From assembly GCA_009840545.1 (NCBI GenBank), contig VXNM01000003.1, positions 186,001 through 250,000 on the forward strand: a stretch of DNA of 64,000 nucleotides, given 5' to 3'. Of this stretch, positions 1 to 64,000 are shown in pieces. Below the pieces are notes generated by a model. That model was not told where the DNA came from and made no database searches. It was given only the letters and a program-made list of their open reading frames with translations. Each line of letters begins with the position of its first letter. Position 1 is the first letter of the stretch. The DNA comes from Gammaproteobacteria bacterium. Its GTDB lineage: Bacteria > Pseudomonadota > Gammaproteobacteria > Pseudomonadales > Azotimanducaceae. The position numbers were made by a program, and so were the translations under genes.

Positions 1-414
1 AATGTTTTTTAGAGTCGAATCATTGACTGTTGGAGGAGTAACGGCAGCTGCCACAGCGTCCTTGAAATCGGGATTCGCCTCGACCTCAGCTGATTGCCTG
101 GTCGAGTTTCCAGTTGATTGGCTCACGATGTCGATGTGCAATCGATTGGTTAGAGTCCGCCACACTTCCGCATCGTCAATCCAGCCGATTGATTCGATTT
201 TTGACTCGACATCCGAGGACGCTAGTTCAACTTCTGAATCTTCAATCAAGGATTTAACCCGGGACCTTAGGATCGTTTCCTGTTCCCCTGTCACATCGCC
301 GTGCACCACGATCACAGGTTCTGTACCACTCAGTTTCGTCCACGCTAGCGTGATACCAAGAGGTACGGCGATACCAATTAACAAGCCAGCCAGGAATCGA
401 CCTATAGCGGACAT
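1..414 (-). CDS. ftsQ: Cell division protein FtsQ-like, N-terminal part (runs off the window)
   Basis: An open frame of 138 codons starts at an ATG at 414 and has no stop before base 1, so the C-terminal part is missing. The product has a short basic N-terminus, one hydrophobic segment at about residues 7-25 and then a POTRA-like region at about 34-100 (VIVVHGD...IGWIDDAEVWRTL). This is the layout of FtsQ, the bitopic divisome protein that links FtsL/FtsB to FtsA. The start lies inside the end of murC (12 bases overlap plus one) and is preceded by a strong AAGGAGGT ribosome site at 421-428. Its place directly after murC at the end of a dcw operon supports the call; the similarity in the visible part is weak, so this rests partly on context. 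Confidence 0.62.
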   Translation of the reverse strand, partial: MSAIGRFLAGLLIGIAVPLGITLAWTKLSGTEPVIVVHGDVTGEQETILRSRVKSLIEDSEVELASSDVESKIESIGWIDDAEVWRTLTNRLHIDIVSQSTGNSTRQSAEVEANPDFKDAVAAAVTPPTVNDSTLKNI

Positions 415-1832
415 TGCCCGACCTCCTTGAACGCCATCGAGACTCGATCAATATTTCCTGCTCCTTGGATGGCTAGAACATCGTCCTTCTCAACCAAGCG
501 GCTAACTAGACTCGTAGCCTCTTGAGCGTTACTTGCAAATGCCACCGGAACTCTTGCCGTTGCCTCAATCTCTCGAGCCAAGTCCGCTCCGTGCGCACCC
601 GGTATGGGTGTTTCGCTCGCCGCATAGGTCTCTACCAGAACCAAAGAATCCACGTTCACCAGCACGGTTACGAATTCATGCAGAAGGTCCCGAGTCCTGG
701 TGTAACGGTGCGGCTGATACACCATTACCAAACGGCGATTGGGGTAGATTTCGCGGACCGTCGAAATAACGTGCTGAACTTCAGTGGGGTGGTGCCCGTA
801 GTCGTCAATTAGAGTGACCTGACATCCGTTTACGTCCGCGGCACGAACTTCAAACCGTCGGTCAATTCCATGAAAGTCCTTTAGTCCTTGAACGATGTGT
901 TCATCTTCGATGCCTTCATCCGATGCGATTGCGATTGCACCCAGGACGTTTCGGACGTTTTCCTCTCCTGGCAATCGAATCTCAATGTCCAAAGAACTGA
1001 GTCCCTTCGGTCGATGCACACGAAATTTACAGGTCGGTCCATCATGCGACACGTTTTCTGCGCGGTAGTCGGCTTCTTTCGAAAGTCCGTAGGTCAAGAT
1101 CGGCCGGGCTAAATCTCTAATAATTGATCGAATCCCCTGATCATCAATACACAGAACGACCAGACCGTAGAACGGCAATCGGTGCACAAATTCCTTGAAT
1201 GCTTCAAGAAGCTTGGTGAAGTCTTGGGCATACGTTCCCAAGTGATCGCGATCAATGTTGGTTATCACGGCTACCAGGGGATTGAGGTACAGAAACGATG
1301 CGTCGCTCTCGTCGGCTTCCGCGACGAAGTAGCGACTCAATCCCATTCGCGCATGAGTTCCTTCGCTCTTTAACAATCCTCCGATCACATAAGTTGGATC
1401 CAATTGTGCGACCTGAAATATGCTTGCTATGAGACTGGTAGCTGTTGTCTTTCCATGTGTGCCAGCAACGGCAATTCCATATCGATGGCGCATGAGTTCG
1501 CCCAACATCTCTGCTCTGGAGACGACCGGAATCCGCCGACGATGCGCTTCGACGACCTCCACGTTGTCATCACTAATCGCGCTTGACACGACAAGAACAT
1601 CAGAGTCGCTGACGTGGCTAGCTTGGTGACCGATTTGGACTCTCACTCCCAATCTGGAAAGGCGGTTCGTTACGTTCGAACTCTCCAAGTCGGAGCCAGT
1701 GACCAAATAGCCCTGGTGTGACAAGACCTCGGCGATTCCGCACATACCTGCACCACCGACGCCGACGAAGTGGATGGTCTTGACTCGCCGCATGGGAGGC
1801 ATGTCCGTGACACTGAAAGAAACTTCGGTCAC
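402..1832 (-). CDS. murC: UDP-N-acetylmuramate--L-alanine ligase
   Basis: MurC adds L-alanine to UDP-MurNAc, the first amino-acid step of peptidoglycan precursor synthesis in the cytoplasm. The 476-residue product is the normal family length. It shows the N-terminal nucleotide-binding loop GVGGAGM (about 24-30), the Mur-ligase P-loop GTHGKTT (124-130) and the central AEADESDASF motif. The start is a GTG at 1832, eight bases after the ftsW stop, with GAGG as ribosome site overlapping that stop. No murG lies between ftsW and this gene, which is unusual for a dcw cluster. The 3' end overlaps the ftsQ start. Confidence 0.96.
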   Translation of the reverse strand: MTEVSFSVTDMPPMRRVKTIHFVGVGGAGMCGIAEVLSHQGYLVTGSDLESSNVTNRLSRLGVRVQIGHQASHVSDSDVLVVSSAISDDNVEVVEAHRRRIPVVSRAEMLGELMRHRYGIAVAGTHGKTTATSLIASIFQVAQLDPTYVIGGLLKSEGTHARMGLSRYFVAEADESDASFLYLNPLVAVITNIDRDHLGTYAQDFTKLLEAFKEFVHRLPFYGLVVLCIDDQGIRSIIRDLARPILTYGLSKEADYRAENVSHDGPTCKFRVHRPKGLSSLDIEIRLPGEENVRNVLGAIAIASDEGIEDEHIVQGLKDFHGIDRRFEVRAADVNGCQVTLIDDYGHHPTEVQHVISTVREIYPNRRLVMVYQPHRYTRTRDLLHEFVTVLVNVDSLVLVETYAASETPIPGAHGADLAREIEATARVPVAFASNAQEATSLVSRLVEKDDVLAIQGAGNIDRVSMAFKEVGQCPL

Positions 1833-1839
1833 CGCAACC

Positions 1840-2940
1840 TCACACTTTGGGTAGCTTGGGTTGTGTCATTTCAATGTGTGCGCGACACACCAAAGCGACA
1901 AGGGCACTCGAGACAATGAGACTATTTCCGCCATAGCTGAGAAAGGGCAAAGTGAGTCCTTTCGTAGGCAGCGCTCCCATCGCCACTCCAATGTGAATGA
2001 ACGATTGCAGTCCCAACATCAGTCCTGCGCCATAGCAGACGTAACCAGCAAAGTCGTGCTTGGACTCCAGAGCCTTCTTGCCAATCCAGAAACAGCGGAA
2101 GACCAGTCCGAGAAGCACTGCGAGGACGAAGGCCCCACCGACGAAACCGACTTCTTCAACGATTACCGAAAAAATGAAGTCGTTGTGCGGTGTAGGCAAG
2201 TACAAAACCTTCTGAACACCGTCTCCCAGACCCTGACCGGTGAATTCCCCTCGCCCGAAAGCAATTAGGGATTGGGACAACTGGTAGCCTTCGTCCGATG
2301 CATGGGCCCAAGTATCCAAGTAAGCGGCAAGCCGATTGCGTCGTTCATACAAGAAATACCCAAAGACTGGCAAGCCAAGTGCGCCCATCAAGACCAGATC
2401 TCTCATTCGGACGCCTGCCAGAAAGAGCATTCCAATCGTGACCATTCCTATCAGCACAACCGAGCCAAAGTCTGGCTGCAAGAAAATCAGACCTAGCACA
2501 ATCCCAACAAGGAATATGAGCTTGATGACACCACCCGTACGGGTCATCAAGGCTTCCCTGTTAGCCGCAATGCGTCCCGCAACGAATAAAGGAATCAATA
2601 GCCGTGCCAATTCCGATACCTGCAGAGTAGCGACCTTCAAATCAATCCACCGTCTTCCCCCGCCAGCTTCCAAACCAATCCACGGAACCAAAACGAGGAT
2701 GGACAACAACAACGTCAGAAGATAAAAAATCTTGTGAAACCGATTGAAGACGTCCAATGGGGTTTGAACGACGCCAATGAATACGATCGCCGCCACAATC
2801 ATGAAAAAAACATGCTTAAGAACATAGGGATTGATTTGGGTGTTCGCCAGATGCAAAGTTGCACTTGACACCGCTATCAAGCCCAATGCCATCAATAACA
2901 TCCAAACGCAAGCAGACGCAGTATCAATGCGCGCAATCAC
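1840..2940 (-). CDS. ftsW: SEDS-family peptidoglycan glycosyltransferase FtsW
   Basis: FtsW is the polytopic inner-membrane SEDS protein that polymerises septal glycan strands together with FtsI. The 366-residue protein is nearly all membrane segments and contains GGGRRWIDL, the RGEFTGQGLGDG loop and the C-terminal PFLSYGGNS signature of SEDS proteins. It begins with a GTG at 2940 whose GTGA sequence overlaps the murD stop, so the two are translationally coupled. Location in the dcw cluster directly after murD separates it from the elongation paralogue RodA. Confidence 0.95.
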   Translation of the reverse strand: MIARIDTASACVWMLLMALGLIAVSSATLHLANTQINPYVLKHVFFMIVAAIVFIGVVQTPLDVFNRFHKIFYLLTLLLSILVLVPWIGLEAGGGRRWIDLKVATLQVSELARLLIPLFVAGRIAANREALMTRTGGVIKLIFLVGIVLGLIFLQPDFGSVVLIGMVTIGMLFLAGVRMRDLVLMGALGLPVFGYFLYERRNRLAAYLDTWAHASDEGYQLSQSLIAFGRGEFTGQGLGDGVQKVLYLPTPHNDFIFSVIVEEVGFVGGAFVLAVLLGLVFRCFWIGKKALESKHDFAGYVCYGAGLMLGLQSFIHIGVAMGALPTKGLTLPFLSYGGNSLIVSSALVALVCRAHIEMTQPKLPKV

Positions 2941-4244
2941 GATCGCAACTCCGCTACAGCATTGACAAAAGCAGTCCCTCTGTGCTCAAAATTTCTAAAC
3001 ATGTCGAAGCTCGCACATGCGGGCGCTAGCAACACGCAATCTCCTCTCTCGGCATGTTTGTGAGCCATCCACACCGCTTCATCCATACTTGAAGCAATCG
3101 AATGATCTACGCGTTTTGTACAGTCGGCGATTTTCTGAGCGTCCCTACCAATCAGAACGAGATAGGAGACATGTCTGTCGATCGTCTCGCCCAGTTCCTT
3201 GAAATCTGCATCCTTGCCATCTCCGCCTGCGATCAGAATCAAATTGTTCGACTCTTGGGTCATGCTTGCGATCGATGCCACTGATGCCGCTACGTTCGTG
3301 GCCTTGGAGTCATTGAAGTAATCCACTCCCTCTACACGTGCCACAAATTGATTCCGATGACCTAGCCCCGAGAAAGACGAAGCCACTTCACGAATCACTT
3401 CGCTCGTAGCTCCGAATCTTGACGCGATGGCCGCTGCCATTACTAAGTTGAAGCGGTTATGTCTACCCTTCACGGCGATGCCATCCGAGGAAATGAATTT
3501 CCCATCAAGAACCACACCGTCGTCGAGTACGCTCCAATCGGGACTGCGATTTATCGCGATCGAGTCTGTTGCTTCTCCGGGGTCTGTGTTGTCATCCTGC
3601 CCATTGAAGACAGCAAAAGAGCAATGGTCGTAGACACGACGCTTGCTCGATATGTAGTCGAGCATGGATTTGTGTCGATCAAGATGGTCTTCGGCGATAT
3701 TCGTTATCGCTGCGACGTCAAAGCGTGCAATTTGAAGACGTTCAAGCTGAAAACTTGAAAGCTCAACGACGAAGCCTTTCGCTCCCGAATCCAGAGCGTC
3801 CAACACTGGAATTCCGATGTTTCCGCAAACTATGAAGCCATCGGGCTGCAGCATAGCCCCGACTAACATGGCAGTAGTGCTCTTTCCGTTCGTGCCAGTG
3901 ATTCCTATGACGGGTACATCCACCTCTTCCATGAACAGATCAATGTCGCCGACTATAGGAACGCGTTCGATCGTCGCAAACTTGAGCAACGTATCGTCGA
4001 GACCTATCCCAGGACTAGCAACTACTCTCTTTGCTCGAGCCACAGCGCGAGCAAATTTTCGTGGCGGCACAACGCAAACATCGGGGTAGTCTCTCCGTAC
4101 TTCCACCAGATGCGGAACCTCGTTGGTGCGTTTGCCGAGGCGAGAGTCACAAACTGACACCTCACTGTCTTTCAATCTCAAGTGACGAATTACCGAAACA
4201 CCCGTGTCACCGAGTCCTACCACCATTGTCGGAGACATATTCAT
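2937..4244 (-). CDS. murD: UDP-N-acetylmuramoyl-L-alanine--D-glutamate ligase
   Basis: MurD adds D-glutamate to UDP-MurNAc-L-Ala. From the chosen start the protein has 435 residues, with an N-terminal [10 protein letters not shown] loop, the P-loop [10 protein letters not shown] (about 114-123) and the downstream FNDSKATN signature. A longer frame begins at 4328, but those 28 extra residues overlap mraY and precede the conserved N-terminus. The ATG at 4244 sits in an ATGA overlap with the mraY stop and is preferred. The gene ends in a GTGA overlap with ftsW. Confidence 0.95.
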
Positions 4245-5317
4245 CGCAGTTTCAACATGGACAAACCGACCAAAACCAACATGAAGGCGATGATCCAGAA
4301 ACGGACAACAATACGAGGTTCGGGCCACTCTTTCAGTTCAAAGTGGTGGTGCAGCGGCGCCATCTGAAATACTCGTCGGCCCAGGATCTTGAAACTCACG
4401 ATCTGCACAATCACGGATGCCGTTTCAACAACGAAAATTCCGCCCATGATCAATAGGACAATTTCGTGTCGAACCAGTACGCCGATGGTTCCAAGAGCGG
4501 CACCTAGAGCTAATGCACCTACATCGCCCATGAACATCTGAGCTGGGTAGGTGTTGTACCAAAGGAATCCCAAACCAGCACCAACAATACTGCCGCAAAT
4601 GATTGCAACTTCTCCCATCCCAGGAATATGAGGAATCTGCAGGTACTCCGCGAACTCGATATGTCCCACCAAGTAGGCAATCAACCCGAGTGCTGCACCC
4701 ACCATGACGGTCGGCATGATTGCAAGTCCATCGAGACCGTCGGTGAAATTGACCGAGTTGCTCATTCCCACGATCATCAGATACGCAAGAAATATGAAGC
4801 CAAAACCAAGGGGAATTGCGACCTGCTTGAAAATGGGAATGATCAGCTCGGTTTCAGCAGGAATCGTGGCCGTAGTAAACATTACGACTGCGGCGGTCAA
4901 ACCCACCGCTGATTGGAAGAAGTACTTCCACTTAATGGAAATACCCTTACCCTTGTGAAGTTTCTTGTAATCGTCTGCGAAGCCTATGAGTCCAAAACCC
5001 AGGATTACTCCTACGACTATCCAAACGTGCTTGCTCGTCAAATCACCCCAGAGCAATGTCGAGACTACGATTGACACTACGATCAAGAGGCCACCCATCG
5101 TAGGGGTGCCGCGCTTGGAGACGTGGGAAGACGGACCATCGTCGCGAATGGTCTCGCCAATGTTGCTTTGAGCGAACCTCCGGATCACGACGGGTCCCAC
5201 AATCAGTGCAATAACCAACGCAGTGACCGCACTGACGATGGTGCGAAAAGTGATGTACTCGAAGACGTTGAATCCCGAGTAGAACTCCGTCAAGTACCGT
5301 GTAAGCCAGAGTAACAT
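4241..5317 (-). CDS. mraY: Phospho-N-acetylmuramoyl-pentapeptide transferase
   Basis: MraY transfers phospho-MurNAc-pentapeptide to undecaprenyl phosphate and so makes lipid I at the inner membrane. The 358-residue polytopic protein carries [26 protein letters not shown] and the MAPLHHHFE loop, all hallmark MraY active-site segments. Its ATG shares one base with the murE stop (TGATG). In most proteobacteria murF precedes mraY; here murE does so directly. Confidence 0.97.
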
Positions 5318-6753
5318 CAGGTTCTCACCCCGAAGACTTTCTGTATTGCTGCGCGGTCACTGTACGGGAGCCGAATATTGCCTACTTCCTGATAGCGTTC
5401 ATGGCCTTTCCCAGCGACGAGGACTGTATCTCCTGATTGGGCGTGACTAACAGCGAACTCGATGGCTTTGGCGCGGTCCGGTTCAATGAAGAATTGGGCG
5501 GGGACTTCGAAGCCTTCGCAAATCTCATTAATGATGTCCATCGGAGGCTCGTTGCGGGGATTGTCCGAAGTAACGACCACAAAATCGGCCAGTTCCTGGG
5601 CAATGCGCGCCATCTCCGGACGCTTGCCTTTATCGCGGTCGCCACCGCATCCAAAGACACAGACGATCCGATCTGAGGTGTGAGATCGAACAGCTTCCAG
5701 TGCAGAACGAAGTGCATCAGGTGTGTGGGCGTAGTCCAGTACCGTAGACGGCAAACCGGACTCGAAAAAGAACTCCATTCGTCCGGGTATTTGCGGAGTG
5801 GTTTGCATCCGCTCCACGGCATCTTGAAATTCCATTCCGAAGTAGCTGGCAACGAGCAACATGGCCGCAGCATTTGCTACGTACATTTCTCCTACATATG
5901 GAATGTAGAAATTTTTCCGACCCCAAGCACCGAGCCACGTGCCACGTATGCCGTTGGATGCGTATTCCACGTTTGTCCATTGCAAATCTGCATCGGGTGA
6001 AATCCCGTAACTCAAACATCTGATGTTTCGATTAGTGAGGTGTTCTGTAATTCGGTTACCCAACGGGTCGTCCACATTGACGATGCCACATTGAAGTTCA
6101 GGCCTCTCGAACAGCTTGAATTTCGCATCGGAGTACTCCTTCATGTTTTCGTGGTAGTCAAGATGGTCCCGGCTGAGGTTGGTGAACACGCCGCAAGAGA
6201 TGTCGATGTCGTTAACACGCCCTTGATCTAAAGCATGCGAACTCACTTCGATAACTGCCTGACGAATTCCTCGTTTGAGCAGCTCACTAAAGTTGGCTTG
6301 CATTGCAATGGGATCTACAGTGGTGAGAGATGTCGGACACAATCCCGGTGGCTTGCCCCAACCAAGGGTTCCAACCGATGCCGTTGCATCAAGCAAACAA
6401 GCTGAGCCATAGGCAACCGAGGACTTGCCATTGGTGCCCGTTACCCCAACAACATGCATGCTTTGCGCCGGGTACCCATAGAACTTGGCAGCGAGTGACC
6501 CGCGCAATCGCTCAATGTTTTCAGCTTGAATCCAAGGTACTCTGCAACCATTCGATTCCGCACGTTCCGCGCACACAGCCACCGCTCCCCTTTTGATGGC
6601 TTCGTCTACAAAATCGTGACCGTCAAACTCACCGCCCTTGTAGGCAATGAAGAGGTCGCCCGGACGAACGATCCGCGAATCACTGGAAATGCCTCCTACG
6701 ACGATGGATGGAACATCCTCTCGGCTCAGCAATTCTCTAAGCTGCATTCCCAT
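5317..6753 (-). CDS. murE: UDP-MurNAc-L-alanyl-D-glutamate--2,6-diaminopimelate ligase
   Basis: MurE adds the third stem-peptide residue. The 478-residue protein has GGISSDSR near the N-terminus, P-loop [10 protein letters not shown] (about 103-112), HDxxD-like central segments and DNPRNEPP in the C-terminal domain. The DNPR motif is the known marker for meso-diaminopimelate rather than lysine, as expected for a Gram-negative. The start at 6753 overlaps the end of ftsI by 17 bases. A second ATG two codons downstream is also possible. Confidence 0.95.
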
Positions 6754-8416
6754 GGGCTACCAACCTCTTAGGTGTTCCTGTTAATCCCATCAATTGCAAT
6801 GCGTGACGCGCCACCTCGGCAAAAACTGGGCTGGCAACTCCACCACCCGATCTCGTTTCACCCATGGGTTCGTCTACTACAACGACACAGACGATTCTTG
6901 GATTTGTTGAAGGAGCAATCCCCACGAACCATGCAATATGACGACTTTCGTCGTACGATCCATCCAAGATTTTTCGCACTGTCCCTGTCTTTCCCGCGAC
7001 GGAGAATCCTTCGAGATTGGCCTTTGGCGCAGTGCCGATGGGTGAAACTACACCTTCCAACATTTGAAGAACGGTCTTAGCATGTTCTTCTTTGAAAACT
7101 CTTTGATCCGGCGATTTGAATGGAGCGGGCTCACGGACAATTCCAATCGAACGTCGAATACCTCCGGTCGCAATTGTCAAGTAGCCGACGGCTAATTGAA
7201 GAGGAGATACACGAAGGCCATATCCATAGGACATCGTCGCTCGACCAATATCTCGTTCTAGGTCCTCGATGTTGATATGCCCATTTGCTTCATACGGTAG
7301 CCCTGAGTGAGGCTCATCCACAACTCCAGCCCGATTCAAAGCGCTGAAAACCGCATACTTGTCAATACTCAATGCGACTCTGGATATCCCCACTTGGCTC
7401 GACTTGATCAGCACTCCTTCTAATGTGAGCGTGCCGTAATTTCTCGGGTCTTCTACCAGGTGACGACCAATTCCAAAATAGCCCGGGGAGGTGTCAATTT
7501 CCGATTCGGGCTGGTACTTGCTGCTCTCAAGGGCCGCAATGGCAGCGAAGGTCTTGATCGTGGATCCTGGTTCGTAGGTATCTGTTACCGCACGATTTCG
7601 CATGCGACTGAACGAACGATCGCCCCCGTCATTTGGGTTATATGACGGATAGCTAGCAAGCGAGAGTATTTCGCCGTTTAGGACATCGATGAGCACCAGG
7701 GTTGCAGATTTTGCGTCGTGCTCGGCAACGGTCTGTCTCAATTGGCGGAATGCCAAGTACTGCAATCCCAAGTCAATTGTCGTCGTAATGTCTTCACCAA
7801 ATTTCGGAGCATCCTCAAGCCTTATGTCACGTAGACGGCGGCCGTCTCTTGCTCGAAGTACACGTCTCTGCCCTGTCTCGCCTGTGAGCTCTACATCACG
7901 TGATAGCTCAAGACCTTCCGCACCCTTCCCATCGTTCTTGATGAGTCCCACGACATGTGCTGTAACTTCTCCTGCAGGGTAGTAGCGTCTAAACTCCGTC
8001 GAGAATCTAACTCCAGAGATTCCCAGTTGCCCCACAGCCTCTGCAACTTCGTGTGAAACACGCTTCTTGAGGTAGACAAAACGCCTGTTGCTGGCTTCCC
8101 TCAAAGTACTTCTCAATTGCTCTTCAGAAATCTGGAGAGCTTGGGCAAGATCAGGCAGCGATTCGGTTGGAATGCTGTCGATGCCTGGGTCCGTCCATAT
8201 GGACTGAACCGGAGTGCTTATGGCAAGCGGCTGCCCGGCACGATCGTAGATGATCCCTCGGGTTGTGGGGACCGATTCTGCGCGCTGTGCGACTCGGTCG
8301 CCCTGTTCTTGCAAGAAGTCTCGATCATACGTGGCAAGAATGAACATGCGGGCCAACATGACCAAGGCAACAACGACAAATGCCATGATTGCGAATCGAA
8401 GACGTGACCTCATCAT
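6737..8416 (-). CDS. ftsI: Septal peptidoglycan transpeptidase FtsI (PBP3) with an altered SxN motif
   Basis: FtsI is the class B penicillin-binding protein that cross-links septal peptidoglycan. The 559-residue product has one N-terminal membrane anchor (about 8-28), a dimerisation/pedestal region starting with TTRGIIYDR, and a transpeptidase domain. The nucleophile motif STIK is at 285-288 and KTG is at 476-478. The second active-site motif, normally Ser-x-Asn, reads Ser-Ser-Gln at 339-341 (bases 7394-7402); I checked the codons TCG AGC CAA. The start overlaps the ftsL stop by ATGA. Context and length leave little doubt about identity. Confidence 0.95.
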   Translation of the reverse strand: MMRSRLRFAIMAFVVVALVMLARMFILATYDRDFLQEQGDRVAQRAESVPTTRGIIYDRAGQPLAISTPVQSIWTDPGIDSIPTESLPDLAQALQISEEQLRSTLREASNRRFVYLKKRVSHEVAEAVGQLGISGVRFSTEFRRYYPAGEVTAHVVGLIKNDGKGAEGLELSRDVELTGETGQRRVLRARDGRRLRDIRLEDAPKFGEDITTTIDLGLQYLAFRQLRQTVAEHDAKSATLVLIDVLNGEILSLASYPSYNPNDGGDRSFSRMRNRAVTDTYEPGSTIKTFAAIAALESSKYQPESEIDTSPGYFGIGRHLVEDPRNYGTLTLEGVLIKSSQVGISRVALSIDKYAVFSALNRAGVVDEPHSGLPYEANGHINIEDLERDIGRATMSYGYGLRVSPLQLAVGYLTIATGGIRRSIGIVREPAPFKSPDQRVFKEEHAKTVLQMLEGVVSPIGTAPKANLEGFSVAGKTGTVRKILDGSYDESRHIAWFVGIAPSTNPRIVCVVVVDEPMGETRSGGGVASPVFAEVARHALQLMGLTGTPKRLVAHGNAA

Positions 8417-8736
8417 TCGGCGTCTCCCGCTTCGACAGTCACGACGTTATTAGGGAACTTCATACCCATGTCTTCGCGAGCGACTTGCACTACGCGATCG
8501 AACGAATTCTCGCTACCACGTTCAATTTGCAGACGCGTGTGTTCGGAGAGTAATTCCTCCTGCTGAGCCCGCAGCTCAAGCACTTGGTTGTACTTGACGT
8601 GCCAAGTGCGAACTTGCTCAAGCGTCAGAAATCCCGACACGAGTACTGCAACAACGATGAACATCCAGAAAATCCACCACATGGGAGACGGAATCCAGCG
8701 AGGGGCATGTACCTTTGGTGCTTTTTCAGCGAACAC
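8413..8736 (-). CDS. ftsL: Cell division protein FtsL
   Basis: FtsL is a small bitopic divisome protein that forms a coiled coil with FtsB and binds FtsQ. The 107-residue product has a cytoplasmic N-terminus, one membrane span at about 19-40 (MWWIFWMFIVVAVLVSGFL), then a heptad-like region (VLELRAQQEELLSEHTRL) and a C-terminal VAREDMGMKFP. That last segment matches the usual 'A...LGM..P' end of FtsL. Sequence identity within the family is low, so position between rsmH and ftsI is the main support. Confidence 0.85.
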   Translation of the reverse strand: MFAEKAPKVHAPRWIPSPMWWIFWMFIVVAVLVSGFLTLEQVRTWHVKYNQVLELRAQQEELLSEHTRLQIERGSENSFDRVVQVAREDMGMKFPNNVVTVEAGDAE

Positions 8737-9637
8737 GCTCTACTACCTGCAACATCGCCGATCGGGAACGCGGATTGCTTTCAACTTCCGAACGAGTAGG
8801 ACGCCTCTCGCGCACTACAACCTTGAAAGGCCCTGTAAATTTGCCTCGTACGGGGACTTTGTGAGGAATTGGATCCTTCGACCACTCAGAGAACTGACGC
8901 CGTACGATTTGGTGTTCAAAACTGTGGAACGAAATAACTGCTAGTCGAGCATTGAGTGCCAGGAGGTCGAAAGCCTGCCTCAAGCCTTTCCGCAATTCGT
9001 TGATTTCATCATTTACGTGAATTCGGATTGCCTGAAAGACACGAGTGGCTACATGCTTTCTGCTGTCGATTTTTCTCGATGACCGACTGATGACATCTAC
9101 CAGTTGAGATGTGGTTTCCAAGGGCCGGGCACCTACTATTGCGTGTGCAATCGACCGAGAATTGCGTTCTTCGCCATACCTCTTGAACACCGATGCGAGT
9201 TCGCCCGCAGAAACCTTGTTGAGCCACTCCGAAGCCGTGAAACCAGATGTTGGATCCATGCGCATATCAAGCGTTCCATCCCGTAGAAAACTGAATCCTC
9301 GTTCAGCTTCTTCCAATTGGATCGACGACAACCCGAGATCCATCAATATGCCGTCGAACTCCGCAAATTCGTTCTCTTGCGCCAGTCGCTTTGCATCGCT
9401 GAAGCATCCTTTTGCGGCCTTTAGTCTTTCGTCTTCAATCGCGAGAGAAGCCGCGCACTCAATGGCAGACGGATCACGATCAAGAGCAAGAACACGCCCT
9501 TTGGTACTGAGTTTCTCCAATAGAGCGCGTGTATGACCGCCACCACCAAACGTGGCGTCAAGAAAAGAGCCGTCACTGTTTACGACGAGCGCGGCCATAG
9601 TCTCGCTGACCAGAACAGGTGTATGCGTTAGCTGCAT
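8726..9637 (-). CDS. rsmH: 16S rRNA (cytosine-1402-N4)-methyltransferase
   Basis: RsmH (MraW) methylates N4 of C1402 in 16S rRNA; RsmI, encoded at 17.5 kb, methylates the ribose of the same nucleotide. The 303-residue protein begins HTPVLVSE and has the SAM-binding loop DATFGGGGHT at about 27-36, LALDRDP, and GILMDLGLSS, all typical. It is the first gene of the dcw operon here because no mraZ precedes it. A promoter-like sequence lies about 140 bases upstream. Its end overlaps the ftsL start by 11 bases. Confidence 0.96.
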   Translation of the reverse strand: MQLTHTPVLVSETMAALVVNSDGSFLDATFGGGGHTRALLEKLSTKGRVLALDRDPSAIECAASLAIEDERLKAAKGCFSDAKRLAQENEFAEFDGILMDLGLSSIQLEEAERGFSFLRDGTLDMRMDPTSGFTASEWLNKVSAGELASVFKRYGEERNSRSIAHAIVGARPLETTSQLVDVISRSSRKIDSRKHVATRVFQAIRIHVNDEINELRKGLRQAFDLLALNARLAVISFHSFEHQIVRRQFSEWSKDPIPHKVPVRGKFTGPFKVVVRERRPTRSEVESNPRSRSAMLQVVERVR

Positions 9638-9979
9638 GGCCCGCTCGAATCGCAGCAGAGCGAACTGGATACGGGGACCCTACGTGAAATTCGCACGTTG
9701 CCTCCATTCAATCGAATTCACGTCTTCAGTGAATCGGCGCTTTCATCAATCCGTGAATCTTCACGCCGACAATCAAATATTACTCAATGTTCGAGATTTG
9801 TACAACTATTGCAATAGCCACAATCTGGTACGCGTAAGCCGATGCTAGTTGGTTGCACACGTAAAGCGAGTTCTTGGGGTGCCGGCAACGACATTTGAGC
9901 CGCCACGGTCTAGGTTTCGCGTCGAAATTCCAGAATTGATTGGCTCTAAGCTATGAATCGATCAAGTCAGATGGAATGA
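9638..9979. other. Intergenic region upstream of the dcw operon; no mraZ
   Basis: This 342-base stretch separates the end of the metzincin gene from rsmH. Apart from the promoter candidate at 9777-9805 I see no gene. MraZ is about 145 residues (some 435 bases) and would not fit, and neither strand shows a MraZ-like reading frame. No obvious intrinsic terminator with a T-run follows the metzincin stop. Confidence 0.6.
9777..9805 (-). promoter_or_regulatory. Predicted sigma-70 promoter of the dcw operon
   Basis: Read on the minus strand, a -35 box TTGTAC (9805-9800) is followed by exactly 17 bases and a -10 box TAATAT (9782-9777). Transcription would start near 9770 and run into rsmH at 9637. 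It is the best promoter match I found between the metzincin gene and rsmH. Confidence 0.5.
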
Positions 9980-12900
9980 TCATTCGTCAAGCTCAACAAT
10001 TCTGCGAATGCGAGATGTCATACGCTCAAGCGATATCGTGCCATCCGATTTCCCGTCCATTCCATCAAGATAGCCGAGTTCTGCTGACGAAATTACAAAA
10101 GTCACTGTGGGAACTGTTGAATTCCGATAGCTATCCCGAATCGTAAGAAGCAAGTCTGATCTCTTGTCGCCATCAACGTCACCGGCATCGGCGAAATCAG
10201 TAACTACAGATGACGACTCGAAATCGCCACTCTCAAACTTGAAGGAGCGAGGAAGTTCGTGAGCATCAGTCAGATCTAGGATGCGATCCTTTGTGCCATC
10301 CACTTCGTCAAGGCTTTCGAAATCGTCTCGCGAGACTAAGTACGCAACTGTAGACTCAGCGGAACGGCCTATTTTTCCAATGATGATGGAACGACCGCTT
10401 GAGGACGAAGGTCCATCGACGACGGCAACACTACAGGCTACCCAGTTTGTCGGACAGTTAAAGCGCCAAGAATTCTCGGTTTCCGACAGGTCGCGAATCA
10501 CAACGATCCCATTCTCAGTTCCATCGGCTTGATCCAGGGATGCGAAATCAATTTCGGCGAGCACGTCGACAGATCCTGGTTGGACTACGATCAATTCATC
10601 GACCATATCTTGGTCCAAATCCGCTACCCCAAAGCTGGTTCCCAATTCAATTCTTGGTCCGTCTCCAATAAATTTCCAAGAACTCGGCTGCGAGGCAGCA
10701 AATTTCAAGTCGATTTGGCGGTCCGTTCGGCCGTCCGCTTCGTCGATGTTTGTCCAATCGCTACTACCTACCAAATAGATCGCGCCATCGTCCCTGTCGC
10801 TGGAATCGTGACTGGGTGCGCCAATCACAACATCGGAAAGACCATCTTGATCGAAATCTCCAGTAGCCACTGCAGACCCAGCCTGATCCCTCGCGTTTTC
10901 ACCTGTGAAACTCCACACTCGATCCTTCTCATCCAAACCTGAGTAGTTATTCACCGCATTCGCGAGTCGAATTAGTCCGTCTGAACCATCTAAATCGTCA
11001 AGAGACTGCAATGCACTTGAGGATGCGATGAAAACACTTCCTGGGCGTCCTCCCGCTCCAGTTCCCGGCGTCCCAACGCAGATGTCTGGTTTCTCGTCGC
11101 CGTCAACGTCGGAGATAAAGGTTGCCGAGCTTCCGAGACTGTGAGCCCAGCCTCCGACAAGTCTCCAAGTACTCTCGTAGGCTATAAGATCTTGAAGTTT
11201 GACCACGCTATCGGAATTGTCGTCTTCTTCGTCCAATGCCTCAATGTCCGTCGGAGAGATCACATAAGAGTCCGAGTAGATTCCCGCTGAAGTAGACACC
11301 AGAAACGAATCCTTTAACTCGTCGGTAATCGCTCCAACTCGATGCAGCTGAACTATTCCTCCGTCGTCTTCTTCAGGAACCTCGATCTTCCACGAGCCGA
11401 CATGGTCGGTGATGTTTCTGGCATTGATGATGCCGTCGCGCACGCCATCAATTGAGTCAGCTGAAACCAACGAAGCGCTAGAAATGAGGTAGATTTCGTG
11501 CCTTTCGTTAGCGGCTTGACCTGACAGCAGCAAGTCGTGCCAACCATCTCCGTCGGAATCACCCGAACTTCCCGCCTGAGCACCTATTTCAGCTAGGACA
11601 TTCCACGCAACAAACTTCACGGAACGCAGGTCGATTCGAGTTCCATCCAAGGGAAACTCATCGTCTTCGTTTATCGCGCCGTCGCCGTCAACATCGGGGT
11701 CGAAATTGTCTCCTATTCCATCTCCGTCGAGATCGCTCCATTCACTCGAGTCATTTGGAAACGCGTCGTCGTCGTCAGCCACTCCGTCGTTGTCGGAATC
11801 CTGGGATCGGGTTGGATCCAGTGGGAACTGGTCGTCAATATCCAAGACACCATCGCCATCGTCGTCGGTGTCTGAATTGTTGCCCAATCCGTCGCCGTCA
11901 GTATCAGCCCATTCGTCAGGGTTGTTTGGAAAAACATCGCTATTGTCGCCAACACCGTCGGCATCGGAATCTGTGGTTTCTGATGCATCAAGTGGAAAAG
12001 CATCGAGATCGTCTTCAACGCCGTCGTTGTCTGCATCAGTGTCAGCATTGTCACCGAGTCCATCGAGGTCTGAATCCGATGTCTCGTCCGCGTCTAGTGG
12101 AAATGCATCATCGACGTCAAGCACTCCATCGTTATCGTCGTCCATATCCACGGCGTTGTCTACGCCGTCATTGTCGGTGTCCAATGGATACTCATCATCT
12201 GTGTCGCGTATGCCATCGTTGTCGTCGTCATCATCTTCGAGGGAATCACCCAGTCCATCTGCATCCGTATCGATGTATTCCCATGACTTGTTTGGAAAAG
12301 CGTCAATGTTGTCGCCAAACCCGTCGTTGTCCGAGTCCTCCCACTCTGAATCGTCCATGTGAAAGGCATCTTCAAAGTCGTGGAAGTAGTCGTTGTCGTC
12401 ATCAAAATCGGAGAAGTTTTTCACTCCGTCTTTATCGTGATCACCCCACATTTCGTCAATTCGCATCAGGTTGTCTTTGTGCTGATCGCGTTGCTCAAGA
12501 GCGGCGAGGTCACGTGAGGAGACTAGGTATACCGCGCTGTCGGCAATCTCGTCCCTGCCGTCTCCCGGAGCCGTGATTAGCATGTCCTCAAACTCATCGC
12601 CATCGATTGTTGACAAGAACTCCACGTTGCTCCCAAGCCACAAGAGAGGCCTGTGAGGGAGAATGAGTTGGGAATTTGATCTGAATTCCCCACTGGCGGG
12701 GTAATTCGAACCCTGACCTCCTACGGCATTGCTAGCGAGAATTTGTAAATCACCGGAACTCAGCTGAAACACACCGAATATCGGGTAAGCAGTGCCAGAA
12801 GACGAAACAAAGGTGTCACTGTTGCTCGCCACTGGCCCGATGGGATTTACGTTGCGTACGCCAAAAGAATTTCCAGTATTGAAACCGAGATCCAACGAGA

Positions 12901-15724
12901 CATTTCCGTCCAAACTGCCATCGTTTGAATCAAGCGTTTCGAGATCTTGAGAGGCCAAAACAGAGAGAGACGACCATCCTGACAGTCCGTAGTCGGATTT
13001 GCCGTCTCCAGAAAAGTCATTGACAGTTGCAACAAACCCGCCCAAGAAGGAGTGGCTAGATCCCGTGATATGCCACGAATCCTGTTGAGCTGCAACATTT
13101 GCTAGGTCAATGCGTCCATCCTGTTGACCATCGGCATTGTCCGCTTCTACCAAGCGGGATTCCGATAGTACAAACACCGAACCTGCGGATTCATCCCCAA
13201 TTGAAGTTGCACCGATCAGCAAATCCAATTGAGAGTCGTCATTGTTGTTGATGCTCAGGTCGACACTTGCCCGATTTTCACGAGATCCATCCGTAGAAAT
13301 AAACAGCCGTGAGTCGCCTGGTCCCACCGCGCCGAAAATATTGATGATCCGATCAAGCTCACCATCGGCTGCGTCCATGTTTCCGAGCCTGCTTCCAGGA
13401 ATGAAATACGCCACCGAGCGCATTTCTGCGTCGTCATCCAAGTTTTGATGGTGCGTGCCAACAAGAATATCGTCGTAGCCATCGGCGTCGACATCGCCAA
13501 TAACGATTTGGTTGTCTGACGACAGCTCTTGAAGCTCTGCCCCATCGAGTCGCAATCCGAAGTCTCCAATGTCAGACATGCTCAGTGAAATGATTCGATC
13601 GTTGTCGTCGTCAATCTCGTCCAGCTGTGCAAAGGGAATGATGTACAGCGAACCCGAACTAGTTCCACCGTGATTCGCTTTTGGGACAGCAATGACAAGG
13701 TCTAGGCTGTCGTCGCCGTCAAGATCACCTACCCTGACGGAGTCTCCTGCCGCACTTAGATCTGCGGTTCCGACAAGTTTCCATGACATTGATGAATCAA
13801 CGACGCTTGATAGGGTGACAACGCGATCTGTAGCTCCATCTGCGCGATCCAACTCCTCGAGTTCATTTATCGCCAATAAATAGGCTCCTCCAGTGTTGAT
13901 GTCGCCGTTCAACAATTGAGGTACTCCGATCACAAGGTGAGTGTCGGCCAAGTCTTCCTCTGAAGTTCGAAATCCAACCGCATTGGTCGCACTATCGCCC
14001 GCGGACTCTAAGATGAACTTGTAGGAAAAGAATTCGGTCAGGCTCTGGTCAAACGGATATGCATCTTCGATGTCGCGAACTGAATCGCCATCGTCATCCT
14101 TGTCTGCATTGTCTCCGATGCCGTCGCCATCGTTATCTGCCCATTCGGTGGAATCTTCTGGGAATAAGTCGGTTTGATCTCCCCTTCCGTCGCCATCGGT
14201 ATCAGCCCATTCGCTCGAATCCAAAGGAAAGTCATCGGAGTTGTCTCCCACGCCGTCGCCGTCGGAATCTTCCCATTCATTTGGGTCATTGGGAAAGACG
14301 TCCGTGAAGTCGCCGACACCATCATCGTCACTATCAAGAAATTCCAACGAATCCAAGGGAAATGCGTCTTCGACATCCAAATAGCCATCGTCGTCATCGT
14401 CTTCATCAGCATTGTTTCCCACTCCATCGCCATCGGTATCTACCCACTCTGATGAGTCATTCGAAAAGTCATCCACCGGATCGACAAAGCCATCTCCGTC
14501 GCTGTCTTCAAAGGAATCGCGTGCTTGAGCGTATTGAAAACGAACAGCGTTCAGTGTCGCGACTGCATCCGCCGCCGTATCCACGTCATGAGGGTCGCCG
14601 CATGGTGACTCCTCGGTCCCGCATTCCGCGTCGGGGTCTGAGAAAACATGCTGAGCGGACCCTCCCTGGCCGCCGTATGACATCAAGGTGTAGAAATCAC
14701 CAGTGACTGAGTGTCCGCGAGACCATCTCCACGCTCCCGTGGAGTGCTGCCATACGGAATGGTGCAAACCCATCAAGTGTCCCAATTCATGAGCCAATGT
14801 ACGAGCTCCACAAGATCCCACCACTGTTGCTAGTGCATAGGCAAGGCTGACTTGGGACAATTCGCCGCGACGGCCCCAGCCATAGATGCCAGCGAAGCCA
14901 CAGTATCCGCCTTTCTCGGGAAATGGTCCAAACAAGACGGCTAAATCCGATCCGTGGCGTTCACCTTCGTTGAAGAGATCTTCGAAGCTGTCAAGCGAAG
15001 TAGTCTGGTCGTCCATTTCAACTTCCACTGTCCCGACGATGCGCCATTGCATGGGAAGATCGCTGTCGTCCAGGTACTGGTTTGCAAGTTCAAAGACGTG
15101 CTGTATACGGGTGGTCGCGTCCCCGTCAAATTCTTCCGCAAAGCTCTTACCGTACAAGGCGACCACGTCGATTATCGAATCGGGCGGTACCGAGAAAGGA
15201 TTGTCGGGATCGGTACCCTCCAATTCCTCATTTAGGTCGCTAACACCGTCGTCATCGGAGTCAGCTAGAAAGTCAAGAAAGTGAATCGTGAATTCATTGG
15301 AAGGATTCACTTTCTCTTTCATGAAAATCGAGTCGTCCCAGTTTCGGCCTCTGTCTTCGAGCCGCAAAAGCACGTAGTACTCGCCATCGAGAGAAGTCTG
15401 GTATATCGTGGACCGGTCAAACGTTCCTTCGACGAGTACGCCTCCCTTTGGCAAGGTTTGATCAATCTCAATGGTGGCCAGTACCGTGCTGTAGCTATAG
15501 AACCATCGGTCGCTCTGCAACAGCACTTGAACCTTCATGTTCTTGAGATCGATATTGGAATAATTGCGGAAACCGGCGGTCAAGCTAAAAGACTCGTCTC
15601 CGTCGAACTCCAAAGTGCACGGACACTCAAAAAACGCTCTTTCGTCGTTCGCACTGAGAGACAAAGCTGCAATAGCAATCAGCACAATTGCGCCGAGCAC
15701 TTGTGCCTGCTTAGAGAGATCCAT
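9980..15724 (-). CDS. Large secreted metzincin-like metalloprotease with TSP type 3 and FG-GAP repeats
   Basis: The 1,914-residue product starts with a hydrophobic signal peptide (MDLSKQAQVLGAIVLIAIAA). After a short beta-rich domain comes a metalloprotease region with the metzincin zinc motif HELGHLMGLHH at about 312-322 (bases 14759-14791) and a downstream LMSYGG Met-turn. Next come two acidic arrays of thrombospondin type 3 calcium-binding repeats (DTDGDGVGDN-type), each followed by a long run of FG-GAP/integrin-alpha-like repeats (VGDLDGDDSLDLVI-type), probably beta-propellers. A longer frame begins at 15877, but its first 51 residues overlap the upstream gene and precede the signal peptide, so the ATG at 15724 is preferred. 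No sorting tail is recognised at the C-terminus. It overlaps the upstream gene by 14 bases and is probably co-transcribed with it. Substrate unknown. Confidence 0.85.
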   Translation of the reverse strand: MDLSKQAQVLGAIVLIAIAALSLSANDERAFFECPCTLEFDGDESFSLTAGFRNYSNIDLKNMKVQVLLQSDRWFYSYSTVLATIEIDQTLPKGGVLVEGTFDRSTIYQTSLDGEYYVLLRLEDRGRNWDDSIFMKEKVNPSNEFTIHFLDFLADSDDDGVSDLNEELEGTDPDNPFSVPPDSIIDVVALYGKSFAEEFDGDATTRIQHVFELANQYLDDSDLPMQWRIVGTVEVEMDDQTTSLDSFEDLFNEGERHGSDLAVLFGPFPEKGGYCGFAGIYGWGRRGELSQVSLAYALATVVGSCGARTLAHELGHLMGLHHSVWQHSTGAWRWSRGHSVTGDFYTLMSYGGQGGSAQHVFSDPDAECGTEESPCGDPHDVDTAADAVATLNAVRFQYAQARDSFEDSDGDGFVDPVDDFSNDSSEWVDTDGDGVGNNADEDDDDDGYLDVEDAFPLDSLEFLDSDDDGVGDFTDVFPNDPNEWEDSDGDGVGDNSDDFPLDSSEWADTDGDGRGDQTDLFPEDSTEWADNDGDGIGDNADKDDDGDSVRDIEDAYPFDQSLTEFFSYKFILESAGDSATNAVGFRTSEEDLADTHLVIGVPQLLNGDINTGGAYLLAINELEELDRADGATDRVVTLSSVVDSSMSWKLVGTADLSAAGDSVRVGDLDGDDSLDLVIAVPKANHGGTSSGSLYIIPFAQLDEIDDDNDRIISLSMSDIGDFGLRLDGAELQELSSDNQIVIGDVDADGYDDILVGTHHQNLDDDAEMRSVAYFIPGSRLGNMDAADGELDRIINIFGAVGPGDSRLFISTDGSRENRASVDLSINNNDDSQLDLLIGATSIGDESAGSVFVLSESRLVEADNADGQQDGRIDLANVAAQQDSWHITGSSHSFLGGFVATVNDFSGDGKSDYGLSGWSSLSVLASQDLETLDSNDGSLDGNVSLDLGFNTGNSFGVRNVNPIGPVASNSDTFVSSSGTAYPIFGVFQLSSGDLQILASNAVGGQGSNYPASGEFRSNSQLILPHRPLLWLGSNVEFLSTIDGDEFEDMLITAPGDGRDEIADSAVYLVSSRDLAALEQRDQHKDNLMRIDEMWGDHDKDGVKNFSDFDDDNDYFHDFEDAFHMDDSEWEDSDNDGFGDNIDAFPNKSWEYIDTDADGLGDSLEDDDDDNDGIRDTDDEYPLDTDNDGVDNAVDMDDDNDGVLDVDDAFPLDADETSDSDLDGLGDNADTDADNDGVEDDLDAFPLDASETTDSDADGVGDNSDVFPNNPDEWADTDGDGLGNNSDTDDDGDGVLDIDDQFPLDPTRSQDSDNDGVADDDDAFPNDSSEWSDLDGDGIGDNFDPDVDGDGAINEDDEFPLDGTRIDLRSVKFVAWNVLAEIGAQAGSSGDSDGDGWHDLLLSGQAANERHEIYLISSASLVSADSIDGVRDGIINARNITDHVGSWKIEVPEEDDGGIVQLHRVGAITDELKDSFLVSTSAGIYSDSYVISPTDIEALDEEDDNSDSVVKLQDLIAYESTWRLVGGWAHSLGSSATFISDVDGDEKPDICVGTPGTGAGGRPGSVFIASSSALQSLDDLDGSDGLIRLANAVNNYSGLDEKDRVWSFTGENARDQAGSAVATGDFDQDGLSDVVIGAPSHDSSDRDDGAIYLVGSSDWTNIDEADGRTDRQIDLKFAASQPSSWKFIGDGPRIELGTSFGVADLDQDMVDELIVVQPGSVDVLAEIDFASLDQADGTENGIVVIRDLSETENSWRFNCPTNWVACSVAVVDGPSSSSGRSIIIGKIGRSAESTVAYLVSRDDFESLDEVDGTKDRILDLTDAHELPRSFKFESGDFESSSVVTDFADAGDVDGDKRSDLLLTIRDSYRNSTVPTVTFVISSAELGYLDGMDGKSDGTISLERMTSRIRRIVELDE
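11650..12456 (-). repeat. Second thrombospondin type 3 repeat array (coding)
   Basis: This stretch encodes more than ten degenerate repeats of the form DSDGDGVGDNxDAFP, rich in aspartate, with interspersed DDDNDGVLD units. Each repeat is expected to bind calcium. At DNA level it appears as imperfect tandem repeats in the GAT/GAC codon family. It joins the two FG-GAP regions of the metzincin protein. Confidence 0.85.
14035..14523 (-). repeat. First thrombospondin type 3 repeat array (coding)
   Basis: About seven aspartate-rich repeats (DTDGDGVGNN, DSDDDGVGDF and similar, alternating with FPLDSSEW-type linkers) lie between the protease domain and the first FG-GAP region of the metzincin protein. 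They are the same repeat class as the later array. Confidence 0.85.
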
Positions 15725-16355
15725 GCTCAATTTCCGGTATGAAAAAGTCGTCCTTTGTGTAGTCGACATGCTGGTCCATGTTCTCAGTCGGCATAAGCCA
15801 CGCATATTTGTTGTTACCCACCAGCTCAAAGCTTCCTTCCGAGGTTGTGAAGTTAGCGAACACGTTTCGTTCTCCAACCGTAATCAAGAACGAATAGGAG
15901 CTTTCTTCTTCCACGATCTTGCCTTTGTAGGTACGGTTGGTGCCCAAGGTAGTGCTTACTTCTGCAATAGTTACAAGAAACTGCTCTTGAGTTTGCGGTA
16001 CTGCAATCACCAATTGGTCATCTTGTCGCCACAGTTGCATGTCTTGTGCTAGTTGAACCAATGATGCGCCTTCGACTTCTTCCTTGTACTTTGGTACCAA
16101 AGACGGTTGTACGTCTTCAACATTCGTTTCGCTCCAAGCCTCACGCGTTTTCGTGTCGGCAGATGAATTCTGGGCATCGTTGACAGCAATTGCCTCACTG
16201 GTTCCAACGTCAATTTGACTCTCCTGGACAGACTCTGTTTCGGAATGAGATTGATGCCGTTGTTGATTGAAGAGAACGAGCGAAAATAGCGTGACCAGTG
16301 CCAAGACAACGACTGAAACCGCAAGAATCAGAGTACGAGAACGAATCAGTTTCAT
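15711..16355 (-). CDS. Membrane-anchored protein resembling a metalloprotease propeptide
   Basis: The 214-residue product has a basic start, one membrane segment at about 8-28 (LILAVSVVVLALVTLFSLVLF), a Ser/Glu/Gln-rich linker to about residue 85, and a compact C-terminal domain. The region at about 130-190 (RTYKGKIVEEESSYSFLI, then VFANFTTSEGSFELVG) has the pattern of N-terminal propeptides of secreted metzincins (short strands 'tYxGxv.....S.v.l.v...g.f..i.t..G.y.l'). In typical proteases this domain is fused to the catalytic domain; here it is a separate gene that overlaps the metzincin gene directly downstream by 14 bases. I infer an inhibitor, chaperone or anchor for that protease. Similarity was judged by eye, so the domain call is moderate. 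Confidence 0.55.
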   Translation of the reverse strand: MKLIRSRTLILAVSVVVLALVTLFSLVLFNQQRHQSHSETESVQESQIDVGTSEAIAVNDAQNSSADTKTREAWSETNVEDVQPSLVPKYKEEVEGASLVQLAQDMQLWRQDDQLVIAVPQTQEQFLVTIAEVSTTLGTNRTYKGKIVEEESSYSFLITVGERNVFANFTTSEGSFELVGNNKYAWLMPTENMDQHVDYTKDDFFIPEIEHGSL

Positions 16356-16631
16356 GGCTTCATGACGGAGGAGCGCCTTTTATGACAGATCCAGTTTCTA
16401 TCTGTTTATTTGATACAAAATCGAGTGTCTTCGAGAGAATCTCGTGCACTTTTCGAATTTACAAGGCATGTTTCTAGACACCACGAGAAAGCCTGCGTTC
16501 CCGCAACTGTTGTCAGACGTGAGCGATCCACAAAAATACGTTCCTATAAGAGAACGTTATATCGGTCATGTGTTGAACAGATCGAGGAACTAATTGACAA
16601 TCCGCTGGAGTTCACATATGGATACGAGCAG

Positions 16632-17006
16632 GTGAGTGGCAGATCAGAAAACAAAACCCTCGCAAATCAGGTTCGCATTGGAGGTGTTTTAGTTCTTGGG
16701 CAAAGCATAGATGCTCAGACTCGATGCGACCACTACCACGGCCCCACTGACATTGTTGCCATTCGGTTCAAATGCTGCGGCAACTGGTTTTCTTGCTACT
16801 TTTGCCATCGAGAATTGACCGACCACGAATCCACGGTATGGGAGCTCTCCGAGACGAAGACGGAAGCAATTATTTGTGGAAGCTGCGGTGCACGCCTAAC
16901 GATTAGTTCGTATTTGAATGCAGAGGACCAATGTCCGCACTGCAAGGCAGATTTCAATCCTGGTTGCCATCTGCATCATCACTTGTACTTCGCTATAAAA
17001 CCATGA
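16632..17006 (+). CDS. CHY-type zinc finger protein
   Basis: The C-terminal ~100 residues match the CHY zinc-finger family: TRCDHYHGPTDIVAIRFKCC, then CYFCHREL, ICGSCGARL, CPHCKADFNPGC and a final HLYF. All the paired Cys/His ligands are present, so several zinc ions should bind. The function of bacterial CHY proteins is not established. The reading frame is open back to a TTG at 16410, but the first 70 or so residues do not resemble the family. A GTG at 16632 gives 124 residues, close to the family norm, and is chosen with low certainty. It is divergent from the propeptide-like gene and runs towards rnpB, which is on the other strand. Confidence 0.72.
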   Translation: MSGRSENKTLANQVRIGGVLVLGQSIDAQTRCDHYHGPTDIVAIRFKCCGNWFSCYFCHRELTDHESTVWELSETKTEAIICGSCGARLTISSYLNAEDQCPHCKADFNPGCHLHHHLYFAIKP

Positions 17007-17044
17007 TCACAACATGCGATGGGTGGCATGATTTGAAGCATGCG

Positions 17045-17400
17045 AGGGAGACGGCCGATAAGCCGGGTTCTGTCGAGGGCGATCATTCATCTAGGACGCA
17101 TGTCACCATGCGCCTCTAGCAACCTACCCGAATTGCACGCGGACCACGTGTTTCAATTCCTATTTGGTCTTGCTCCGAGCGGGGTTTACCTAGCCGATTC
17201 TGTTGCCAGATCTCGCGGTGCGCTCTTACCGCACCATTTCACCCTTACCGCTCCTAATAACGAGGTGCAGCGGTGTATTTTCTGTTGCACTTTCCGTGAG
17301 TTCGCACTCCCCAGGTGTTACCTGGCGCTCTGTCCTGTGGAGCCCGGACTTTCCTCCGAACCACGAATGGTCCGGCGATCGCCTGGCCGTCTCCTGTCTA
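17045..17400 (-). ncRNA. rnpB: RNase P RNA (bacterial class A)
   Basis: RNase P RNA is the catalytic subunit that removes tRNA 5' leaders. The minus strand contains the universally conserved elements in order: GGAGGAAAGTCCGGGCTCC after the 5' stem, CAGGTAACACCTGGGGAGTG, the ACGGAAAGTGCAACAGAAA core, GGTAAGGGTGAAATGGTGCG, GGTAAACCCC, and near the 3' end GACAGAACCCGGCTTATCG. The terminal P1 stem pairs GAGACGGCC near 17395-17387 with GGCCGTCTC near 17056-17048. Ends are estimated from that stem. Position next to rsmI matches pseudomonads. Confidence 0.95.
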
Positions 17401-17512
17401 ATACTAGGAAATTTTCGAGCCGCAAGTAAGACATCGTTCTTGCCGATTTGTTTTTTGCGAATCCGATTTTGATGCCATTGCAGCTCCACTCAAGGAGACT
17501 TGCGTGCGGTTG

Positions 17513-18391
17513 TCAATCATCAGACTCTATGCCAGCCAGCTGTTTTCGAATTGCGATAGCGCGTGAATATGCCTCTTCCCGCTTCATTGGCGTCAGTCGT
17601 GAAACGATCGCAGCGATTTTCGAGGCCTTGACGTGAGGGAGCAATTCACGAATTAACCGCTCCGAGTCCAGTAAAGTGCTGTCCGACTCATTCTTGGCCA
17701 GTACTCCGACGAATTCACCAAGTTGCTCAGTGCGCGTGCCCAACTTGGAAAAAAGTTCAAGGACCGAGCCAAATAGCAGTTCCTCATAGGTTTTCGTAAG
17801 TTCTCTTCCAAGAAACAATTCGCGGTCCTCGAAACCCATTTCGATCAAAGTCGAAAGAGTGGTTTGAATTCGCTTCGCTGTCTCGAAGAATATCGTGGGA
17901 ACCCTAGATTCAGCAATCGACAGGAGATCTTTTCTCTTTTCCTGACCACTCGATTTAACGAATCCTATGAACTGAAAAGTGTTTAGCGGGATTGGACAAA
18001 CGGATGCGATTGCGGTGAGGGAACTTGGACCCGGAATCGGCACGACAGTCAGGCTTTGCTCGAATGCACTTCTCATCAAGGTGAAACCAGGGTCCGAAAT
18101 CAACGGAGTGCCTGAATCAGTCACAATCGCTACATCGGAGCCTTGACTGACTAGATCCAAAACATGTTCGCTCATTTTGTGTTCGTTGACATCGTTAAGA
18201 ACAATGAGCCTTGATCTGTTGAAGGAAATACCGAGACTATCCAGTAGTATCTTGGTATGCGCAACACTTTCGCAGGCGATTCGATCTACTGTCTGAAGGA
18301 TGCGAATCGCTCGAACCGACAAATCCTCGATGTCTCCGATGTGTACTGCAACGACAAATAGTCGCCCATTGGCTCTGGCTTGTTTCTGCAT
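17513..18391 (-). CDS. rsmI: 16S rRNA (cytidine-1402-2'-O)-methyltransferase
   Basis: RsmI adds the 2'-O-methyl group to C1402 in the decoding centre. The 292-residue product shows family segments NDVNEHK, VTDSGTPLISDPGF, VPIPGPSSLTA, FFETAKRI and LGRELTKTYEE. The N-terminal signature is less standard (VVAVHIGDIEDLSVRAI instead of the usual TPIGNLGD). The ATG at 18391 lies on the strand opposite the 5' part of lpoA, so the two divergent genes overlap by about 50 bases. Pairing with lpoA is conserved in gammaproteobacteria. Confidence 0.93.
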   Translation of the reverse strand: MQKQARANGRLFVVAVHIGDIEDLSVRAIRILQTVDRIACESVAHTKILLDSLGISFNRSRLIVLNDVNEHKMSEHVLDLVSQGSDVAIVTDSGTPLISDPGFTLMRSAFEQSLTVVPIPGPSSLTAIASVCPIPLNTFQFIGFVKSSGQEKRKDLLSIAESRVPTIFFETAKRIQTTLSTLIEMGFEDRELFLGRELTKTYEELLFGSVLELFSKLGTRTEQLGEFVGVLAKNESDSTLLDSERLIRELLPHVKASKIAAIVSRLTPMKREEAYSRAIAIRKQLAGIESDD

Positions 18392-20177
18392 TTGCGTTGG
18401 GCTTATCGGAATCGTCAGTGGTTGTCAGAGTACATCACATCGAATTCCCACCGGAGATACTTTGATATCAAAACCTGACTCTGAGCGTTCTCAAACGGGA
18501 GAACAAGGAGTTTGGTCTCATTGGCTCGCATATTCCGTCGATTATCTCGATACTTTCAACGAACTCGGCCAATTTGTGGCTGCAACAGAATTTCTTGAGT
18601 CGCAGATTGAGGAATTTCGGGCAAGACCCCGAGCAAATTCTGCTTCGTTTGACTTGCTAGCCTTAAACGCTCTACTGGAATTTTTAGACGATCCAGAAGT
18701 AGGGCTCGATCTTGCACGGAGGCTTGAGCCTACGAATTATTCAGAATCAGGGGTCAAAGCGCTGATTCTCGGCCACATGCATTGGGTGCTGCAAGACTGC
18801 GAACAAGCGGTCAATGAATTGTCCAAATTCTCTCCCATGCATAACGCCGACAGCCTAGCTTGGTCAAGAAGAGTTTGGAATGTACTGACGAGCTGGTGCA
18901 TGTATCGCGTTCAGGAAAACCAACCCCAACGGTTGGATAGTGCTGAGAATTGGTGGGAACTCGCACATTTAGTCGGTAGTTCCATTTCACCAAACCAGCG
19001 ATACGAAAGATTCGAGCAATGGAAGATTGGACATCCTCAACATTTGGCCGCACGCTTCCCGCCGTTTCGACATGATTCGACTAGATACAACAGTCCAAGG
19101 CGACTAGCACTCTTGCTACCACAAGAAGGCTCTTTGTCAAGCGCAGCGCAAGCAATACGCAACGGTTTTCTTGCTGCGCATTTTTCTGCTAGTGGAATGA
19201 AACGAAATGTCAGCATTGAGTTCTATGACACCGAAGAAAGTGATATCAGTCTTTTGGTCGATCGAGTAGTTGCAGACGGAGCTGACGTTATCGTGGGCCC
19301 GCTCGACAAAGACCGAGTGCGTGCTGTGGTCCGAGGAGATTCGTTGCCAGTCCCTATCGTGGCTCTCAACAGGGTCTCCGAATCCATTATTTCAAACTCA
19401 TCATCGTTACAGCTGAGCATGGTCGTGGAAGACGACGTAGCGGCGATTGCCAAGAAGCTGCAAGACATGAGAGCAGAACGAATTTTGTTGTTGATCGGCG
19501 AAAGTTTCTGGTGTGCTCGGGCTTCAGTCGCACTCAAGGAAGTACTGCCCCGTGCTACGAGAGTTGCCGACGAAATACTCTTGACCGATCTGAGTGAAAT
19601 CACCGACGGTGTCTCGCAAGTCCTTCTAGTTGCTCAAAGCATCAGCCGTCACGAACGACTCGAGGAATTGATTGGCGAGGTTGAATTCACCGCAAGGAGA
19701 CGCAAGGATGTTGATGCAATCGTGGCATTCGTGGACTATGCAGAATTTGGTTCGATTACTGCAGCGTTGCGCTATCACTTTGCCGGGGAAATTCCCATCC
19801 TAGTTGCAGAACCGACATTCCGCAATCGGGTACAACACGTCGAGTACGAGAACGGAACGCTGTTCACTAGCATCCCAGCAGTGCTTTATCCATCTTCATG
19901 GGTTGCTGAGGTATTTGATTCGTTTACCGACGCGACCAATCTATTTCCGCTTTACGCTTTTGGGTCTGATGCGTATCGAGTCGCGATGAACATTCCAATA
20001 TTGGATCGAGGCGATTCCGTTTTTGGGCTTACAGGCGTACTCTCTATCCGAGAATCAGGTGTGGTTTCTCGACAACCTGTGTGGGGAATGGTCGCTCAAC
20101 ACGAACTCACACCTGCGCCAGTAATCGGGTATCCATCAAGTTCTCAATCCAGGTCTCTCTTGAGCAATCCGCGATGA
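18339..20177 (+). CDS. lpoA: Outer-membrane lipoprotein LpoA, activator of PBP1A
   Basis: LpoA sits in the outer membrane and activates the peptidoglycan synthase PBP1A through the periplasm. From the chosen ATG the precursor is 612 residues with a lipoprotein signal ending LIGIVSGC, Cys about 29. An N-terminal TPR-like helical half follows, then a C-terminal half like periplasmic binding proteins (RRLALLLPQEGSLSSAAQAI, DGADVIVGPLDKDRVRAV, GSDAYRVAM). ATGs at 18300 and 18330 are alternatives. It overlaps rsmI divergently and ends in an ATGA overlap with dolP. Confidence 0.9.
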   Translation: MCTATTNSRPLALACFCICVGLIGIVSGCQSTSHRIPTGDTLISKPDSERSQTGEQGVWSHWLAYSVDYLDTFNELGQFVAATEFLESQIEEFRARPRANSASFDLLALNALLEFLDDPEVGLDLARRLEPTNYSESGVKALILGHMHWVLQDCEQAVNELSKFSPMHNADSLAWSRRVWNVLTSWCMYRVQENQPQRLDSAENWWELAHLVGSSISPNQRYERFEQWKIGHPQHLAARFPPFRHDSTRYNSPRRLALLLPQEGSLSSAAQAIRNGFLAAHFSASGMKRNVSIEFYDTEESDISLLVDRVVADGADVIVGPLDKDRVRAVVRGDSLPVPIVALNRVSESIISNSSSLQLSMVVEDDVAAIAKKLQDMRAERILLLIGESFWCARASVALKEVLPRATRVADEILLTDLSEITDGVSQVLLVAQSISRHERLEELIGEVEFTARRRKDVDAIVAFVDYAEFGSITAALRYHFAGEIPILVAEPTFRNRVQHVEYENGTLFTSIPAVLYPSSWVAEVFDSFTDATNLFPLYAFGSDAYRVAMNIPILDRGDSVFGLTGVLSIRESGVVSRQPVWGMVAQHELTPAPVIGYPSSSQSRSLLSNPR

Positions 20178-20740
20178 ATGCTAAACCACAGCTCTTGAGA
20201 ATCCTCTTGCTTGGCCTGACCCTATGTGCGTTGCTCTCGCTGATCGGCTGTATTTCAACCACGCCCCAATCCGATATTCGTTCTCCTGGCGAACGTCTGG
20301 ACGACAAAGAGCTAACGCGGAAAATCAACAACGAGATTTACAAAGAACTAGGTCAATTGCGAGACGAGAGAATACGGGTTACTGTGTACCAAAGGATCGC
20401 TCTACTTACCGGACAACTTTCATCTGAGGAACGCAAACAAATGGCCAGCACGGCGGCATATCGGGTCGAAAACGTTCGCTTCGTGCAAAACGAAATTCGA
20501 ACCGAACCCGTTCGAACCGTGATTGGTAGGACTTCTGATTCAATGTTGTCAATGATGGCACGATCCAAGCTGGCGGAAGATGAAGGAGTGCCGAATGATC
20601 GTCTATCAATGGTTATAGATAAAGGAACTATCTACCTGATAGGAGTCGTCACTCGAAGCGAAGGAAGCGCGGCTGCCGAAGCTGTCCGCTACATAAGAGG
20701 AGTGCAAAAAGTAGTAAAGGTTTTCGACTACTTAAATTAG
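20174..20740 (+). CDS. dolP: BON-domain outer-membrane lipoprotein DolP (YraP)
   Basis: The 188-residue precursor has a lipoprotein signal (LCALLSLIGC, Cys 26) and two BON domains, at about 50-110 (ITRK-type helix, RVTVYQRIALLTGQL) and 125-188 (SMVIDKGTIYLIGVVTRSEG). Tandem BON lipoproteins of this type support outer-membrane integrity and associate with the BAM complex. The start is the ATG of the ATGA overlap with lpoA; the frame extends upstream but those residues precede the signal peptide. In E. coli yraN and diaA lie between lpoA and dolP; here they are absent. Confidence 0.9.
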   Translation: MNAKPQLLRILLLGLTLCALLSLIGCISTTPQSDIRSPGERLDDKELTRKINNEIYKELGQLRDERIRVTVYQRIALLTGQLSSEERKQMASTAAYRVENVRFVQNEIRTEPVRTVIGRTSDSMLSMMARSKLAEDEGVPNDRLSMVIDKGTIYLIGVVTRSEGSAAAEAVRYIRGVQKVVKVFDYLN

Positions 20741-20749
20741 CCTGAATTC

Positions 20750-21142
20750 TTAGTCGACGAAACGAAGATGTGGTACGCGTCGTTTTGCAGGCTGTTTTGT
20801 TGGATTGACGTCTGAACCTTCCTCGGAAGTAGTGTCTTCCGGCTCAAACTCGAACCCAACATCACTGCCTTTGGCATGTACGCCAACAATTGCACCCGCG
20901 GGTGCGCACACATGTCTGGACATCCCTCCGAACCGCGCATCAAATTCGATCCCCTTTGGGCCAAGCGAAAATCCTTGGACTGCTTGCGGAGATACGTTGA
21001 ATACCACTTTATTGTTCTTGACGTACTCACTCGGCACGTCGACACCGGGGAGGTCGGCCTGGATTACAACGTGAGGGATGTGCTCATTGTCCAGTAGCCA
21101 GCGGATCAACGCGTCGACCAAGTACCAACGAAACGAAGTCAC
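20750..21142 (-). CDS. sspB: ClpXP protease specificity-enhancing factor SspB
   Basis: SspB binds ssrA-tagged peptides and delivers them to ClpXP. The 130-residue protein has the family N-terminal substrate-binding domain (YLVDALIRWLLDNEHIPHVV, FNVSPQAV, FDARFGGMSRHVCAP) followed by an acidic, disordered linker and a short C-terminal tail (RRVPHLRFVD) that should contact ClpX. It starts with GTG in a GTGA overlap with sspA and runs convergent to dolP, nine bases away. Confidence 0.94.
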   Translation of the reverse strand: MTSFRWYLVDALIRWLLDNEHIPHVVIQADLPGVDVPSEYVKNNKVVFNVSPQAVQGFSLGPKGIEFDARFGGMSRHVCAPAGAIVGVHAKGSDVGFEFEPEDTTSEEGSDVNPTKQPAKRRVPHLRFVD

Positions 21143-21771
21143 ATTCGCATTTCCTCTTCTTCCTCACTGAGGCTAGCTCGAAATGCCTCTCGAGAGAAGA
21201 CAGTGTTCATATAGCGACGCAGATTGCGTGTCTGTCGAGTTGGGAGTGTAATTTCCAACATGTCCAAACGCCAGAGGACAGGCGCAGCACAACAATCTAC
21301 GATAGTAAAGTCATTGCTCATTAGAAATCGTTGATCCGATAGCCCGTGAGCAAACGAAATGATGCTCTCGCGCAACTCGGTTCGTGCCCGGTCTCTTTGG
21401 GTCTTTCGAATACCCTTTCCTGTCAAGAGATCCAAACGGCTCGCCCATTCTTTTTCTATGCGATGAATCATCAGTCGCGACTCGGCGCGTGCACGAGGAT
21501 AGACGGGAAGCAACGGAGGATGTGGATATCGTTCATCCAAATACTCCATGATCACCATGCTGTGGAACAGGTAGAGATCACGGTCGATCAACGTCGGTAT
21601 CTGATCAGGCGGATTGTCCTCGATGACTTCATCATCGAGAGTTGCTTTGTCCAAAGGATGATCCTTTACCAATATCCGCTTCTCAGCTAGAACCAGGCGA
21701 ACTCGGTGGCTGTATTGGTCGGTGCCCGTTGAGTAAAGCACCATCGGTATCCGATTGTCGGAAATGCTCAT
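21139..21771 (-). CDS. sspA: Stringent starvation protein A (GST-fold, RNA polymerase associated)
   Basis: SspA has a glutathione-S-transferase fold but acts as an RNA-polymerase-binding regulator under starvation. The 210-residue product shows the thioredoxin-like N-domain (VLYSTGTDQYSHRVRLVL, NPPDQIPTLIDRD, LFHSMVIMEYLDERYPHPPL) and an all-helical C-domain. The PHPPLLPVYPRARA stretch is characteristic of SspA. It lies between sspB and cytochrome c1, as in pseudomonads. Confidence 0.93.
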   Translation of the reverse strand: MSISDNRIPMVLYSTGTDQYSHRVRLVLAEKRILVKDHPLDKATLDDEVIEDNPPDQIPTLIDRDLYLFHSMVIMEYLDERYPHPPLLPVYPRARAESRLMIHRIEKEWASRLDLLTGKGIRKTQRDRARTELRESIISFAHGLSDQRFLMSNDFTIVDCCAAPVLWRLDMLEITLPTRQTRNLRRYMNTVFSREAFRASLSEEEEEMRM

Positions 21772-21802
21772 GGCTTACAAATTCCTTGGTGCAAATTCGT
21801 GC

Positions 21803-22645
21803 TTATTCGGGCTTGTCTTTGTGAATGTCCTTCCAATACTCTCGATTCAAGAAGTATGCGAGCACCAGCAAAATCACCAAGAATCCGATGACCCATGTGC
21901 CAAGCGCTTTGCGTTGCTGTCGGCTTGGATCGCTCACGTAGTGCAGGAAATTCGCCAAGTCGAAGGCAGCTTGGTCGAACTCCTCCACGGAGTAGAGACC
22001 TGAATCAGGAATCACTCTAATTTCCGGGCAATTTAGTTCGCGACCTTGGAGTCTGTCAATGGAGTCGGTTACACCTTCTTTTTGGGCTTCATCAAACGCG
22101 TTCAATCTGTCAAGCACGTCGACAGTCGCGTATCCATAGCAAACTTCCTCACTAATTCCTTGCAACGGCAATAGCACGTGTGGCATGCCGACGTTTGGGA
22201 AAACTTTGTTGTTGACTCCGTACGGACGAGATTCATCTACGTAAAACGTCTTGAGAAAGTTGTAGACCCATTTGGGGCTACGTACACGAGTGACCATTGT
22301 GAGATCTGGAGGAGCCACACCAAACCAGTTCTTCGCATCTTCCTCGGACATTGAGGTCGTCATATAGTCACCGATCCGCTGATCCGTGAAGATGATGTTT
22401 TCTAGGACAAGATTGTGAGGAATCTCGCCCAGATCATTTGCGGTTCTCTCGTAGCGCTGATATTGCAGCGAATGACACCCTATGCAGAAATTGGCATAAA
22501 GCGCTAACCCACGTTGCAGAGACTCGACATCATTTAGGTCAGGCTTCATGGATTCCATTTCCCAAGTTGAATCCGACGCTGCAAACGCGAAGCTTGACAA
22601 GACACTAATCAGTGCAGCCCAAAACCAACGCAATCCATGCTTCAT
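21803..22645 (-). CDS. petC: Cytochrome c1 subunit of the bc1 complex
   Basis: Cytochrome c1 passes electrons from the Rieske protein to soluble cytochrome c. The 280-residue precursor has a Sec signal peptide ending FAFAA, a haem c site CIGCH at about 54-58, the axial-ligand region NVGMPHVLLP and a C-terminal membrane anchor (WVIGFLVILLVLAYF). The ATG at 22645 is preceded by AAGGA; a longer frame to 22681 would overlap the cytochrome b stop. Last gene of the petABC operon. Confidence 0.96.
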   Translation of the reverse strand: MKHGLRWFWAALISVLSSFAFAASDSTWEMESMKPDLNDVESLQRGLALYANFCIGCHSLQYQRYERTANDLGEIPHNLVLENIIFTDQRIGDYMTTSMSEEDAKNWFGVAPPDLTMVTRVRSPKWVYNFLKTFYVDESRPYGVNNKVFPNVGMPHVLLPLQGISEEVCYGYATVDVLDRLNAFDEAQKEGVTDSIDRLQGRELNCPEIRVIPDSGLYSVEEFDQAAFDLANFLHYVSDPSRQQRKALGTWVIGFLVILLVLAYFLNREYWKDIHKDKPE

Positions 22646-22667
22646 CTGTACAGAATCCTTTTTCACG

Positions 22668-23930
22668 TCAACCAGTAACACGTTCAGGCTCAGCTTTGGT
22701 TTTTTCCCGTCGGGTGTACCACGGCATCAGCAAGAAGTAGGAAAAGTAAAGCATGGTGCCGACTTGGGCGACAAATGTGGCGAAAGGCGACGGCGGAATC
22801 GTGCCCAAATATCCCAGAACGATGAAGCTTGTAACCAGCATTCCAAGCATAAACTTGGAAATTCTCCCTTTGTATCGGATGGAACGAACAGGACTCTTGT
22901 CCAGCCATGGCAAAGCAGCAGGAATAAGGATCGCCCCAGCCATAACCACAAGACCCCAGAATTTCGCATCAACTCCAAATAAGGGGAATGTAGCCGCTCG
23001 CAACATGGCGTAAAACGGTGTGTAGTACCACACAGGTGCGATGTGTTCGGGCGTCTTTAATGGGTTTGCAATTTCGAAGTTCGGTTTCTCAATGAAGTAG
23101 CCGAACATTTCCGGAGCATAAAAGACGACCGCACAAAAGATGATCAGGAAAACAACGATTGCGAAAAAGTCGTGGACGGTGTAGTACGGATGGAACGGAA
23201 TTCCATCTAGAGGAACTCCTTTTTCGTTCTTCTTGGCCTTGATTTCGATTCCATCTGGATTGTTGGACCCCACATGGTGAAGCGCCACTATGTGAACGAA
23301 CACAAGAACAACAAGAGCGCCGGGCAGTGCAAATACGTGCAAAGCAAAGAAGCGGTTCAGAGTGATTTCCGACATGACGAAATCACCTCGAACCCATTCC
23401 ATCAGGTCTGGTCCGAAGAAAGGAATCGCTCCGACTAATGAAACGATGACCTGGGCTCCCCAATAGGACATATTGCCCCATGGCAGGAGGTATCCGAAGA
23501 AACCCTCTGCCATCAAGACAAGATAAATACCCATCCCGATAAGCCAAATCAATTCTCGAGGGCTGCGATAGGATCCGTATGCAAATCCCCGAAACATATG
23601 GATATACACGACAACGAAAAATGCCGAGGCACCTGTCGAATGTAGGTACCGGATCAACCAACCGAAGCTGACCTCTCTCATCGTGTATTCGATTGACCCG
23701 AATGCTCCCTCACCTGTTGGTTCGTAGGACATGGTCAGCCAAACACCTGTCACAAGCTGAAGAATCAGTACGAAAAAGGCCAACGCTCCAAACACATACC
23801 AGAAATTGAAGTTGCGAGGTGCGTAGTACTTTGTAGCGTGCCGATCTAGGGTGTCTGTCCACGGGAACCTAGCATCGATCCATGCTTGGCATCGAGAGAT
23901 AAACCCAGATCTGTTGGTCGATTCCGTCAT
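22668..23930 (-). CDS. petB: Cytochrome b subunit of the bc1 complex
   Basis: Cytochrome b holds the two b haems and the quinol/quinone sites. The 420-residue polytopic protein carries the core signatures HSTGASAFFVVVYIHMFRG, GYLLPWGNMSYWGAQVI, and the PEW-like Qo-site counterpart (here HIAPVWYYTPFYAML). It has about nine or ten membrane spans. The ATG at 23930 overlaps the Rieske stop. Confidence 0.96.
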   Translation of the reverse strand: MTESTNRSGFISRCQAWIDARFPWTDTLDRHATKYYAPRNFNFWYVFGALAFFVLILQLVTGVWLTMSYEPTGEGAFGSIEYTMREVSFGWLIRYLHSTGASAFFVVVYIHMFRGFAYGSYRSPRELIWLIGMGIYLVLMAEGFFGYLLPWGNMSYWGAQVIVSLVGAIPFFGPDLMEWVRGDFVMSEITLNRFFALHVFALPGALVVLVFVHIVALHHVGSNNPDGIEIKAKKNEKGVPLDGIPFHPYYTVHDFFAIVVFLIIFCAVVFYAPEMFGYFIEKPNFEIANPLKTPEHIAPVWYYTPFYAMLRAATFPLFGVDAKFWGLVVMAGAILIPAALPWLDKSPVRSIRYKGRISKFMLGMLVTSFIVLGYLGTIPPSPFATFVAQVGTMLYFSYFLLMPWYTRREKTKAEPERVTG

Positions 23931-24529
23931 CAGGCGATCTCCATGTCTTCGCCAATGACGATCACGCTGTCAGTTTCATACCTGTGCGGCGGAACAATGA
24001 GATTGGTTGGAGCTGGCAGGTTTTTCTCAACTCTTCCCGCTAAATCGAATTTGGAACCGTGGCAGGGACAGAAAAAACCACCCTTCCAACTGCTATCGAA
24101 GGGCTCTGGCTGGACTTTTGGTTCGTACTTTGGAGAACAGCCCAAATGGGTACAAAGACCCAAATAAACACCAATTTCCGGTCGAACTGATCTCCAACCG
24201 TTAACGGCGTAATCTGGTTGGGTACTTTTCTTGGATAAAGGGTCGGCCAGATCATCGACTTCCTTTTCCAGAATTTCCAAGGCAGCTTGCGTACGATGAA
24301 TTACAAAGACGGGTTGACCCCGCCACGCCGGAATGGGACCTAGAATTTCTCCGGGTTCCAATTTTGAAATATCAACTTTAATCGGAGCTCCGAGCGCGCG
24401 AGCTTTCGCGCTGGGAGTCCATGATTGGACAAAGGGAACTGCCGCGCCTACTACTCCGACAGCTGCAACTCCCGAAGTGGCCAACAGAAGATAACGACGG
24501 GTAACTGGATTGGATTTTGAGTCAGTCAA
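23930..24529 (-). CDS. petA: Rieske iron-sulfur subunit of the bc1 complex
   Basis: The Rieske protein carries a [2Fe-2S] cluster and takes electrons from quinol. The 199-residue product has an N-terminal twin-arginine-like anchor (RRYLLLATSGVAAVGVVGAA), which is retained as the membrane anchor, and the two cluster-binding loops CTHLGC (126-131) and CPCHGS (154-159). Order petA-petB-petC is the usual fbc operon arrangement. Confidence 0.96.
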   Translation of the reverse strand: MTDSKSNPVTRRYLLLATSGVAAVGVVGAAVPFVQSWTPSAKARALGAPIKVDISKLEPGEILGPIPAWRGQPVFVIHRTQAALEILEKEVDDLADPLSKKSTQPDYAVNGWRSVRPEIGVYLGLCTHLGCSPKYEPKVQPEPFDSSWKGGFFCPCHGSKFDLAGRVEKNLPAPTNLIVPPHRYETDSVIVIGEDMEIA

Positions 24530-24624
24530 TTCCTAACTTCCCTTTGGACTAATTTCGAGTTGTAGACCAATTCGAGCAATCTGATCTGCGATTGAACAAG
24601 AGCCCCCAACGACTCGATTGCAAA

Positions 24625-25083
24625 CTATCGTTTTGAGTATTGAGGACGCTTTCGGGCTTTCCGCAACCCAACTTTCTTTCGTTCGACCTCGCGGTCGTCG
24701 CGAGTTAGGAATCCCGCTTTTCTCAAATCAGTCTTCAACTCTTCGTTATACGAAAGCAATGCTCGTGCTATTCCGTGCCGAATCGCACCAGCCTGACCTG
24801 AACTTCCTCCGCCCCTAACTGTTACGCGCAGGTTGACAGCATCGTTTGTATTCGTCACATCTAGTGGCTGGCGAACGATCATACGAGCTGTTTCTCGGCC
24901 GAAGTACTCGTCCACAGGCTGACCATTCACAATAATCCTGCCGTTACCGCTTGCGAGAAATACTCGCGCAGTGCTCGTCTTCCGACGGCCAGTTCCATAA
25001 CCGCTATCTAACGCCAACTCAATCTCTCCTGAATAAGTTGTTTCTTTTTGCTGCAGCGCAGCTGTCTCGGTGGATTCAGACAC
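24625..25083 (-). CDS. rpsI: 30S ribosomal protein S9 with an N-terminal extension
   Basis: S9 binds 16S rRNA in the small-subunit head and its C-terminal tail reaches the P-site tRNA. The 152-residue protein contains [36 protein letters not shown] and the tail [17 protein letters not shown]. Compared with most S9 proteins (about 130 residues) it has roughly 20 extra N-terminal residues. The GTG start lies inside the end of rplM (8-base overlap); no other start exists upstream of the conserved core in this frame. Confidence 0.96.
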
Positions 25084-25504
25084 TCATTTCCTGTGGTTGT
25101 TGGGCACTGTGCGGGTGTTCGCTACCTTTATAGACCTTTAATTTGCGAGCGACCGCACGACCCAGTGGATTCCTTGGAAGCATTCCCTTTACAGCAAGTT
25201 CAATAATGCGCTCTGGATGTTTCTCGCGCATTTCTTTCAATGTCTGAGACTTAATTCCACCGGGATAGCCCGAATGCCGATAGTAGATCTTGTCTTCCTC
25301 CTTTCTCCCGGTCACACGAACTTTTTCCGCATTGATAACGATGATGTAGTCGCCGGTGTCAACGTGTGGTGTGTATTGCGGTTTGTGTTTGCCTCTGAGT
25401 CGCGGTGCGATTGCCGAAGCCAGACGACCTAGCGTGTAGCGCGACGCATCGACTACATACCAGTCATGCACTACGTCCGCTGGGCGTGTGCTTTGAGTCT
25501 TCAA
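25076..25504 (-). CDS. rplM: 50S ribosomal protein L13
   Basis: L13 is an early assembly protein of the large subunit. The 142 residues match family length and include [45 protein letters not shown] and MLPRNPLGR. The start codon is TTG at 25504, which gives an N-terminus ([19 protein letters not shown]) that aligns well with other L13 proteins; no ATG is available. A TTG start is unusual for a highly expressed ribosomal gene. Confidence 0.96.
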
Positions 25505-25539
25505 GACAAATCCAATTCGGGTCGGGAATTCGGTTGCGA

Positions 25540-25568
25540 ATGATAGCGATTCGACGCGGGATATTCAA
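25540..25568 (-). promoter_or_regulatory. Predicted sigma-70 promoter of rplM-rpsI
   Basis: On the minus strand a -35 box TTGAAT (25568-25563) is separated by 17 bases from a -10 box TATCAT (25545-25540). The implied start near 25533 leaves a leader of about 30 bases before the TTG of rplM. Confidence 0.5.
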
Positions 25569-25631
25569 TAGCGGAGATGTAATACGTGCACATTTTGAAG
25601 CGTAAAAAACGACGGTAATGGTTACGAATTC

Positions 25632-26741
25632 TCAATCTACTTTGAGACGTTGCACGGCTGTCTCGTCAAGTTCTATTCCAAATCCAGGTACATCCGACAG
25701 TTCTATACACCCATCCCGCGGGAGTACAGATTCCCCATACAAAGCAGCAAGATCGTCAAGTGGACCCGAAAACTCCACCGAATACTCATGTGGACGTGTT
25801 GCATTTTCAATAGTCGAATAGACATGAAGCGAGGCAATACTGTTGATACCGGCCTGTGGCGAGTGAGGCATAACGGGTTTGTTTAACGTCGTTGCCATGT
25901 CGTAAATTCGTTTGACCTCGGTGGGACCTCCTGCATTGAGAATGTCCGGCTGGAGAATGTCTGGGTTTCCAAGCAACACGAGATGTTGAAACCACCATCG
26001 GAAAGCGTCTTGCTCTCCAGCGGACACCGCTACGTCCAGAGCATCCGCTACCTGTCGAAGTCCTGGCAGGTCATAGTGAGGTATCGGCTCCTCGAAGTGA
26101 TCAATTCCTAACTCTTCGAAGTAACGCCCTTGTTGAATTGCTGTAGAGACTGAATATCCGTTGTTTGCATCGAACCCAAGATATGCGCCTGAAGGAAGAA
26201 AGTCGCGAACGACCTTGAAGTGTTCCCGATCATTAGCCGGGTTAGCATCTTGACGCCAACCACGCCAATCCATCCGAATCTTAAAGGCTCGGAACCCTTC
26301 ATTCCAACCTCGTTCAACGAGCTTCAGCATCTCTTCCGGCTTAAGCTTCCAACCGGAACCTACCGACCAGTACAAATCGATTCTTTTCCGTGAGGCTCCA
26401 CCCATTAATGCATGAACTGGCAATCCCGTGTCTTTACCCAAGAGGTCCCAGAGTGCAATGTCAATGACACCGACAATACTGGCGGGAAGTTTGAAAAAAC
26501 GTTCGTCCCTGCCGAGAGCGAGCGTGTCCCAGTGGCGTTCAATTTGGCGAGGGTCTTCGCCTACCAGCGCAGGCTTGACGCGCGTTTCCAGATACGACTC
26601 AAACACGGAATAGGACTTGCCCGATCGAGTTTGACGACCACCTGGAGCTTCCGCCCAGCCTTCTACTCCTGCATCAGTATGGATGCGAACGAGGCTCTTG
26701 CCTGTCTTGAGCGGAGTGAATGTAATGTCAGAAATCTTCAT
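25632..26741 (-). CDS. Enolase-superfamily (mandelate racemase/muconate-lactonizing type) enzyme
   Basis: The 369-residue product has the enolase-superfamily capping domain and TIM barrel. Visible active-site elements are K-x-R at 154-156 (FKIRMDW), metal ligands Asp191 (FDANNGY), Glu217 (FEEP) and Glu243 (AGEQD), and a His at 292 (PHSPQAG). This set resembles acid-sugar dehydratases of the mandelate racemase subgroup, but the substrate cannot be read from sequence. It is alone on its strand between rplM and a small plus-strand operon. It differs from the second enolase-superfamily gene at 49.8 kb, which belongs to another subgroup. Confidence 0.8.
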   Translation of the reverse strand: MKISDITFTPLKTGKSLVRIHTDAGVEGWAEAPGGRQTRSGKSYSVFESYLETRVKPALVGEDPRQIERHWDTLALGRDERFFKLPASIVGVIDIALWDLLGKDTGLPVHALMGGASRKRIDLYWSVGSGWKLKPEEMLKLVERGWNEGFRAFKIRMDWRGWRQDANPANDREHFKVVRDFLPSGAYLGFDANNGYSVSTAIQQGRYFEELGIDHFEEPIPHYDLPGLRQVADALDVAVSAGEQDAFRWWFQHLVLLGNPDILQPDILNAGGPTEVKRIYDMATTLNKPVMPHSPQAGINSIASLHVYSTIENATRPHEYSVEFSGPLDDLAALYGESVLPRDGCIELSDVPGFGIELDETAVQRLKVD

Positions 26742-26919
26742 CGCGATAGACTTGCAGCGAAACTCAAGACTTCATCAACCCAATTAAGGTGAATCTACCG
26801 GTGCCAGAAGCCTAGTAAGGTGAGTTGAAATCACTCGCTTTTGACCCAATACTTAAAATACAAAGCAACAAAATTTCGGCTCGGAGGTAAGTCCCAGCAC
26901 CCAAAGACTGGGAAATCGC

Positions 26920-27108
26920 GTGGAAAAAACGATCCTATACCTCGCATTGCTCTTGATCGTCATTCATTTGTTCATTCTTCGAATCAGCATTATGCAAAAG
27001 CGAGACAAGCAGCCCGAGGACTTTCAGCCCGAAATTAAACGAGACAAAAGCGATTCAGAGGGCACCACCACGCAGGACGAAGGAGGCGCTACGCGAGCGT
27101 CTTCGTGA
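26920..27108 (+). CDS. Small single-span membrane protein, unknown
   Basis: A 62-codon frame begins with GTG at 26920 and ends in a GTGA overlap with the kinase-like gene that follows. The product has a hydrophobic segment right at its N-terminus (ILYLALLLIVIHLFILRISI) followed by a highly charged Lys/Asp/Glu-rich tail. Translational coupling to the next gene and the transmembrane-plus-charged-tail layout argue that it is real. I do not recognise a family. Confidence 0.45.
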   Translation: MEKTILYLALLLIVIHLFILRISIMQKRDKQPEDFQPEIKRDKSDSEGTTTQDEGGATRASS

Positions 27109-28160
27109 GCGAAGTCTCCCTCACGCCAATACGTGCTGGGCATGAATTCGACCAGCAAGCTCTTGAACGCTATATGAACTCAAACGTCGAAGGATTTCGG
27201 CGTCCGTGTTCAATACAGCAGTTTGAGGGTGGTCAAAGCAATCCCACATTCTTGATCGAGTCGCCTGAAAAGCGATTTGTACTCCGGAAACAACCCCCAG
27301 GCAGTCTTCTACCATCGGCGCATCAAGTCGATCGCGAGCATCGAGTCATGAAATCGTTGTTCTCGTCAGATGTACCAGTACCGCAAATGTATGCACTATG
27401 TGAAGACACGGAAGTTATTGGTACTAAGTTTTATGTTATGGAGATGGTTGAAGGACGTCTCTTCACTACGACTGCTCTCCCAGATCTCACGAAAGATGAA
27501 CGCAAATCGGTTTATCTTGACATGGCACGAATACTGGCAAGTCTGCATGCTGTCGATCCAAGCTCGGTTGGTCTTGCGGATTTCGGTCGCCCTGGAAACT
27601 ATTTTGGTCGGCAGGTTGCTCGTTGGAGCAGACAATACGTCGCATCGCAGACTGAGACGATTGATGCTATGGATGCTTTGATGGAGTGGTTGCCCGACAA
27701 TCTGCCTGACGAGACACCACCTCGAATCGTTCACGGCGACTACAGAATGGGCAATGTTCTACTAGACGAGAGTGAACCAAGAGTAGTTGCAGTTCTCGAC
27801 TGGGAACTTTGTACGCTTGGGGATGGAATGGCCGATTTAGGATATTGGTGTCAGGAATACCACTCACCTGCTTCGAAGAAGCCAGGAATGATTGCGGGAG
27901 CCGATCTCGAAGTACTTGGAATTCCGACAGAATCTGAGCTCATCAAAGTGTATTGTGACCATGCCGGATTGAGCGGCATCGAGAATTGGCTCTTTTACGT
28001 AGTATTCAATTTGTTCCGATCCGCCGGAATCATTCAGGGTGTATACAAACGTGGGTTGGACGGCAACGCCAGTTCTCAAACTGCTCTGGAATACGCGGGA
28101 GCTGCTCGGGAACGATCGGAACTTGCTTGGTCGATCGTCCTATCCAGCAACATGACATAG
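27105..28160 (+). CDS. Aminoglycoside-phosphotransferase-fold kinase (ACAD10/11 N-terminal type)
   Basis: The 351-residue protein has the APH/choline-kinase fold: N-lobe FEGGQSNPTFLI and VLRKQPPG, catalytic loop HGDYRMGN (200-207) and metal-binding LDWE (221-224). The KQPPG...LPSAH pattern is that of the kinase domain found fused to acyl-CoA dehydrogenase in ACAD10/ACAD11, where it phosphorylates hydroxyacyl-CoAs. In bacteria it is often a stand-alone partner of acyl-CoA dehydrogenases, but none lies next to it here. Antibiotic resistance is not implied. Confidence 0.78.
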   Translation: MSEVSLTPIRAGHEFDQQALERYMNSNVEGFRRPCSIQQFEGGQSNPTFLIESPEKRFVLRKQPPGSLLPSAHQVDREHRVMKSLFSSDVPVPQMYALCEDTEVIGTKFYVMEMVEGRLFTTTALPDLTKDERKSVYLDMARILASLHAVDPSSVGLADFGRPGNYFGRQVARWSRQYVASQTETIDAMDALMEWLPDNLPDETPPRIVHGDYRMGNVLLDESEPRVVAVLDWELCTLGDGMADLGYWCQEYHSPASKKPGMIAGADLEVLGIPTESELIKVYCDHAGLSGIENWLFYVVFNLFRSAGIIQGVYKRGLDGNASSQTALEYAGAARERSELAWSIVLSSNMT

Positions 28161-28230
28161 GATCTGGTCAGAAAAAAACGCAGCTTAAGTAGCCTGACAA
28201 GTACATAAGCTCATAAGATTAACTATAATT

Positions 28231-28267
28231 CACCGTATATTTAAATTGTGATTTTAGATTTACGGTG
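28231..28267. repeat. Inverted repeat at the start of the AAA ATPase gene
   Basis: CACCGTA (28231-28237) and its exact complement TACGGTG (28261-28267) flank an AT-rich 23-base spacer, just downstream of a TATAAT at 28224-28229. The right arm includes the GTG start codon. It could be an operator or a leader hairpin that affects translation. Confidence 0.35.
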
Positions 28268-29431
28268 TTAATTTCCCGAAATTCATCAAAAACAGTCGAG
28301 AGAGCCCTGCGACGTCAGGCCGCCGTGGGTCTACTTGGACCCCGTCAGGTAGGAAAGACAACATTGGCTCTTGCACTCGCAAGGACCCAGGATCATGTTT
28401 ATCTCGACCTCGAAAACCCAGAAGACCGTCAAAGCTTGGAAAACCCTATTTTCTTCCTGCGCCAGTTCGAAAATTCGCTGGTGGTACTAGACGAAATTCA
28501 CCGAGTTCCCGAACTGTTTCCTGCACTGCGGGGCTTGATTGATGAAGGTCGTCGCAAGGGTCTGGAAACAGGAAGATTTCTCATTCTAGGATCTGCATCG
28601 GTGGATCTGATCAAGCAAAGTAGTGAATCTCTGGCTGGAAGAATTGAATATGTGAGTCTAGAACCGCTAAGTGGCACCGAAGTCGGCGAGGAAGAGATTG
28701 GAAGGCTATGGTTACGAGGCGGATTTCCCTTGAGTTTTGTTGCTTCAAGCGAAGAAGACAGCATAGTATGGCGCAAGAACTTTGTGCGTACATATGTAGA
28801 GAGAGACATGCCGCGGTTCAGTAGTCGCCTGCCGACGGGCTTGATCGCTCGCCTATGGACGATGCTTGCGCACAATCAAGGCACGATGCTGAATTCGGCC
28901 CGACTAGCTTCATCCCTGGAAGTGACTTCACCAACGGTTTCTAGATATATCGAGTTTCTAGAAGATCTGCTTCTTGTACGGAAGTTGAACACTTTTAGTC
29001 CTAATCTCGGCAAACGTCTTGTAAAGGCACCCAAAATCTATATTCGTGACACCGGGTTGCTCCATGCAATGCTAAACCTGCAATCGAACGATGACCTATT
29101 TCGCCATCCGGTGTGCGGATTCAGTTGGGAGGGATTTGTAATCGAACAAATTGTTGGAGCAGTTGGAGACAGAGCCACTCCCATGTTTTACCGCACAGCC
29201 GACGGCGCAGAAATAGACTTGTTGCTTGAATGGCATCGAACTGGCGATCTTTGGGCCATCGAGATCAAGCAATCAATGTCGCGCCCTCCCTCTAGAGGTT
29301 TCTACTCGGCTATTGACACAATAAGGCCGCGTAGAAGCATTGTTGTTTGCATGTCTCAGAGACCCTATAGGATTCGAAATGATGTCGAAGTGTGTGGACT
29401 ATTTCACTTTCTACGCGAAGTATTGGAATGA
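28265..29431 (+). CDS. AAA-fold ATPase with DUF4143 C-terminal domain
   Basis: The 388-residue protein has an N-terminal AAA_14 domain with P-loop GPRQVGKTT (about 25-33) and Walker B VVLDEIHR (about 73-80), and a C-terminal DUF4143-type region (YIRDTGLLHAML, then an AEIDLLLEW...AIEIKQS stretch). The last part resembles a restriction-endonuclease-like fold: E/D...ExK pattern. These proteins are common, mobile and scattered in bacteria; their role is unproven, though an antitoxin or defence association has been suggested. The start is GTG. AT-rich upstream DNA sets it apart from its neighbours. It converges on the next gene. Confidence 0.85.
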   Translation: MLISRNSSKTVERALRRQAAVGLLGPRQVGKTTLALALARTQDHVYLDLENPEDRQSLENPIFFLRQFENSLVVLDEIHRVPELFPALRGLIDEGRRKGLETGRFLILGSASVDLIKQSSESLAGRIEYVSLEPLSGTEVGEEEIGRLWLRGGFPLSFVASSEEDSIVWRKNFVRTYVERDMPRFSSRLPTGLIARLWTMLAHNQGTMLNSARLASSLEVTSPTVSRYIEFLEDLLLVRKLNTFSPNLGKRLVKAPKIYIRDTGLLHAMLNLQSNDDLFRHPVCGFSWEGFVIEQIVGAVGDRATPMFYRTADGAEIDLLLEWHRTGDLWAIEIKQSMSRPPSRGFYSAIDTIRPRRSIVVCMSQRPYRIRNDVEVCGLFHFLREVLE

Positions 29432-29471
29432 GCTGTCAAATCAAACTAGATTGAGAATTTGGTCCATTGCT

Positions 29472-32400
29472 TCACTCTTCAACAAGCGTCCACCTAATTG
29501 CATCACCAACACTTGCACCGTTAGATTTCGGCGTCGAAATTACTTCGGTTGTTCCGGCTTCGAGGTCAAAATTCCCTATATCGTTCCAACCGTGCGGGGC
29601 ATTGAACGCGTCCAGATCAGTGATTGACTCCTTGCCAACGCCTTTTACAGCGATTTCATACACACCTAACGTAGTTGGTCGCGACCAAGAGATTATCGTG
29701 CCGGGACCGGGGCTATAGGAGGATTGATATTGCTTTCGGTTCACGGCTGGAACATGGAATTCTAATTTCCACGTCCCGGAGATAGGTATGTCTGCGGTGA
29801 ACTTTGCGCTGATTGAATCCGACCGCAACATGTTTATCGCATGAGTATGTCTATATTTGCCAAAACTCAAAGGTGCTGTCTCGCGATACCACCGGCCAGA
29901 CTCTAACGGGTTGTCCGACAGAGTTTTGAGTGCGTGGGTTAGCTCGGGCATTCCTCGATCCATCTCAATTGGAGTGGAATCCCTTGCGAATAAGAATGTG
30001 ATCCATCTGGGAAGCATTGGATCTGTCAAGCTCTCAGCACTTTCATCCGTCACGCCAATCCAAGAGAAACCTTCGTCGAGATCATCAACAGTAACTACGT
30101 TGTTATCAATTGGGTCCCAGTCCGAATCCGTCACAAGAGGCAAGATTGGCGAATCGGAGCGTTCGATGCTGTCACGACTCGGAGAGTCGAGATGAAACGG
30201 GTCTCGATTTAGAGATAGATAGGGATCCAAGACTACCCGTGTTGGTGGAGCACTGGATTGAAATGCAATGCGAAGCGAAGTATGCCCATCAATCCTAACA
30301 GTTTCCAAATACTGTTCTTCAAGGCCAGCCAAGTCGTCTACATACGAAACTCCAACCACTCCCGGTACGGATTCGTCATTGCGAATTACAAAACTTGACT
30401 GATACACTGGCTCTCCAGCAGTGGTGTCCGCCAAACGTTCAACAAAAGGATCTGAAGCGATGAACCCTGGCAGTTCCAAGTCGTGGAGCCAGTCTCCAAG
30501 TATAGACTCCAAGTCCAAATCCACTTCCATCGCGGTTGATAGAAAGGCTTCTTCGCCGTAGTTTTTGCCTTTGTAACGGCTGACCAATTCACGCAAGAGC
30601 GCGCCAACCTTTTCTTCACCACCAAATTCCAGGATTAGTTTCGAAACTTCGCCAATCTTGAGTAGTAAAACGTGATATGCATCGACGGGATTACTTTCAA
30701 AGTCCAACCCAACGAGAGGTGATTCAATCATGAGTTCCCACACTGAAGGTTTGCGACTGAATTGACCACGCCAATCTAGGTTTTGGTATGTCGGAGTTGA
30801 GCCGAATCCACCGCCCGAGTTGAAGGTTGTAGTTGAGATTTGATTGAAGGTGTTGCCCGAAAATAGAGCTGGAATAGAAAAGTATCCTTCTGCTTCTGTG
30901 AGTAATTTCTGGGTGAGTTCGTCGATAAGAAAGTCTACGGCGACTGCACCTGGACCCTTTGGTGACGTCTGATGACCAATAAACGTTTTGCCCATGTGCA
31001 GAAAAGGATTCCCTCCGTCGTAGCCGTTCTGAAAATATGCATTAAGAAGCCCAAGTACGTACTCTGCAAACAAATCCGATTCGTCTTCGAAGTTTTGGCG
31101 CTGTCCGTCAATTGGATAGTCAAATCGAGCAATAGGAAAGCCTGATTCTCTGATCATTTGGATGCCAGGAGGAGAAAATACACTCCCCATTTGCCAACCT
31201 CCTCCGTAAACCCTCATGGAGACTGGGACTTCCACGAAGGATAGTGTCCCGTATGGATATTCCAATCCCAATTCTCTAGATTTGCTGAGCAATTCGCTGA
31301 GCCATTCTTTCAGTGCTGGGACAACCAACTCCAATGTTTTCAAGTTCTTAGTGTGTTTTTTGCTAAGTAGCAACTCAAACTCGACACCCTCCTGTTTCAG
31401 CGCACGCCGTTCGAACTTCGATCCAACTAAGGCGAATTCAGGTATTGGATTCCTTGGGTTGAATCGAAAAGTGGTTCGCTTGCCTTCATCTAACAGGTCT
31501 CGAGTGCCTGGTCCCGCCACGATCCACTCACGTGGAACACTGACTTCGATGTCAAGATTGAAGAAGTCTTGAGGTCGTTTCCGTAGGTCTGACCTACCGT
31601 ATGCCGATCCGGAAGCAGGAAACCAACTAACTCCTGGCATCAGTGCTACAAATTGTGGATGAAATATGTACGACTGTGTCCCGAAACGAAATGCTTCTCG
31701 AGCTTGCAAATAGTCCATTTCGGACCATTTGAGAGAGCTATCCAAATATGCGAAATTTGGATCGGGGACTCCGTTGGCGATCAACCGTAACTGCGTTGAA
31801 AAAGCACTTTCATTTGTTACGGGTAATTTGAGTAAGCCTCTCTCAAATTCAAACTCTTTCACCGAGCTACCATTCAACTCTAAACTCTTAATCTGGTAGC
31901 CCGGGTTTAGCGTTATCAACCTCACATCTCCTGTTCGTAGGGTTGAAGAGGAAAATTTCAGAATCAGATCTAGCTTTATATTTCGTCCCGGGTGGATCTC
32001 TACTGTACCGCTGATCGAATCGATGTCTGTCAAAGAATTCGATTGATATTCGGCGTGGTATTGGGCCCAATCCCCAGTCTGGCGCAACTCTCCCATTTTG
32101 AATTGAGCCAGTCCGTAGACACCTAATAGCGAAATCCCTACGGCAAGAGCTCCTCCAAGTAACTCATACGTCTTCGTCCTTTGAGGATTCTGACGCGACA
32201 GGATTGCGGACGTAAGCAAGAGCAAGCCTACTGAGAAGATTGCAATGCAAGTTCGATTGAGGACGATGTCCAGGTTGAACAAATGGGGCGCTAATGCCGA
32301 TGGGAAGGCATCGCTACCACTGAACGTCGACAGCACTGATGCAAGGAAAAATGGAATTCTGTTGCTTAAAGTGAAGTAACCAAACAGCAAACCACCGAGA

Positions 32401-32969
32401 ATCACGACGACAATCAACCGAAATCGCACTAATACGGATACGAACACCGTCATCGAGCCCCACAAAAGGAGATTGGGAATGATGTCCCAAACTAGAAAAG
32501 CAATGACACTAGCGGGTTCGCTGCCCGCACCAAACCTAAAGCCGATTACTTCTGCAAGGAATCCCAGAGCTGACACAGTCAAGATTAGAGCGGCTGCAGG
32601 AATGGCAAGAAGAAGCACAACTCCCAGCAGTCTGCCGGACAACAGCTCGAAGTTCGACATTGGGCGTGTGTCTACTGCTTCTTGAATGCGATCTCTGATA
32701 TCTCTCGATCTGACATCAAATGCAAGAAAAACGATGCCTATCGAGAACAGAAACACGATCACGCTACCCATATTAGAAATTACGTAGTGGGGTCCCAATA
32801 GGCCTGCGGAGGGGGAAACATAAGAGGTAAAGCCATGTGCGAGGCAGAGCCACAGCCACATGACACCACTAGTGACTAAGGCTATGGCTACAAAGACCCA
32901 CGTACGTATCAGTCTTCGGCAGGATCGCATCTCCGCAGAGACAATTGCCCAAAAATTGGAAACGTTCAT
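29472..32969 (-). CDS. ABC-2 type permease fused to an M1 aminopeptidase-like domain lacking HExxH
   Basis: The 1,165-residue product starts with an ABC-2-like permease of several membrane spans (about residues 10-290, including FDVRSRDIRDRIQEAVDTRP, typical of this permease group). The remaining ~870 residues are extracytoplasmic with an M1-peptidase-like build (beta-sandwich N-domain, then a GYDGGNPFLHMGKTFIGHQT segment where the family normally has zinc-binding HExxH). No HExxH is present; GHQTSPKG occurs in its place, so the peptidase is probably inactive. Such fusions normally sit beside an ABC ATPase gene; none is found on either side. The ATG has a clear AAGGAG ribosome site. Confidence 0.7.
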   Translation of the reverse strand: MNVSNFWAIVSAEMRSCRRLIRTWVFVAIALVTSGVMWLWLCLAHGFTSYVSPSAGLLGPHYVISNMGSVIVFLFSIGIVFLAFDVRSRDIRDRIQEAVDTRPMSNFELLSGRLLGVVLLLAIPAAALILTVSALGFLAEVIGFRFGAGSEPASVIAFLVWDIIPNLLLWGSMTVFVSVLVRFRLIVVVILGGLLFGYFTLSNRIPFFLASVLSTFSGSDAFPSALAPHLFNLDIVLNRTCIAIFSVGLLLLTSAILSRQNPQRTKTYELLGGALAVGISLLGVYGLAQFKMGELRQTGDWAQYHAEYQSNSLTDIDSISGTVEIHPGRNIKLDLILKFSSSTLRTGDVRLITLNPGYQIKSLELNGSSVKEFEFERGLLKLPVTNESAFSTQLRLIANGVPDPNFAYLDSSLKWSEMDYLQAREAFRFGTQSYIFHPQFVALMPGVSWFPASGSAYGRSDLRKRPQDFFNLDIEVSVPREWIVAGPGTRDLLDEGKRTTFRFNPRNPIPEFALVGSKFERRALKQEGVEFELLLSKKHTKNLKTLELVVPALKEWLSELLSKSRELGLEYPYGTLSFVEVPVSMRVYGGGWQMGSVFSPPGIQMIRESGFPIARFDYPIDGQRQNFEDESDLFAEYVLGLLNAYFQNGYDGGNPFLHMGKTFIGHQTSPKGPGAVAVDFLIDELTQKLLTEAEGYFSIPALFSGNTFNQISTTTFNSGGGFGSTPTYQNLDWRGQFSRKPSVWELMIESPLVGLDFESNPVDAYHVLLLKIGEVSKLILEFGGEEKVGALLRELVSRYKGKNYGEEAFLSTAMEVDLDLESILGDWLHDLELPGFIASDPFVERLADTTAGEPVYQSSFVIRNDESVPGVVGVSYVDDLAGLEEQYLETVRIDGHTSLRIAFQSSAPPTRVVLDPYLSLNRDPFHLDSPSRDSIERSDSPILPLVTDSDWDPIDNNVVTVDDLDEGFSWIGVTDESAESLTDPMLPRWITFLFARDSTPIEMDRGMPELTHALKTLSDNPLESGRWYRETAPLSFGKYRHTHAINMLRSDSISAKFTADIPISGTWKLEFHVPAVNRKQYQSSYSPGPGTIISWSRPTTLGVYEIAVKGVGKESITDLDAFNAPHGWNDIGNFDLEAGTTEVISTPKSNGASVGDAIRWTLVEE

Positions 32970-33266
32970 CTAAGTAGCTCCTTGTAAAGACTACACGCAC
33001 CAACGCCCACAGAATGGTGTTCTGTGAGCGTCACGAGTCTCTCGATTGAGCAGAATGCCAATTCCTTGTCGAGTGAATGCTGAACGGAATTCAAGACGTG
33101 CCTAATGCCCAATCCTCAATGGACATGCAAGAAGGGTGCCACTGAAGTTGTCAAACTTTGAGAAGGGGGCTACTGCATATGTTGAATATTGATGAAGCCA
33201 AAGATTCAGCTATTTTGAGTCAGTCTCTCGTTGTAGATCTCAAATGGACGATTTAAGATCCAAGTA

Positions 33267-33295
33267 TTGTGAATAAATCTGCTCTGTGCGATACT
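33267..33295 (+). promoter_or_regulatory. Predicted promoter of the RelBE-like operon
   Basis: A -35 box TTGTGA (33267-33272), 17-base spacer and -10 box GATACT (33290-33295) point at the antitoxin gene. The -10 box sits in the middle of the 40-base palindrome, so a protein bound there would block RNA polymerase. Confidence 0.5.
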
Positions 33296-33315
33296 TGTAT
33301 CGCACAGAGCAGATT
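33276..33315. promoter_or_regulatory. Perfect 19-bp inverted repeat, probable autoregulatory operator
   Basis: AATCTGCTCTGTGCGATAC (33276-33294) and its exact complement (33297-33315) are separated by only two bases. It ends 11 bases before the antitoxin ATG and covers the predicted -10 box. RHH-type antitoxins bind such palindromes alone or with their toxin to repress their own operon. There is no T-run after it, so a terminator role is unlikely. Confidence 0.75.
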
Positions 33316-33326
33316 CTGAGGTGAAC

Positions 33327-33557
33327 ATGACTTCCATATCCATCCGGCTACCTGACGAAATTGCTACACGACTAAAAAACCTGTCAAAGCTTACTGGCCG
33401 TACGAAGACCTATTACGTGCATGAAGCCATCTGTCGGCACCTTGACGACCTGGAAGACATCTACATTTCCGAGAGCCGCCTGGAAGAAATGCGATCGGGC
33501 AAGGTGAAGCCGCTCACATTGGACGATCTGATTAGAACTCATGGTGTGGACCCTTGA
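33327..33557 (+). CDS. Ribbon-helix-helix antitoxin (RelB/DinJ-like)
   Basis: The 76-residue protein begins TSISIRLPDEIATRLKNL, the beta-strand and first helix of a MetJ/Arc-type DNA-binding fold, then TGRTKTYYVHEAI for the second helix. The C-terminal half (EMRSGKVKPLTLDDLIRTHG) should wrap the toxin. The ATG at 33327 has GAGG as ribosome site; a GTG two codons upstream overlaps that site and is less likely. It overlaps the toxin gene by 17 bases. Expected to repress the operon through the palindrome at 33276-33315. Confidence 0.9.
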   Translation: MTSISIRLPDEIATRLKNLSKLTGRTKTYYVHEAICRHLDDLEDIYISESRLEEMRSGKVKPLTLDDLIRTHGVDP

Positions 33558-33810
33558 AATTGCTCCAGGCGTGAATCGTGACTTAGACCGCATCGATCCT
33601 GCGCAGAGAAGACGAATCATCAAATTTCTGAGGGATCGTCTCGTTCCGCTCGAATCACCTCGGGACATTGGAGAAGCTCTTAGGGGACCGATTTGGGCAG
33701 GCTATTGGAAGTATCGTGTCGGCGACTACCGAGTCATATGTTATATCGAGGATGCACGAAAATGCATTCAGGTAACCAGAGTACGGCATCGACGCGACGC
33801 CTACCGTTGA
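33541..33810 (+). CDS. RelE/ParE-superfamily toxin
   Basis: The 89-residue protein has the compact RelE/ParE fold pattern: WTLEIAPGVNRDLDRIDPAQRRRI, then GYWKYRVGDYRVICYIED and the C-terminal VTRVRHRRDAYR. The basic Arg/Lys residues and C-terminal His-Arg-Arg fit an mRNA-cleaving RelE-type enzyme, but ParE-like gyrase poisons share the fold, so the target is not certain. It is translated from an ATG within the antitoxin gene. Confidence 0.9.
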   Translation: MVWTLEIAPGVNRDLDRIDPAQRRRIIKFLRDRLVPLESPRDIGEALRGPIWAGYWKYRVGDYRVICYIEDARKCIQVTRVRHRRDAYR

Positions 33811-33857
33811 TGAGTTTGGGACTGATTGTGCTTACAACTCCGATGTCTTTGACTACT

Positions 33858-34031
33858 TTAGGCATTGATGGTGAGAGCTTCGAGATACGGACGGACCATC
33901 GCACCATCTTTGACCATGCGGCTAATTGCTGCTGCAGTGATCCCCATGTTCCTAAATTCGGAGAGACGAACAATTCCATTTGCTCGCAAGAGGCAAATTG
34001 CGCCCATGCGTTGCGAGACTGCTTTCGACAT
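33858..34031 (-). pseudogene. Remnant of an AbiEi-like winged-helix antitoxin
   Basis: A 57-codon minus-strand frame encodes LLRANGIVRLSEFRNMGI followed by TAAAISRMVKDGAMVR. This resembles the N-terminal winged helix of AbiEi-type (type IV) antitoxins ('Gi.r.sel...Gi....l.rlv..G.l.R'). The frame ends soon after, where the family would continue with GLY and a large C-terminal domain; no continuation is recognisable in other frames and no AbiEii toxin gene is present. It is probably decayed. The rest of the 417-base gap 33811-34227 shows nothing else that I recognise. Confidence 0.35.
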
Positions 34032-34227
34032 TGATACAAAACCTCGGAACATGGATGCGATATTCCAAGGATTTATAGCATCTGAACCGACCTCTCCATA
34101 TTTAAGTTCAACCAACAAAAAAGTCCACGCGAAGATCGATCAAATGAGAAGGTAATTTGCGCAAAGTATGCAGAAAGTCGATATCTTTTTGTGCCATGGC
34201 AATGCGGTAAGTATCGAACGACCTGCA

Positions 34228-35043
34228 CTAATTGATTCCAAGAACCGTGTGAATTAGTGAACTGTCTCGCACAGATAGGGAATTGAAGACGTCAAAGTGG
34301 TGTCGGTCGTCTTCAATTACATTGTGAGCTTCTTTAGTTTTGCTTTTCCACTCGTTGTAGAGAACTTCGGACTGCCTGAGGAATTCCGTCCGTTCCTTAG
34401 AACCAACCCAAGTTACAACCGATGCTGTCTTGACGGGTTCTTGTAAATATGGACTTTCACAAGCCGCTTCTTCTGTGGTCAATCGCAGCTTGTTGTTCAT
34501 CGTTGTATGCAATAGATTCCGCAAGTCGTGAACACCGCTTATAGACACGAAACGCTGGATTCGGTCTCGAATTTCTAGCGAAAGCTCAACGTCTTTGCAC
34601 GCCATTCGCGTCACAAGGTGACCGCCTGCCGAGTGACCTACCAGAACAATCGGACCGACCACAGCTTCAGCACATTTCTCGATCATGGAAATCATCATGA
34701 ATGTGATCTCCGAAATCCGTGCCTCGGGTGCCAAGACATAGCTTGGAATAGCAACAGCCCAACCATGATCGCATGCGCCTTTGGCCAAGTGCGACCAATA
34801 GGACTTGTCAAAATCCATCCAATAACCGCCGTGAACGAAAACTACCAAGCCCAGAGGTTTAGATGAAGGCCAAAACAGATCAAACACTTGACGTGGATGG
34901 GACCCGTAAGCAATATCCCGTTCGACTCTTTCATGGTGATTTATGAACAGAGTGGAGGCATCTTTCCATCGTTGCGGATATGTCGAGCCGCCTGGAATAT
35001 ATTTCGCGTTCGAAAACTCATCGTCCCAATCTACGTGGTTCAT
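34228..35043 (-). CDS. Alpha/beta-hydrolase, probable kynurenine formamidase
   Basis: The 271-residue protein has the alpha/beta-hydrolase oxyanion motif HGGYW (about 71-75), nucleophile elbow GHSAGGH and a C-terminal HHFDVF that can supply the catalytic His. HGGYW and overall length match arylformamidase (AFMID type), which hydrolyses N-formylkynurenine to kynurenine and formate. Divergent transcription from a cluster with tryptophan dioxygenase and kynureninase supports this role. The usual bacterial KynB is a different, metal-dependent fold and is not seen in the window. Sequence alone would also allow another carboxylesterase activity. Confidence 0.72.
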   Translation of the reverse strand: MNHVDWDDEFSNAKYIPGGSTYPQRWKDASTLFINHHERVERDIAYGSHPRQVFDLFWPSSKPLGLVVFVHGGYWMDFDKSYWSHLAKGACDHGWAVAIPSYVLAPEARISEITFMMISMIEKCAEAVVGPIVLVGHSAGGHLVTRMACKDVELSLEIRDRIQRFVSISGVHDLRNLLHTTMNNKLRLTTEEAACESPYLQEPVKTASVVTWVGSKERTEFLRQSEVLYNEWKSKTKEAHNVIEDDRHHFDVFNSLSVRDSSLIHTVLGIN

Positions 35044-35161
35044 CGTGAAACTTAGCTAACGCAACCGTTCAGTGTTGTTGTCAGGCTAAGATACACTACA
35101 AATCCTCTTGATGTAGGCGGTTTCTTTACCGCTGCCGATCAATCGACGAAGGTAGATTCGA

Positions 35162-37456
35162 ATGCAAATTGCGTGTTTGGGTGGCGGTCCCGGTGGACTG
35201 TACTTCGCAATTTCGATGAAGGGTCGAAACCCTCAGCACGACATTACAGTCTTTGAGCGAAACAAGCCTGACGACACCTTTGGATGGGGAGTCGTGCTGT
35301 CGGACGACACCTTGAGCAAACTTCAGGCTAACGATCCCATCAGCGAGAAATCCATTCGGAGCCACTTTGCGTATTGGGACGACATTGCATTGCACTACAA
35401 GGGAAAACGGCTTGTTTCATCCGGACATGGCTTTTGCGGAATCGGTCGAAAAAAGCTGCTCAACATTCTTCAAGACCGTGCACGCAGTCTCGACATCAAA
35501 ATGAACTTCGAGACCGAGGTGGAAGATGTTTCTGAATTGGCTCAGAGCTACGATCTTGTCATAGCCAGCGATGGATTGAATTCACGAACTCGAAACGAGT
35601 TCGAATCAGCGTTTGAACCGAAAATCGACCAACGACTTTGCCACTTTGTTTGGTTAGGAACACACCAGAAATTCGATGACGCATTTACGTTTATCTTCGA
35701 GCCAACCAAACACGGCTGGATATGGGCCCATGCTTATCAGTTCGACGAGGACACAGCTACATTCATAGTCGAGTGTTCTCAGGAGACATTTGACGCTTTT
35801 GGATTCGATTCATTGACCCAAGAGGAGAGCATCAGGGTCTGCGAAGAAATCTTTGAGGACCATTTGGACGGTCATTCCTTGATGACCAACGCCAGTCACA
35901 TTCGCGGTTCTGCATGGATACGTTTTCCTAGAGTTCTATGCGAACAATGGAGCCACAACAACATTGTGCTGTTGGGAGATGCAGCAGCGACAGCGCACTT
36001 CTCAATTGGATCAGGGACAAAGTTGGCTCTGGAGTCAGCAATTGCCTTGGCAGACGTCATCGACACAGAACCCCAACTAGATGCTGCTCTCAAGAAGTAT
36101 GAAGAAGAGCGACGAATCGAAGTGCTTCGTCTTCAATCAGCTGCTCGCAACTCTGTCGAATGGTTCGAAAACGTTGAACGCTATCTTCAGTTGGATCCAA
36201 TGCAGCTGAACTACTCATTGCTGACACGCAGCCAACGCATCAGCCATGAGAACCTACGGGTGCGAGATGGTGACTGGTTGGAGTCTGCGGAGAAGTGGTT
36301 TCAGGAGGAAGCCGGAGTTTCCTCCAACGCTCGGGTCCGTCCACCCATGTTCGCTCCCTTCACACTTCGAGACATGGACTTAAAGAACCGTATCGTTGTA
36401 TCTCCCATGGCTCAGTACAAGGCTGTCGACGGATGTCCAACCGATTGGCATCTCATTCACTACGGAGAGCGAGCTAAAGGTGGAGCAGGACTTGTCTACA
36501 CAGAAATGACCTGTGTCTCCGATACGGGACGCATATCGCCCGGGTGTCCGGGTCTCTATGCCGACAAGCATGTAGCGGCGTGGGGACGTCTTACCAATTT
36601 CGTTCACGAAGAAACCGACGCGAAGATTAGTTGCCAAATCGGCCATTCAGGTCGCAAGGGGTCAACGAAAATTGGTTGGGAAGGAATGGATGAGCCTCTG
36701 GAAGATGGAAACTGGGAAGTTGTTTCTGCTTCTTCGATTCCCTGGTCTGCCGATAACTCTATACCGCGAGAGGCAACGCAAGCAGATTTGGACGAAATCA
36801 AACGCCAATTCGTGACGGCAACTGAAATGGCCGAGGAAGCTGGATTCGACATGATTGAACTGCATGCAGCGCACGGTTACTTTGTTTCTTCCTTTATTTC
36901 TTCAGTTTCCAATACTCGCACAGACGAATACGGCGGAACACTTGAGAATCGCATGCGTTATCCGATGGAAGTCTTGCGAGCCATGCGTTCGGTATGGCCG
37001 AATCACAAACCGATTTCCGTCAGAATCTCCGCTACCGATTGGCTGGAGGACAAAGGAGTGACTCCCAAGGATGCCGTTCACATCGCACGATTGTTTGCAC
37101 AAGCTGGTGCGGACATCATCAATGTTTCTGCTGGTCAAACGAGCACCGAGGCAGAGCCAGTCTATGGTCGAATGTTTCAAACACCTCTGTCGGACCGCAT
37201 TCGCAACGATGGGAATCTGAAGACCATAGCAGTGGGCAACATTTACGAAGCCGACCATGTCAATTCAATTTTGCTTGCCGGTCGTGCCGACCTTGTTTGT
37301 ATTGGGCGACCACACCTTTCTGATCCGTATTGGACTCTTCATCGAGCTACCGAATTGGGTGACCGAGAGGAAGGCTGGCCATCTCCCTACTTGCAGGGAC
37401 GCGACCAACTATGGCGTCTTGCAGATCGCGAAGCCGAACAGGTCAACCAAGTTTGA
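35162..37456 (+). CDS. Bifunctional anthraniloyl-CoA (or salicylyl-CoA) monooxygenase/reductase
   Basis: The 764-residue protein is a fusion. Residues 1 to about 380 form a class A flavin monooxygenase (FAD loop GGGPGGLY near residue 8, and [18 protein letters not shown] near 280). Residues from about 395 form an Old Yellow Enzyme-type NADH:flavin oxidoreductase ([45 protein letters not shown]). This architecture is known for 2-aminobenzoyl-CoA monooxygenase/reductase and salicylyl-CoA 5-hydroxylase. With kynureninase and a benzoate-CoA-ligase-type gene beside it, anthraniloyl-CoA is the likely substrate; it would be hydroxylated and reduced to a non-aromatic 2-amino-5-oxocyclohexene-carbonyl-CoA. 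First gene of a seven-gene plus-strand cluster; ribosome site AAGGTAG. Confidence 0.85.
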
Positions 37457-38196
37457 CTTTGTCTGGGAAACACGCTGTCGTCACAGGAGGTGGATCCGGA
37501 ATCGGTGCTGAAACAGCTAAGGAATTGGCCGGAGCGGGTGCAAAAGTCACGATCTTGGGTCGTTCCAAAGATTCACTAGAAGCTCAAGGACTTCCTTACC
37601 AGATCTGCGATGTCACCGACTTTGCTGCGGTAGGTGAAGTCTATGCAAAGGCGCGATCTGAACGAGGTCCCATTTCCATTGTCGTTGCCAATGCTGGGGC
37701 TGCGCAAAGCGAACCCATCGAACGCACAGATCCGACACTCCTGAGCAACATGTTTGCCGTAAACGTAATCGGAGTGTTCAACACCTGGAAAGCCGCACTG
37801 AACGATATGCGATCTGAGAGTTGGGGCCGAATGGTTGTGATTGCTTCAACAGCAGCCCTTAAGGGCTACCCATACGTGTCCGCATATACGGCATCGAAGC
37901 ATGCCGTCGTGGGTCTGATGCGTTCGTTTTCGTTGGAACTAGCGAAGACAGGCATTACCGTAAATGCGATCTGCCCGGGCTATACAAGTACGCCTCTCCT
38001 AGAGAGAACATTGCAAAATATCGTAGACAAGACTGGAATGTCTCAAGATAGGGCGAGCTCGATGCTACTTAAAAACAATCCTCAAGAGAGATTTGTGGAT
38101 GCTCGTGAGATAGCAAGCGCAGTCCAATGGTTGTGCTCCGATTCTTCGGATGCTGTAAATGGGCATACACTTAGTATTTCCGGAGGGGAGATCTAG
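37453..38196 (+). CDS. Short-chain dehydrogenase/reductase (SDR)
   Basis: The 247-residue classical SDR has the NAD(P) loop GGGSGIGAE, the NAG motif region VVANAGAA, catalytic Ser of IASTAAL and YxxxK as YTASKHAV. The start chosen is the TTG in a TTGA overlap with the monooxygenase stop; it puts the first strand (GKHAVVTGG) at residue 5 as in relatives. An ATG 42 bases upstream is possible. Given its place, it may oxidise a 3-hydroxyacyl-CoA intermediate of the ring-cleaved anthraniloyl-CoA, but this is inference. Confidence 0.82.
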
Positions 38197-38258
38197 CAAC
38201 TTGCACCAATTGCGATTCGCACCTGAATCAATCCAAACGTGTTGCGAGCACGTTTTAT

Positions 38259-38278
38259 CCAGGCTCTACTACGCCTGG
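38259..38278 (+). repeat. Small inverted repeat between the SDR and crotonase genes
   Basis: CCAGGC (38259-38264) and GCCTGG (38273-38278) can form a 6-bp stem with an 8-base loop, followed by CTTT. It could be a weak attenuator inside the 115-base gap of the catabolic cluster. The T-run is too short for a confident terminator. Confidence 0.3.
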
Positions 38279-38311
38279 CTTTGGCGTTAGATTACGTACG
38301 AGGTTCAGGCG

Positions 38312-39112
38312 ATGTCGAGCAGCACACAGCACTTCAACTGTTCCATTTCAGACGGCATTGCTCAAATCTCTCTCAATCGACCCGAACGCAAAAATCCTCT
38401 GACGTTTGATAGCTATGCCGAACTGCGCGACTGGTTTCGAGGATTAAGACTCAACGAAGACATCAAGACCGTAGTCATCCTGTCCAACGGAGGTAATTTC
38501 TGCTCGGGTGGGGACGTCTACGACATCATTGGTCCCCTTACTCAAATGAACACCAAGCGTCTCCTTGAATTCACAAGGATGACTGGAGACTTGGTGAAGG
38601 CAATGATCAACTGCGGGACTCCAATCATTGCCGCAGTTGACGGTGTATGTGTAGGTGCCGGTGCAATCATCGCAATGGTTTGCGACATGAGAATTGCCTC
38701 ACCAGAAGCAAAAGTCGCTTTCTTGTTCAATCGAGTTGGACTAGCTGGTTGCGACATGGGCGCTTGCGCAATGCTGCCCCGAATCATTGGACAGGGTCGA
38801 GCAACTGAACTTCTGCTTTTGGGACGCTCGATGTCGGCTGATGAAGGGGAGCGGTGGGGATTCTTCAACAAAGTGGTTTCTCAATCCGATCTTGACCAGG
38901 AAGCATTGGATTTGGCGACCAGAGTCGCGACAGGACCTGGCTTCGCCAACATGATGACGAAGACTATGCTCGCTCAGGAATGGTCGATGTCGTTGGAACA
39001 AGCTATTGAGTCCGAGGCACAAGCTCAAGCACTGTGCATGCAAACTGAGGATTTCCAGCGCGCCTATCGAGCGTTTGTCGCTAAAGAGAGACCAAGATTT
39101 GAAGGGAAATGA
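38312..39112 (+). CDS. Enoyl-CoA hydratase/isomerase (crotonase) family
   Basis: The 266-residue protein shows the crotonase features [13 protein letters not shown], the oxyanion segments [10 protein letters not shown] and [18 protein letters not shown], and [13 protein letters not shown]. It most likely hydrates or cleaves a CoA-bound intermediate in lower anthraniloyl-CoA metabolism; crotonases also include ring hydrolases and isomerases, so the exact reaction is open. It is separated from the preceding SDR gene by 115 bases and followed by the CoA ligase 82 bases later. Confidence 0.82.
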
Positions 39113-39194
39113 TTGGCCAAACGTTTGTGAATATGTCCATCCCAAAGAGATCAATTTTGATCTGTGTCTACAGACTTCACAGGGAGAGGTGTGA

Positions 39195-40811
39195 ATGTTA
39201 AGACCGTCTGCGCACGAAGACACGTTTGCCCGTGATCATCTGCCAGCCGCACAAGACTGGCCAGATTTATTGCTGGATGGATTCAACTATCCCGATCGGC
39301 TTAATGCAGCTATCGAGCTCACAGAGTCAATGGTTGCCAAAGGATTTGGCAGCAAAACGGCTCTGATCGGAGAAGATCGACAGCGCACTTACCAAGAATT
39401 GAACGACTGGACCAATCAGCTCGCACACGCATTGGTTGATGACCTGGGAGTACGTCCAGGCAATCGAGTTCTTATCCGATCCGCAAACAATCCTGCCTTT
39501 GTCGCATGCTGGTTAGCTGTTACAAAGGTGGGTGCAGTAGCAGTCAACACAATGCCTTTGCTGCGGGCCGCGGAACTTGTGACGTATGTCGAGAAAGCCC
39601 AAGTTAGCCATGCACTTTGCGACACAAGGCTACTAGACGAGCTATTGGAGTGCCAAAGACGGACTTCAGTATTGCAATCGGTCGTTGGATTTGACGGAAC
39701 GGCAGGTCACGACGCGGAACTCGATCGTCTAGCGATTGATAAGCCTTCGAAGTTTGACTCTGTTGAGACTTCCCAAGATGATGTCGCTTTGCTGGCGTTT
39801 ACTTCTGGTTCTACTGGCGAACCAAAAGCCACAATCCACTTTCATCGCGATCTGCTGATCATTGCAGACGGCTACGCAAAGGAAATACTCGGAGTTACTC
39901 CCGACGATGTCTTCGTAGGATCGCCACCGCTAGCGTTCACCTTCGGTTTGGGTGGATTGGCGATCTTTCCACTTCGTTTCGGTGCGGCCAGCATCTTGTA
40001 CGAAGCCGCCGCTCCACCGGTGATAGGAGAAATCATCGCGCGACACAAAGCGACAATTTGCTTCACAGCTCCAACGGCGTATCGAGTGGTTCTTCAGACT
40101 GTGGAGAACCATGATATTTCATCGCTTAGACTGGCGGTATCCGCGGGAGAGACATTGCCTGGGCCCATATACGAAGAGTGGATCGCAAAGACTGGGAAGC
40201 CAATCCTTGATGGGATAGGAACCACGGAACTCTTGCACATCTTTATTAGCAATCGCATCGGAGACCACAGCGGCTCCTGCACGGGCACGCCAGTCAAGGG
40301 CTACGAGGCAAAAGTAATCGACGCCGGTGGCCATAAAGTAGAGCCAGGTGTGACAGGGAGTTTGGCTTTGAGAGGTCCGACTGGGTGCAGGTACCTGGGT
40401 GGAGATCGACAGACCGAGTACGTTCGAGATGGTTGGAACATCTGTGGCGACGCGTTTTCTCAAGACTCGGATGGTTATTTTCACTTCGCAGCTCGAAACG
40501 ACGACATGATCATTTCTTCTGGCTACAACATTGCGGGACCGGAAGTCGAGGCTGCGCTCCTTGCGCATCCAAGCGTGGCTGAGTGCGCTGTAGTCGGAGT
40601 TCCCGATGAAGCGAGAGGATCTGTTGTTCAAGCTCACGTTGTGCTCGCAGAGGGTGTACAGCCAGACAAAGACACAACGAAAGAGCTTCAAGACCACGTG
40701 AAGGCAACTATTGCTCCCTACAAGTACCCAAGATCTGTTGTATATGTGGGCAATCTGCCCAAGACAGCAACAGGAAAAGTTCAGCGCTATCGTTTGAGGT
40801 CCAGTACATGA
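39195..40811 (+). CDS. Benzoate-CoA-ligase family enzyme, probable 2-aminobenzoate--CoA ligase
   Basis: The 538-residue acyl-adenylate enzyme has the AMP-binding motif TSGSTGEPKA (about 206-215), GIGTTELLHIF, and the C-terminal lysine motif PKTATGKVQRYRL. The N-terminal DHLP...WPDLL and FTFGLGGLAIFPL segments are typical of benzoate/2-aminobenzoate-CoA ligases rather than fatty-acid ligases. It would activate anthranilate from kynureninase to anthraniloyl-CoA. GGGAGAGG is the ribosome site. The gene ends in ATGA overlap with kynA. Confidence 0.83.
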   Translation: MLRPSAHEDTFARDHLPAAQDWPDLLLDGFNYPDRLNAAIELTESMVAKGFGSKTALIGEDRQRTYQELNDWTNQLAHALVDDLGVRPGNRVLIRSANNPAFVACWLAVTKVGAVAVNTMPLLRAAELVTYVEKAQVSHALCDTRLLDELLECQRRTSVLQSVVGFDGTAGHDAELDRLAIDKPSKFDSVETSQDDVALLAFTSGSTGEPKATIHFHRDLLIIADGYAKEILGVTPDDVFVGSPPLAFTFGLGGLAIFPLRFGAASILYEAAAPPVIGEIIARHKATICFTAPTAYRVVLQTVENHDISSLRLAVSAGETLPGPIYEEWIAKTGKPILDGIGTTELLHIFISNRIGDHSGSCTGTPVKGYEAKVIDAGGHKVEPGVTGSLALRGPTGCRYLGGDRQTEYVRDGWNICGDAFSQDSDGYFHFAARNDDMIISSGYNIAGPEVEAALLAHPSVAECAVVGVPDEARGSVVQAHVVLAEGVQPDKDTTKELQDHVKATIAPYKYPRSVVYVGNLPKTATGKVQRYRLRSST

Positions 40812-41638
40812 AAGACTACGAACAGGAAATCGAACACCCACCGGGTGATATCTCAGTAAGTTCGTACGACGAATATCTGCACCTCGACACGATATTAGCG
40901 GCTCAATGTGTTCACACTTCCGCTCATGATGAGATGCTGTTCATTGTTCAGCATCAAACAACCGAGTTATGGATGAAGCAGGTGATTCACGAACTCACTG
41001 TAGTGCGCGAAGACATTGCGGCCAACCGTCTCGAACCAGCATTTAAGACATTGAGTCGCGTCGCGAGAATATTCGATCAATTGAACGGAGCATGGGACGT
41101 ACTGCGCACCATGACTCCTAGTGACTACACCGAGTTTCGAAGGGCACTGGGAACTTCCTCAGGATTTCAATCTTTCCAATATCGGTTGATCGAATACATA
41201 CTGGGAAATCGAGTGATTGAGTTTGTCGACAATTACAAGAAGACTCCGTGGCACTATGAAGCGCTTCAGGAAGAACTTACTCGACCAAGCATTTACGATC
41301 TCGCCGTGTGCTTGCTCTACCGCATCGTCGACGGATTCGACACTCCCGCTCCCCCCTACCAATTGCGGCAACCGCGCAAGCTCGATCCAGCCATTCAAAA
41401 CCATTGGAGGATCGTCTACGAGAACACTACGAAGTACTGGTCTCTGTATGAATTGGCGGAAAAGCTTGTGGACTTGGAGGACTACTTTCGCCGTTGGAGA
41501 TTCAACCACGTGACTACGGTGGAACGTGTTATCGGCAACAAACGTGGCACAGGCGGAACCATCGGCGTGCCGTTGCTCAGAAAGAGACTGGATGTCGTCT
41601 TATTTCCCGAACTGTGGCGGGTGCGAGGGGATCTTTGA
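40808..41638 (+). CDS. kynA: Tryptophan 2,3-dioxygenase
   Basis: KynA is the haem enzyme that opens the indole ring of L-tryptophan to N-formylkynurenine, the first step of the kynurenine route. The 276 residues match bacterial length. Visible signatures are DEMLFIVQHQTTELWMKQV (about 41-59), the RRALGTSSGFQSFQYR substrate loop (111-126), and RFNHVTTVERVIGNKRGTGG in which His234 is the expected haem ligand. Translationally coupled to the CoA ligase before it and to kynU after it. Confidence 0.96.
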   Translation: MKDYEQEIEHPPGDISVSSYDEYLHLDTILAAQCVHTSAHDEMLFIVQHQTTELWMKQVIHELTVVREDIAANRLEPAFKTLSRVARIFDQLNGAWDVLRTMTPSDYTEFRRALGTSSGFQSFQYRLIEYILGNRVIEFVDNYKKTPWHYEALQEELTRPSIYDLAVCLLYRIVDGFDTPAPPYQLRQPRKLDPAIQNHWRIVYENTTKYWSLYELAEKLVDLEDYFRRWRFNHVTTVERVIGNKRGTGGTIGVPLLRKRLDVVLFPELWRVRGDL

Positions 41639-42837
41639 GTCAGATCAACAATCCTCTTCCCAAGAAGGAACTCTTCGATATTCCTAGTGGCATTGTCTAC
41701 TTGGACGGAAACTCTCTTGGTCCACCTCTGAGGCAAAGCTCGAGGCAAGCAGTCGAAGTAATCAACGACGAATGGGGAAAAGACCTGATCCAAGCCTGGA
41801 ACAGTGCGAATTGGATGTCAATGCCCCGGATCGTAGGGGATCAGATAGCTCCGATTATCGGAGCACAACCTGGTAGCGTCGCCATGGGAGACACACTCTC
41901 GATCAAAGCGTATCAAGCTCTAGCAGCAACGTTGGAATTGCGTCCCGATCGTCGAGTGATTCTGTCCGACTCTGGGAACTTCCCCACAGACCTTTACATT
42001 GCACAAGGACTTATCGACACCCTAGATCGAGGACACAAACTCTTAACTCCATCTCCCGAAGATGTGATGGACATGATCAATGACGATGTCGCTGTTGTCT
42101 ATCTGACGCATGTCGACTATAGAACAGGAAGACTCCACGACATGGGTGCAATCACAGAGCGAGCGCACAGACATGGAGCAGTAACAATTTGGGACTTGGC
42201 TCATTCCGCCGGAGCAGTTCAGTTAGCGGTTGAAGAAACAAGAACTGAATTCGCTGTCGGATGTACGTACAAGTATCTAAATGGGGGTCCAGGAGCCCCT
42301 GCTTTCATTTACATCCGCCAAGACATTGTGAATTCCATTCGTCCAGCTCTTTCGGGATGGTTGGGGCACAGAGATCCGTTCGCTATGGCACCTCAATATG
42401 ACCCCGCACGGAGTACTGAACGATTTCGGATTGGAACTCCGCCAGTCGTGCAGTTCAAACTTCTGCACTTTGCACTAAAGATCTGGGACCAGATTTCAAT
42501 GTCGGACATTCGCGAAGCTTCGACAAGACTATGCGAACAATTCATTCAGGAAGTTGAAGGCCGTTGTCCTTCGCTAGAGCTAGTATCTCCGCGCAATGCA
42601 TTGAATCGAGGATCACAGGTGTCTTTTGAATCCAACGATGCGTACTCAATAATCCAAGCGCTCACTGACCAAGGAGTCATCGGTGACTTCAGAGAACCTA
42701 ACATATTGAGATTCGGTATTGCCCCTCTCTATTTGGACGAGAACGACATCGTTCGAGCAGCACAAACGATGGAGAGCGTCATGAATTCCGAGTGCTGGCG
42801 CGAAGACCGATACCAGGTGAAAAAGCAAGTAACGTGA
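41635..42837 (+). CDS. kynU: Kynureninase
   Basis: KynU is the PLP enzyme that splits kynurenine into anthranilate and alanine. From the chosen TTG the protein has 400 residues, with YLDGNSLGP near the N-terminus, IWDLAHSAGAV with the PLP-ring Asp, and the Schiff-base lysine in VGCTYKYLNGGPG (about Lys213). TTG at 41635 overlaps the kynA stop as TTGA and has GAGGGG as ribosome site; an ATG in the same frame at 41494 would overlap kynA by 145 bases and adds unrelated residues. Confidence 0.94.
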   Translation: MSQINNPLPKKELFDIPSGIVYLDGNSLGPPLRQSSRQAVEVINDEWGKDLIQAWNSANWMSMPRIVGDQIAPIIGAQPGSVAMGDTLSIKAYQALAATLELRPDRRVILSDSGNFPTDLYIAQGLIDTLDRGHKLLTPSPEDVMDMINDDVAVVYLTHVDYRTGRLHDMGAITERAHRHGAVTIWDLAHSAGAVQLAVEETRTEFAVGCTYKYLNGGPGAPAFIYIRQDIVNSIRPALSGWLGHRDPFAMAPQYDPARSTERFRIGTPPVVQFKLLHFALKIWDQISMSDIREASTRLCEQFIQEVEGRCPSLELVSPRNALNRGSQVSFESNDAYSIIQALTDQGVIGDFREPNILRFGIAPLYLDENDIVRAAQTMESVMNSECWREDRYQVKKQVT

Positions 42838-42967
42838 ACAGTCTCTCTGTGATGGATCAAAAAATCAGGTGTTGGTACTTAGCCTCAAGTTTCTATGTGA
42901 TTGAACTTATCCAGCTGACTGAAGCAGCTTGAACTTCAATGTGATCACTCTTTCTTCAGAAACATAA

Positions 42968-43366
42968 ATGACTAACTCGGTTATCAATCCTTCGTTTTGG
43001 CCACGCCCCAAGGGATATTCGAATGGAATCCTCACAGATGATGGTTTGCTATTTGTTGCGGGACAAATTGGTTGGAACTACAGTCAAGAAATAGAGCAAG
43101 ATGACTTGGTTTGCCAGACTAGACACGCACTTCAAAACATTCTTGAGGTAGTAAAGTCCGCGGGAGGCGTAGCGACGGATGTGGTCCGATTGACTTGGTA
43201 CTTAAAGGACAAGAAATCGTACTTGTCGAAGCAAGCAGAAATTGGCGAGGTCTACCGCGAGATCTTTGGAAGACACTTTCCCGCAATGTCCGTTTTGATC
43301 GTTCAAGAACTAGTGGAAGATGATGCTTTAGTGGAGATCGAGGCAACCGCCCGAATCGGAAGATAG
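42968..43366 (+). CDS. RidA/YjgF-family protein, candidate enamine/imine deaminase
   Basis: The 132-residue product shows the RidA fold pattern: PKGYSNGILTDDGLLFVAGQIGW, QTRHALQNILEVVKSAGG, VVRLTWYLKD and a C-terminal VEIEATARI that supplies the catalytic acid. RidA proteins hydrolyse reactive enamines and imines; relatives act as 2-aminomuconate deaminases. The gene follows kynU by 130 bases on the same strand, so a role in removing the amino group from an anthraniloyl-CoA ring product is attractive but unproven. The canonical RidA substrate-carboxylate Arg is not clearly present. Confidence 0.82.
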   Translation: MTNSVINPSFWPRPKGYSNGILTDDGLLFVAGQIGWNYSQEIEQDDLVCQTRHALQNILEVVKSAGGVATDVVRLTWYLKDKKSYLSKQAEIGEVYREIFGRHFPAMSVLIVQELVEDDALVEIEATARIGR

Positions 43367-43565
43367 ACTCCTGCCTGAAGAAGCCAATTTGCTAGTGAAT
43401 ACGCCTTAGGAATGCGTAGAGCAATCCCGTTAGCTTTTGTTTTAGGGGACTACACACAATGGTGCTCTCTGGTAATCTAATTCAGGTGCTGAAAGTCCAA
43501 CTAAGTGGGGACGAAATCGTGGCACTAACTCGCAATCCGACTCTCAGGTGTGGTAACTAAAAAGC

Positions 43566-44399
43566 ATGGCTCAAAGACGGAAGACTCCCAATGTCACGTT
43601 AGTGCGCAACGCAATTCTCGGTGCAATTGCACTTATCGTATTCGTGATACTCGGCTACTCGATTCTCTACACTCTTGGAGTTTTGGATCCCAACCGAGGA
43701 GAGCTATACGTCACGATTCCCGACCGTGAAATCAAGAGTGATCCCATCGAAGTAATCGAGTTTTTTTCCTACGCTTGTCCAAACTGCAAAGAACTTCACA
43801 CCTTGCTTGCGGGCTGGGAACGATCCTTGCCTGACGACGTGACGCTTCGGGAAGTTCATGTTGCCCATTCGTTGCAGACGACCAATCTTGCGCGGACTCA
43901 CGTCACATTAGGCCAACGCAATGTCGTATCGCAAAACCAGCGCCGAATATTTGAGGAGGTCGAAAAGCGACCTCAGACCTTTGGTACGCTCGAGTCTACG
44001 GCCGAATTCTTCGACGGTCACGGGATTGAGAAAGACCAATTCGAGCGCATTGCGGAAAGCGATCGTGTTCAATCGTTACTTGATGCTGATGCCGAATTCG
44101 TCCGAGAACTTGGAGTCATTGCAGTTCCCACATTCTTGGTGGCAAACAAGTATGTGGTCAGATCAAGAACGACTCAGCAGGAGACTGTTCGAGCACTCAA
44201 GAAAGTAATCGAAATGGTTCGAAGCGGGGAGCTCCCTTTAGCGGAAAACGCTCCGGATGCTGCAGAAGAAGCCAATGGAGATGAATCCGAAGGTCCAAGT
44301 GCAATCCCAACAGGAGTTCCAGTCGACGAACCCGAAGATTCCGGCGCGACATCTACCAATGATCCAGAAGTCGAAGCCGATGACGAGGGAGAGAACTGA
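43566..44399 (+). CDS. Membrane-anchored DsbA-like thioredoxin-fold protein
   Basis: The 277-residue product has one N-terminal membrane span (about 15-38), a DsbA-like domain starting VIEFFSYACPNC with redox pair CPNC (71-74) and a cis-proline region VIAVPTF, and an acidic disordered C-terminal tail of about 50 residues (many Glu, Asp, Pro). It probably works as a periplasmic thiol oxidoreductase tethered to the inner membrane. It stands alone after the tryptophan cluster and converges on glcF with a single base between the stops. Confidence 0.82.
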   Translation: MAQRRKTPNVTLVRNAILGAIALIVFVILGYSILYTLGVLDPNRGELYVTIPDREIKSDPIEVIEFFSYACPNCKELHTLLAGWERSLPDDVTLREVHVAHSLQTTNLARTHVTLGQRNVVSQNQRRIFEEVEKRPQTFGTLESTAEFFDGHGIEKDQFERIAESDRVQSLLDADAEFVRELGVIAVPTFLVANKYVVRSRTTQQETVRALKKVIEMVRSGELPLAENAPDAAEEANGDESEGPSAIPTGVPVDEPEDSGATSTNDPEVEADDEGEN

Positions 44400-44400
44400 C

Positions 44401-45588
44401 TTAAGCGGCTGAGTCTCCAGCAACCACATCCAACAGTTCAATCCAATGCCTGACGGGTTTCTTCACTGCCACTTCGAGATGCAACTGACACCCAACGTTG
44501 GCCGTGGCAATCAGATCTGGGTCTTCATGGAGTAGATCCTCGATCTTTCTCTCGCGCAACGATTTGGATATTTCGGGTTGGAGTATCGAGTAGCTACCTG
44601 CTGAACCGCAGCACTGGTGCGCGTCAGGAATCAAACACAACTCATAACCCGCACGAAGTAATAGATTCTCGACCAATCCGGAAATCTTTTGCCCATGTTG
44701 CAATGTACACGGAGACTGAAACGCGACGCGTTGCTGATCTAACCGTTTAGTGAAATCGAACCCTTGCAGAAATTCGGACACGTCACGCACCGCTGCCGAA
44801 AACTTCCTTGCGGCATCGTCTCCGTACAAGACTCGACCATAGTCCTTCAAGGTTGCCCCACACCCGCTGGCAGTAGAAATGATCGATTCTCCGTCTCTTA
44901 GAGCAATCGCTTCAATATTAGCTCGCATGAATGTTTGCGCTTGCTCGTGATGTCCTAGGTGAAGATGTAGAGCACCGCAACACTTCTCGGCTTCCAATAT
45001 TCGATACTTGATGCCCATCCGCGACAACAGCACGGTCAAGTGTTTCACGACCTCCGGAGTCAGCGATCTTTGCACGCAGCCTTGAAGAATGACGACTCTT
45101 CCCTGTTGGGTGAATAGGTCTTCCTTGCGTCTCAGTCGGCGATACAGCATTTCTCGGAACCGAGTAGGAATGAAAATCCTAAAGGGACGTCCTAACCTGT
45201 ACAACGACCGAAACAGACTGGGTTTGGGTATGACGTACAGCAACATTCGTTCAAGTAATGACGTCTTCCGAAGGCGACGCTTCATCGTATTTCTAGCGAA
45301 TTCGGCCAATTCGCCGTATTCGACACCGGAAGGACAAGTCGATTCGCACGCTCGACAAGTCAGGCACTTTGCGAGGCTGTCTTCGAGCGTGTGATTGATT
45401 TCATTGCTCTCAAGCAAGCCCTTTACGAGATAGATCCTTCCTCGCGGACCCTGCAATTCATCCCCCGAGTTTCGATACGTGGGACATGTTTCATTGCAGA
45501 ATCCACAGTGAACGCACTTTCGGATTATCTCCGCACTACGAATGGCGGTGTCATCCTGTTCGAGTGTCGCGGCAATTCTCGTGTGCAC
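44401..45588 (-). CDS. glcF: Glycolate oxidase iron-sulfur subunit
   Basis: GlcF carries electrons from the flavin subunits. The 395-residue protein has two [4Fe-4S] motifs, CVHCGFCNETCP (about 26-37) and CLTCRACESTCP (about 76-87), and two CCG domains (EKCCGALH and HQCCGSAGSY). Its GTG start shares one base with the glcE stop (TAGTG). Together the three subunits oxidise glycolate to glyoxylate at the membrane. Confidence 0.95.
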   Translation of the reverse strand: MHTRIAATLEQDDTAIRSAEIIRKCVHCGFCNETCPTYRNSGDELQGPRGRIYLVKGLLESNEINHTLEDSLAKCLTCRACESTCPSGVEYGELAEFARNTMKRRLRKTSLLERMLLYVIPKPSLFRSLYRLGRPFRIFIPTRFREMLYRRLRRKEDLFTQQGRVVILQGCVQRSLTPEVVKHLTVLLSRMGIKYRILEAEKCCGALHLHLGHHEQAQTFMRANIEAIALRDGESIISTASGCGATLKDYGRVLYGDDAARKFSAAVRDVSEFLQGFDFTKRLDQQRVAFQSPCTLQHGQKISGLVENLLLRAGYELCLIPDAHQCCGSAGSYSILQPEISKSLRERKIEDLLHEDPDLIATANVGCQLHLEVAVKKPVRHWIELLDVVAGDSAA

Positions 45589-46613
45589 TACACAACGACC
45601 TCGGGTTCGAAGATCCCAAGTGGGTCAAAGGCTTGCTTTAGCCGAGATGCATACTTTAGAGAGGATTTTGGTTGAACCCCTAGGTGTCTAAATGGTTCAA
45701 CGCGACCTACATCTGTTGAAACGGGTGGGGGCGACTCGGTTGGAGTCTTGACCCACACCAAGCTCCCGTTCCACTCGGAAAGAACTGAGAGTTCGTCGAT
45801 GTTTTGATACAAGTTGCCCCGATCCAAACTGACTCGCCAAAGCGGCGAGCTGTCACCAAAAAAAGAAAGGTTCTGATCCCGTAGTTCACTCCACGAGAAG
45901 CTGGAGCACACACTTGCGCCGTTCAGCGTGGAAAAATCCTGTTGTACAGCAGAGGTCGCACCCGCGAAGCGGAGATATAGAGTCTGCTCGCTATGGCAGG
46001 ATCCAGCAAGCGTCGAAGACCGTCGACTGTACGACTCTAAGAGGTGGAATGCATCTACATCTGAACGCTCAAGTTCAACTGTAATTTCATGCTCCGACAC
46101 TGGTAACAGCTTGAATGTAGCACTCAGGATTAATCCGAGAGTTCCCTTCGACCCGGCATAGAGTCGGGCAATATCGAAACCCGCAACGTTTTTTATGACC
46201 TTCCCGCCGAAGTTAAGACGTTGACCTTTGCCGTTGACGACTTCGACGCCCAGCAGACTATCTCGCGTGGAACCGTACCAAGGTCTGCCAGGGCCCGATA
46301 GACCACTGGCAATCGCTCCACCCACGGTGCCTTTTCGATTGAACATCGGCGGATCTGAGGGCAGCATCTGACCCTGAGCGTGTACAACTTCCTGAATTTC
46401 TTCGAGTGACGTTCCCGATCGAGCGGTAATGACTAGTTCGTCCGGCCGATAATCGATGATACCAGTGTGGTCCGATGTGCAAAGGAACGCAATGTCGTCG
46501 CTCTCGACCAGACGCGGCTTGCTTCCGTGTCCCAAGATTGCTATCGGTTCGCCACTTGAAACTGCGTTTTCGATCGTGCCAACTAGATACGCTGAGTCGT
46601 CTCGATCGGGCAC
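45588..46613 (-). CDS. glcE: Glycolate oxidase FAD-binding subunit
   Basis: GlcE is the shorter FAD-linked subunit. From GTG at 46613 it has 341 residues with PCMH-type FAD segments GEPIAILGHGSKP, GTVGGAIASGLSGPGRP and GGKVIKNVAGFDIARLYAGS. The GTG overlaps the glcD stop by one base (TAGTG), the same arrangement as at the glcE-glcF junction; an ATG at 46682 in the same frame would lie far inside glcD and adds residues that do not belong to the family. Confidence 0.93.
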   Translation of the reverse strand: MPDRDDSAYLVGTIENAVSSGEPIAILGHGSKPRLVESDDIAFLCTSDHTGIIDYRPDELVITARSGTSLEEIQEVVHAQGQMLPSDPPMFNRKGTVGGAIASGLSGPGRPWYGSTRDSLLGVEVVNGKGQRLNFGGKVIKNVAGFDIARLYAGSKGTLGLILSATFKLLPVSEHEITVELERSDVDAFHLLESYSRRSSTLAGSCHSEQTLYLRFAGATSAVQQDFSTLNGASVCSSFSWSELRDQNLSFFGDSSPLWRVSLDRGNLYQNIDELSVLSEWNGSLVWVKTPTESPPPVSTDVGRVEPFRHLGVQPKSSLKYASRLKQAFDPLGIFEPEVVV

Positions 46614-48067
46614 TAGAAGCGTTCCAGTTCTGGATGTGGAAGCTTGCCCCGATGCACGTGCATACCCCCAATTTCCGAACATCGAGCAAGCGTGGGAATT
46701 GCCTTACCGGGGTTCATTAGGCCAGACGGATCAAACACCTTTCGCAATTGATGAAATTGTTCCAATTCCTCGTCGGAGAACTGGGAGCACATTTGATCGA
46801 TCTTCTCGATACCCACACCGTGTTCTCCCGTAATTGTTCCTCCTGCGAGAATGCAACACTCTAGGATTTCAGCTCCGAATTCTTCCGCTCGTTGCTGTTG
46901 CTTTTCTTCCGCGGCGTCATAGAGAATCAGAGGATGCAAGTTTCCATCGCCAGCGTGAAACACGTTAGCCACCGCAAGCTGATACTTCTCGGACATCGCA
47001 GCTATAGCTGAAAGTACCGAACCAATCTTGCCCCTTGGAACTGTTCCATCCATGCAGTAATAGTCTGGGGCGATTCTTCCTGCCGCTGGAAAAGCGGACT
47101 TGCGACCTCGCCACAATCGCTCACACTCTGCCGGATCTATAGCCACGTCAATGTCAAGTGCACCAAAAGACTTCATTAAGCGCTCAACTTGCGACGTGTG
47201 TTGTTTGACGTCCGCTTCGCCACCGTCAATTTCGCACAACAGAATTGCTTCTGCACCGGTTGGATATCCCACGTTGGCAAATTCTTCCGCAGCTTTAATG
47301 GCCAATTTGTCCATCATTTCTAGTCCTGCGGGAACAAGACCGCTCGAGATAATTCCCGCCACGCAGTCGCCTGCCCTTTCAATATCGTCAAACGCGCCAA
47401 GCAATACGGAACGATTGGAAGGTATAGGCAGGAGCTTCACTGTAACCTCCGTCACGACGCCGAGCATACCTTCGGATCCGACCATTAATGCCATGTAGTC
47501 GTAACCGGAACTGTCGTACGACTTGCCTCCGAGTACTAGCTCGTCGCCCTCGATGGTCTGAACCTTTAGCCCCATGACGTTGTGTAGGGTCAATCCGTAC
47601 TTTAGGCAATGCACCCCGCCGGCGTTTTCTGCCACATTGCCGCCAATACTGCAGGCTATTTGCGATGAAGGATCTGGTGCGTAGAAGAGTCCATGTTGTC
47701 GGACGGCATCAGAAATAGCCAAATTGGTAACCCCGGGTTCCACTGTTGCAGTACAACTTGCCAGATCTATGTCTAGGATTTCCCTCATCTTGGTAAGCAC
47801 GAGAAGCACACCGTCTGAATTGGGACGGGCTCCGCCCGAGAGTCCCGTACCAGCTCCTCGAGTGACGACAGGAACTCTGCACTCGTTACAAATGTGTAAC
47901 ACCGTTCGAACCTGAGCTACTGATTCCGGCAAGACAACCACCCACGGCGTCTGACGATGGGCTGTCAACCCGTCCGTCTCAAACGGTTTGACTTCGCTAC
48001 GATCAGTCAGGATCGCGCGACTTGGCAGTTCGCTACCGAGTAGCTGAAGAGCAATTGAATTCGTCAC
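46613..48067 (-). CDS. glcD: Glycolate oxidase catalytic subunit
   Basis: GlcD is the main FAD subunit that oxidises glycolate (and D-lactate). The 484-residue protein has the PCMH domain with VTRGAGTGLSGGARP (about 69-83), GGNVAENAGGVHCLKYG, SEGMLGVVTE, and C-terminal catalytic FHAGDGNLHP and TGEHGVGIEK. First gene of the glcDEF operon, starting with GTG. No glcC-type regulator is adjacent. Confidence 0.95.
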   Translation of the reverse strand: MTNSIALQLLGSELPSRAILTDRSEVKPFETDGLTAHRQTPWVVVLPESVAQVRTVLHICNECRVPVVTRGAGTGLSGGARPNSDGVLLVLTKMREILDIDLASCTATVEPGVTNLAISDAVRQHGLFYAPDPSSQIACSIGGNVAENAGGVHCLKYGLTLHNVMGLKVQTIEGDELVLGGKSYDSSGYDYMALMVGSEGMLGVVTEVTVKLLPIPSNRSVLLGAFDDIERAGDCVAGIISSGLVPAGLEMMDKLAIKAAEEFANVGYPTGAEAILLCEIDGGEADVKQHTSQVERLMKSFGALDIDVAIDPAECERLWRGRKSAFPAAGRIAPDYYCMDGTVPRGKIGSVLSAIAAMSEKYQLAVANVFHAGDGNLHPLILYDAAEEKQQQRAEEFGAEILECCILAGGTITGEHGVGIEKIDQMCSQFSDEELEQFHQLRKVFDPSGLMNPGKAIPTLARCSEIGGMHVHRGKLPHPELERF

Positions 48068-48304
48068 GGAAGATTGGTATTGCGTAGAAACTTGGATTGG
48101 TTGATTACGGAACTAATGGACGTTAACGTGGTGCAGACACGCTGTAGCATCGACCCACCGTGCATTGTGTCAATTTCTCAGAGGTTCTGCAATTCATAGG
48201 ACCACTAACAATATGCAGGGTAGTACTACGATTGAATTTCGACTTCGTTAACATGCATGCAAGGTCTCGCAAAGGCGTTTCAATCAAAAACATGCGGAGG
48301 ATCT

Positions 48305-49636
48305 GTGCCTAATAGCTACGTATTGAAGAGCGGCACCATAGTCAACGAAGGCAATCGAATTGAAGGCGATATCGCAATTGACGATTTCGGTCGGATTTCC
48401 CAGATAGGAGGAACAGCGACTGCGAAATGTGAGATCGATGTTGCGGGATCTTGGATTCTACCGGGCATGATCGACGACCAAGTTCACTTTCGAGAGCCTG
48501 GAATGGAACACAAAGCCACGATTGCTACAGAGTCTCGTGCCGCACTTGCCGGCGGTATTACCAGTTACATGGAAATGCCCAATTGCATACCACAAACAAT
48601 CAATCGATCTCGATTGCTGGACAAACATGATCGTGCCAGCAAGAGATCTCTTGCGAACTACGGCTTCTATCTCGGCGCAACCAACGACAACCTTGAGGAT
48701 ATAAAGTCTGTAGATCAAGAGAAAGCTTGCGGAGTCAAGGTATTCATGGGTGCTTCTACGGGCAACATGCTCGTGGACGATCTTCAAACATTGGAAGGCA
48801 TATTTGCCTCTTGTCCTCTGGTAATTGCTACGCATTGCGAAGACACACCCACGATACTGGAGAATGAAGCGGCTGCACGTGAACGGTTCGGAGCAAACGC
48901 ACCTCCGGAAATACACGCTCGGGTGCGGTCAGCAGAAGCATGTCTAAAGTCCTCCAGTTTGGCAGTCGACCTTGCGAAGCGGCTTGGATCACGCCTGCAC
49001 GTACTACACCTCACAACTGCGATCGAGATGGACTTGTTTGATACGGGGCCAATAGAGTCCAAGAGAATTACGGCTGAAGTGTGTATTCACCATCTCTACT
49101 TCAATTCTGATTCCTATCAAACCAAAGGTGCCGACATCAAGTGCAATCCATCGGTAAAAAGCCCAGCAGATCAACTCGCTCTTCAAGCTGCACTAGACGA
49201 AGACCGGATTGACGTTATCGCGACAGATCATGCTCCTCACACTCAGCAGGAAAAGCAATTACCGTTCCTCGATGCGCCCGCGGGGGTTCCTTTGGTTGAA
49301 TTCGCAATGCCATGTGTATTGGAATTCGTAAAAAACGGCACTTACAAGTTGGAGCACATAGTCCAAAAAGTTGCTCATGCCCCAGCTAGGTTGTTTGAAG
49401 TCAAAGAACGGGGATTCTTGCGTGAGGGTTATTGGGCAGATATCGTGGTAGTCAATCCAAATCGGGCTACGAATGTAGGCGAGTCCGTACTCCACTCGAA
49501 GTGTGGTTGGTCCCCATTTACAGGAACTTCCTTTTCTACGCAGGTAACTGACACATTCGTTAACGGAAATCTTATGTATTCAAGGGGTGAGTTCCTTTCG
49601 GACAAATGCGGCATGGCACTCCAGTACAACCGCTAG
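48305..49636 (+). CDS. pyrC: Dihydroorotase (amidohydrolase class)
   Basis: Dihydroorotase closes carbamoyl-aspartate to dihydroorotate in pyrimidine synthesis. The 443-residue protein has IDDQVHFREPGMEHKATI, FMGASTGNML with the preceding GVKV lysine, IATHCED, HVLHLTTA and the ATDHAPHT metal/base motif. The first metal motif reads D-D-Q-V-H rather than the D-x-H-x-H of many amidohydrolases; this DDQVHFREPG variant is normal in the dihydroorotase clade known from Bacteroidetes and some gammaproteobacteria. The GTG at 48305 follows GGAGGA; a frame back to 48257 is open. Confidence 0.85.
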   Translation: MPNSYVLKSGTIVNEGNRIEGDIAIDDFGRISQIGGTATAKCEIDVAGSWILPGMIDDQVHFREPGMEHKATIATESRAALAGGITSYMEMPNCIPQTINRSRLLDKHDRASKRSLANYGFYLGATNDNLEDIKSVDQEKACGVKVFMGASTGNMLVDDLQTLEGIFASCPLVIATHCEDTPTILENEAAARERFGANAPPEIHARVRSAEACLKSSSLAVDLAKRLGSRLHVLHLTTAIEMDLFDTGPIESKRITAEVCIHHLYFNSDSYQTKGADIKCNPSVKSPADQLALQAALDEDRIDVIATDHAPHTQQEKQLPFLDAPAGVPLVEFAMPCVLEFVKNGTYKLEHIVQKVAHAPARLFEVKERGFLREGYWADIVVVNPNRATNVGESVLHSKCGWSPFTGTSFSTQVTDTFVNGNLMYSRGEFLSDKCGMALQYNR

Positions 49637-49768
49637 TCGATCAAACTGAAAGTTCATGTGCTTGAGTCTTTTCTGTGTCCTTAGGTCGAATCACTGAGGA
49701 GATTGTGTGGTAGCCGCCCGAACAAGACCTCGGTGCAGACTTAGTCAAATCGGTTCAAGGAGACGCTT

Positions 49769-50953
49769 GTGAAGATCGTGGATTTTCGACCCTACGTGAT
49801 TCAGACACCTCGACCTCATAGAGGTGGTCGTTATTGGGTTTTCGTAAAGCTTCGTACAGACAACTCCATCGAAGGAATCGGTGAAGCCTACAAGGTACCT
49901 TTTCATCCGCTTACTGTCGCCAAGATGATTGAAGACGTTTGCGAGACCTATGTCGTAGGTGAGGATCCGTTCCAAATTGAAAGGCTCTGGAGAGCTATCT
50001 ACTACGGAGAAGGCTACGAGTCTCACGACCATCACCAACATCCCGATCACACAGTATTGGGTATTCTCAGCGCTATCGAGATGGCTTGCTGGGACATCGT
50101 TGGAAAGGCACTCGATCAGCCGGTTTACAACTTACTGGGTGGCAAGTACAACGAGCGATTGAGGTCGTATACATACCTGTGGCCCGCACCAGGTGACGCT
50201 TCTAGACAATCACCTCACACTGACGCTGAAGCTGCCAGCCGAAGCGCTGCTGCACATGTTGCAGAAGGATTTACCGCACTCAAGTTTGATCCGTTAATCG
50301 ACGTAATGGGAAAAGAAGATCCTCGTGAACCTCCGTTGGACCGACTCGAAAACGCCGAATGGGTGGTCCGGGCTGTACGCGAGACTGTAGGCAACAAGGC
50401 AGACATCCTGATTGGAACACACGGCCAGTCCACTACATCAGGAACCATACGATTTGCGAAGCGAATCGAGAAATACGATCCCCTTTGGTTCGAAGAACCG
50501 GTACCACCGGAAAACCGAGACGAAATGGCGAGAGTGGCTCGAGCTACAAGTATCCCTGTAGCTTCCGGCGAACGATTGTCTACAAAGTTCGAGTTTCGAG
50601 AATTACTTGAAAAACAAGCGGCGGCAATTCTCCAAATGGCATTGGGACGTGTTGGAGGAATTCTCGAGGCCCGAAAAATCGCTGGAATGGCGGAAGCATA
50701 CTACGCTCAAATCGCACCACACTTGTACTGCGGGCCTATAGAGGCTGCTGCGAATATTCAGGTGGACACATGTAGTCCAAACTTCCTGATTCAGGAAAGT
50801 ATCGGCAGATTTGATGGTTTTCATGCCAACATTCTGGAGAAGCCAATTCAATGGGAGGACGGTTATATCGTTCCTCCAACCGAACCGGGTTTAGGTGTAG
50901 TTCTCAATGAGCAGTGTGCTAAAGAGCACGAGTACCGTGAGGACCGAATCTAG
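49769..50953 (+). CDS. Enolase-superfamily sugar-acid dehydratase-like enzyme
   Basis: The 394-residue protein resembles galactonate/gluconate-type dehydratases of the mandelate racemase group. Visible sites: K172-x-D (LKFDP), THG at 217-219, metal ligand Glu242 (FEEPVPPEN), Glu268 (ASGERL) and a C-terminal IAPHLYCGPI carrying the catalytic His. The substrate is not determinable. It stands alone, 130 bases after pyrC, and converges on an acyl-CoA synthetase. It is distinct from the other enolase-superfamily gene at 25.6 kb. Confidence 0.82.
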   Translation: MKIVDFRPYVIQTPRPHRGGRYWVFVKLRTDNSIEGIGEAYKVPFHPLTVAKMIEDVCETYVVGEDPFQIERLWRAIYYGEGYESHDHHQHPDHTVLGILSAIEMACWDIVGKALDQPVYNLLGGKYNERLRSYTYLWPAPGDASRQSPHTDAEAASRSAAAHVAEGFTALKFDPLIDVMGKEDPREPPLDRLENAEWVVRAVRETVGNKADILIGTHGQSTTSGTIRFAKRIEKYDPLWFEEPVPPENRDEMARVARATSIPVASGERLSTKFEFRELLEKQAAAILQMALGRVGGILEARKIAGMAEAYYAQIAPHLYCGPIEAAANIQVDTCSPNFLIQESIGRFDGFHANILEKPIQWEDGYIVPPTEPGLGVVLNEQCAKEHEYREDRI

Positions 50954-50991
50954 GGTTGTCAGATTCCACACCACAGACCCTCACTCGACTG

Positions 50992-52632
50992 TCAACGCAA
51001 GTCCGGTAGTACGTATCCGTCCTGCTCTAACTGCGATCGGACATTCTTTTTGTCTAACTTGCCCGTCGAAGTAAGTGGAATCTGGTCTACAAACAAGACA
51101 TCGTCAGGCAATTGCCACTTTGCAAACTTCAATGCGCAGTGACTTGCAATCTCTTCGACGGTAACCGAGGCACTGTCGTCCAGCACTACAAGAGCAACAG
51201 GACGTTCATCCCACTTTGGATGAGGTTGCGCTACAACACAAGCTTGTCTAACTCCCTCCATCGCCACAATATGGTTTTCTAGGTCAACCGAAGAAATCCA
51301 TTCCCCTCCGCTCTTGACGAGATCCTTAGAGCGATCCGCAATGATCAAGTACTCTTCGGGATCGATGGACCCCACGTCTCCTGTAATTAGCCAGTCTTTG
51401 TGGAATTTCGAGGGTTGGGGGTCACGGTAGTATTCGGAGCAGATCCAAGGACCTCGAATCAATATCTCACCGACAGTCTCTCCATCGTGTGGAAGTCGAT
51501 TGAAGTCTTCATCAAATACGTCGAGTTCTAGCCCAGGCATCAGTAGTCCGGCCTTGCAGGAATTTTGGGTCAATTGAGAGGGTGCGGCGTCCATGTGCCA
51601 CAGCTTGGACGTGCGTCGAGCAAGCGTACCCAGTGGGCTGGTCTCGGTCATGCCCCAACCTTGAATCATCTCCACACCTAACTCGTCCCAATACCACTCA
51701 ACCAAAGATTCCGGCGGAGCAGATCCTCCACATGTGAGTCGACTCAAATGCGACAAGTCGCAGCCGTTGGGATTCTGCTCCAGAAAGGCCTTGATTCCTT
51801 GCCAAATCGTTGGAACTCCCGCAGAAAGCGTCACCTGCTCTTGAGCTATGAGATCTACTAATCTGTCGGGAGACATGAATCGATGGGGCAAGACTTGCTT
51901 GCATCCCAACATCAGTCCAGCCCATGGCAAACCCCAGCCCATCGCATGAAACATGGGGACGATTCCACAAAGCGTGTCCGTAGCAGAAAGCGACATGGCG
52001 TCAGTCATGCAAATTGCCAAGGTGTGCAAGAACTGAGATCGATGCTCGTATTCGACTCCTTTCGGGTTGCCCGTTGTACCACTGGTGTAGCAAAGCCCCA
52101 ATGCTTCGTTCTCGTCGATATGTGGCGAAACGAACTCATCTGACATTCCAGAAATGAACTCTTCATAGTCGATGGTGTTGGGTAGAGTCGTCTCCCAGTC
52201 TTCGAAACCCGGTTCAGCTGCAACAACATACCGTTCCACCCACGGAATTCTTTCCTGAAGCTGTTCTAGGATCGGTAGTAAATCTGCGTCAACAATCATT
52301 AGCTTGTCGTCTGCATGATTGATCACATACTCGAGGTCTACAGGCGAAAGGCGAATGTTCACAGTGTGGAGTACCACACCCATGTTCGCGGTGGCGTGAT
52401 AGGCCTCGACATGTCGAGAACTGTTCCACATGAAAGTTCCAACACGATCCCCAATCTCAATTCCTGCTTCACACAGCGCGTTTGCAAGCTGGTGAGAACG
52501 CTGCACGGTTTCCATGTAGGTCTGTCTGCGAACCCCATCTTCAGTGGCGGTCACAATTTCCGAATTGGGCTGGATAGTTGCTCCACGACTGATAATTCGC
52601 GACATAGTCAAAGGAGTGTGTTGCATTCCCAT
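50992..52632 (-). CDS. Acyl-CoA synthetase (AlkK/DmdB-type AMP-binding enzyme)
   Basis: The 546-residue ligase has the P-loop-like YTSGTTGNPKG (about 178-188), GWGMTETSPLGT, GDVGSIDPEEYL and the C-terminal lysine motif PLTSTGKLDKKNV. The N-terminus (QHTPLTMSRIISRG, NMGVVLHTVNIRLSP) matches the medium-chain acyl-CoA / 3-methylmercaptopropionyl-CoA ligase group. Either a medium-chain fatty acid or methylmercaptopropionate is a possible substrate. A second CoA ligase gene lies 79 bases upstream on the same strand. Confidence 0.85.
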   Translation of the reverse strand: MGMQHTPLTMSRIISRGATIQPNSEIVTATEDGVRRQTYMETVQRSHQLANALCEAGIEIGDRVGTFMWNSSRHVEAYHATANMGVVLHTVNIRLSPVDLEYVINHADDKLMIVDADLLPILEQLQERIPWVERYVVAAEPGFEDWETTLPNTIDYEEFISGMSDEFVSPHIDENEALGLCYTSGTTGNPKGVEYEHRSQFLHTLAICMTDAMSLSATDTLCGIVPMFHAMGWGLPWAGLMLGCKQVLPHRFMSPDRLVDLIAQEQVTLSAGVPTIWQGIKAFLEQNPNGCDLSHLSRLTCGGSAPPESLVEWYWDELGVEMIQGWGMTETSPLGTLARRTSKLWHMDAAPSQLTQNSCKAGLLMPGLELDVFDEDFNRLPHDGETVGEILIRGPWICSEYYRDPQPSKFHKDWLITGDVGSIDPEEYLIIADRSKDLVKSGGEWISSVDLENHIVAMEGVRQACVVAQPHPKWDERPVALVVLDDSASVTVEEIASHCALKFAKWQLPDDVLFVDQIPLTSTGKLDKKNVRSQLEQDGYVLPDLR

Positions 52633-52711
52633 AAGTGGAGATCTCAGTTTGCTAAAGAGTTGGACGCGCCATGGGTTTTGACCGTGCCCCCACGTTCGGT
52701 ACTGGTTGTGG

Positions 52712-54682
52712 CTAGTTCACTTGCGAGGTAGTAATGTCAAGAAATAACTCCGGCACCAATTCGCGACGAGTTATTCGGCCATCCGACAGCCTCTCTATAC
52801 ACAGCATGAGAACGGGATCGATGTTTCGAAACTTGGCTCTAGTCGCCAAATACGAAAGCTGTCCGGCATTGAAATGCCTGGGATAGCCTAGCTCGCCAGC
52901 AGTCTTGCTCAACGCTCGGGCCAAGTTGGTGGGATTCTCATACTGTTCGATCACTTGGGCAATTAACCTACGTCGTTCAGCATGTATTTCTTGCTCGTTA
53001 AGAGTTTCAGACAGCTCAGGTTCATCACCCACGTGAAGAGCGGAAGACTGTGTCTCTAGTTCCCTGATGCGCTCCTCGGCTCGAGCGCGAGCCCACTTGT
53101 AGTCCGCCTTACCGGCGGGCGAACGTCTAACGGTATCCTCGAAGAAAACCTGTTTCGGTATTTTGTAGCCAGCGATTCGTTCTCGAGCGAAGTCAATGAG
53201 ATCGCGTTCGTTCAGTTCACGTTCTTCAATGCAAGACACCACAGCCACAATGCGGTGTCCGAATCGTTCATCCGGCACTCCAACAACTAGGCAATCGATT
53301 ACATCGGGATGTTGCTTTGCGATCTCTTCAACTTCCTCAGGATAGACCTTCTCACCCGCAGTATTGATGCAGTTACTTCCACGACCGAGCAATGTAATGG
53401 TTAGGTCGCTTTCGACTGACGCGAAATCTCCTGGGAAACTGTATCGAACGCCATCTACTTCGCGAAAAGTTGCCGCAGATTTTTCCGGATCCTTGTAATA
53501 ACCAATCGGCACGAGACCGCTGGTCGCTAACCGCCCCGCCTTCCCGCTTCCAGGCACTACTTCTTCGTCGTTTTCGTCAAAGACTTTGACGCCGGGACTC
53601 AAGGTGAATCGTGCAGTCTTCGAAGTGTCGTCTCGACTTGAAACCGAACTACCCATTCCGCCTTCCGTGGAGCCCATTGCATCAATCAATTGCATTGCGT
53701 GATGTTCTAGCAACGCTTCCTTTATTTCGCTACTCCACATGACTCCACTCGAAATAATTTGTCGAACGGAGCTAATGTCGTAAGGACGCTGCAAAACGAT
53801 TGATTCGTTGAGTGCATCCAACATTGGTCGTGCAAAAGCGTCTCCTACTATCACCACCTTATCGACCTTGTTTCTTTCCACCTCACTCCAGATCAAGTGA
53901 GGATCCAAACCCAATTTTGAAATCGTTACGACCGTTCCACCACAAAGCAACGGTATGATCGCCCCCAACCACATACCTGTACCATGCATCAACGGACATG
54001 CTGGCAAACAGACGGGGAGTTGCTGAACGACCTCAATGGCCCTTAAAAATCTCGCAAAATCCTCCGGCGTCTCTGGAGCTGCAACTCCATCCGCCGCATA
54101 AGCTGACAACAACCGATGGATGAATTCGCCTTGCGCATACATAACTCCTTTTGGCATGCCAGTAGTACCGCCTGTATAGAGCATGTAAACATCGTCCGGA
54201 GAGCGATCCGGATTTCGCTCGCAGGGCGAATGAGCCTTGATTGCCTGTTCGTAGTCCACAGAGTTGGCAAGAAGTGACTCAGTCCCATCGGGAATCTGGA
54301 TATAGAGCTTTACTTTTGGTAGACGATCTCTAATCTCCCAAATGCGCGCTGCGTAGCATGCCTGATAAAACAATGCTTCTGAGTCGGAGTTGTCAAGAAT
54401 GTATGCGAGTTCGTCCGATGTGTATCGATAGTTGACGTTTATGGGACATGATCGGGTCTTGAAAATGCCATATTGCGCCTCAAGATATTGGTTCGAATTG
54501 TGTGCATAAATACCTACCTTCGACCCATTACCAATTCCGTTTTCTTGAAGCAGTGAAGCAAGCCTTGCCGCCCGATCGTCATAGTCGAACCAAGTGCGAC
54601 GAACGTCGCCACATACCAACGCTTCGCGATCCGGGATTAGATCTGCAATGGATTCCCATGCAGTTGCGAAGTCCACTGCCAT
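52712..54682 (-). CDS. FadD-like acyl-CoA synthetase with a C-terminal extension
   Basis: The 656-residue protein begins with a complete AMP-binding ligase: YTGGTTGMPKGVMY (about 168-181), DAMGSTEGGMG, RGSNCINTAGEKVYPEEVE and a final RRSPAGKADYKWA near residue 540, which normally ends the family. About 110 residues follow (LSETLNEQEIHAERRRLI..., then FRNIDPVLMLCIERLSDGRI) with no recognised domain. A GGAGAT ribosome site precedes the ATG. The neighbouring gene is a second ligase, suggesting an operon for acid activation. Confidence 0.85.
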   Translation of the reverse strand: MAVDFATAWESIADLIPDREALVCGDVRRTWFDYDDRAARLASLLQENGIGNGSKVGIYAHNSNQYLEAQYGIFKTRSCPINVNYRYTSDELAYILDNSDSEALFYQACYAARIWEIRDRLPKVKLYIQIPDGTESLLANSVDYEQAIKAHSPCERNPDRSPDDVYMLYTGGTTGMPKGVMYAQGEFIHRLLSAYAADGVAAPETPEDFARFLRAIEVVQQLPVCLPACPLMHGTGMWLGAIIPLLCGGTVVTISKLGLDPHLIWSEVERNKVDKVVIVGDAFARPMLDALNESIVLQRPYDISSVRQIISSGVMWSSEIKEALLEHHAMQLIDAMGSTEGGMGSSVSSRDDTSKTARFTLSPGVKVFDENDEEVVPGSGKAGRLATSGLVPIGYYKDPEKSAATFREVDGVRYSFPGDFASVESDLTITLLGRGSNCINTAGEKVYPEEVEEIAKQHPDVIDCLVVGVPDERFGHRIVAVVSCIEERELNERDLIDFARERIAGYKIPKQVFFEDTVRRSPAGKADYKWARARAEERIRELETQSSALHVGDEPELSETLNEQEIHAERRRLIAQVIEQYENPTNLARALSKTAGELGYPRHFNAGQLSYLATRAKFRNIDPVLMLCIERLSDGRITRRELVPELFLDITTSQVN

Positions 54683-55056
54683 AAATATCTCCCATCTTCC
54701 TCAACTCTCGAGTGAGCTGTCAAACTCGTAAAGACGTATTGGATTGGTCGTCCGTGATTCTCTACTGCGAGTCGATCAGTGCTCGTTCCGTCGCGTCTTG
54801 ACCGAACACCATAATTGTAGTGACAGAATATGTGCTACATACAGCGACCGCTACTCCCCGTTCGAGCACTGAAAGATTCCTAGTCTACGCGTCAAGCGTA
54901 GTGTCGTATTTGTGGTAACCGCAAACTGTCCAGAATTCCCGATTTGGCTGTGTTCGGGTGGGTACATTCCTAAACCAATCAAGTTCAGTCTCTTGGATCA
55001 TGTATGCTCAACTACAAGCATGTGTACTGAACACCACGGCGAATCAAAAAAAATCT
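54683..55056. other. Divergent intergenic region upstream of the acyl-CoA synthetase and PliI-like genes
   Basis: This 374-base stretch holds a perfect 6-bp hairpin at 54885-54901 (CTACGC-GTCAA-GCGTAG) and must carry both divergent promoters, but no clear -35/-10 pair stands out. No gene is visible; in-frame codons upstream of the PliI-like ATG precede its signal peptide. Confidence 0.4.
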
Positions 55057-55575
55057 ATGAAACATCTTGAAATCCATCGCTACACACGAATTCTTTGTCT
55101 AGCTGCCTTGATTTGTGCGGTAATCGCTGTTGCAGTTCTTGCCAGCGACCACGAAAACACCTCTTCTTCAAACGGACAAGCTTCGTCTCTTGAGCGGACG
55201 ATTAGCAAGACGGTCCCTGGGACTGAATGGAAATTAACAGTTACCGAAGGACCGCTTGAACCCAGAAGTATAGGTAGCTACGCACTTCGGTTCTATGTCC
55301 CGTACGAGCCGAAATGGCCCTTCGACAACTATGTGGATGGAGATGTACGTATTCGAGACGGAAGCATTGAGGAGCTTCTCTTTGAAGATCTCAACGGCGA
55401 TGACACAGCGGATGTAATTGTCACGATGCGATCTGCTGGATCAGGAGGCTATCTGCGTGCCGACGGTTTTGTGCTGAACAAAGACCGTGTAACGTTTGTG
55501 AAGTCCGTGGAAGGATTGGCAAAGGATGCGAATCCAGTTCAAGCACTCGTGAAAGCTTTGGAGACTGAAGACTAG
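55057..55575 (+). CDS. Exported protein, probable PliI-type lysozyme inhibitor
   Basis: The 172-residue precursor has a signal peptide/anchor (LCLAALICAVIAVAVLAS) and a compact domain containing SIGSYALRFYV, YVDGDVRIRDGSIEELLF, DLNGDDTADVIVTMRSAGSG and GYLRADGFVL. This pattern resembles periplasmic inhibitors of invertebrate-type lysozyme (PliI), in which the SGSY-like loop inserts into the enzyme; here it reads IGSY. The DLNGDD element also resembles FG-GAP repeats, so the call is tentative. A terminator follows. The ATG at 55057 is chosen because it opens the signal peptide; upstream codons to 54958 are in frame. Confidence 0.5.
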   Translation: MKHLEIHRYTRILCLAALICAVIAVAVLASDHENTSSSNGQASSLERTISKTVPGTEWKLTVTEGPLEPRSIGSYALRFYVPYEPKWPFDNYVDGDVRIRDGSIEELLFEDLNGDDTADVIVTMRSAGSGGYLRADGFVLNKDRVTFVKSVEGLAKDANPVQALVKALETED

Positions 55576-55616
55576 GAAACCACTTAGCTGGAACACTTGA
55601 GTCTCTTAGAGCCACC

Positions 55617-55650
55617 CCAAGACCGTGTGTCCTTGGATATTTTGTTTTTT
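55617..55650 (+). terminator. Intrinsic terminator after the PliI-like gene
   Basis: CCAAGAC and GTCCTTGG form a 7-bp stem with one bulged C and a CGTGT loop, followed by ATATTTTGTTTTTT. It lies 42 bases after the stop at 55575 and separates this gene from the pspC unit. Confidence 0.6.
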
Positions 55651-55970
55651 CCGATGTAATGTATTGGCTCGAGAGGGAAGTGACGATTCGTAGCAAATCG
55701 GATCAGTCGAATTGATGCTGCGGTTGTACTGTTTCATCCACTGGATGGGTCACATAGGTTAGCGAACGGTTGTCAGTCTTTGCTGCACCACGCATTAAGC
55801 AATGCATGCCTGTCGAAAAGCTCAATTGGTGCAGCTTTAACCCCCATACGCTTCTAACATGTAGAAATTAGCCAAATTTTCACTCTAACGTGGTTGTATT
55901 GACCACAACTGTCTCAAAACTGTGCTAGACAAGGACTTTATCGCACCAGCCAATACGTATCGAAAACTGT
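55651..55970. other. Upstream region of the sigma-54 promoter
   Basis: No gene is visible in these 320 bases. Around 55890-55909 there are overlapping short inverted repeats (GTGGT/ACCAC and GTTGT/ACAAC), about 90-105 bases upstream of the predicted start, the usual distance for a sigma-54 activator site. A further TGTCT/AGACA pair lies at 55910-55931. Confidence 0.35.
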
Positions 55971-55986
55971 TGGCACGGTTTTTGCT
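55971..55986 (+). promoter_or_regulatory. Consensus sigma-54 (RpoN) promoter of pspC
   Basis: The bases TGGCACGGTTTTTGCT match the -24/-12 consensus TGGCACG-N4-TTGCW at every defined position, with GG at 55972-55973 and GC at 55984-55985, the required spacing. Transcription would start near 55997, giving a leader of about 68 bases before the ATG at 56065. Confidence 0.8.
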
Positions 55987-56064
55987 TATCACTTAGTACC
56001 CTTAAAGTACCGTCAGTTGAAGAGACAAACAGAATCACTTCGCTGCTTAACAGGTGAACCAGAA

Positions 56065-56274
56065 ATGAGAAAAAGCTCCGCAAGCCGAACAATCAGCCGA
56101 GCGATTCGAGACGATACAGGTTGGATATTGGGTGTGTGTGCGGGAATTGCATGGCGCATTCGAATTGACCCAGCCATCGTACGAATAGCCACCATCGTTG
56201 CTCTGATTTTTCACCCCGCGATCACGGTAGCTTGCTATCTGATCCTCTGGGTGATCTTCTTCCGAGGCGACTAG
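56065..56274 (+). CDS. pspC: PspC-domain membrane protein
   Basis: The 69-residue protein is a minimal PspC domain: GWILGVCAGIAWRIRIDPAIVRIATIVAL followed by a second hydrophobic segment ending LILWVIFF. PspC is an inner-membrane protein of the phage-shock response that, with PspB, relays envelope stress to PspA. No pspA, pspB or pspF gene is in the window. The ATG at 56065 has AGGTGA as ribosome site; a TTG upstream at 56017 is unlikely. The sigma-54 promoter just upstream fits the RpoN/PspF control known for psp operons. Confidence 0.85.
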   Translation: MRKSSASRTISRAIRDDTGWILGVCAGIAWRIRIDPAIVRIATIVALIFHPAITVACYLILWVIFFRGD

Positions 56275-56374
56275 GCAGCCGTACTAAACGACTCAAGCAA
56301 ACGGTCGCGTTATAGCAATGGCATGCGACTTCGCAAACCATCAAGGCGCGATCGTTTTGCTTGTATCGGACATC

Positions 56375-57082
56375 CTATCTTGAATCAATAAACGCGGACA
56401 GCGATTGACTAATTTCGTTCGCGTGCGTCTCCATTGCAAGAGAACTCATCGCCGAGTTGAATAGAGAGCCCAATTCATCCTCTCGCGAACATAGCAAGTA
56501 CTCCGCAAAGTCTCGGCAAAATTCTGGATGAGGCTGGATTGAGATGAAGTGATTGTCGACTCTCATTCCGGCATGAGGACAAAACTCGCTTTCTAAGATC
56601 CGTTCCGCACCTGTGGGCATTTCCACCACTTGGTCTTGGTGACTGCATTGCAGTTGGACTGGCGATCCATCTAGACTTGGAAACGCCTTCGAATCAAGAA
56701 TGTTGTACTCATGCACACCCACACCCCAACCTCGATGGCTCTTTTCGACACGTCCCCCAAGAGCTGTAGCCATGCATTGATGTCCAAAGCAAATGCCTAC
56801 AGTTTTCTTCCGATGCCGATGCAACTTCAAGATATAGTCGAGCAATCGTTCAATCCAGGGGACTTTATCGTAGCTACTGAGTCGACTTCCACTAATCACG
56901 TATGCGTCGCATTCGTCTATTTGCTTGGGATACTCTTGTCGATAAACTTCATAGCTCTTGAAATCGTAGTGAAACACTCCTGCCCTCTCGAACATTTTGC
57001 GAATCATGTCGGAGTATCCTCCGAAACGGTTCTTGAAAGGTTCATCTACCGTGTCTGCGACCAATAATCCAATCAGTGTCAT
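56375..57082 (-). CDS. Class I glutamine amidotransferase-like protein
   Basis: The 235-residue protein has the class I amidotransferase triad: nucleophile in GICFGHQ (Cys98) and QPHPEF (His185, Glu187). It resembles GMP-synthase-type stand-alone amidotransferase domains. It starts at the base right after the stop of the glutamine synthetase-like gene, so the two are surely co-transcribed. By analogy with polyamine or amine catabolism, it may hydrolyse a gamma-glutamyl product of that enzyme; the substrate is not known. Confidence 0.8.
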   Translation of the reverse strand: MTLIGLLVADTVDEPFKNRFGGYSDMIRKMFERAGVFHYDFKSYEVYRQEYPKQIDECDAYVISGSRLSSYDKVPWIERLLDYILKLHRHRKKTVGICFGHQCMATALGGRVEKSHRGWGVGVHEYNILDSKAFPSLDGSPVQLQCSHQDQVVEMPTGAERILESEFCPHAGMRVDNHFISIQPHPEFCRDFAEYLLCSREDELGSLFNSAMSSLAMETHANEISQSLSAFIDSR

Positions 57083-58465
57083 CTAAATGACCTCGAAATA
57101 CCGTCGCAATTGCCAATCATTCACATTTCTTTCCGCTTCGTGGGACTCCCACAATCGAGATGCAACAAAGTGCTCCACGAAATCTTGCCCAAACATCTCA
57201 TGTGCTGTCTCAGACTTCATCATTCGGTGTGACGCCTCCCTCAGCGTCCTTGAGAATTCTTGCTCTTCCCTAACTTCCGAATTGTCATAGGCGTTTCCAA
57301 TAACAGGTGGAGGTGGCTCGATTTGTTCCCTGATGCCGAGCGAAGCTGCTAACAACGTCGCAGTACCCACCAAGTACGGGTTTGAATCAGCCCCAGGAAT
57401 CCTATTTTCAATGTGGCATTCGCCGTTTCGCCCTGGAATCACACGAAAGGCGCATGTTCGGTTCTCGTGGCCCCAAGTAGCCGCCGTGGGTGCCCACGCT
57501 CCAGGAACTAAACGAGTGAAACTATTGACATTCGGAGCAAGCATCGGAAGCCATTCAGGCACGTATCTAACCAAACCTCCGATTGCAAACCTAGCAGCAT
57601 CGTTCAATTCTCCATCACGAGACGAGAGCAATCCAGATTCGTTCAAGTCTGTTAGCGAAAAGTGAAAGTGTCCACTTTGTCCAGGAAAGTCCATGGACCA
57701 CTTCGCCATAAACGTGGCAATTGCATCTTGAGAACGAAAGAATGACTTGGAAAAAGTCTTGAATAAGCTAGCACTATCTGCCGATATTAGAGCGTCTTGC
57801 TTGTTCAGCGCAGCTTCCCAAACCCCTGGCTCCACTTCAAAATGCAAACCCTCAACAGACATGTTGAATTCCCGACAGAAATTCAAGAACTCTTGCTGCC
57901 GAGGTGAATCCATTGCCGCCTTCAGAACGGAGTAGCCTAGTTTGCCGCGTCGTATTGACCTCAAGTTACTGTAGTCTCGGTGAAGCGAGTCAATCGTAGA
58001 CTCATCTATTACAAAGAACTCATACTCGTAGCCGGTAAACGCTTTGATGCCTTGTTCCAGAAGAGTGTTGGAAGCTTTTCGCAGCAACGATCTAGGACAC
58101 AAAGAATGGTAGTCAGAGTCTTCATCAACAAATTCGCCAATGAAGAAGGGTACATTCGTAAAGGGTAGAGTCCGATGGGACGATGCGATCAGACGGTACT
58201 TCACGTCTGGAAATCCCGTATGCCATCCGGTGAAAGGAGTCTCGATATCTAGTCCGGTCTTGTGGAAGTCATACAAGTGATCGTCCACATCCCACCCGAG
58301 CACACAATCACAGAATCCGCCGCCTGCGATCATAAGTCGCTCGAACTTACCAAGGTCTACGTATTTGCCTCGAATGACCCCGTCAAGGTCAGTCAAACCT
58401 ATTAGAACGGACTCCTGTCCTGCATCTTGACACCGTTTGATGAAGCCCGTCAGGTCGGAATTCAC
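57083..58465 (-). CDS. Glutamine synthetase-like gamma-glutamylamide ligase
   Basis: The 460-residue protein has the glutamine synthetase fold: TDLDGVIRGKYVDL in the N-domain, catalytic-domain EYEFFV, EGLHFEVEPGVWE, GHFHFSL and ENRIPGADSNPYL. Together these place it among PuuA-like gamma-glutamyl-amine ligases rather than in nitrogen-assimilating GlnA (no adenylylation loop seen, and it lacks GlnA's regulatory context). It starts with GTG. The adjacent amidotransferase makes a synthetase/hydrolase pair like PuuA/PuuD, suggesting amine catabolism. Confidence 0.82.
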   Translation of the reverse strand: MNSDLTGFIKRCQDAGQESVLIGLTDLDGVIRGKYVDLGKFERLMIAGGGFCDCVLGWDVDDHLYDFHKTGLDIETPFTGWHTGFPDVKYRLIASSHRTLPFTNVPFFIGEFVDEDSDYHSLCPRSLLRKASNTLLEQGIKAFTGYEYEFFVIDESTIDSLHRDYSNLRSIRRGKLGYSVLKAAMDSPRQQEFLNFCREFNMSVEGLHFEVEPGVWEAALNKQDALISADSASLFKTFSKSFFRSQDAIATFMAKWSMDFPGQSGHFHFSLTDLNESGLLSSRDGELNDAARFAIGGLVRYVPEWLPMLAPNVNSFTRLVPGAWAPTAATWGHENRTCAFRVIPGRNGECHIENRIPGADSNPYLVGTATLLAASLGIREQIEPPPPVIGNAYDNSEVREEQEFSRTLREASHRMMKSETAHEMFGQDFVEHFVASRLWESHEAERNVNDWQLRRYFEVI

Positions 58466-58782
58466 GGTGCAATAGTGCCATTGTGGAAAACTCGTTGGAT
58501 AATTCCGTACTTATTCACTTGTAATCTGTGGAAGAGTTCATGAGTGTTCAGCCCCACTTTGTGCAAGTTGCAGGCAAAATCGTTGTTTTTCATATAGTTA
58601 GAAGAAACTGCTTGATAACATGATTACGCTTTATATCGTTAATCATTGATATTACGACCATTTCTTGCTTGTGCACAACTAAAACGACATAAACAGATTA
58701 TTAGTTAAATTATCCAATCTAAAGGTCATTAGGCATTGAATTTTCTACATCTTTTATTCAATGAAATGGTCTATTTGATGTC
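58466..58782. other. AT-rich intergenic region with an inverted repeat
   Basis: The 317 bases between ybbN and the glutamine synthetase-like gene are markedly richer in A+T than the surroundings. At 58734-58763 CATTGAAT and ATTCAATG form a perfect 8-bp inverted repeat with a 14-base spacer. A second weaker one, ATATC/GATAT, is near 58633-58652. They could be regulator sites for the downstream amine genes or part of the end of ybbN transcription. I see no gene. Confidence 0.45.
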
Positions 58783-59637
58783 TCAATGCATGAAGTTGAA
58801 CATTCGCCGACGATATTGTTTAGCAATGGGTGAATTCTTGCCCATTAGATTCATGATTCGAACCATAGTTTCACGCCCAATATCGTCTCGATAACTTCGG
58901 TCTGTTTGAAGAATGAACATTAGATGTTGCAATGCCTCTTCATAATTGCGCTGGACAGCTAACTGAACCGCAATCTCATAGCGAGAGTCCAATTCTTCAG
59001 GATTCGCTTCAATTGCTTTGGCAATCTCGTGCAGTGGTCGCATTGCTGCCGCTTCCTCGTGCAACTCCAATCGCGTTGCAGGACGCTGCCGATCCGCTAC
59101 GTCTTCTGGTATCGTGTCCAAGACCTTACGAGCTTCATCGGGCTCACCTTTGTGTAGTAACACATCGGCCCACTCAACCTTGAACTTTGGATTGTTAGGC
59201 TCCTCATTCAAGGCCTGTTGCAATATTGTCATTGCCGTGTCCCAATCTTCTCGATCAACTACTTCGTCAAGGGTTGCCTGAAGCTGCTCTCCGCTTGACA
59301 TCGTCAAACGGTCCAACATTGCGCGAAGTACAGATTCTCCCTGAGGACCATCCATTTGCTCGGCCACGCCCCCGTTCACAATCACGCGGATGCTTGGAAC
59401 AGCCTGTATCCGTAGCTCACGAGCAATAATCTGGTCCTTAGTGACGTCCGACAGTCCTAACGAGAACTTTCCTTGATACTGTTGGGCGAGTCTCTCCATC
59501 GATTTTCGAGTGTCGACAGAGGGGGCAACCTGATCGGTCCAAAATAGGAGTACAACAGGTTCCGATCGAGAACGTTCGATTACGTCGGTTTGGAAAGTCT
59601 CGCGTGTTACCTCGAACACGCTTTGCTGGACGTCCAT
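58783..59637 (-). CDS. ybbN: Thioredoxin-like co-chaperone YbbN (CnoX family) without CxxC
   Basis: The 284-residue protein has an N-terminal thioredoxin fold (VVLLFWTDQVAPSVDTRK, IQAVPSIRV) and a C-terminal TPR region (ATLDEVVDREDWDTAMTIL, NPKFKVEWADVLLHKG, ALQHLMFILQTDRSYRDD). This is the layout of YbbN/CnoX, a chaperone that passes substrates to GroEL and DnaK. The thioredoxin active site reads WTDQVAPS, so no redox cysteines exist. The ATG at 59637 opens the conserved domain; in-frame ATGs at 59700 and 59712 are alternatives. Confidence 0.88.
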   Translation of the reverse strand: MDVQQSVFEVTRETFQTDVIERSRSEPVVLLFWTDQVAPSVDTRKSMERLAQQYQGKFSLGLSDVTKDQIIARELRIQAVPSIRVIVNGGVAEQMDGPQGESVLRAMLDRLTMSSGEQLQATLDEVVDREDWDTAMTILQQALNEEPNNPKFKVEWADVLLHKGEPDEARKVLDTIPEDVADRQRPATRLELHEEAAAMRPLHEIAKAIEANPEELDSRYEIAVQLAVQRNYEEALQHLMFILQTDRSYRDDIGRETMVRIMNLMGKNSPIAKQYRRRMFNFMH

Positions 59638-59820
59638 GTTTGTCTGATATGCAGGAGCTTTGCGAATTGTAGCAACCGGTCTGACACGGCACGTGACCAT
59701 AAGATCATGCAAATCGTGGAGGACATCCGCACCTCGTGCTGTTCCACTAGAAGCGATGTCATGGCTTCAAGGCATAAAATGAGTGAGCCTCAAAAATTGA
59801 CCGTTCACTAACTGACAAGC

Positions 59821-60705
59821 ATGAGATATTTCACAGCGGTTGCATCGGTGTTTCTGTCGCTTTTCTTCTTTGGTTTTTGGGGTTTAGCAGTCGGTATTTT
59901 TGTTGCGTCCGCGGTGCTTGCATTTGCGCCTCGCAATTCAAAATCTCAAAGTCGTTTTCAGTCGGGTGAGCGCTTCCGGCAAATGGGTTGGGGGCAGGCT
60001 TCAAACCCATTTGAGGACCATCAAGAAGAGCACGTGGAGATCACGGACATCGCCTTTCGGTCCTTTTTTCAAATAGCGGGCTATATTGCGAAAAGCGATG
60101 GGCGAATTTCCTCCGAGGAAATACAGTTAGCCTCACAGGTAATGGAGAGATTGTCTCTCACAATGCCGCTTCGAGAAGTCGCGATACAGTGTTTTAATGA
60201 AGGCAAGAGTCCTAGGTTCAACCTTGACCGAACGCTAGACCAGATTCGTTCACGTTTAGGGCTGAATCGAGTTGCCGGCGCCGTGTTGTTCGAAGCAATG
60301 GTGGAGATGTCGGAAGCTGATGGACTCACGCAAGACAAGGTTCAAATACTCTTTCAGTACGCACAATCTGTAGGCATTCGTCCGCATGAGGCCCAAGAGT
60401 ACATAGCTCAACGAAGTGGGAGATCGTATAGTCATTCTTCATCTGAAGACGGGGAAAGACAAACTCGCGCGCAAACCGATTCTCCGCACCATGCTCTCAG
60501 CAACGCCTACCGAATACTTGGAGTGGAATCCTCAGAGTCGGACAGTAAAGTGAAGATGGCGTATCGAAGACTCATACAGGAGAGCCACCCAGATCGGCTA
60601 CACGCTATGAACCTGCCAGATTTCTTAATGGATGCTGCCCATAAGAAAACACAAGAGATTCAAGCGGCTTGGGAAACTGTGAAGCAAGCACGGGGAATTA
60701 CCTAA
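59821..60705 (+). CDS. djlA: Membrane-anchored J-domain protein DjlA
   Basis: DjlA is a DnaK co-chaperone at the inner membrane. The 294-residue product has a short N-terminal hydrophobic segment (about 5-36), a TerB-like domain (about 75-195; GYIAKSDGRISSEEIQLA, MSEADGLTQDK) and a C-terminal J-domain (NAYRILGVE...) with the HPD motif in ESHPDRL. Domain order and length match E. coli DjlA. It is divergent from ybbN with about 180 bases between. Confidence 0.93.
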   Translation: MRYFTAVASVFLSLFFFGFWGLAVGIFVASAVLAFAPRNSKSQSRFQSGERFRQMGWGQASNPFEDHQEEHVEITDIAFRSFFQIAGYIAKSDGRISSEEIQLASQVMERLSLTMPLREVAIQCFNEGKSPRFNLDRTLDQIRSRLGLNRVAGAVLFEAMVEMSEADGLTQDKVQILFQYAQSVGIRPHEAQEYIAQRSGRSYSHSSSEDGERQTRAQTDSPHHALSNAYRILGVESSESDSKVKMAYRRLIQESHPDRLHAMNLPDFLMDAAHKKTQEIQAAWETVKQARGIT

Positions 60706-60777
60706 GAGAGTGCTAAGCCGCAAAACGAAGCACAACACTGCCTACGTTGGAGGTTGGCTCAAACAATACGAGCTGAA

Positions 60778-60866
60778 TGGCGGAGAGGCAGGGATTCGAA
60801 CCCTGGGTGCCCGAAGGCACACCTGATTTCGAGTCAGGCCCATTCGACCAGCTCTGGCACCTCTCC
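60778..60866 (-). tRNA. tRNA-Ser, anticodon CGA
   Basis: Read on the minus strand the gene gives acceptor GGAGAGG pairing with CCTCTCC, discriminator G and an encoded CCA end. The anticodon arm is CTGAC-TCGAAAT-CAG-like with anticodon CGA, a long variable arm GTGCCTTCGGGCAC follows, and the T-arm is CAGGG-TTCGAAT-CCCTG. The long variable arm and sequence identify serine. It lies between djlA and the Nudix gene. Confidence 0.95.
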
Positions 60867-60913
60867 GTACAAGTCAAATTTTATGAATCTTGGGCAAGAA
60901 AGTTGGACTCGCA

Positions 60914-61471
60914 ATGCGCGACCTCACTGAGTTGCTCAATCACTACCGAAAAAGATACCCGTTGGAAGTTGCACCGTCCAAGTGTCTAGAGTTTGTTCGA
61001 TCGCAACCTGATTGCTTCAATAGAAATTGCTACGCAGATGGACATTTGACGGCATCAGCATGGGTAGTTAATCCAAGACATGACAAATGCCTATTGATGC
61101 ACCATCGGAAAATCGGTAAGTGGTTGCAACTTGGGGGGCACCTCGAACATCGCGGAGATCTGCTAGCAGAAGCAATCAGAGAAGTCAAGGAAGAATCGGG
61201 ACTTGCGTCGTCTCCATTAAGTCTTGACATTTTCGACATGGATGTTCACAAAGTGCCTTCCTATCGAGAAGAACCAGCACATTTCCATTACGACATTCGA
61301 TTCCTACTAGTTGCTGACGAATTCCAAACTCTTCAAGAGACTGCCGAGTCAAATGACCTAAAGTGGGTCTACATTGAAGATGTCGGGAGTTTCACTTATG
61401 AAGAGTCGGTCCTACGAATGGTGCGAAAGCAGAAAGGCTTGTTTGCCGATAGGAATGACCACGGACGTTAG
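60914..61471 (+). CDS. Nudix hydrolase family protein
   Basis: The 185-residue protein carries a Nudix box: LGGHLEHRGDLLAEAI, then REVKEESGL. The REVxEExG metal-binding core is intact, but the earlier conserved Glu of Gx5Ex7 is replaced by Gly followed by Asp. The substrate, a nucleoside diphosphate linked to some moiety, is not known. The ATG at 60914 is preferred over an upstream TTG. It converges on the MBL-fold gene, 13 bases away. Confidence 0.85.
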   Translation: MRDLTELLNHYRKRYPLEVAPSKCLEFVRSQPDCFNRNCYADGHLTASAWVVNPRHDKCLLMHHRKIGKWLQLGGHLEHRGDLLAEAIREVKEESGLASSPLSLDIFDMDVHKVPSYREEPAHFHYDIRFLLVADEFQTLQETAESNDLKWVYIEDVGSFTYEESVLRMVRKQKGLFADRNDHGR

Positions 61472-61484
61472 CGGTCTCCTCTGA

Positions 61485-62243
61485 CTACTTTTTGACAGAA
61501 AACCAAGGAGTTCCGGCCTCCTGGGTCGCAAACGTCACTGTATATTCTCGCCTGAGATGCTCGAACTCGCGCTCTAGTATTGCGGTACTGTTGTTTCGTT
61601 GACTCACGTGTCCAATGACTACATTGGCCAGACGGGAGTGTTTGACACGAGACAGAAATTCCTTTGCCTGATGATTGGACAAGTGACCTAGGTCACCCGA
61701 CACACGGTACTTCAAAAATTCTGGGTCATTTCCATTCCACAGCATGTCGATATCGTGGTTGGATTCCACAAATAACGAATCGCAGCCCGAATAGTGCTCT
61801 ACGACACCATCATTAAGAGAGCCGATGTCGGTTAGCAATCCGAATCTTTCCTTGGTCGACTCAAAGACGAACTGAGTTGGTTCAAGAGCATCGTGTGGCA
61901 CATCGACACTCCGTACATTAATCCCATCGATTGAGATGACATCACTGCGTCTAATTTCATTGACTAACATGGGATGCAAATTGGGGATCTTGGAAAAAGT
62001 ACCCACAGTTGCGAATACGGGTATATCGAACCGATTGGCAAGCATTCGTACACCTCGAATGTGGTCGCCGTGTTCGTGAGTTACGAATATCGCAGAGACT
62101 TCGCGTGGATCAACGCCTCTTGCAACGAGAGAATCGATCGTCTTTGTGATTCCGAAACCACAGTCTACAAGGATAGTGGACTTACCGTTGCTAACAACGG
62201 TGCAATTTCCCTTGCTCCCGCTTCCCAAGGAAGTAAATTGCAA
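61485..62243 (-). CDS. MBL-fold metallo-hydrolase (YycJ/WalJ-like)
   Basis: The 252-residue protein has the metallo-beta-lactamase metal motif THEHGDH (about 55-61), FVESNHD, and GDLGHLSNHQA, with the N-terminal LGSGSKGNCTVV typical of the YycJ/WalJ/VicX group. Relatives have 5'-3' exonuclease activity, but this is not shown for all. It follows bamC on the same strand, the arrangement seen in pseudomonads beside purC and a tRNA-Ser. Confidence 0.88.
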   Translation of the reverse strand: MQFTSLGSGSKGNCTVVSNGKSTILVDCGFGITKTIDSLVARGVDPREVSAIFVTHEHGDHIRGVRMLANRFDIPVFATVGTFSKIPNLHPMLVNEIRRSDVISIDGINVRSVDVPHDALEPTQFVFESTKERFGLLTDIGSLNDGVVEHYSGCDSLFVESNHDIDMLWNGNDPEFLKYRVSGDLGHLSNHQAKEFLSRVKHSRLANVVIGHVSQRNNSTAILEREFEHLRREYTVTFATQEAGTPWFSVKK

Positions 62244-62285
62244 TCGGAGCCCTCCAAACTGCTGCGATTTGGTTGTGCAGAGTCG

Positions 62286-63413
62286 CTAGATTACGTTTTC
62301 ACGCAAAACGGATAGAAAATCCTGAGCGAACTCGGCAGTAATCTCAGAACTATTGACACGATCAACGATCACATTGTGGCTTTCTTGCGTGATTTCTTGT
62401 AAATGTACCCTGATGCTTGACAAAGCTGTAATGGCATCGGAGTTACGTCGAATGAAGCCTGCAAGCAATCCTTGTCTTCTTCCTTTTCGCATATTGCGTG
62501 ACATCTCTATTTCGAAGTAGCCATCTTCCAGATTGCCTTCGATGATTTTGAGCTCCGAGTTTTCAATAGCCTTTTGCAAAGTTGCCCAAGCACGCGTAAA
62601 GTCCACATTCAATCGCATCAAGGGAAAGCCTCGTTCATCATTGAGCTGTTCGACTTTGAGGCGTAAAGCAATATTTTGGGCAATGCTAGATACGGTTGGG
62701 GCAACGTATCCTGCAGCATCGTAATTTGCCAGTACTTCGAGGATCGCGCGCTCGATATCGTAGCTTGTTGAAGATACGGGCCAAGCTTCGACATCGGGCA
62801 CTTCCGATTGGTTGAGATATCTGATATGAACCTCAGACGAACCATGACGCATCGAAGTCTCCAACCGAATCGCAACCCAATCCATCCCGTTCGCCAATTG
62901 GTCACCGTCCTTCCCAGCTCTTATCTTTTCGTACAAACCCAAGGGATCAAGTCCACTGAGATTAAGTTGCTCGCAAAATATCAAGCCTGAAGTTGGATCT
63001 TCGTGCTGAATTCCAAGTCGATTGTCGTGCACCCACTGCTTAATGACAGGCCAGACGGTTTCAGGAGGCCGTTGGACGACCATCCAGCTTCTTGACGGAC
63101 CTAGCGTCTGAATTCGAACCAAGTCAGGATCAGCCTCCCCAACGATGCTTTCTGGTCGGGGTGCTGTACGGGGAAACAGCCTAGGTCGCGGCTGATCTGT
63201 TATCGGGGGAACAACCCAATTGTCCTCAATCGCTCGGTGGGGCATGTCGGAGGGAATGTAGAGATCGGGAGTTTGCTCGGGATCCAAGTAGTCTTCAGGA
63301 TGCTCCATGCGTTCCGGAACACTACTAATAAACGGAAGCTTGCCAAGAATCGAGCACCCACAAAGCACTAGAGTTACACATCCGCCTATGAGAATTTGAA
63401 ATACAGTTTTCAT
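62286..63413 (-). CDS. bamC: BAM complex lipoprotein BamC
   Basis: BamC is an outer-membrane lipoprotein of the beta-barrel assembly machine. The 375-residue precursor has a lipoprotein signal (TLVLCGC, Cys 20), an unstructured N-terminal part (RMEHPEDYLDPEQTPDLYIPSD) that should bind BamD, and two helix-grip domains (WMVVQRPPETVWPVIKQW; DFTRAWATLQKAIENS). The ATG overlaps the dapA stop as ATGA, the conserved dapA-bamC pairing of gammaproteobacteria. Confidence 0.92.
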   Translation of the reverse strand: MKTVFQILIGGCVTLVLCGCSILGKLPFISSVPERMEHPEDYLDPEQTPDLYIPSDMPHRAIEDNWVVPPITDQPRPRLFPRTAPRPESIVGEADPDLVRIQTLGPSRSWMVVQRPPETVWPVIKQWVHDNRLGIQHEDPTSGLIFCEQLNLSGLDPLGLYEKIRAGKDGDQLANGMDWVAIRLETSMRHGSSEVHIRYLNQSEVPDVEAWPVSSTSYDIERAILEVLANYDAAGYVAPTVSSIAQNIALRLKVEQLNDERGFPLMRLNVDFTRAWATLQKAIENSELKIIEGNLEDGYFEIEMSRNMRKGRRQGLLAGFIRRNSDAITALSSIRVHLQEITQESHNVIVDRVNSSEITAEFAQDFLSVLRENVI

Positions 63414-64000
63414 CCGAGCAATCCAACCTCGTTCAGCCGGTTTCTAACTTCCTGTCGATGCTGATTCGAAAGCTGGATTAACGGAAGTCGAATACCACTT
63501 TCAATACGTCCCATTATGTTCAGCGCCCACTTTGAGGGGGTTGGACTTGTTTCGACAAACAGAATCTCATGGATTGGTTGTAACTTTGCATCAATGGCTT
63601 CTGCTTGTTCGACATTTCCAGCTAGGAATTGTTCGCAGAATTGTGCCATGAGCTGGGGAGCGACGTTTGCAGTGACGGAAATAGTTCCAACCGCGCCATC
63701 TCGCATCATATCCAGAGTTTGGGCATCCTCACCAGACAGAAGGATGAAGTCATCCGGCACCAATTGTCTAATCTCTTCAATTCTCTTGGCGTCTCCGCAG
63801 GCTTCCTTAATGCCAATGATGTTTTCGTTGGGAGCGAGTCGCGCCACGGTGTCTGCTGACATGTCGCACGCTGTACGTGGGGGAACGTTGTAAAGCACAA
63901 TCGGTATGTCCACTGCATCCGTTATTGCGCTGTAGTGACGGTACAAGCCCTCTTGTGTTGGCTTGTTGTAGTACGGCGTGACCACGAGGCAAGCATCTGC
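63410..64000 (-). CDS. dapA: 4-hydroxy-tetrahydrodipicolinate synthase, C-terminal part (5' end outside the window)
   Basis: DapA condenses pyruvate with aspartate semialdehyde on the way to diaminopimelate and lysine. The frame is open to base 64000, so the N-terminal ~100 residues are outside. The visible 196 residues show VTPYYNKPTQEGLYRH, VLYNVPPRT with the catalytic Tyr, GIKEACGD with the Schiff-base Lys, and LSGEDAQTL. The product supports the murE call of a diaminopimelate-type wall. Confidence 0.95.
   Translation of the reverse strand, partial: ADACLVVTPYYNKPTQEGLYRHYSAITDAVDIPIVLYNVPPRTACDMSADTVARLAPNENIIGIKEACGDAKRIEEIRQLVPDDFILLSGEDAQTLDMMRDGAVGTISVTANVAPQLMAQFCEQFLAGNVEQAEAIDAKLQPIHEILFVETSPTPSKWALNIMGRIESGIRLPLIQLSNQHRQEVRNRLNEVGLLG

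Follow-up and report, generated by a model that had tools for sequence, protein, structure and literature searches.

The closest described relatives of the locus studied here come from two bacteria. In Acinetobacter, CpaB is described in PMC4713064 as a membrane-anchored chaperone of the metzincin CpaA, a substrate of the type II secretion system (T2SS) whose secretion needs CpaB, and the tail of CpaB is reported to occupy the catalytic site of CpaA (PMC7542363). The same paper reports that CpaB is secreted along with the protease once its anchor has been taken away. PMC4713064 also connects CpaB with SRPBCC domains, suggests that its ancestry may be eukaryotic, and groups it with the lipase-specific foldases (LipB/Lif), which are membrane-anchored, mostly encoded by an adjacent gene and act on a T2SS enzyme. 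In Pseudomonas aeruginosa (PA2783-PA2782), the gene of the inhibitor BamI adjoins and is co-transcribed with that of the protease Mep72; according to PMC4334185, BamI binds Mep72, relieves its toxicity in E. coli and is likened to AprI, encoded beside the secreted metzincin AprA.

The P0001-P0002 gene pair

The window, namely the whole stretch of 64,000 nucleotides analysed, carries two overlapping genes on its reverse strand, P0001 and, downstream of it, P0002. Their features are listed below, where cis refers to a domain within the protease chain and trans to one encoded by a separate gene.

15711..16355, reverse strand: P0001, 214 aa, membrane-anchored propeptide-like protein related to BamI and CpaB (ORF, profiles, AlphaFold2 model, Foldseek)
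16254..16337, reverse strand: membrane helix, P0001 residues 7-34 (AlphaFold2 model, hydropathy)
16149..16253, reverse strand: flexible linker, P0001 residues 35-69 (pLDDT 54-66 by ten-residue blocks, without secondary structure)
15786..16148, reverse strand: propeptide-like beta domain, P0001 residues 70-190 (pLDDT 86-97 by ten-residue blocks; top Foldseek match 6o38 CpaB; related to cis N-terminal domains)
15714..15785, reverse strand: C-terminal tail, P0001 residues 191-214 (pLDDT dropping to 74, 66 and 59; candidate active-site blocking segment)
15747-15749, reverse strand: codon of the nearly invariant D203 in the P0001 tail
15711..15724, reverse strand: overlap of the two genes, 14 bases
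9980..15724, reverse strand: P0002, 1914 aa, ATG at 15724, secreted-type metzincin with D-rich (TSP3-like) and FG-GAP repeats (ORF, Pfam, NCBIfam)
15650..15724, reverse strand: signal-peptide-like N-terminus, P0002 residues 1-25 (hydropathy 2.23 and sequence; cleavage site not tool-predicted)
15275..15649, reverse strand: unassigned N-terminal ECPC region, P0002 residues 26-150 (distinct from the P0001-type propeptide domain; no match to the family profile)
14480..15175, reverse strand: catalytic domain, P0002 residues 184-415 (Mep72 profile NF052434, E 1.4e-35; Reprolysin families)
14759..14791, reverse strand: zinc-binding motif HELGHLMGLHH, P0002 residues 312-322 (sequence motif)
14675..14689, reverse strand: TLMSY, P0002 residues 346-350 (sequence motif)
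14045..14506, reverse strand: first D-rich (TSP3-like) block, P0002 residues 407-560 (D.D.DG repeats)
11645..12442, reverse strand: second D-rich (TSP3-like) block, P0002 residues 1095-1360 (COMP and thrombospondin chains in a PDB sequence search)
10772..10882, reverse strand: best FG-GAP repeat, P0002 residues 1615-1651 (PF01839, E 1.8e-11, above cut-off)

The sequence-only reading had described a 214-residue protein with a single membrane anchor, whose gene overlaps by 14 bases that of a signal-peptide-bearing metzincin with no evident propeptide of its own, and this description held in each part. Strong hydrophobicity in P0001 is confined to a single segment (the 19-residue mean peaks at 2.98 at residues 9-27, against 1.02 at best after residue 40), modelled as the helix 7-34; positions 15711-15724 are common to both open reading frames, and the same offset of -14 appears in the near-identical pair of the relative genome G003 (locus L043). 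Moreover, a no-filter search of P0002 with the family profile gave no match to a propeptide-like domain at E≤100. An N-terminal hydrophobic segment of the P0001 type was found by hydropathy in 56 of 61 family rows, being weaker or absent in five, and P0001 would have, like CpaB, a single N-terminal anchor followed by a periplasmic C-terminal domain. No Pfam family reached its cut-off in P0001, while just one of the 41 P0001-type domain rows scanned had a Pfam match at E≤0.01. In P0002, Reprolysin_5, Reprolysin_3, Reprolysin_4 and FG-GAP were above cut-off and TSP_3 was below. Its HExxHxxGxxH motif is followed by a downstream Met motif, as in reprolysin-type metzincins, with TLMSY presumably being the Met-turn. 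The ECPC start of P0002 is resembled, by eye, by that of an unpaired protease (L098).

The domain in cis, in trans and as orphan copies

When 369 genomes of the class were searched with the P0001-domain profile, all six matches outside the own genome lay N-terminal to a metzincin catalytic domain. Five of them share one open frame with HExxHxxGxxH; the remaining match, L091, is followed by the catalytic start in a second frame that overlaps the first, on a contig that stops before the motif. The alignments of trans and cis domains were matched by hhalign with a probability of 97.3 (E 2.1e-11). Judging from these profiles, the P0001 domain is related to the N-terminal domain found at the prodomain position of some metzincins, and the propeptide likeness of the P0001 C-terminus, formerly judged by eye, is borne out. 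The cis metzincins (such as L110 from Shewanella ulleungensis, L123 from Methyloversatilis, and L087-L089) carry the same domain by profile, and the cis and P0001 models have eight strands in the same order, although the domain sits behind a signal peptide within the protease chain in the former and is separately membrane-anchored in the latter. The cis zymogen model of L110, with a mean pLDDT of 63.5 and values below 50 at residues 155-178, was used for strand order and Foldseek ranking only.

Among 53 named metzincin loci, the domain was in the same frame in 12 and on a separate gene in 19, while 22 had no domain match at E≤1e-3. The 17 real cis regions scored from 19.0 to 69.7 bits, compared to at most 9.4 bits for 3400 shuffles. 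In contrast, none of 28 trans-type proteases showed a cis domain (best E of 50), P0002 being searched entire and the other 27 over their first 600 residues, with L060 incomplete at its N-terminus. Regarding the tail, D203 is present in 36 of 41 alignment rows, and in at least 90% of the 21 rows comprising P0001 and 20 trans relatives. In the hhalign alignment it falls opposite an aspartate that all four cis rows share, and about 13 of 17 cis rows have, by eye, an aspartate in the tail stretch. By analogy with CpaB, the D203 tail is a candidate zinc blocker.

The adjacency expected from the sequence-only reading is likewise conserved. Of the 40 other P0001-like loci (38 in relatives and two in the own genome), 26 are followed on the same strand by a frame with HExxHxxGxxH and three more have such a frame in another arrangement, so that a metzincin neighbour is found at 29 and missing at 11. 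Five further rows of the P0001 profile lay outside this locus set (G050, G011:C28, G000:C5:1005869, G045 and G039, with E from 0.008 to 0.35), and 27 of the 58 relatives had no P0001-like match at E≤1. Large metzincins of the same genus also occur with neither a cis domain nor a P0001-like gene in the visible stretch, L213 and L216 lying at contig ends. The distances within the two partners were correlated across 26 pairs (r = 0.92, with none of 2000 permutations as high), a value that includes any contribution of species relatedness; nearest neighbours agreed in 16 of the 26 pairs. For the same reason, this co-divergence as a whole is given little weight. On the catalytic-domain tree, at least four cis and at least three trans label changes fell on starred branches. 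This tree was built by a quick method with SH-aLRT only; of its 68 inner branches, 23 are starred and 23 are open, its backbone is weak, and its 'none' rows could conceal undetected domains. Thus, cis and trans forms appear to have switched more than once. A fusion candidate (G011:C34, a 2010-aa frame, E 0.211; L078) had no HExxHxxGxxH motif and was taken as a chance match.

Furthermore, ten orphan P0001-like copies adjoin no metzincin; the orphan beside glycosyltransferase genes characterises one clade, all 10 sampled members of which carry it. The 18 genomes of the genus comprised 10 with an orphan and eight with an unpaired protease of 1256-1321 aa, all eight having the orphan too; a truncated protease frame in G006 was not classed in this count. 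The orphan was considered as an unlinked cognate of the unpaired protease and rejected as such, since the FtsI tree showed it to be a clade marker (10/10 genomes vs. 0/5 in the other clade) and since G002 and G011 carry the orphan yet have no metzincin match at E≤1e-5. Three genomes (G001, G004 and G012), none with an orphan, had no FtsI match at E≤1e-60 and stand outside this tree, for which FtsI was used instead of a 1165-aa protein of the window that belongs to a many-copy family. The co-occurrence is therefore regarded as a lead and not as evidence.

Proposed mechanism and rival readings

The gene layout, the relation to cis domains, the CpaB fold match, the conservation of the pair and the presence of a GspD secretin (E 1.5e-125), all computed here, support a split zymogen, to which a probability of about 0.77 is assigned. 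P0002 would cross the inner membrane by means of its signal peptide and without a prodomain, while P0001, from the overlapping upstream gene, would hold its beta domain in the periplasm through one helix and a flexible linker. We infer that this domain binds the catalytic domain of P0002, promotes a secretion-competent fold and maintains latency, with the C-terminal tail probably sitting in the active-site cleft and D203 possibly blocking the zinc. The tethered domain may then escort the protease in the periplasm until type II secretion, loss of the partner being the putative activating step.

It is unlikely that P0001 is a plain periplasmic inhibitor of the immunity type, comparable to AprI for AprA, which would merely neutralise protease misfiring in the periplasm and play no part in folding or export. 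BamI has been described as an inhibitor relieving the toxicity of Mep72 (PMC4334185), which fits such a protein; however, the P0001 domain has relatives among the cis N-terminal domains and shares the fold of CpaB, without which CpaA is not secreted (PMC4713064), and inhibition and chaperoning are compatible with each other. The converse, a chaperone or foldase that leaves the active site unblocked and whose tail motif is structural, is less likely still. It would agree with the description of CpaB as a T2SS chaperone (PMC4713064) and with the low confidence of the P0001 tail in the model, but not with the entry of the CpaB tail into the catalytic site of CpaA (PMC7542363) nor with a nearly invariant D203 that aligns with the cis aspartate. 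Finally, FABP-type folds further down the Foldseek list and P0001-like genes lying apart from proteases could indicate an unrelated membrane protein of SRPBCC/FABP-like fold, next to P0002 by a meaningless overlap. This is already disfavoured and highly improbable, given the metzincin neighbour at 29 of 40 other loci, the existence of cis fusions and the first rank of CpaB by both sequence and fold.

Beyond the split zymogen, CpaB, BamI and the N-terminal prodomain that many bacterial metzincins, forming a large group, carry might tentatively be seen as a single domain with a history of repeated moves between cis and trans, some lineages also keeping free-standing orphans that act on unlinked proteases or new partners, a proposal given slightly less than even odds; no publication uniting CpaB, BamI and the cis domain as one family was found in the literature. 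If true, CpaB and BamI would share an origin and a mechanism as a freed prodomain tied to the inner membrane, and activation would occur by separation during type II secretion and not by cleavage. Moreover, D203 would be a testable residue, the annotation of uncharacterised membrane proteins beside metzincins would be aided, and related bacteria having cis and trans versions would allow a direct test of what a split zymogen costs and what it gains.

Comparison with known systems

The P0001 model was matched by Foldseek to six 6o38 chains of CpaB length at ranks 1 to 6 (E 2.1e-4 to 1.3e-3, probability 1.00, TM by target 0.67-0.73), with 11-13% identity in the structural match. In a PDB search with the domain sequence profile, the top match was again CpaB (E 0.0013), the name borne there by chain 6o38_G. 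P0001 itself gave no row with the CpaB profile NF033512 at E≤5, whereas 11 of the 21 rows of P0001 and its 20 trans relatives matched at E≤0.01; across the class, that profile found nothing in 368 other genomes, its sole match being the own-genome orphan L082 (E 1.7e-6, 28.2 bits, cut-off 90). P0001 is CpaB-like in its single N-terminal membrane helix, its putatively periplasmic domain and its gene beside a secreted-type metzincin. In contrast, its gene lies upstream of P0002, while cpaB is placed downstream of cpaA in PMC4713064, and P0002 differs from the CpaA-CpaB system in its length of 1914 aa and in its FG-GAP and TSP3-like repeats.

The catalytic domain of P0002 is of the Mep72 type, with 123 bits against the Mep72 profile (NF052434, E 1.4e-35, far below its curated cut-off of 645) and only 16.5 bits against CpaA. 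P0001 reached 27.6 bits with the BamI profile (NF052435, E 2.3e-6), also far below its curated cut-off of 180, while the P. otitidis pair (L130) used as a positive control scored 252.4 (BamI) and 721.8 bits (Mep72). The BamI profile matched 13 of the 21 rows at E≤0.01 and 35 of the 58 relatives at E≤1, none above cut-off, a loose limit at which 2 of 14 control genomes also matched. As in BamI-type pairs, the two genes are immediate neighbours with a common orientation, and the putative inhibitor gene comes upstream, as in P. otitidis. On the other hand, Mep72 is described as bearing carbohydrate-binding modules (PMC4334185), of which none was found in P0002 by Pfam.

More distant systems share fewer traits. 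The prodomains of ADAM17 and of profragilysin (Bacteroides fragilis) were weak Foldseek matches after CpaB (E 0.18-1), mixed with mucin, pseudokinase and fatty-acid-binding proteins, and any common origin with them is hypothetical. Lipase-specific foldases have a lipase as substrate and were absent from the best 50 of 602 Foldseek matches with E≤10, and AprA, unlike the type II export proposed for P0002, is exported by type I secretion (PMC4334185). Overall, the zymogen arrangement that had been presumed uncommon is indeed so, but it is not new, since CpaA-CpaB and Mep72-BamI were already published, and P0001-P0002 is a divergent member of this known kind of pair.

The pair in the window and its closest relatives

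The pair comprises two genes overlapping by 14 bases:

Window 15711-16355, minus strand: P0001, membrane-anchored propeptide-like protein, 214 aa
Window 9980-15724, minus strand: P0002, large metzincin, 1914 aa

A CHY zinc-finger protein gene lies divergent from P0001 (window 16410-17006, PF05495 over its cut-off), and these three genes are presumably flanked by an rsmI-like gene and the rsmH-ftsI division cluster. Elsewhere in the window, positions 29472-32969 encode a protein of 1165 aa whose family is strongly expanded (at E≤1e-50, 14 matches in its own genome and 29 in the genome G002), with no Pfam match over cut-off and no NCBIfam match at E≤0.01.

P0002 has a signal-peptide-like start followed by a region without assignment, a reprolysin-type catalytic domain (HELGHLMGLHH at residue 312), and extended runs of D-rich and of FG-GAP repeats. 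A GspD secretin was found over cut-off in the same genome (E 1.5e-125), and CpaA and Mep72 are described as type II substrates in PMC4713064 and PMC4334185, respectively; we infer that P0002 is likewise exported by type II secretion.

The AlphaFold2 model of P0001, built from 21 sequences (mean pLDDT 84.5, pTM 0.62), divides the protein into four parts: residues 7-34 form its one membrane helix, residues 35-69 a linker without order, residues 70-190 a beta domain modelled with confidence, and residues 191-214 a tail of lower order. When compared with the PDB by Foldseek, ranks 1-6 were the CpaB-length chains of the CpaB-CpaA structure 6O38 (E 2.1e-4 to 1.3e-3, probability 1.00, TM by target 0.67-0.73, identity 11-13%), while later matches were weak (E≥0.18) and mixed in kind, including ADAM17 and profragilysin prodomains, mucin, pseudokinase and fatty-acid-binding proteins. 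Moreover, CpaB (6o38_G) also ranked first in the sequence-profile search of the PDB (E 0.0013).

No Pfam family reached its cut-off for P0001. The NCBIfam models of the Pseudomonas aeruginosa inhibitor BamI and its protease Mep72 matched P0001 (E 2.3e-6, 27.6 bits; cut-off 180) and P0002 (E 1.4e-35, 123 bits; cut-off 645), both under cut-off, while a Pseudomonas otitidis pair taken as positive control (L130) exceeded both (252.4 and 721.8 bits). Judged by these scores, the window pair is a relative of BamI-Mep72, not an equivalog. In the control locus, a second BamI-type gene (L130:2762-3598, minus strand, 224.8 bits, over cut-off) adjoins the Mep72-BamI pair on the opposite strand. In the alignment of separately encoded domains (A4), 13 of the 21 rows were matched by the BamI model and 11 by the CpaB model (E≤0.01), so that this one set brings both published families together. 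A search of 369 class genomes with the CpaB model speaks against such a link, its sole match, under cut-off, being the orphan of the window's own genome.

Conservation of the pair, the anchor and the tail aspartate

Of the 58 genomes searched with P0001 (the own genome and its relatives), 31 had a match at E≤1 and 27 had none. With the BamI profile, nothing in the 58 relatives exceeded the cut-off, and its weak matches mean little alone, since 2 of 14 control genomes also matched at E≤1. The 47 P0001 match rows comprised the window itself, 41 fetched loci (L043-L083) and five weak matches that were left out. Among the fetched loci, L078 was taken as a match by chance and excluded, leaving 40 loci for the pairing count (38 in relatives and two in the own genome). 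A frame with HExxHxxGxxH lay downstream on the same strand in 26 of them, stopping shortly past the motif in L080; it was upstream in L060 and divergent in L077. In L065 the motif was downstream in a broken frame without a start, and L074 had no such frame in the stretch examined. The remaining 10 loci were orphans, with no metzincin in the stretch examined and a glycosyltransferase-type gene directly behind (in the profiled L049, TIGR04283 and TIGR04282 over cut-off):

L082:4278-5090: orphan, BamI/CpaB-like membrane protein
L045, L046, L049, L050, L051, L053, L054, L055, L057: nine further orphan loci

The own genome harboured three Reprolysin_4 metzincins and three P0001-like genes, sorted into two pairs, an unpaired protease (L098) and the orphan L082. 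The orphan gene marks one clade of the genus (10/10 sampled genomes of that clade). One may speculate that its product acts on the unpaired protease; a published analogue is LipB, which a table of PMC4713064 lists with LipC, 2.19 Mb apart. Large metzincins of the same genus, L098:6663-10625 and L212-L218 (genomes G009, G010, G015, G016 and G017), showed neither a cis domain nor a P0001-like gene in the stretch examined, which for L213 and L216 lies at contig ends.

An N-terminal hydrophobic segment was present in 56 of 61 family rows (the relatives' set of 41 plus 20 named loci), being weaker or absent in L074, L112, L116, L119 and L135; no lipobox-like motif was seen among the rows examined. 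Furthermore, the aspartate D203, a candidate active-site blocker 11 residues ahead of the P0001 C-terminus, was conserved in 36 of 41 rows: 29 of 30 with a metzincin neighbour, seven of 10 orphans (replaced in the other three) and not in L074. It was at least 90% conserved among the 21 A4 rows, and hhalign aligned it with an aspartate invariant in 4/4 rows of the single-chain alignment A3; by eye, about 13 of 17 cis rows have an aspartate in the same tail stretch.

The domain in cis and in trans

The 41 C-terminal domains aligned (A1) were used as a search profile, giving six matches besides the own genome in 369 class genomes (E≤0.001), all N-terminal to a metzincin catalytic domain. Five of them (L087, L088, L089, L090 and L092) had domain and HExxHxxGxxH in one open frame; in L091 the start of the catalytic domain lies in a second, overlapping frame and the contig stops ahead of the motif, so that the frame may be either broken or split. 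Broken or truncated metzincin frames occur at L065, L080 and L091.

Among the matches listed, 53 named metzincin loci were sampled through the catalytic-domain alignment. The domain was encoded by a separate gene in 19 (at L099 the zinc-motif frame lies about 2.5 kb away) and within the metzincin frame itself in 12; the other 22 had no match at E≤1e-3, three of them giving weak ones (E 0.0013-0.056). The partner gene was downstream in three of the 19 (L126, L135 and L137), which is the order of CpaA-CpaB. A Methyloversatilis single-chain metzincin (L123:3888-5972) had two tandem prodomain-profile matches (E 7e-4 and 2e-10).

The 17 cis N-terminal regions scored 19.0-69.7 bits, compared to at most 9.4 for 3400 shuffles of them. 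The profile search found the domain in none of 28 trans-type proteases (best E 50), P0002 being searched whole and the other 27 over their first 600 residues, with the L060 sequence shortened. Alignment of trans A4 with cis A3 by hhalign reached a probability of 97.3 (E 2.1e-11). In the low-confidence model of the single-chain L110 from Shewanella ulleungensis (63.5 overall), the N-terminal domain has eight strands ordered as in P0001, and the best PDB matches were 514-573-residue chains of 6O38, CpaA by length (E 6.5e-12); on this model, L110 looks like CpaB joined to CpaA.

Finally, 71 catalytic domains were placed in a tree (41 with the domain in trans, 18 in cis and 12 with none). At least four changes for cis and at least three for trans were required on well-supported branches, which indicates, on a tree with a weak backbone, that the domain switched between the two arrangements at least twice.

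Comparison with known systems

In PMC4713064, the gene beside Mep72 (printed there as PA2872) is listed as a putative chaperone by its position and membrane helix. BamI and CpaB treated together were not found in the literature searched; within the same literature, CpaB and propeptide were found together only in work on a Vibrio surface-protein signal, CpaB and metzincin co-occurred in two papers, and a broader search gave, among the matches listed, animal proteases by title. Neither the sequence link to cis prodomains nor a cis/trans survey was found in the literature, although the papers on CpaA-CpaB structure and interaction may draw a prodomain parallel by fold. As far as the literature was searched, what may be new is the sequence link of the CpaB/BamI-type domain to cis prodomains, together with the cis/trans survey. 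Type II-secreted metzincins with a membrane-anchored partner are already known, and the window pair is a divergent member of this known kind of system.
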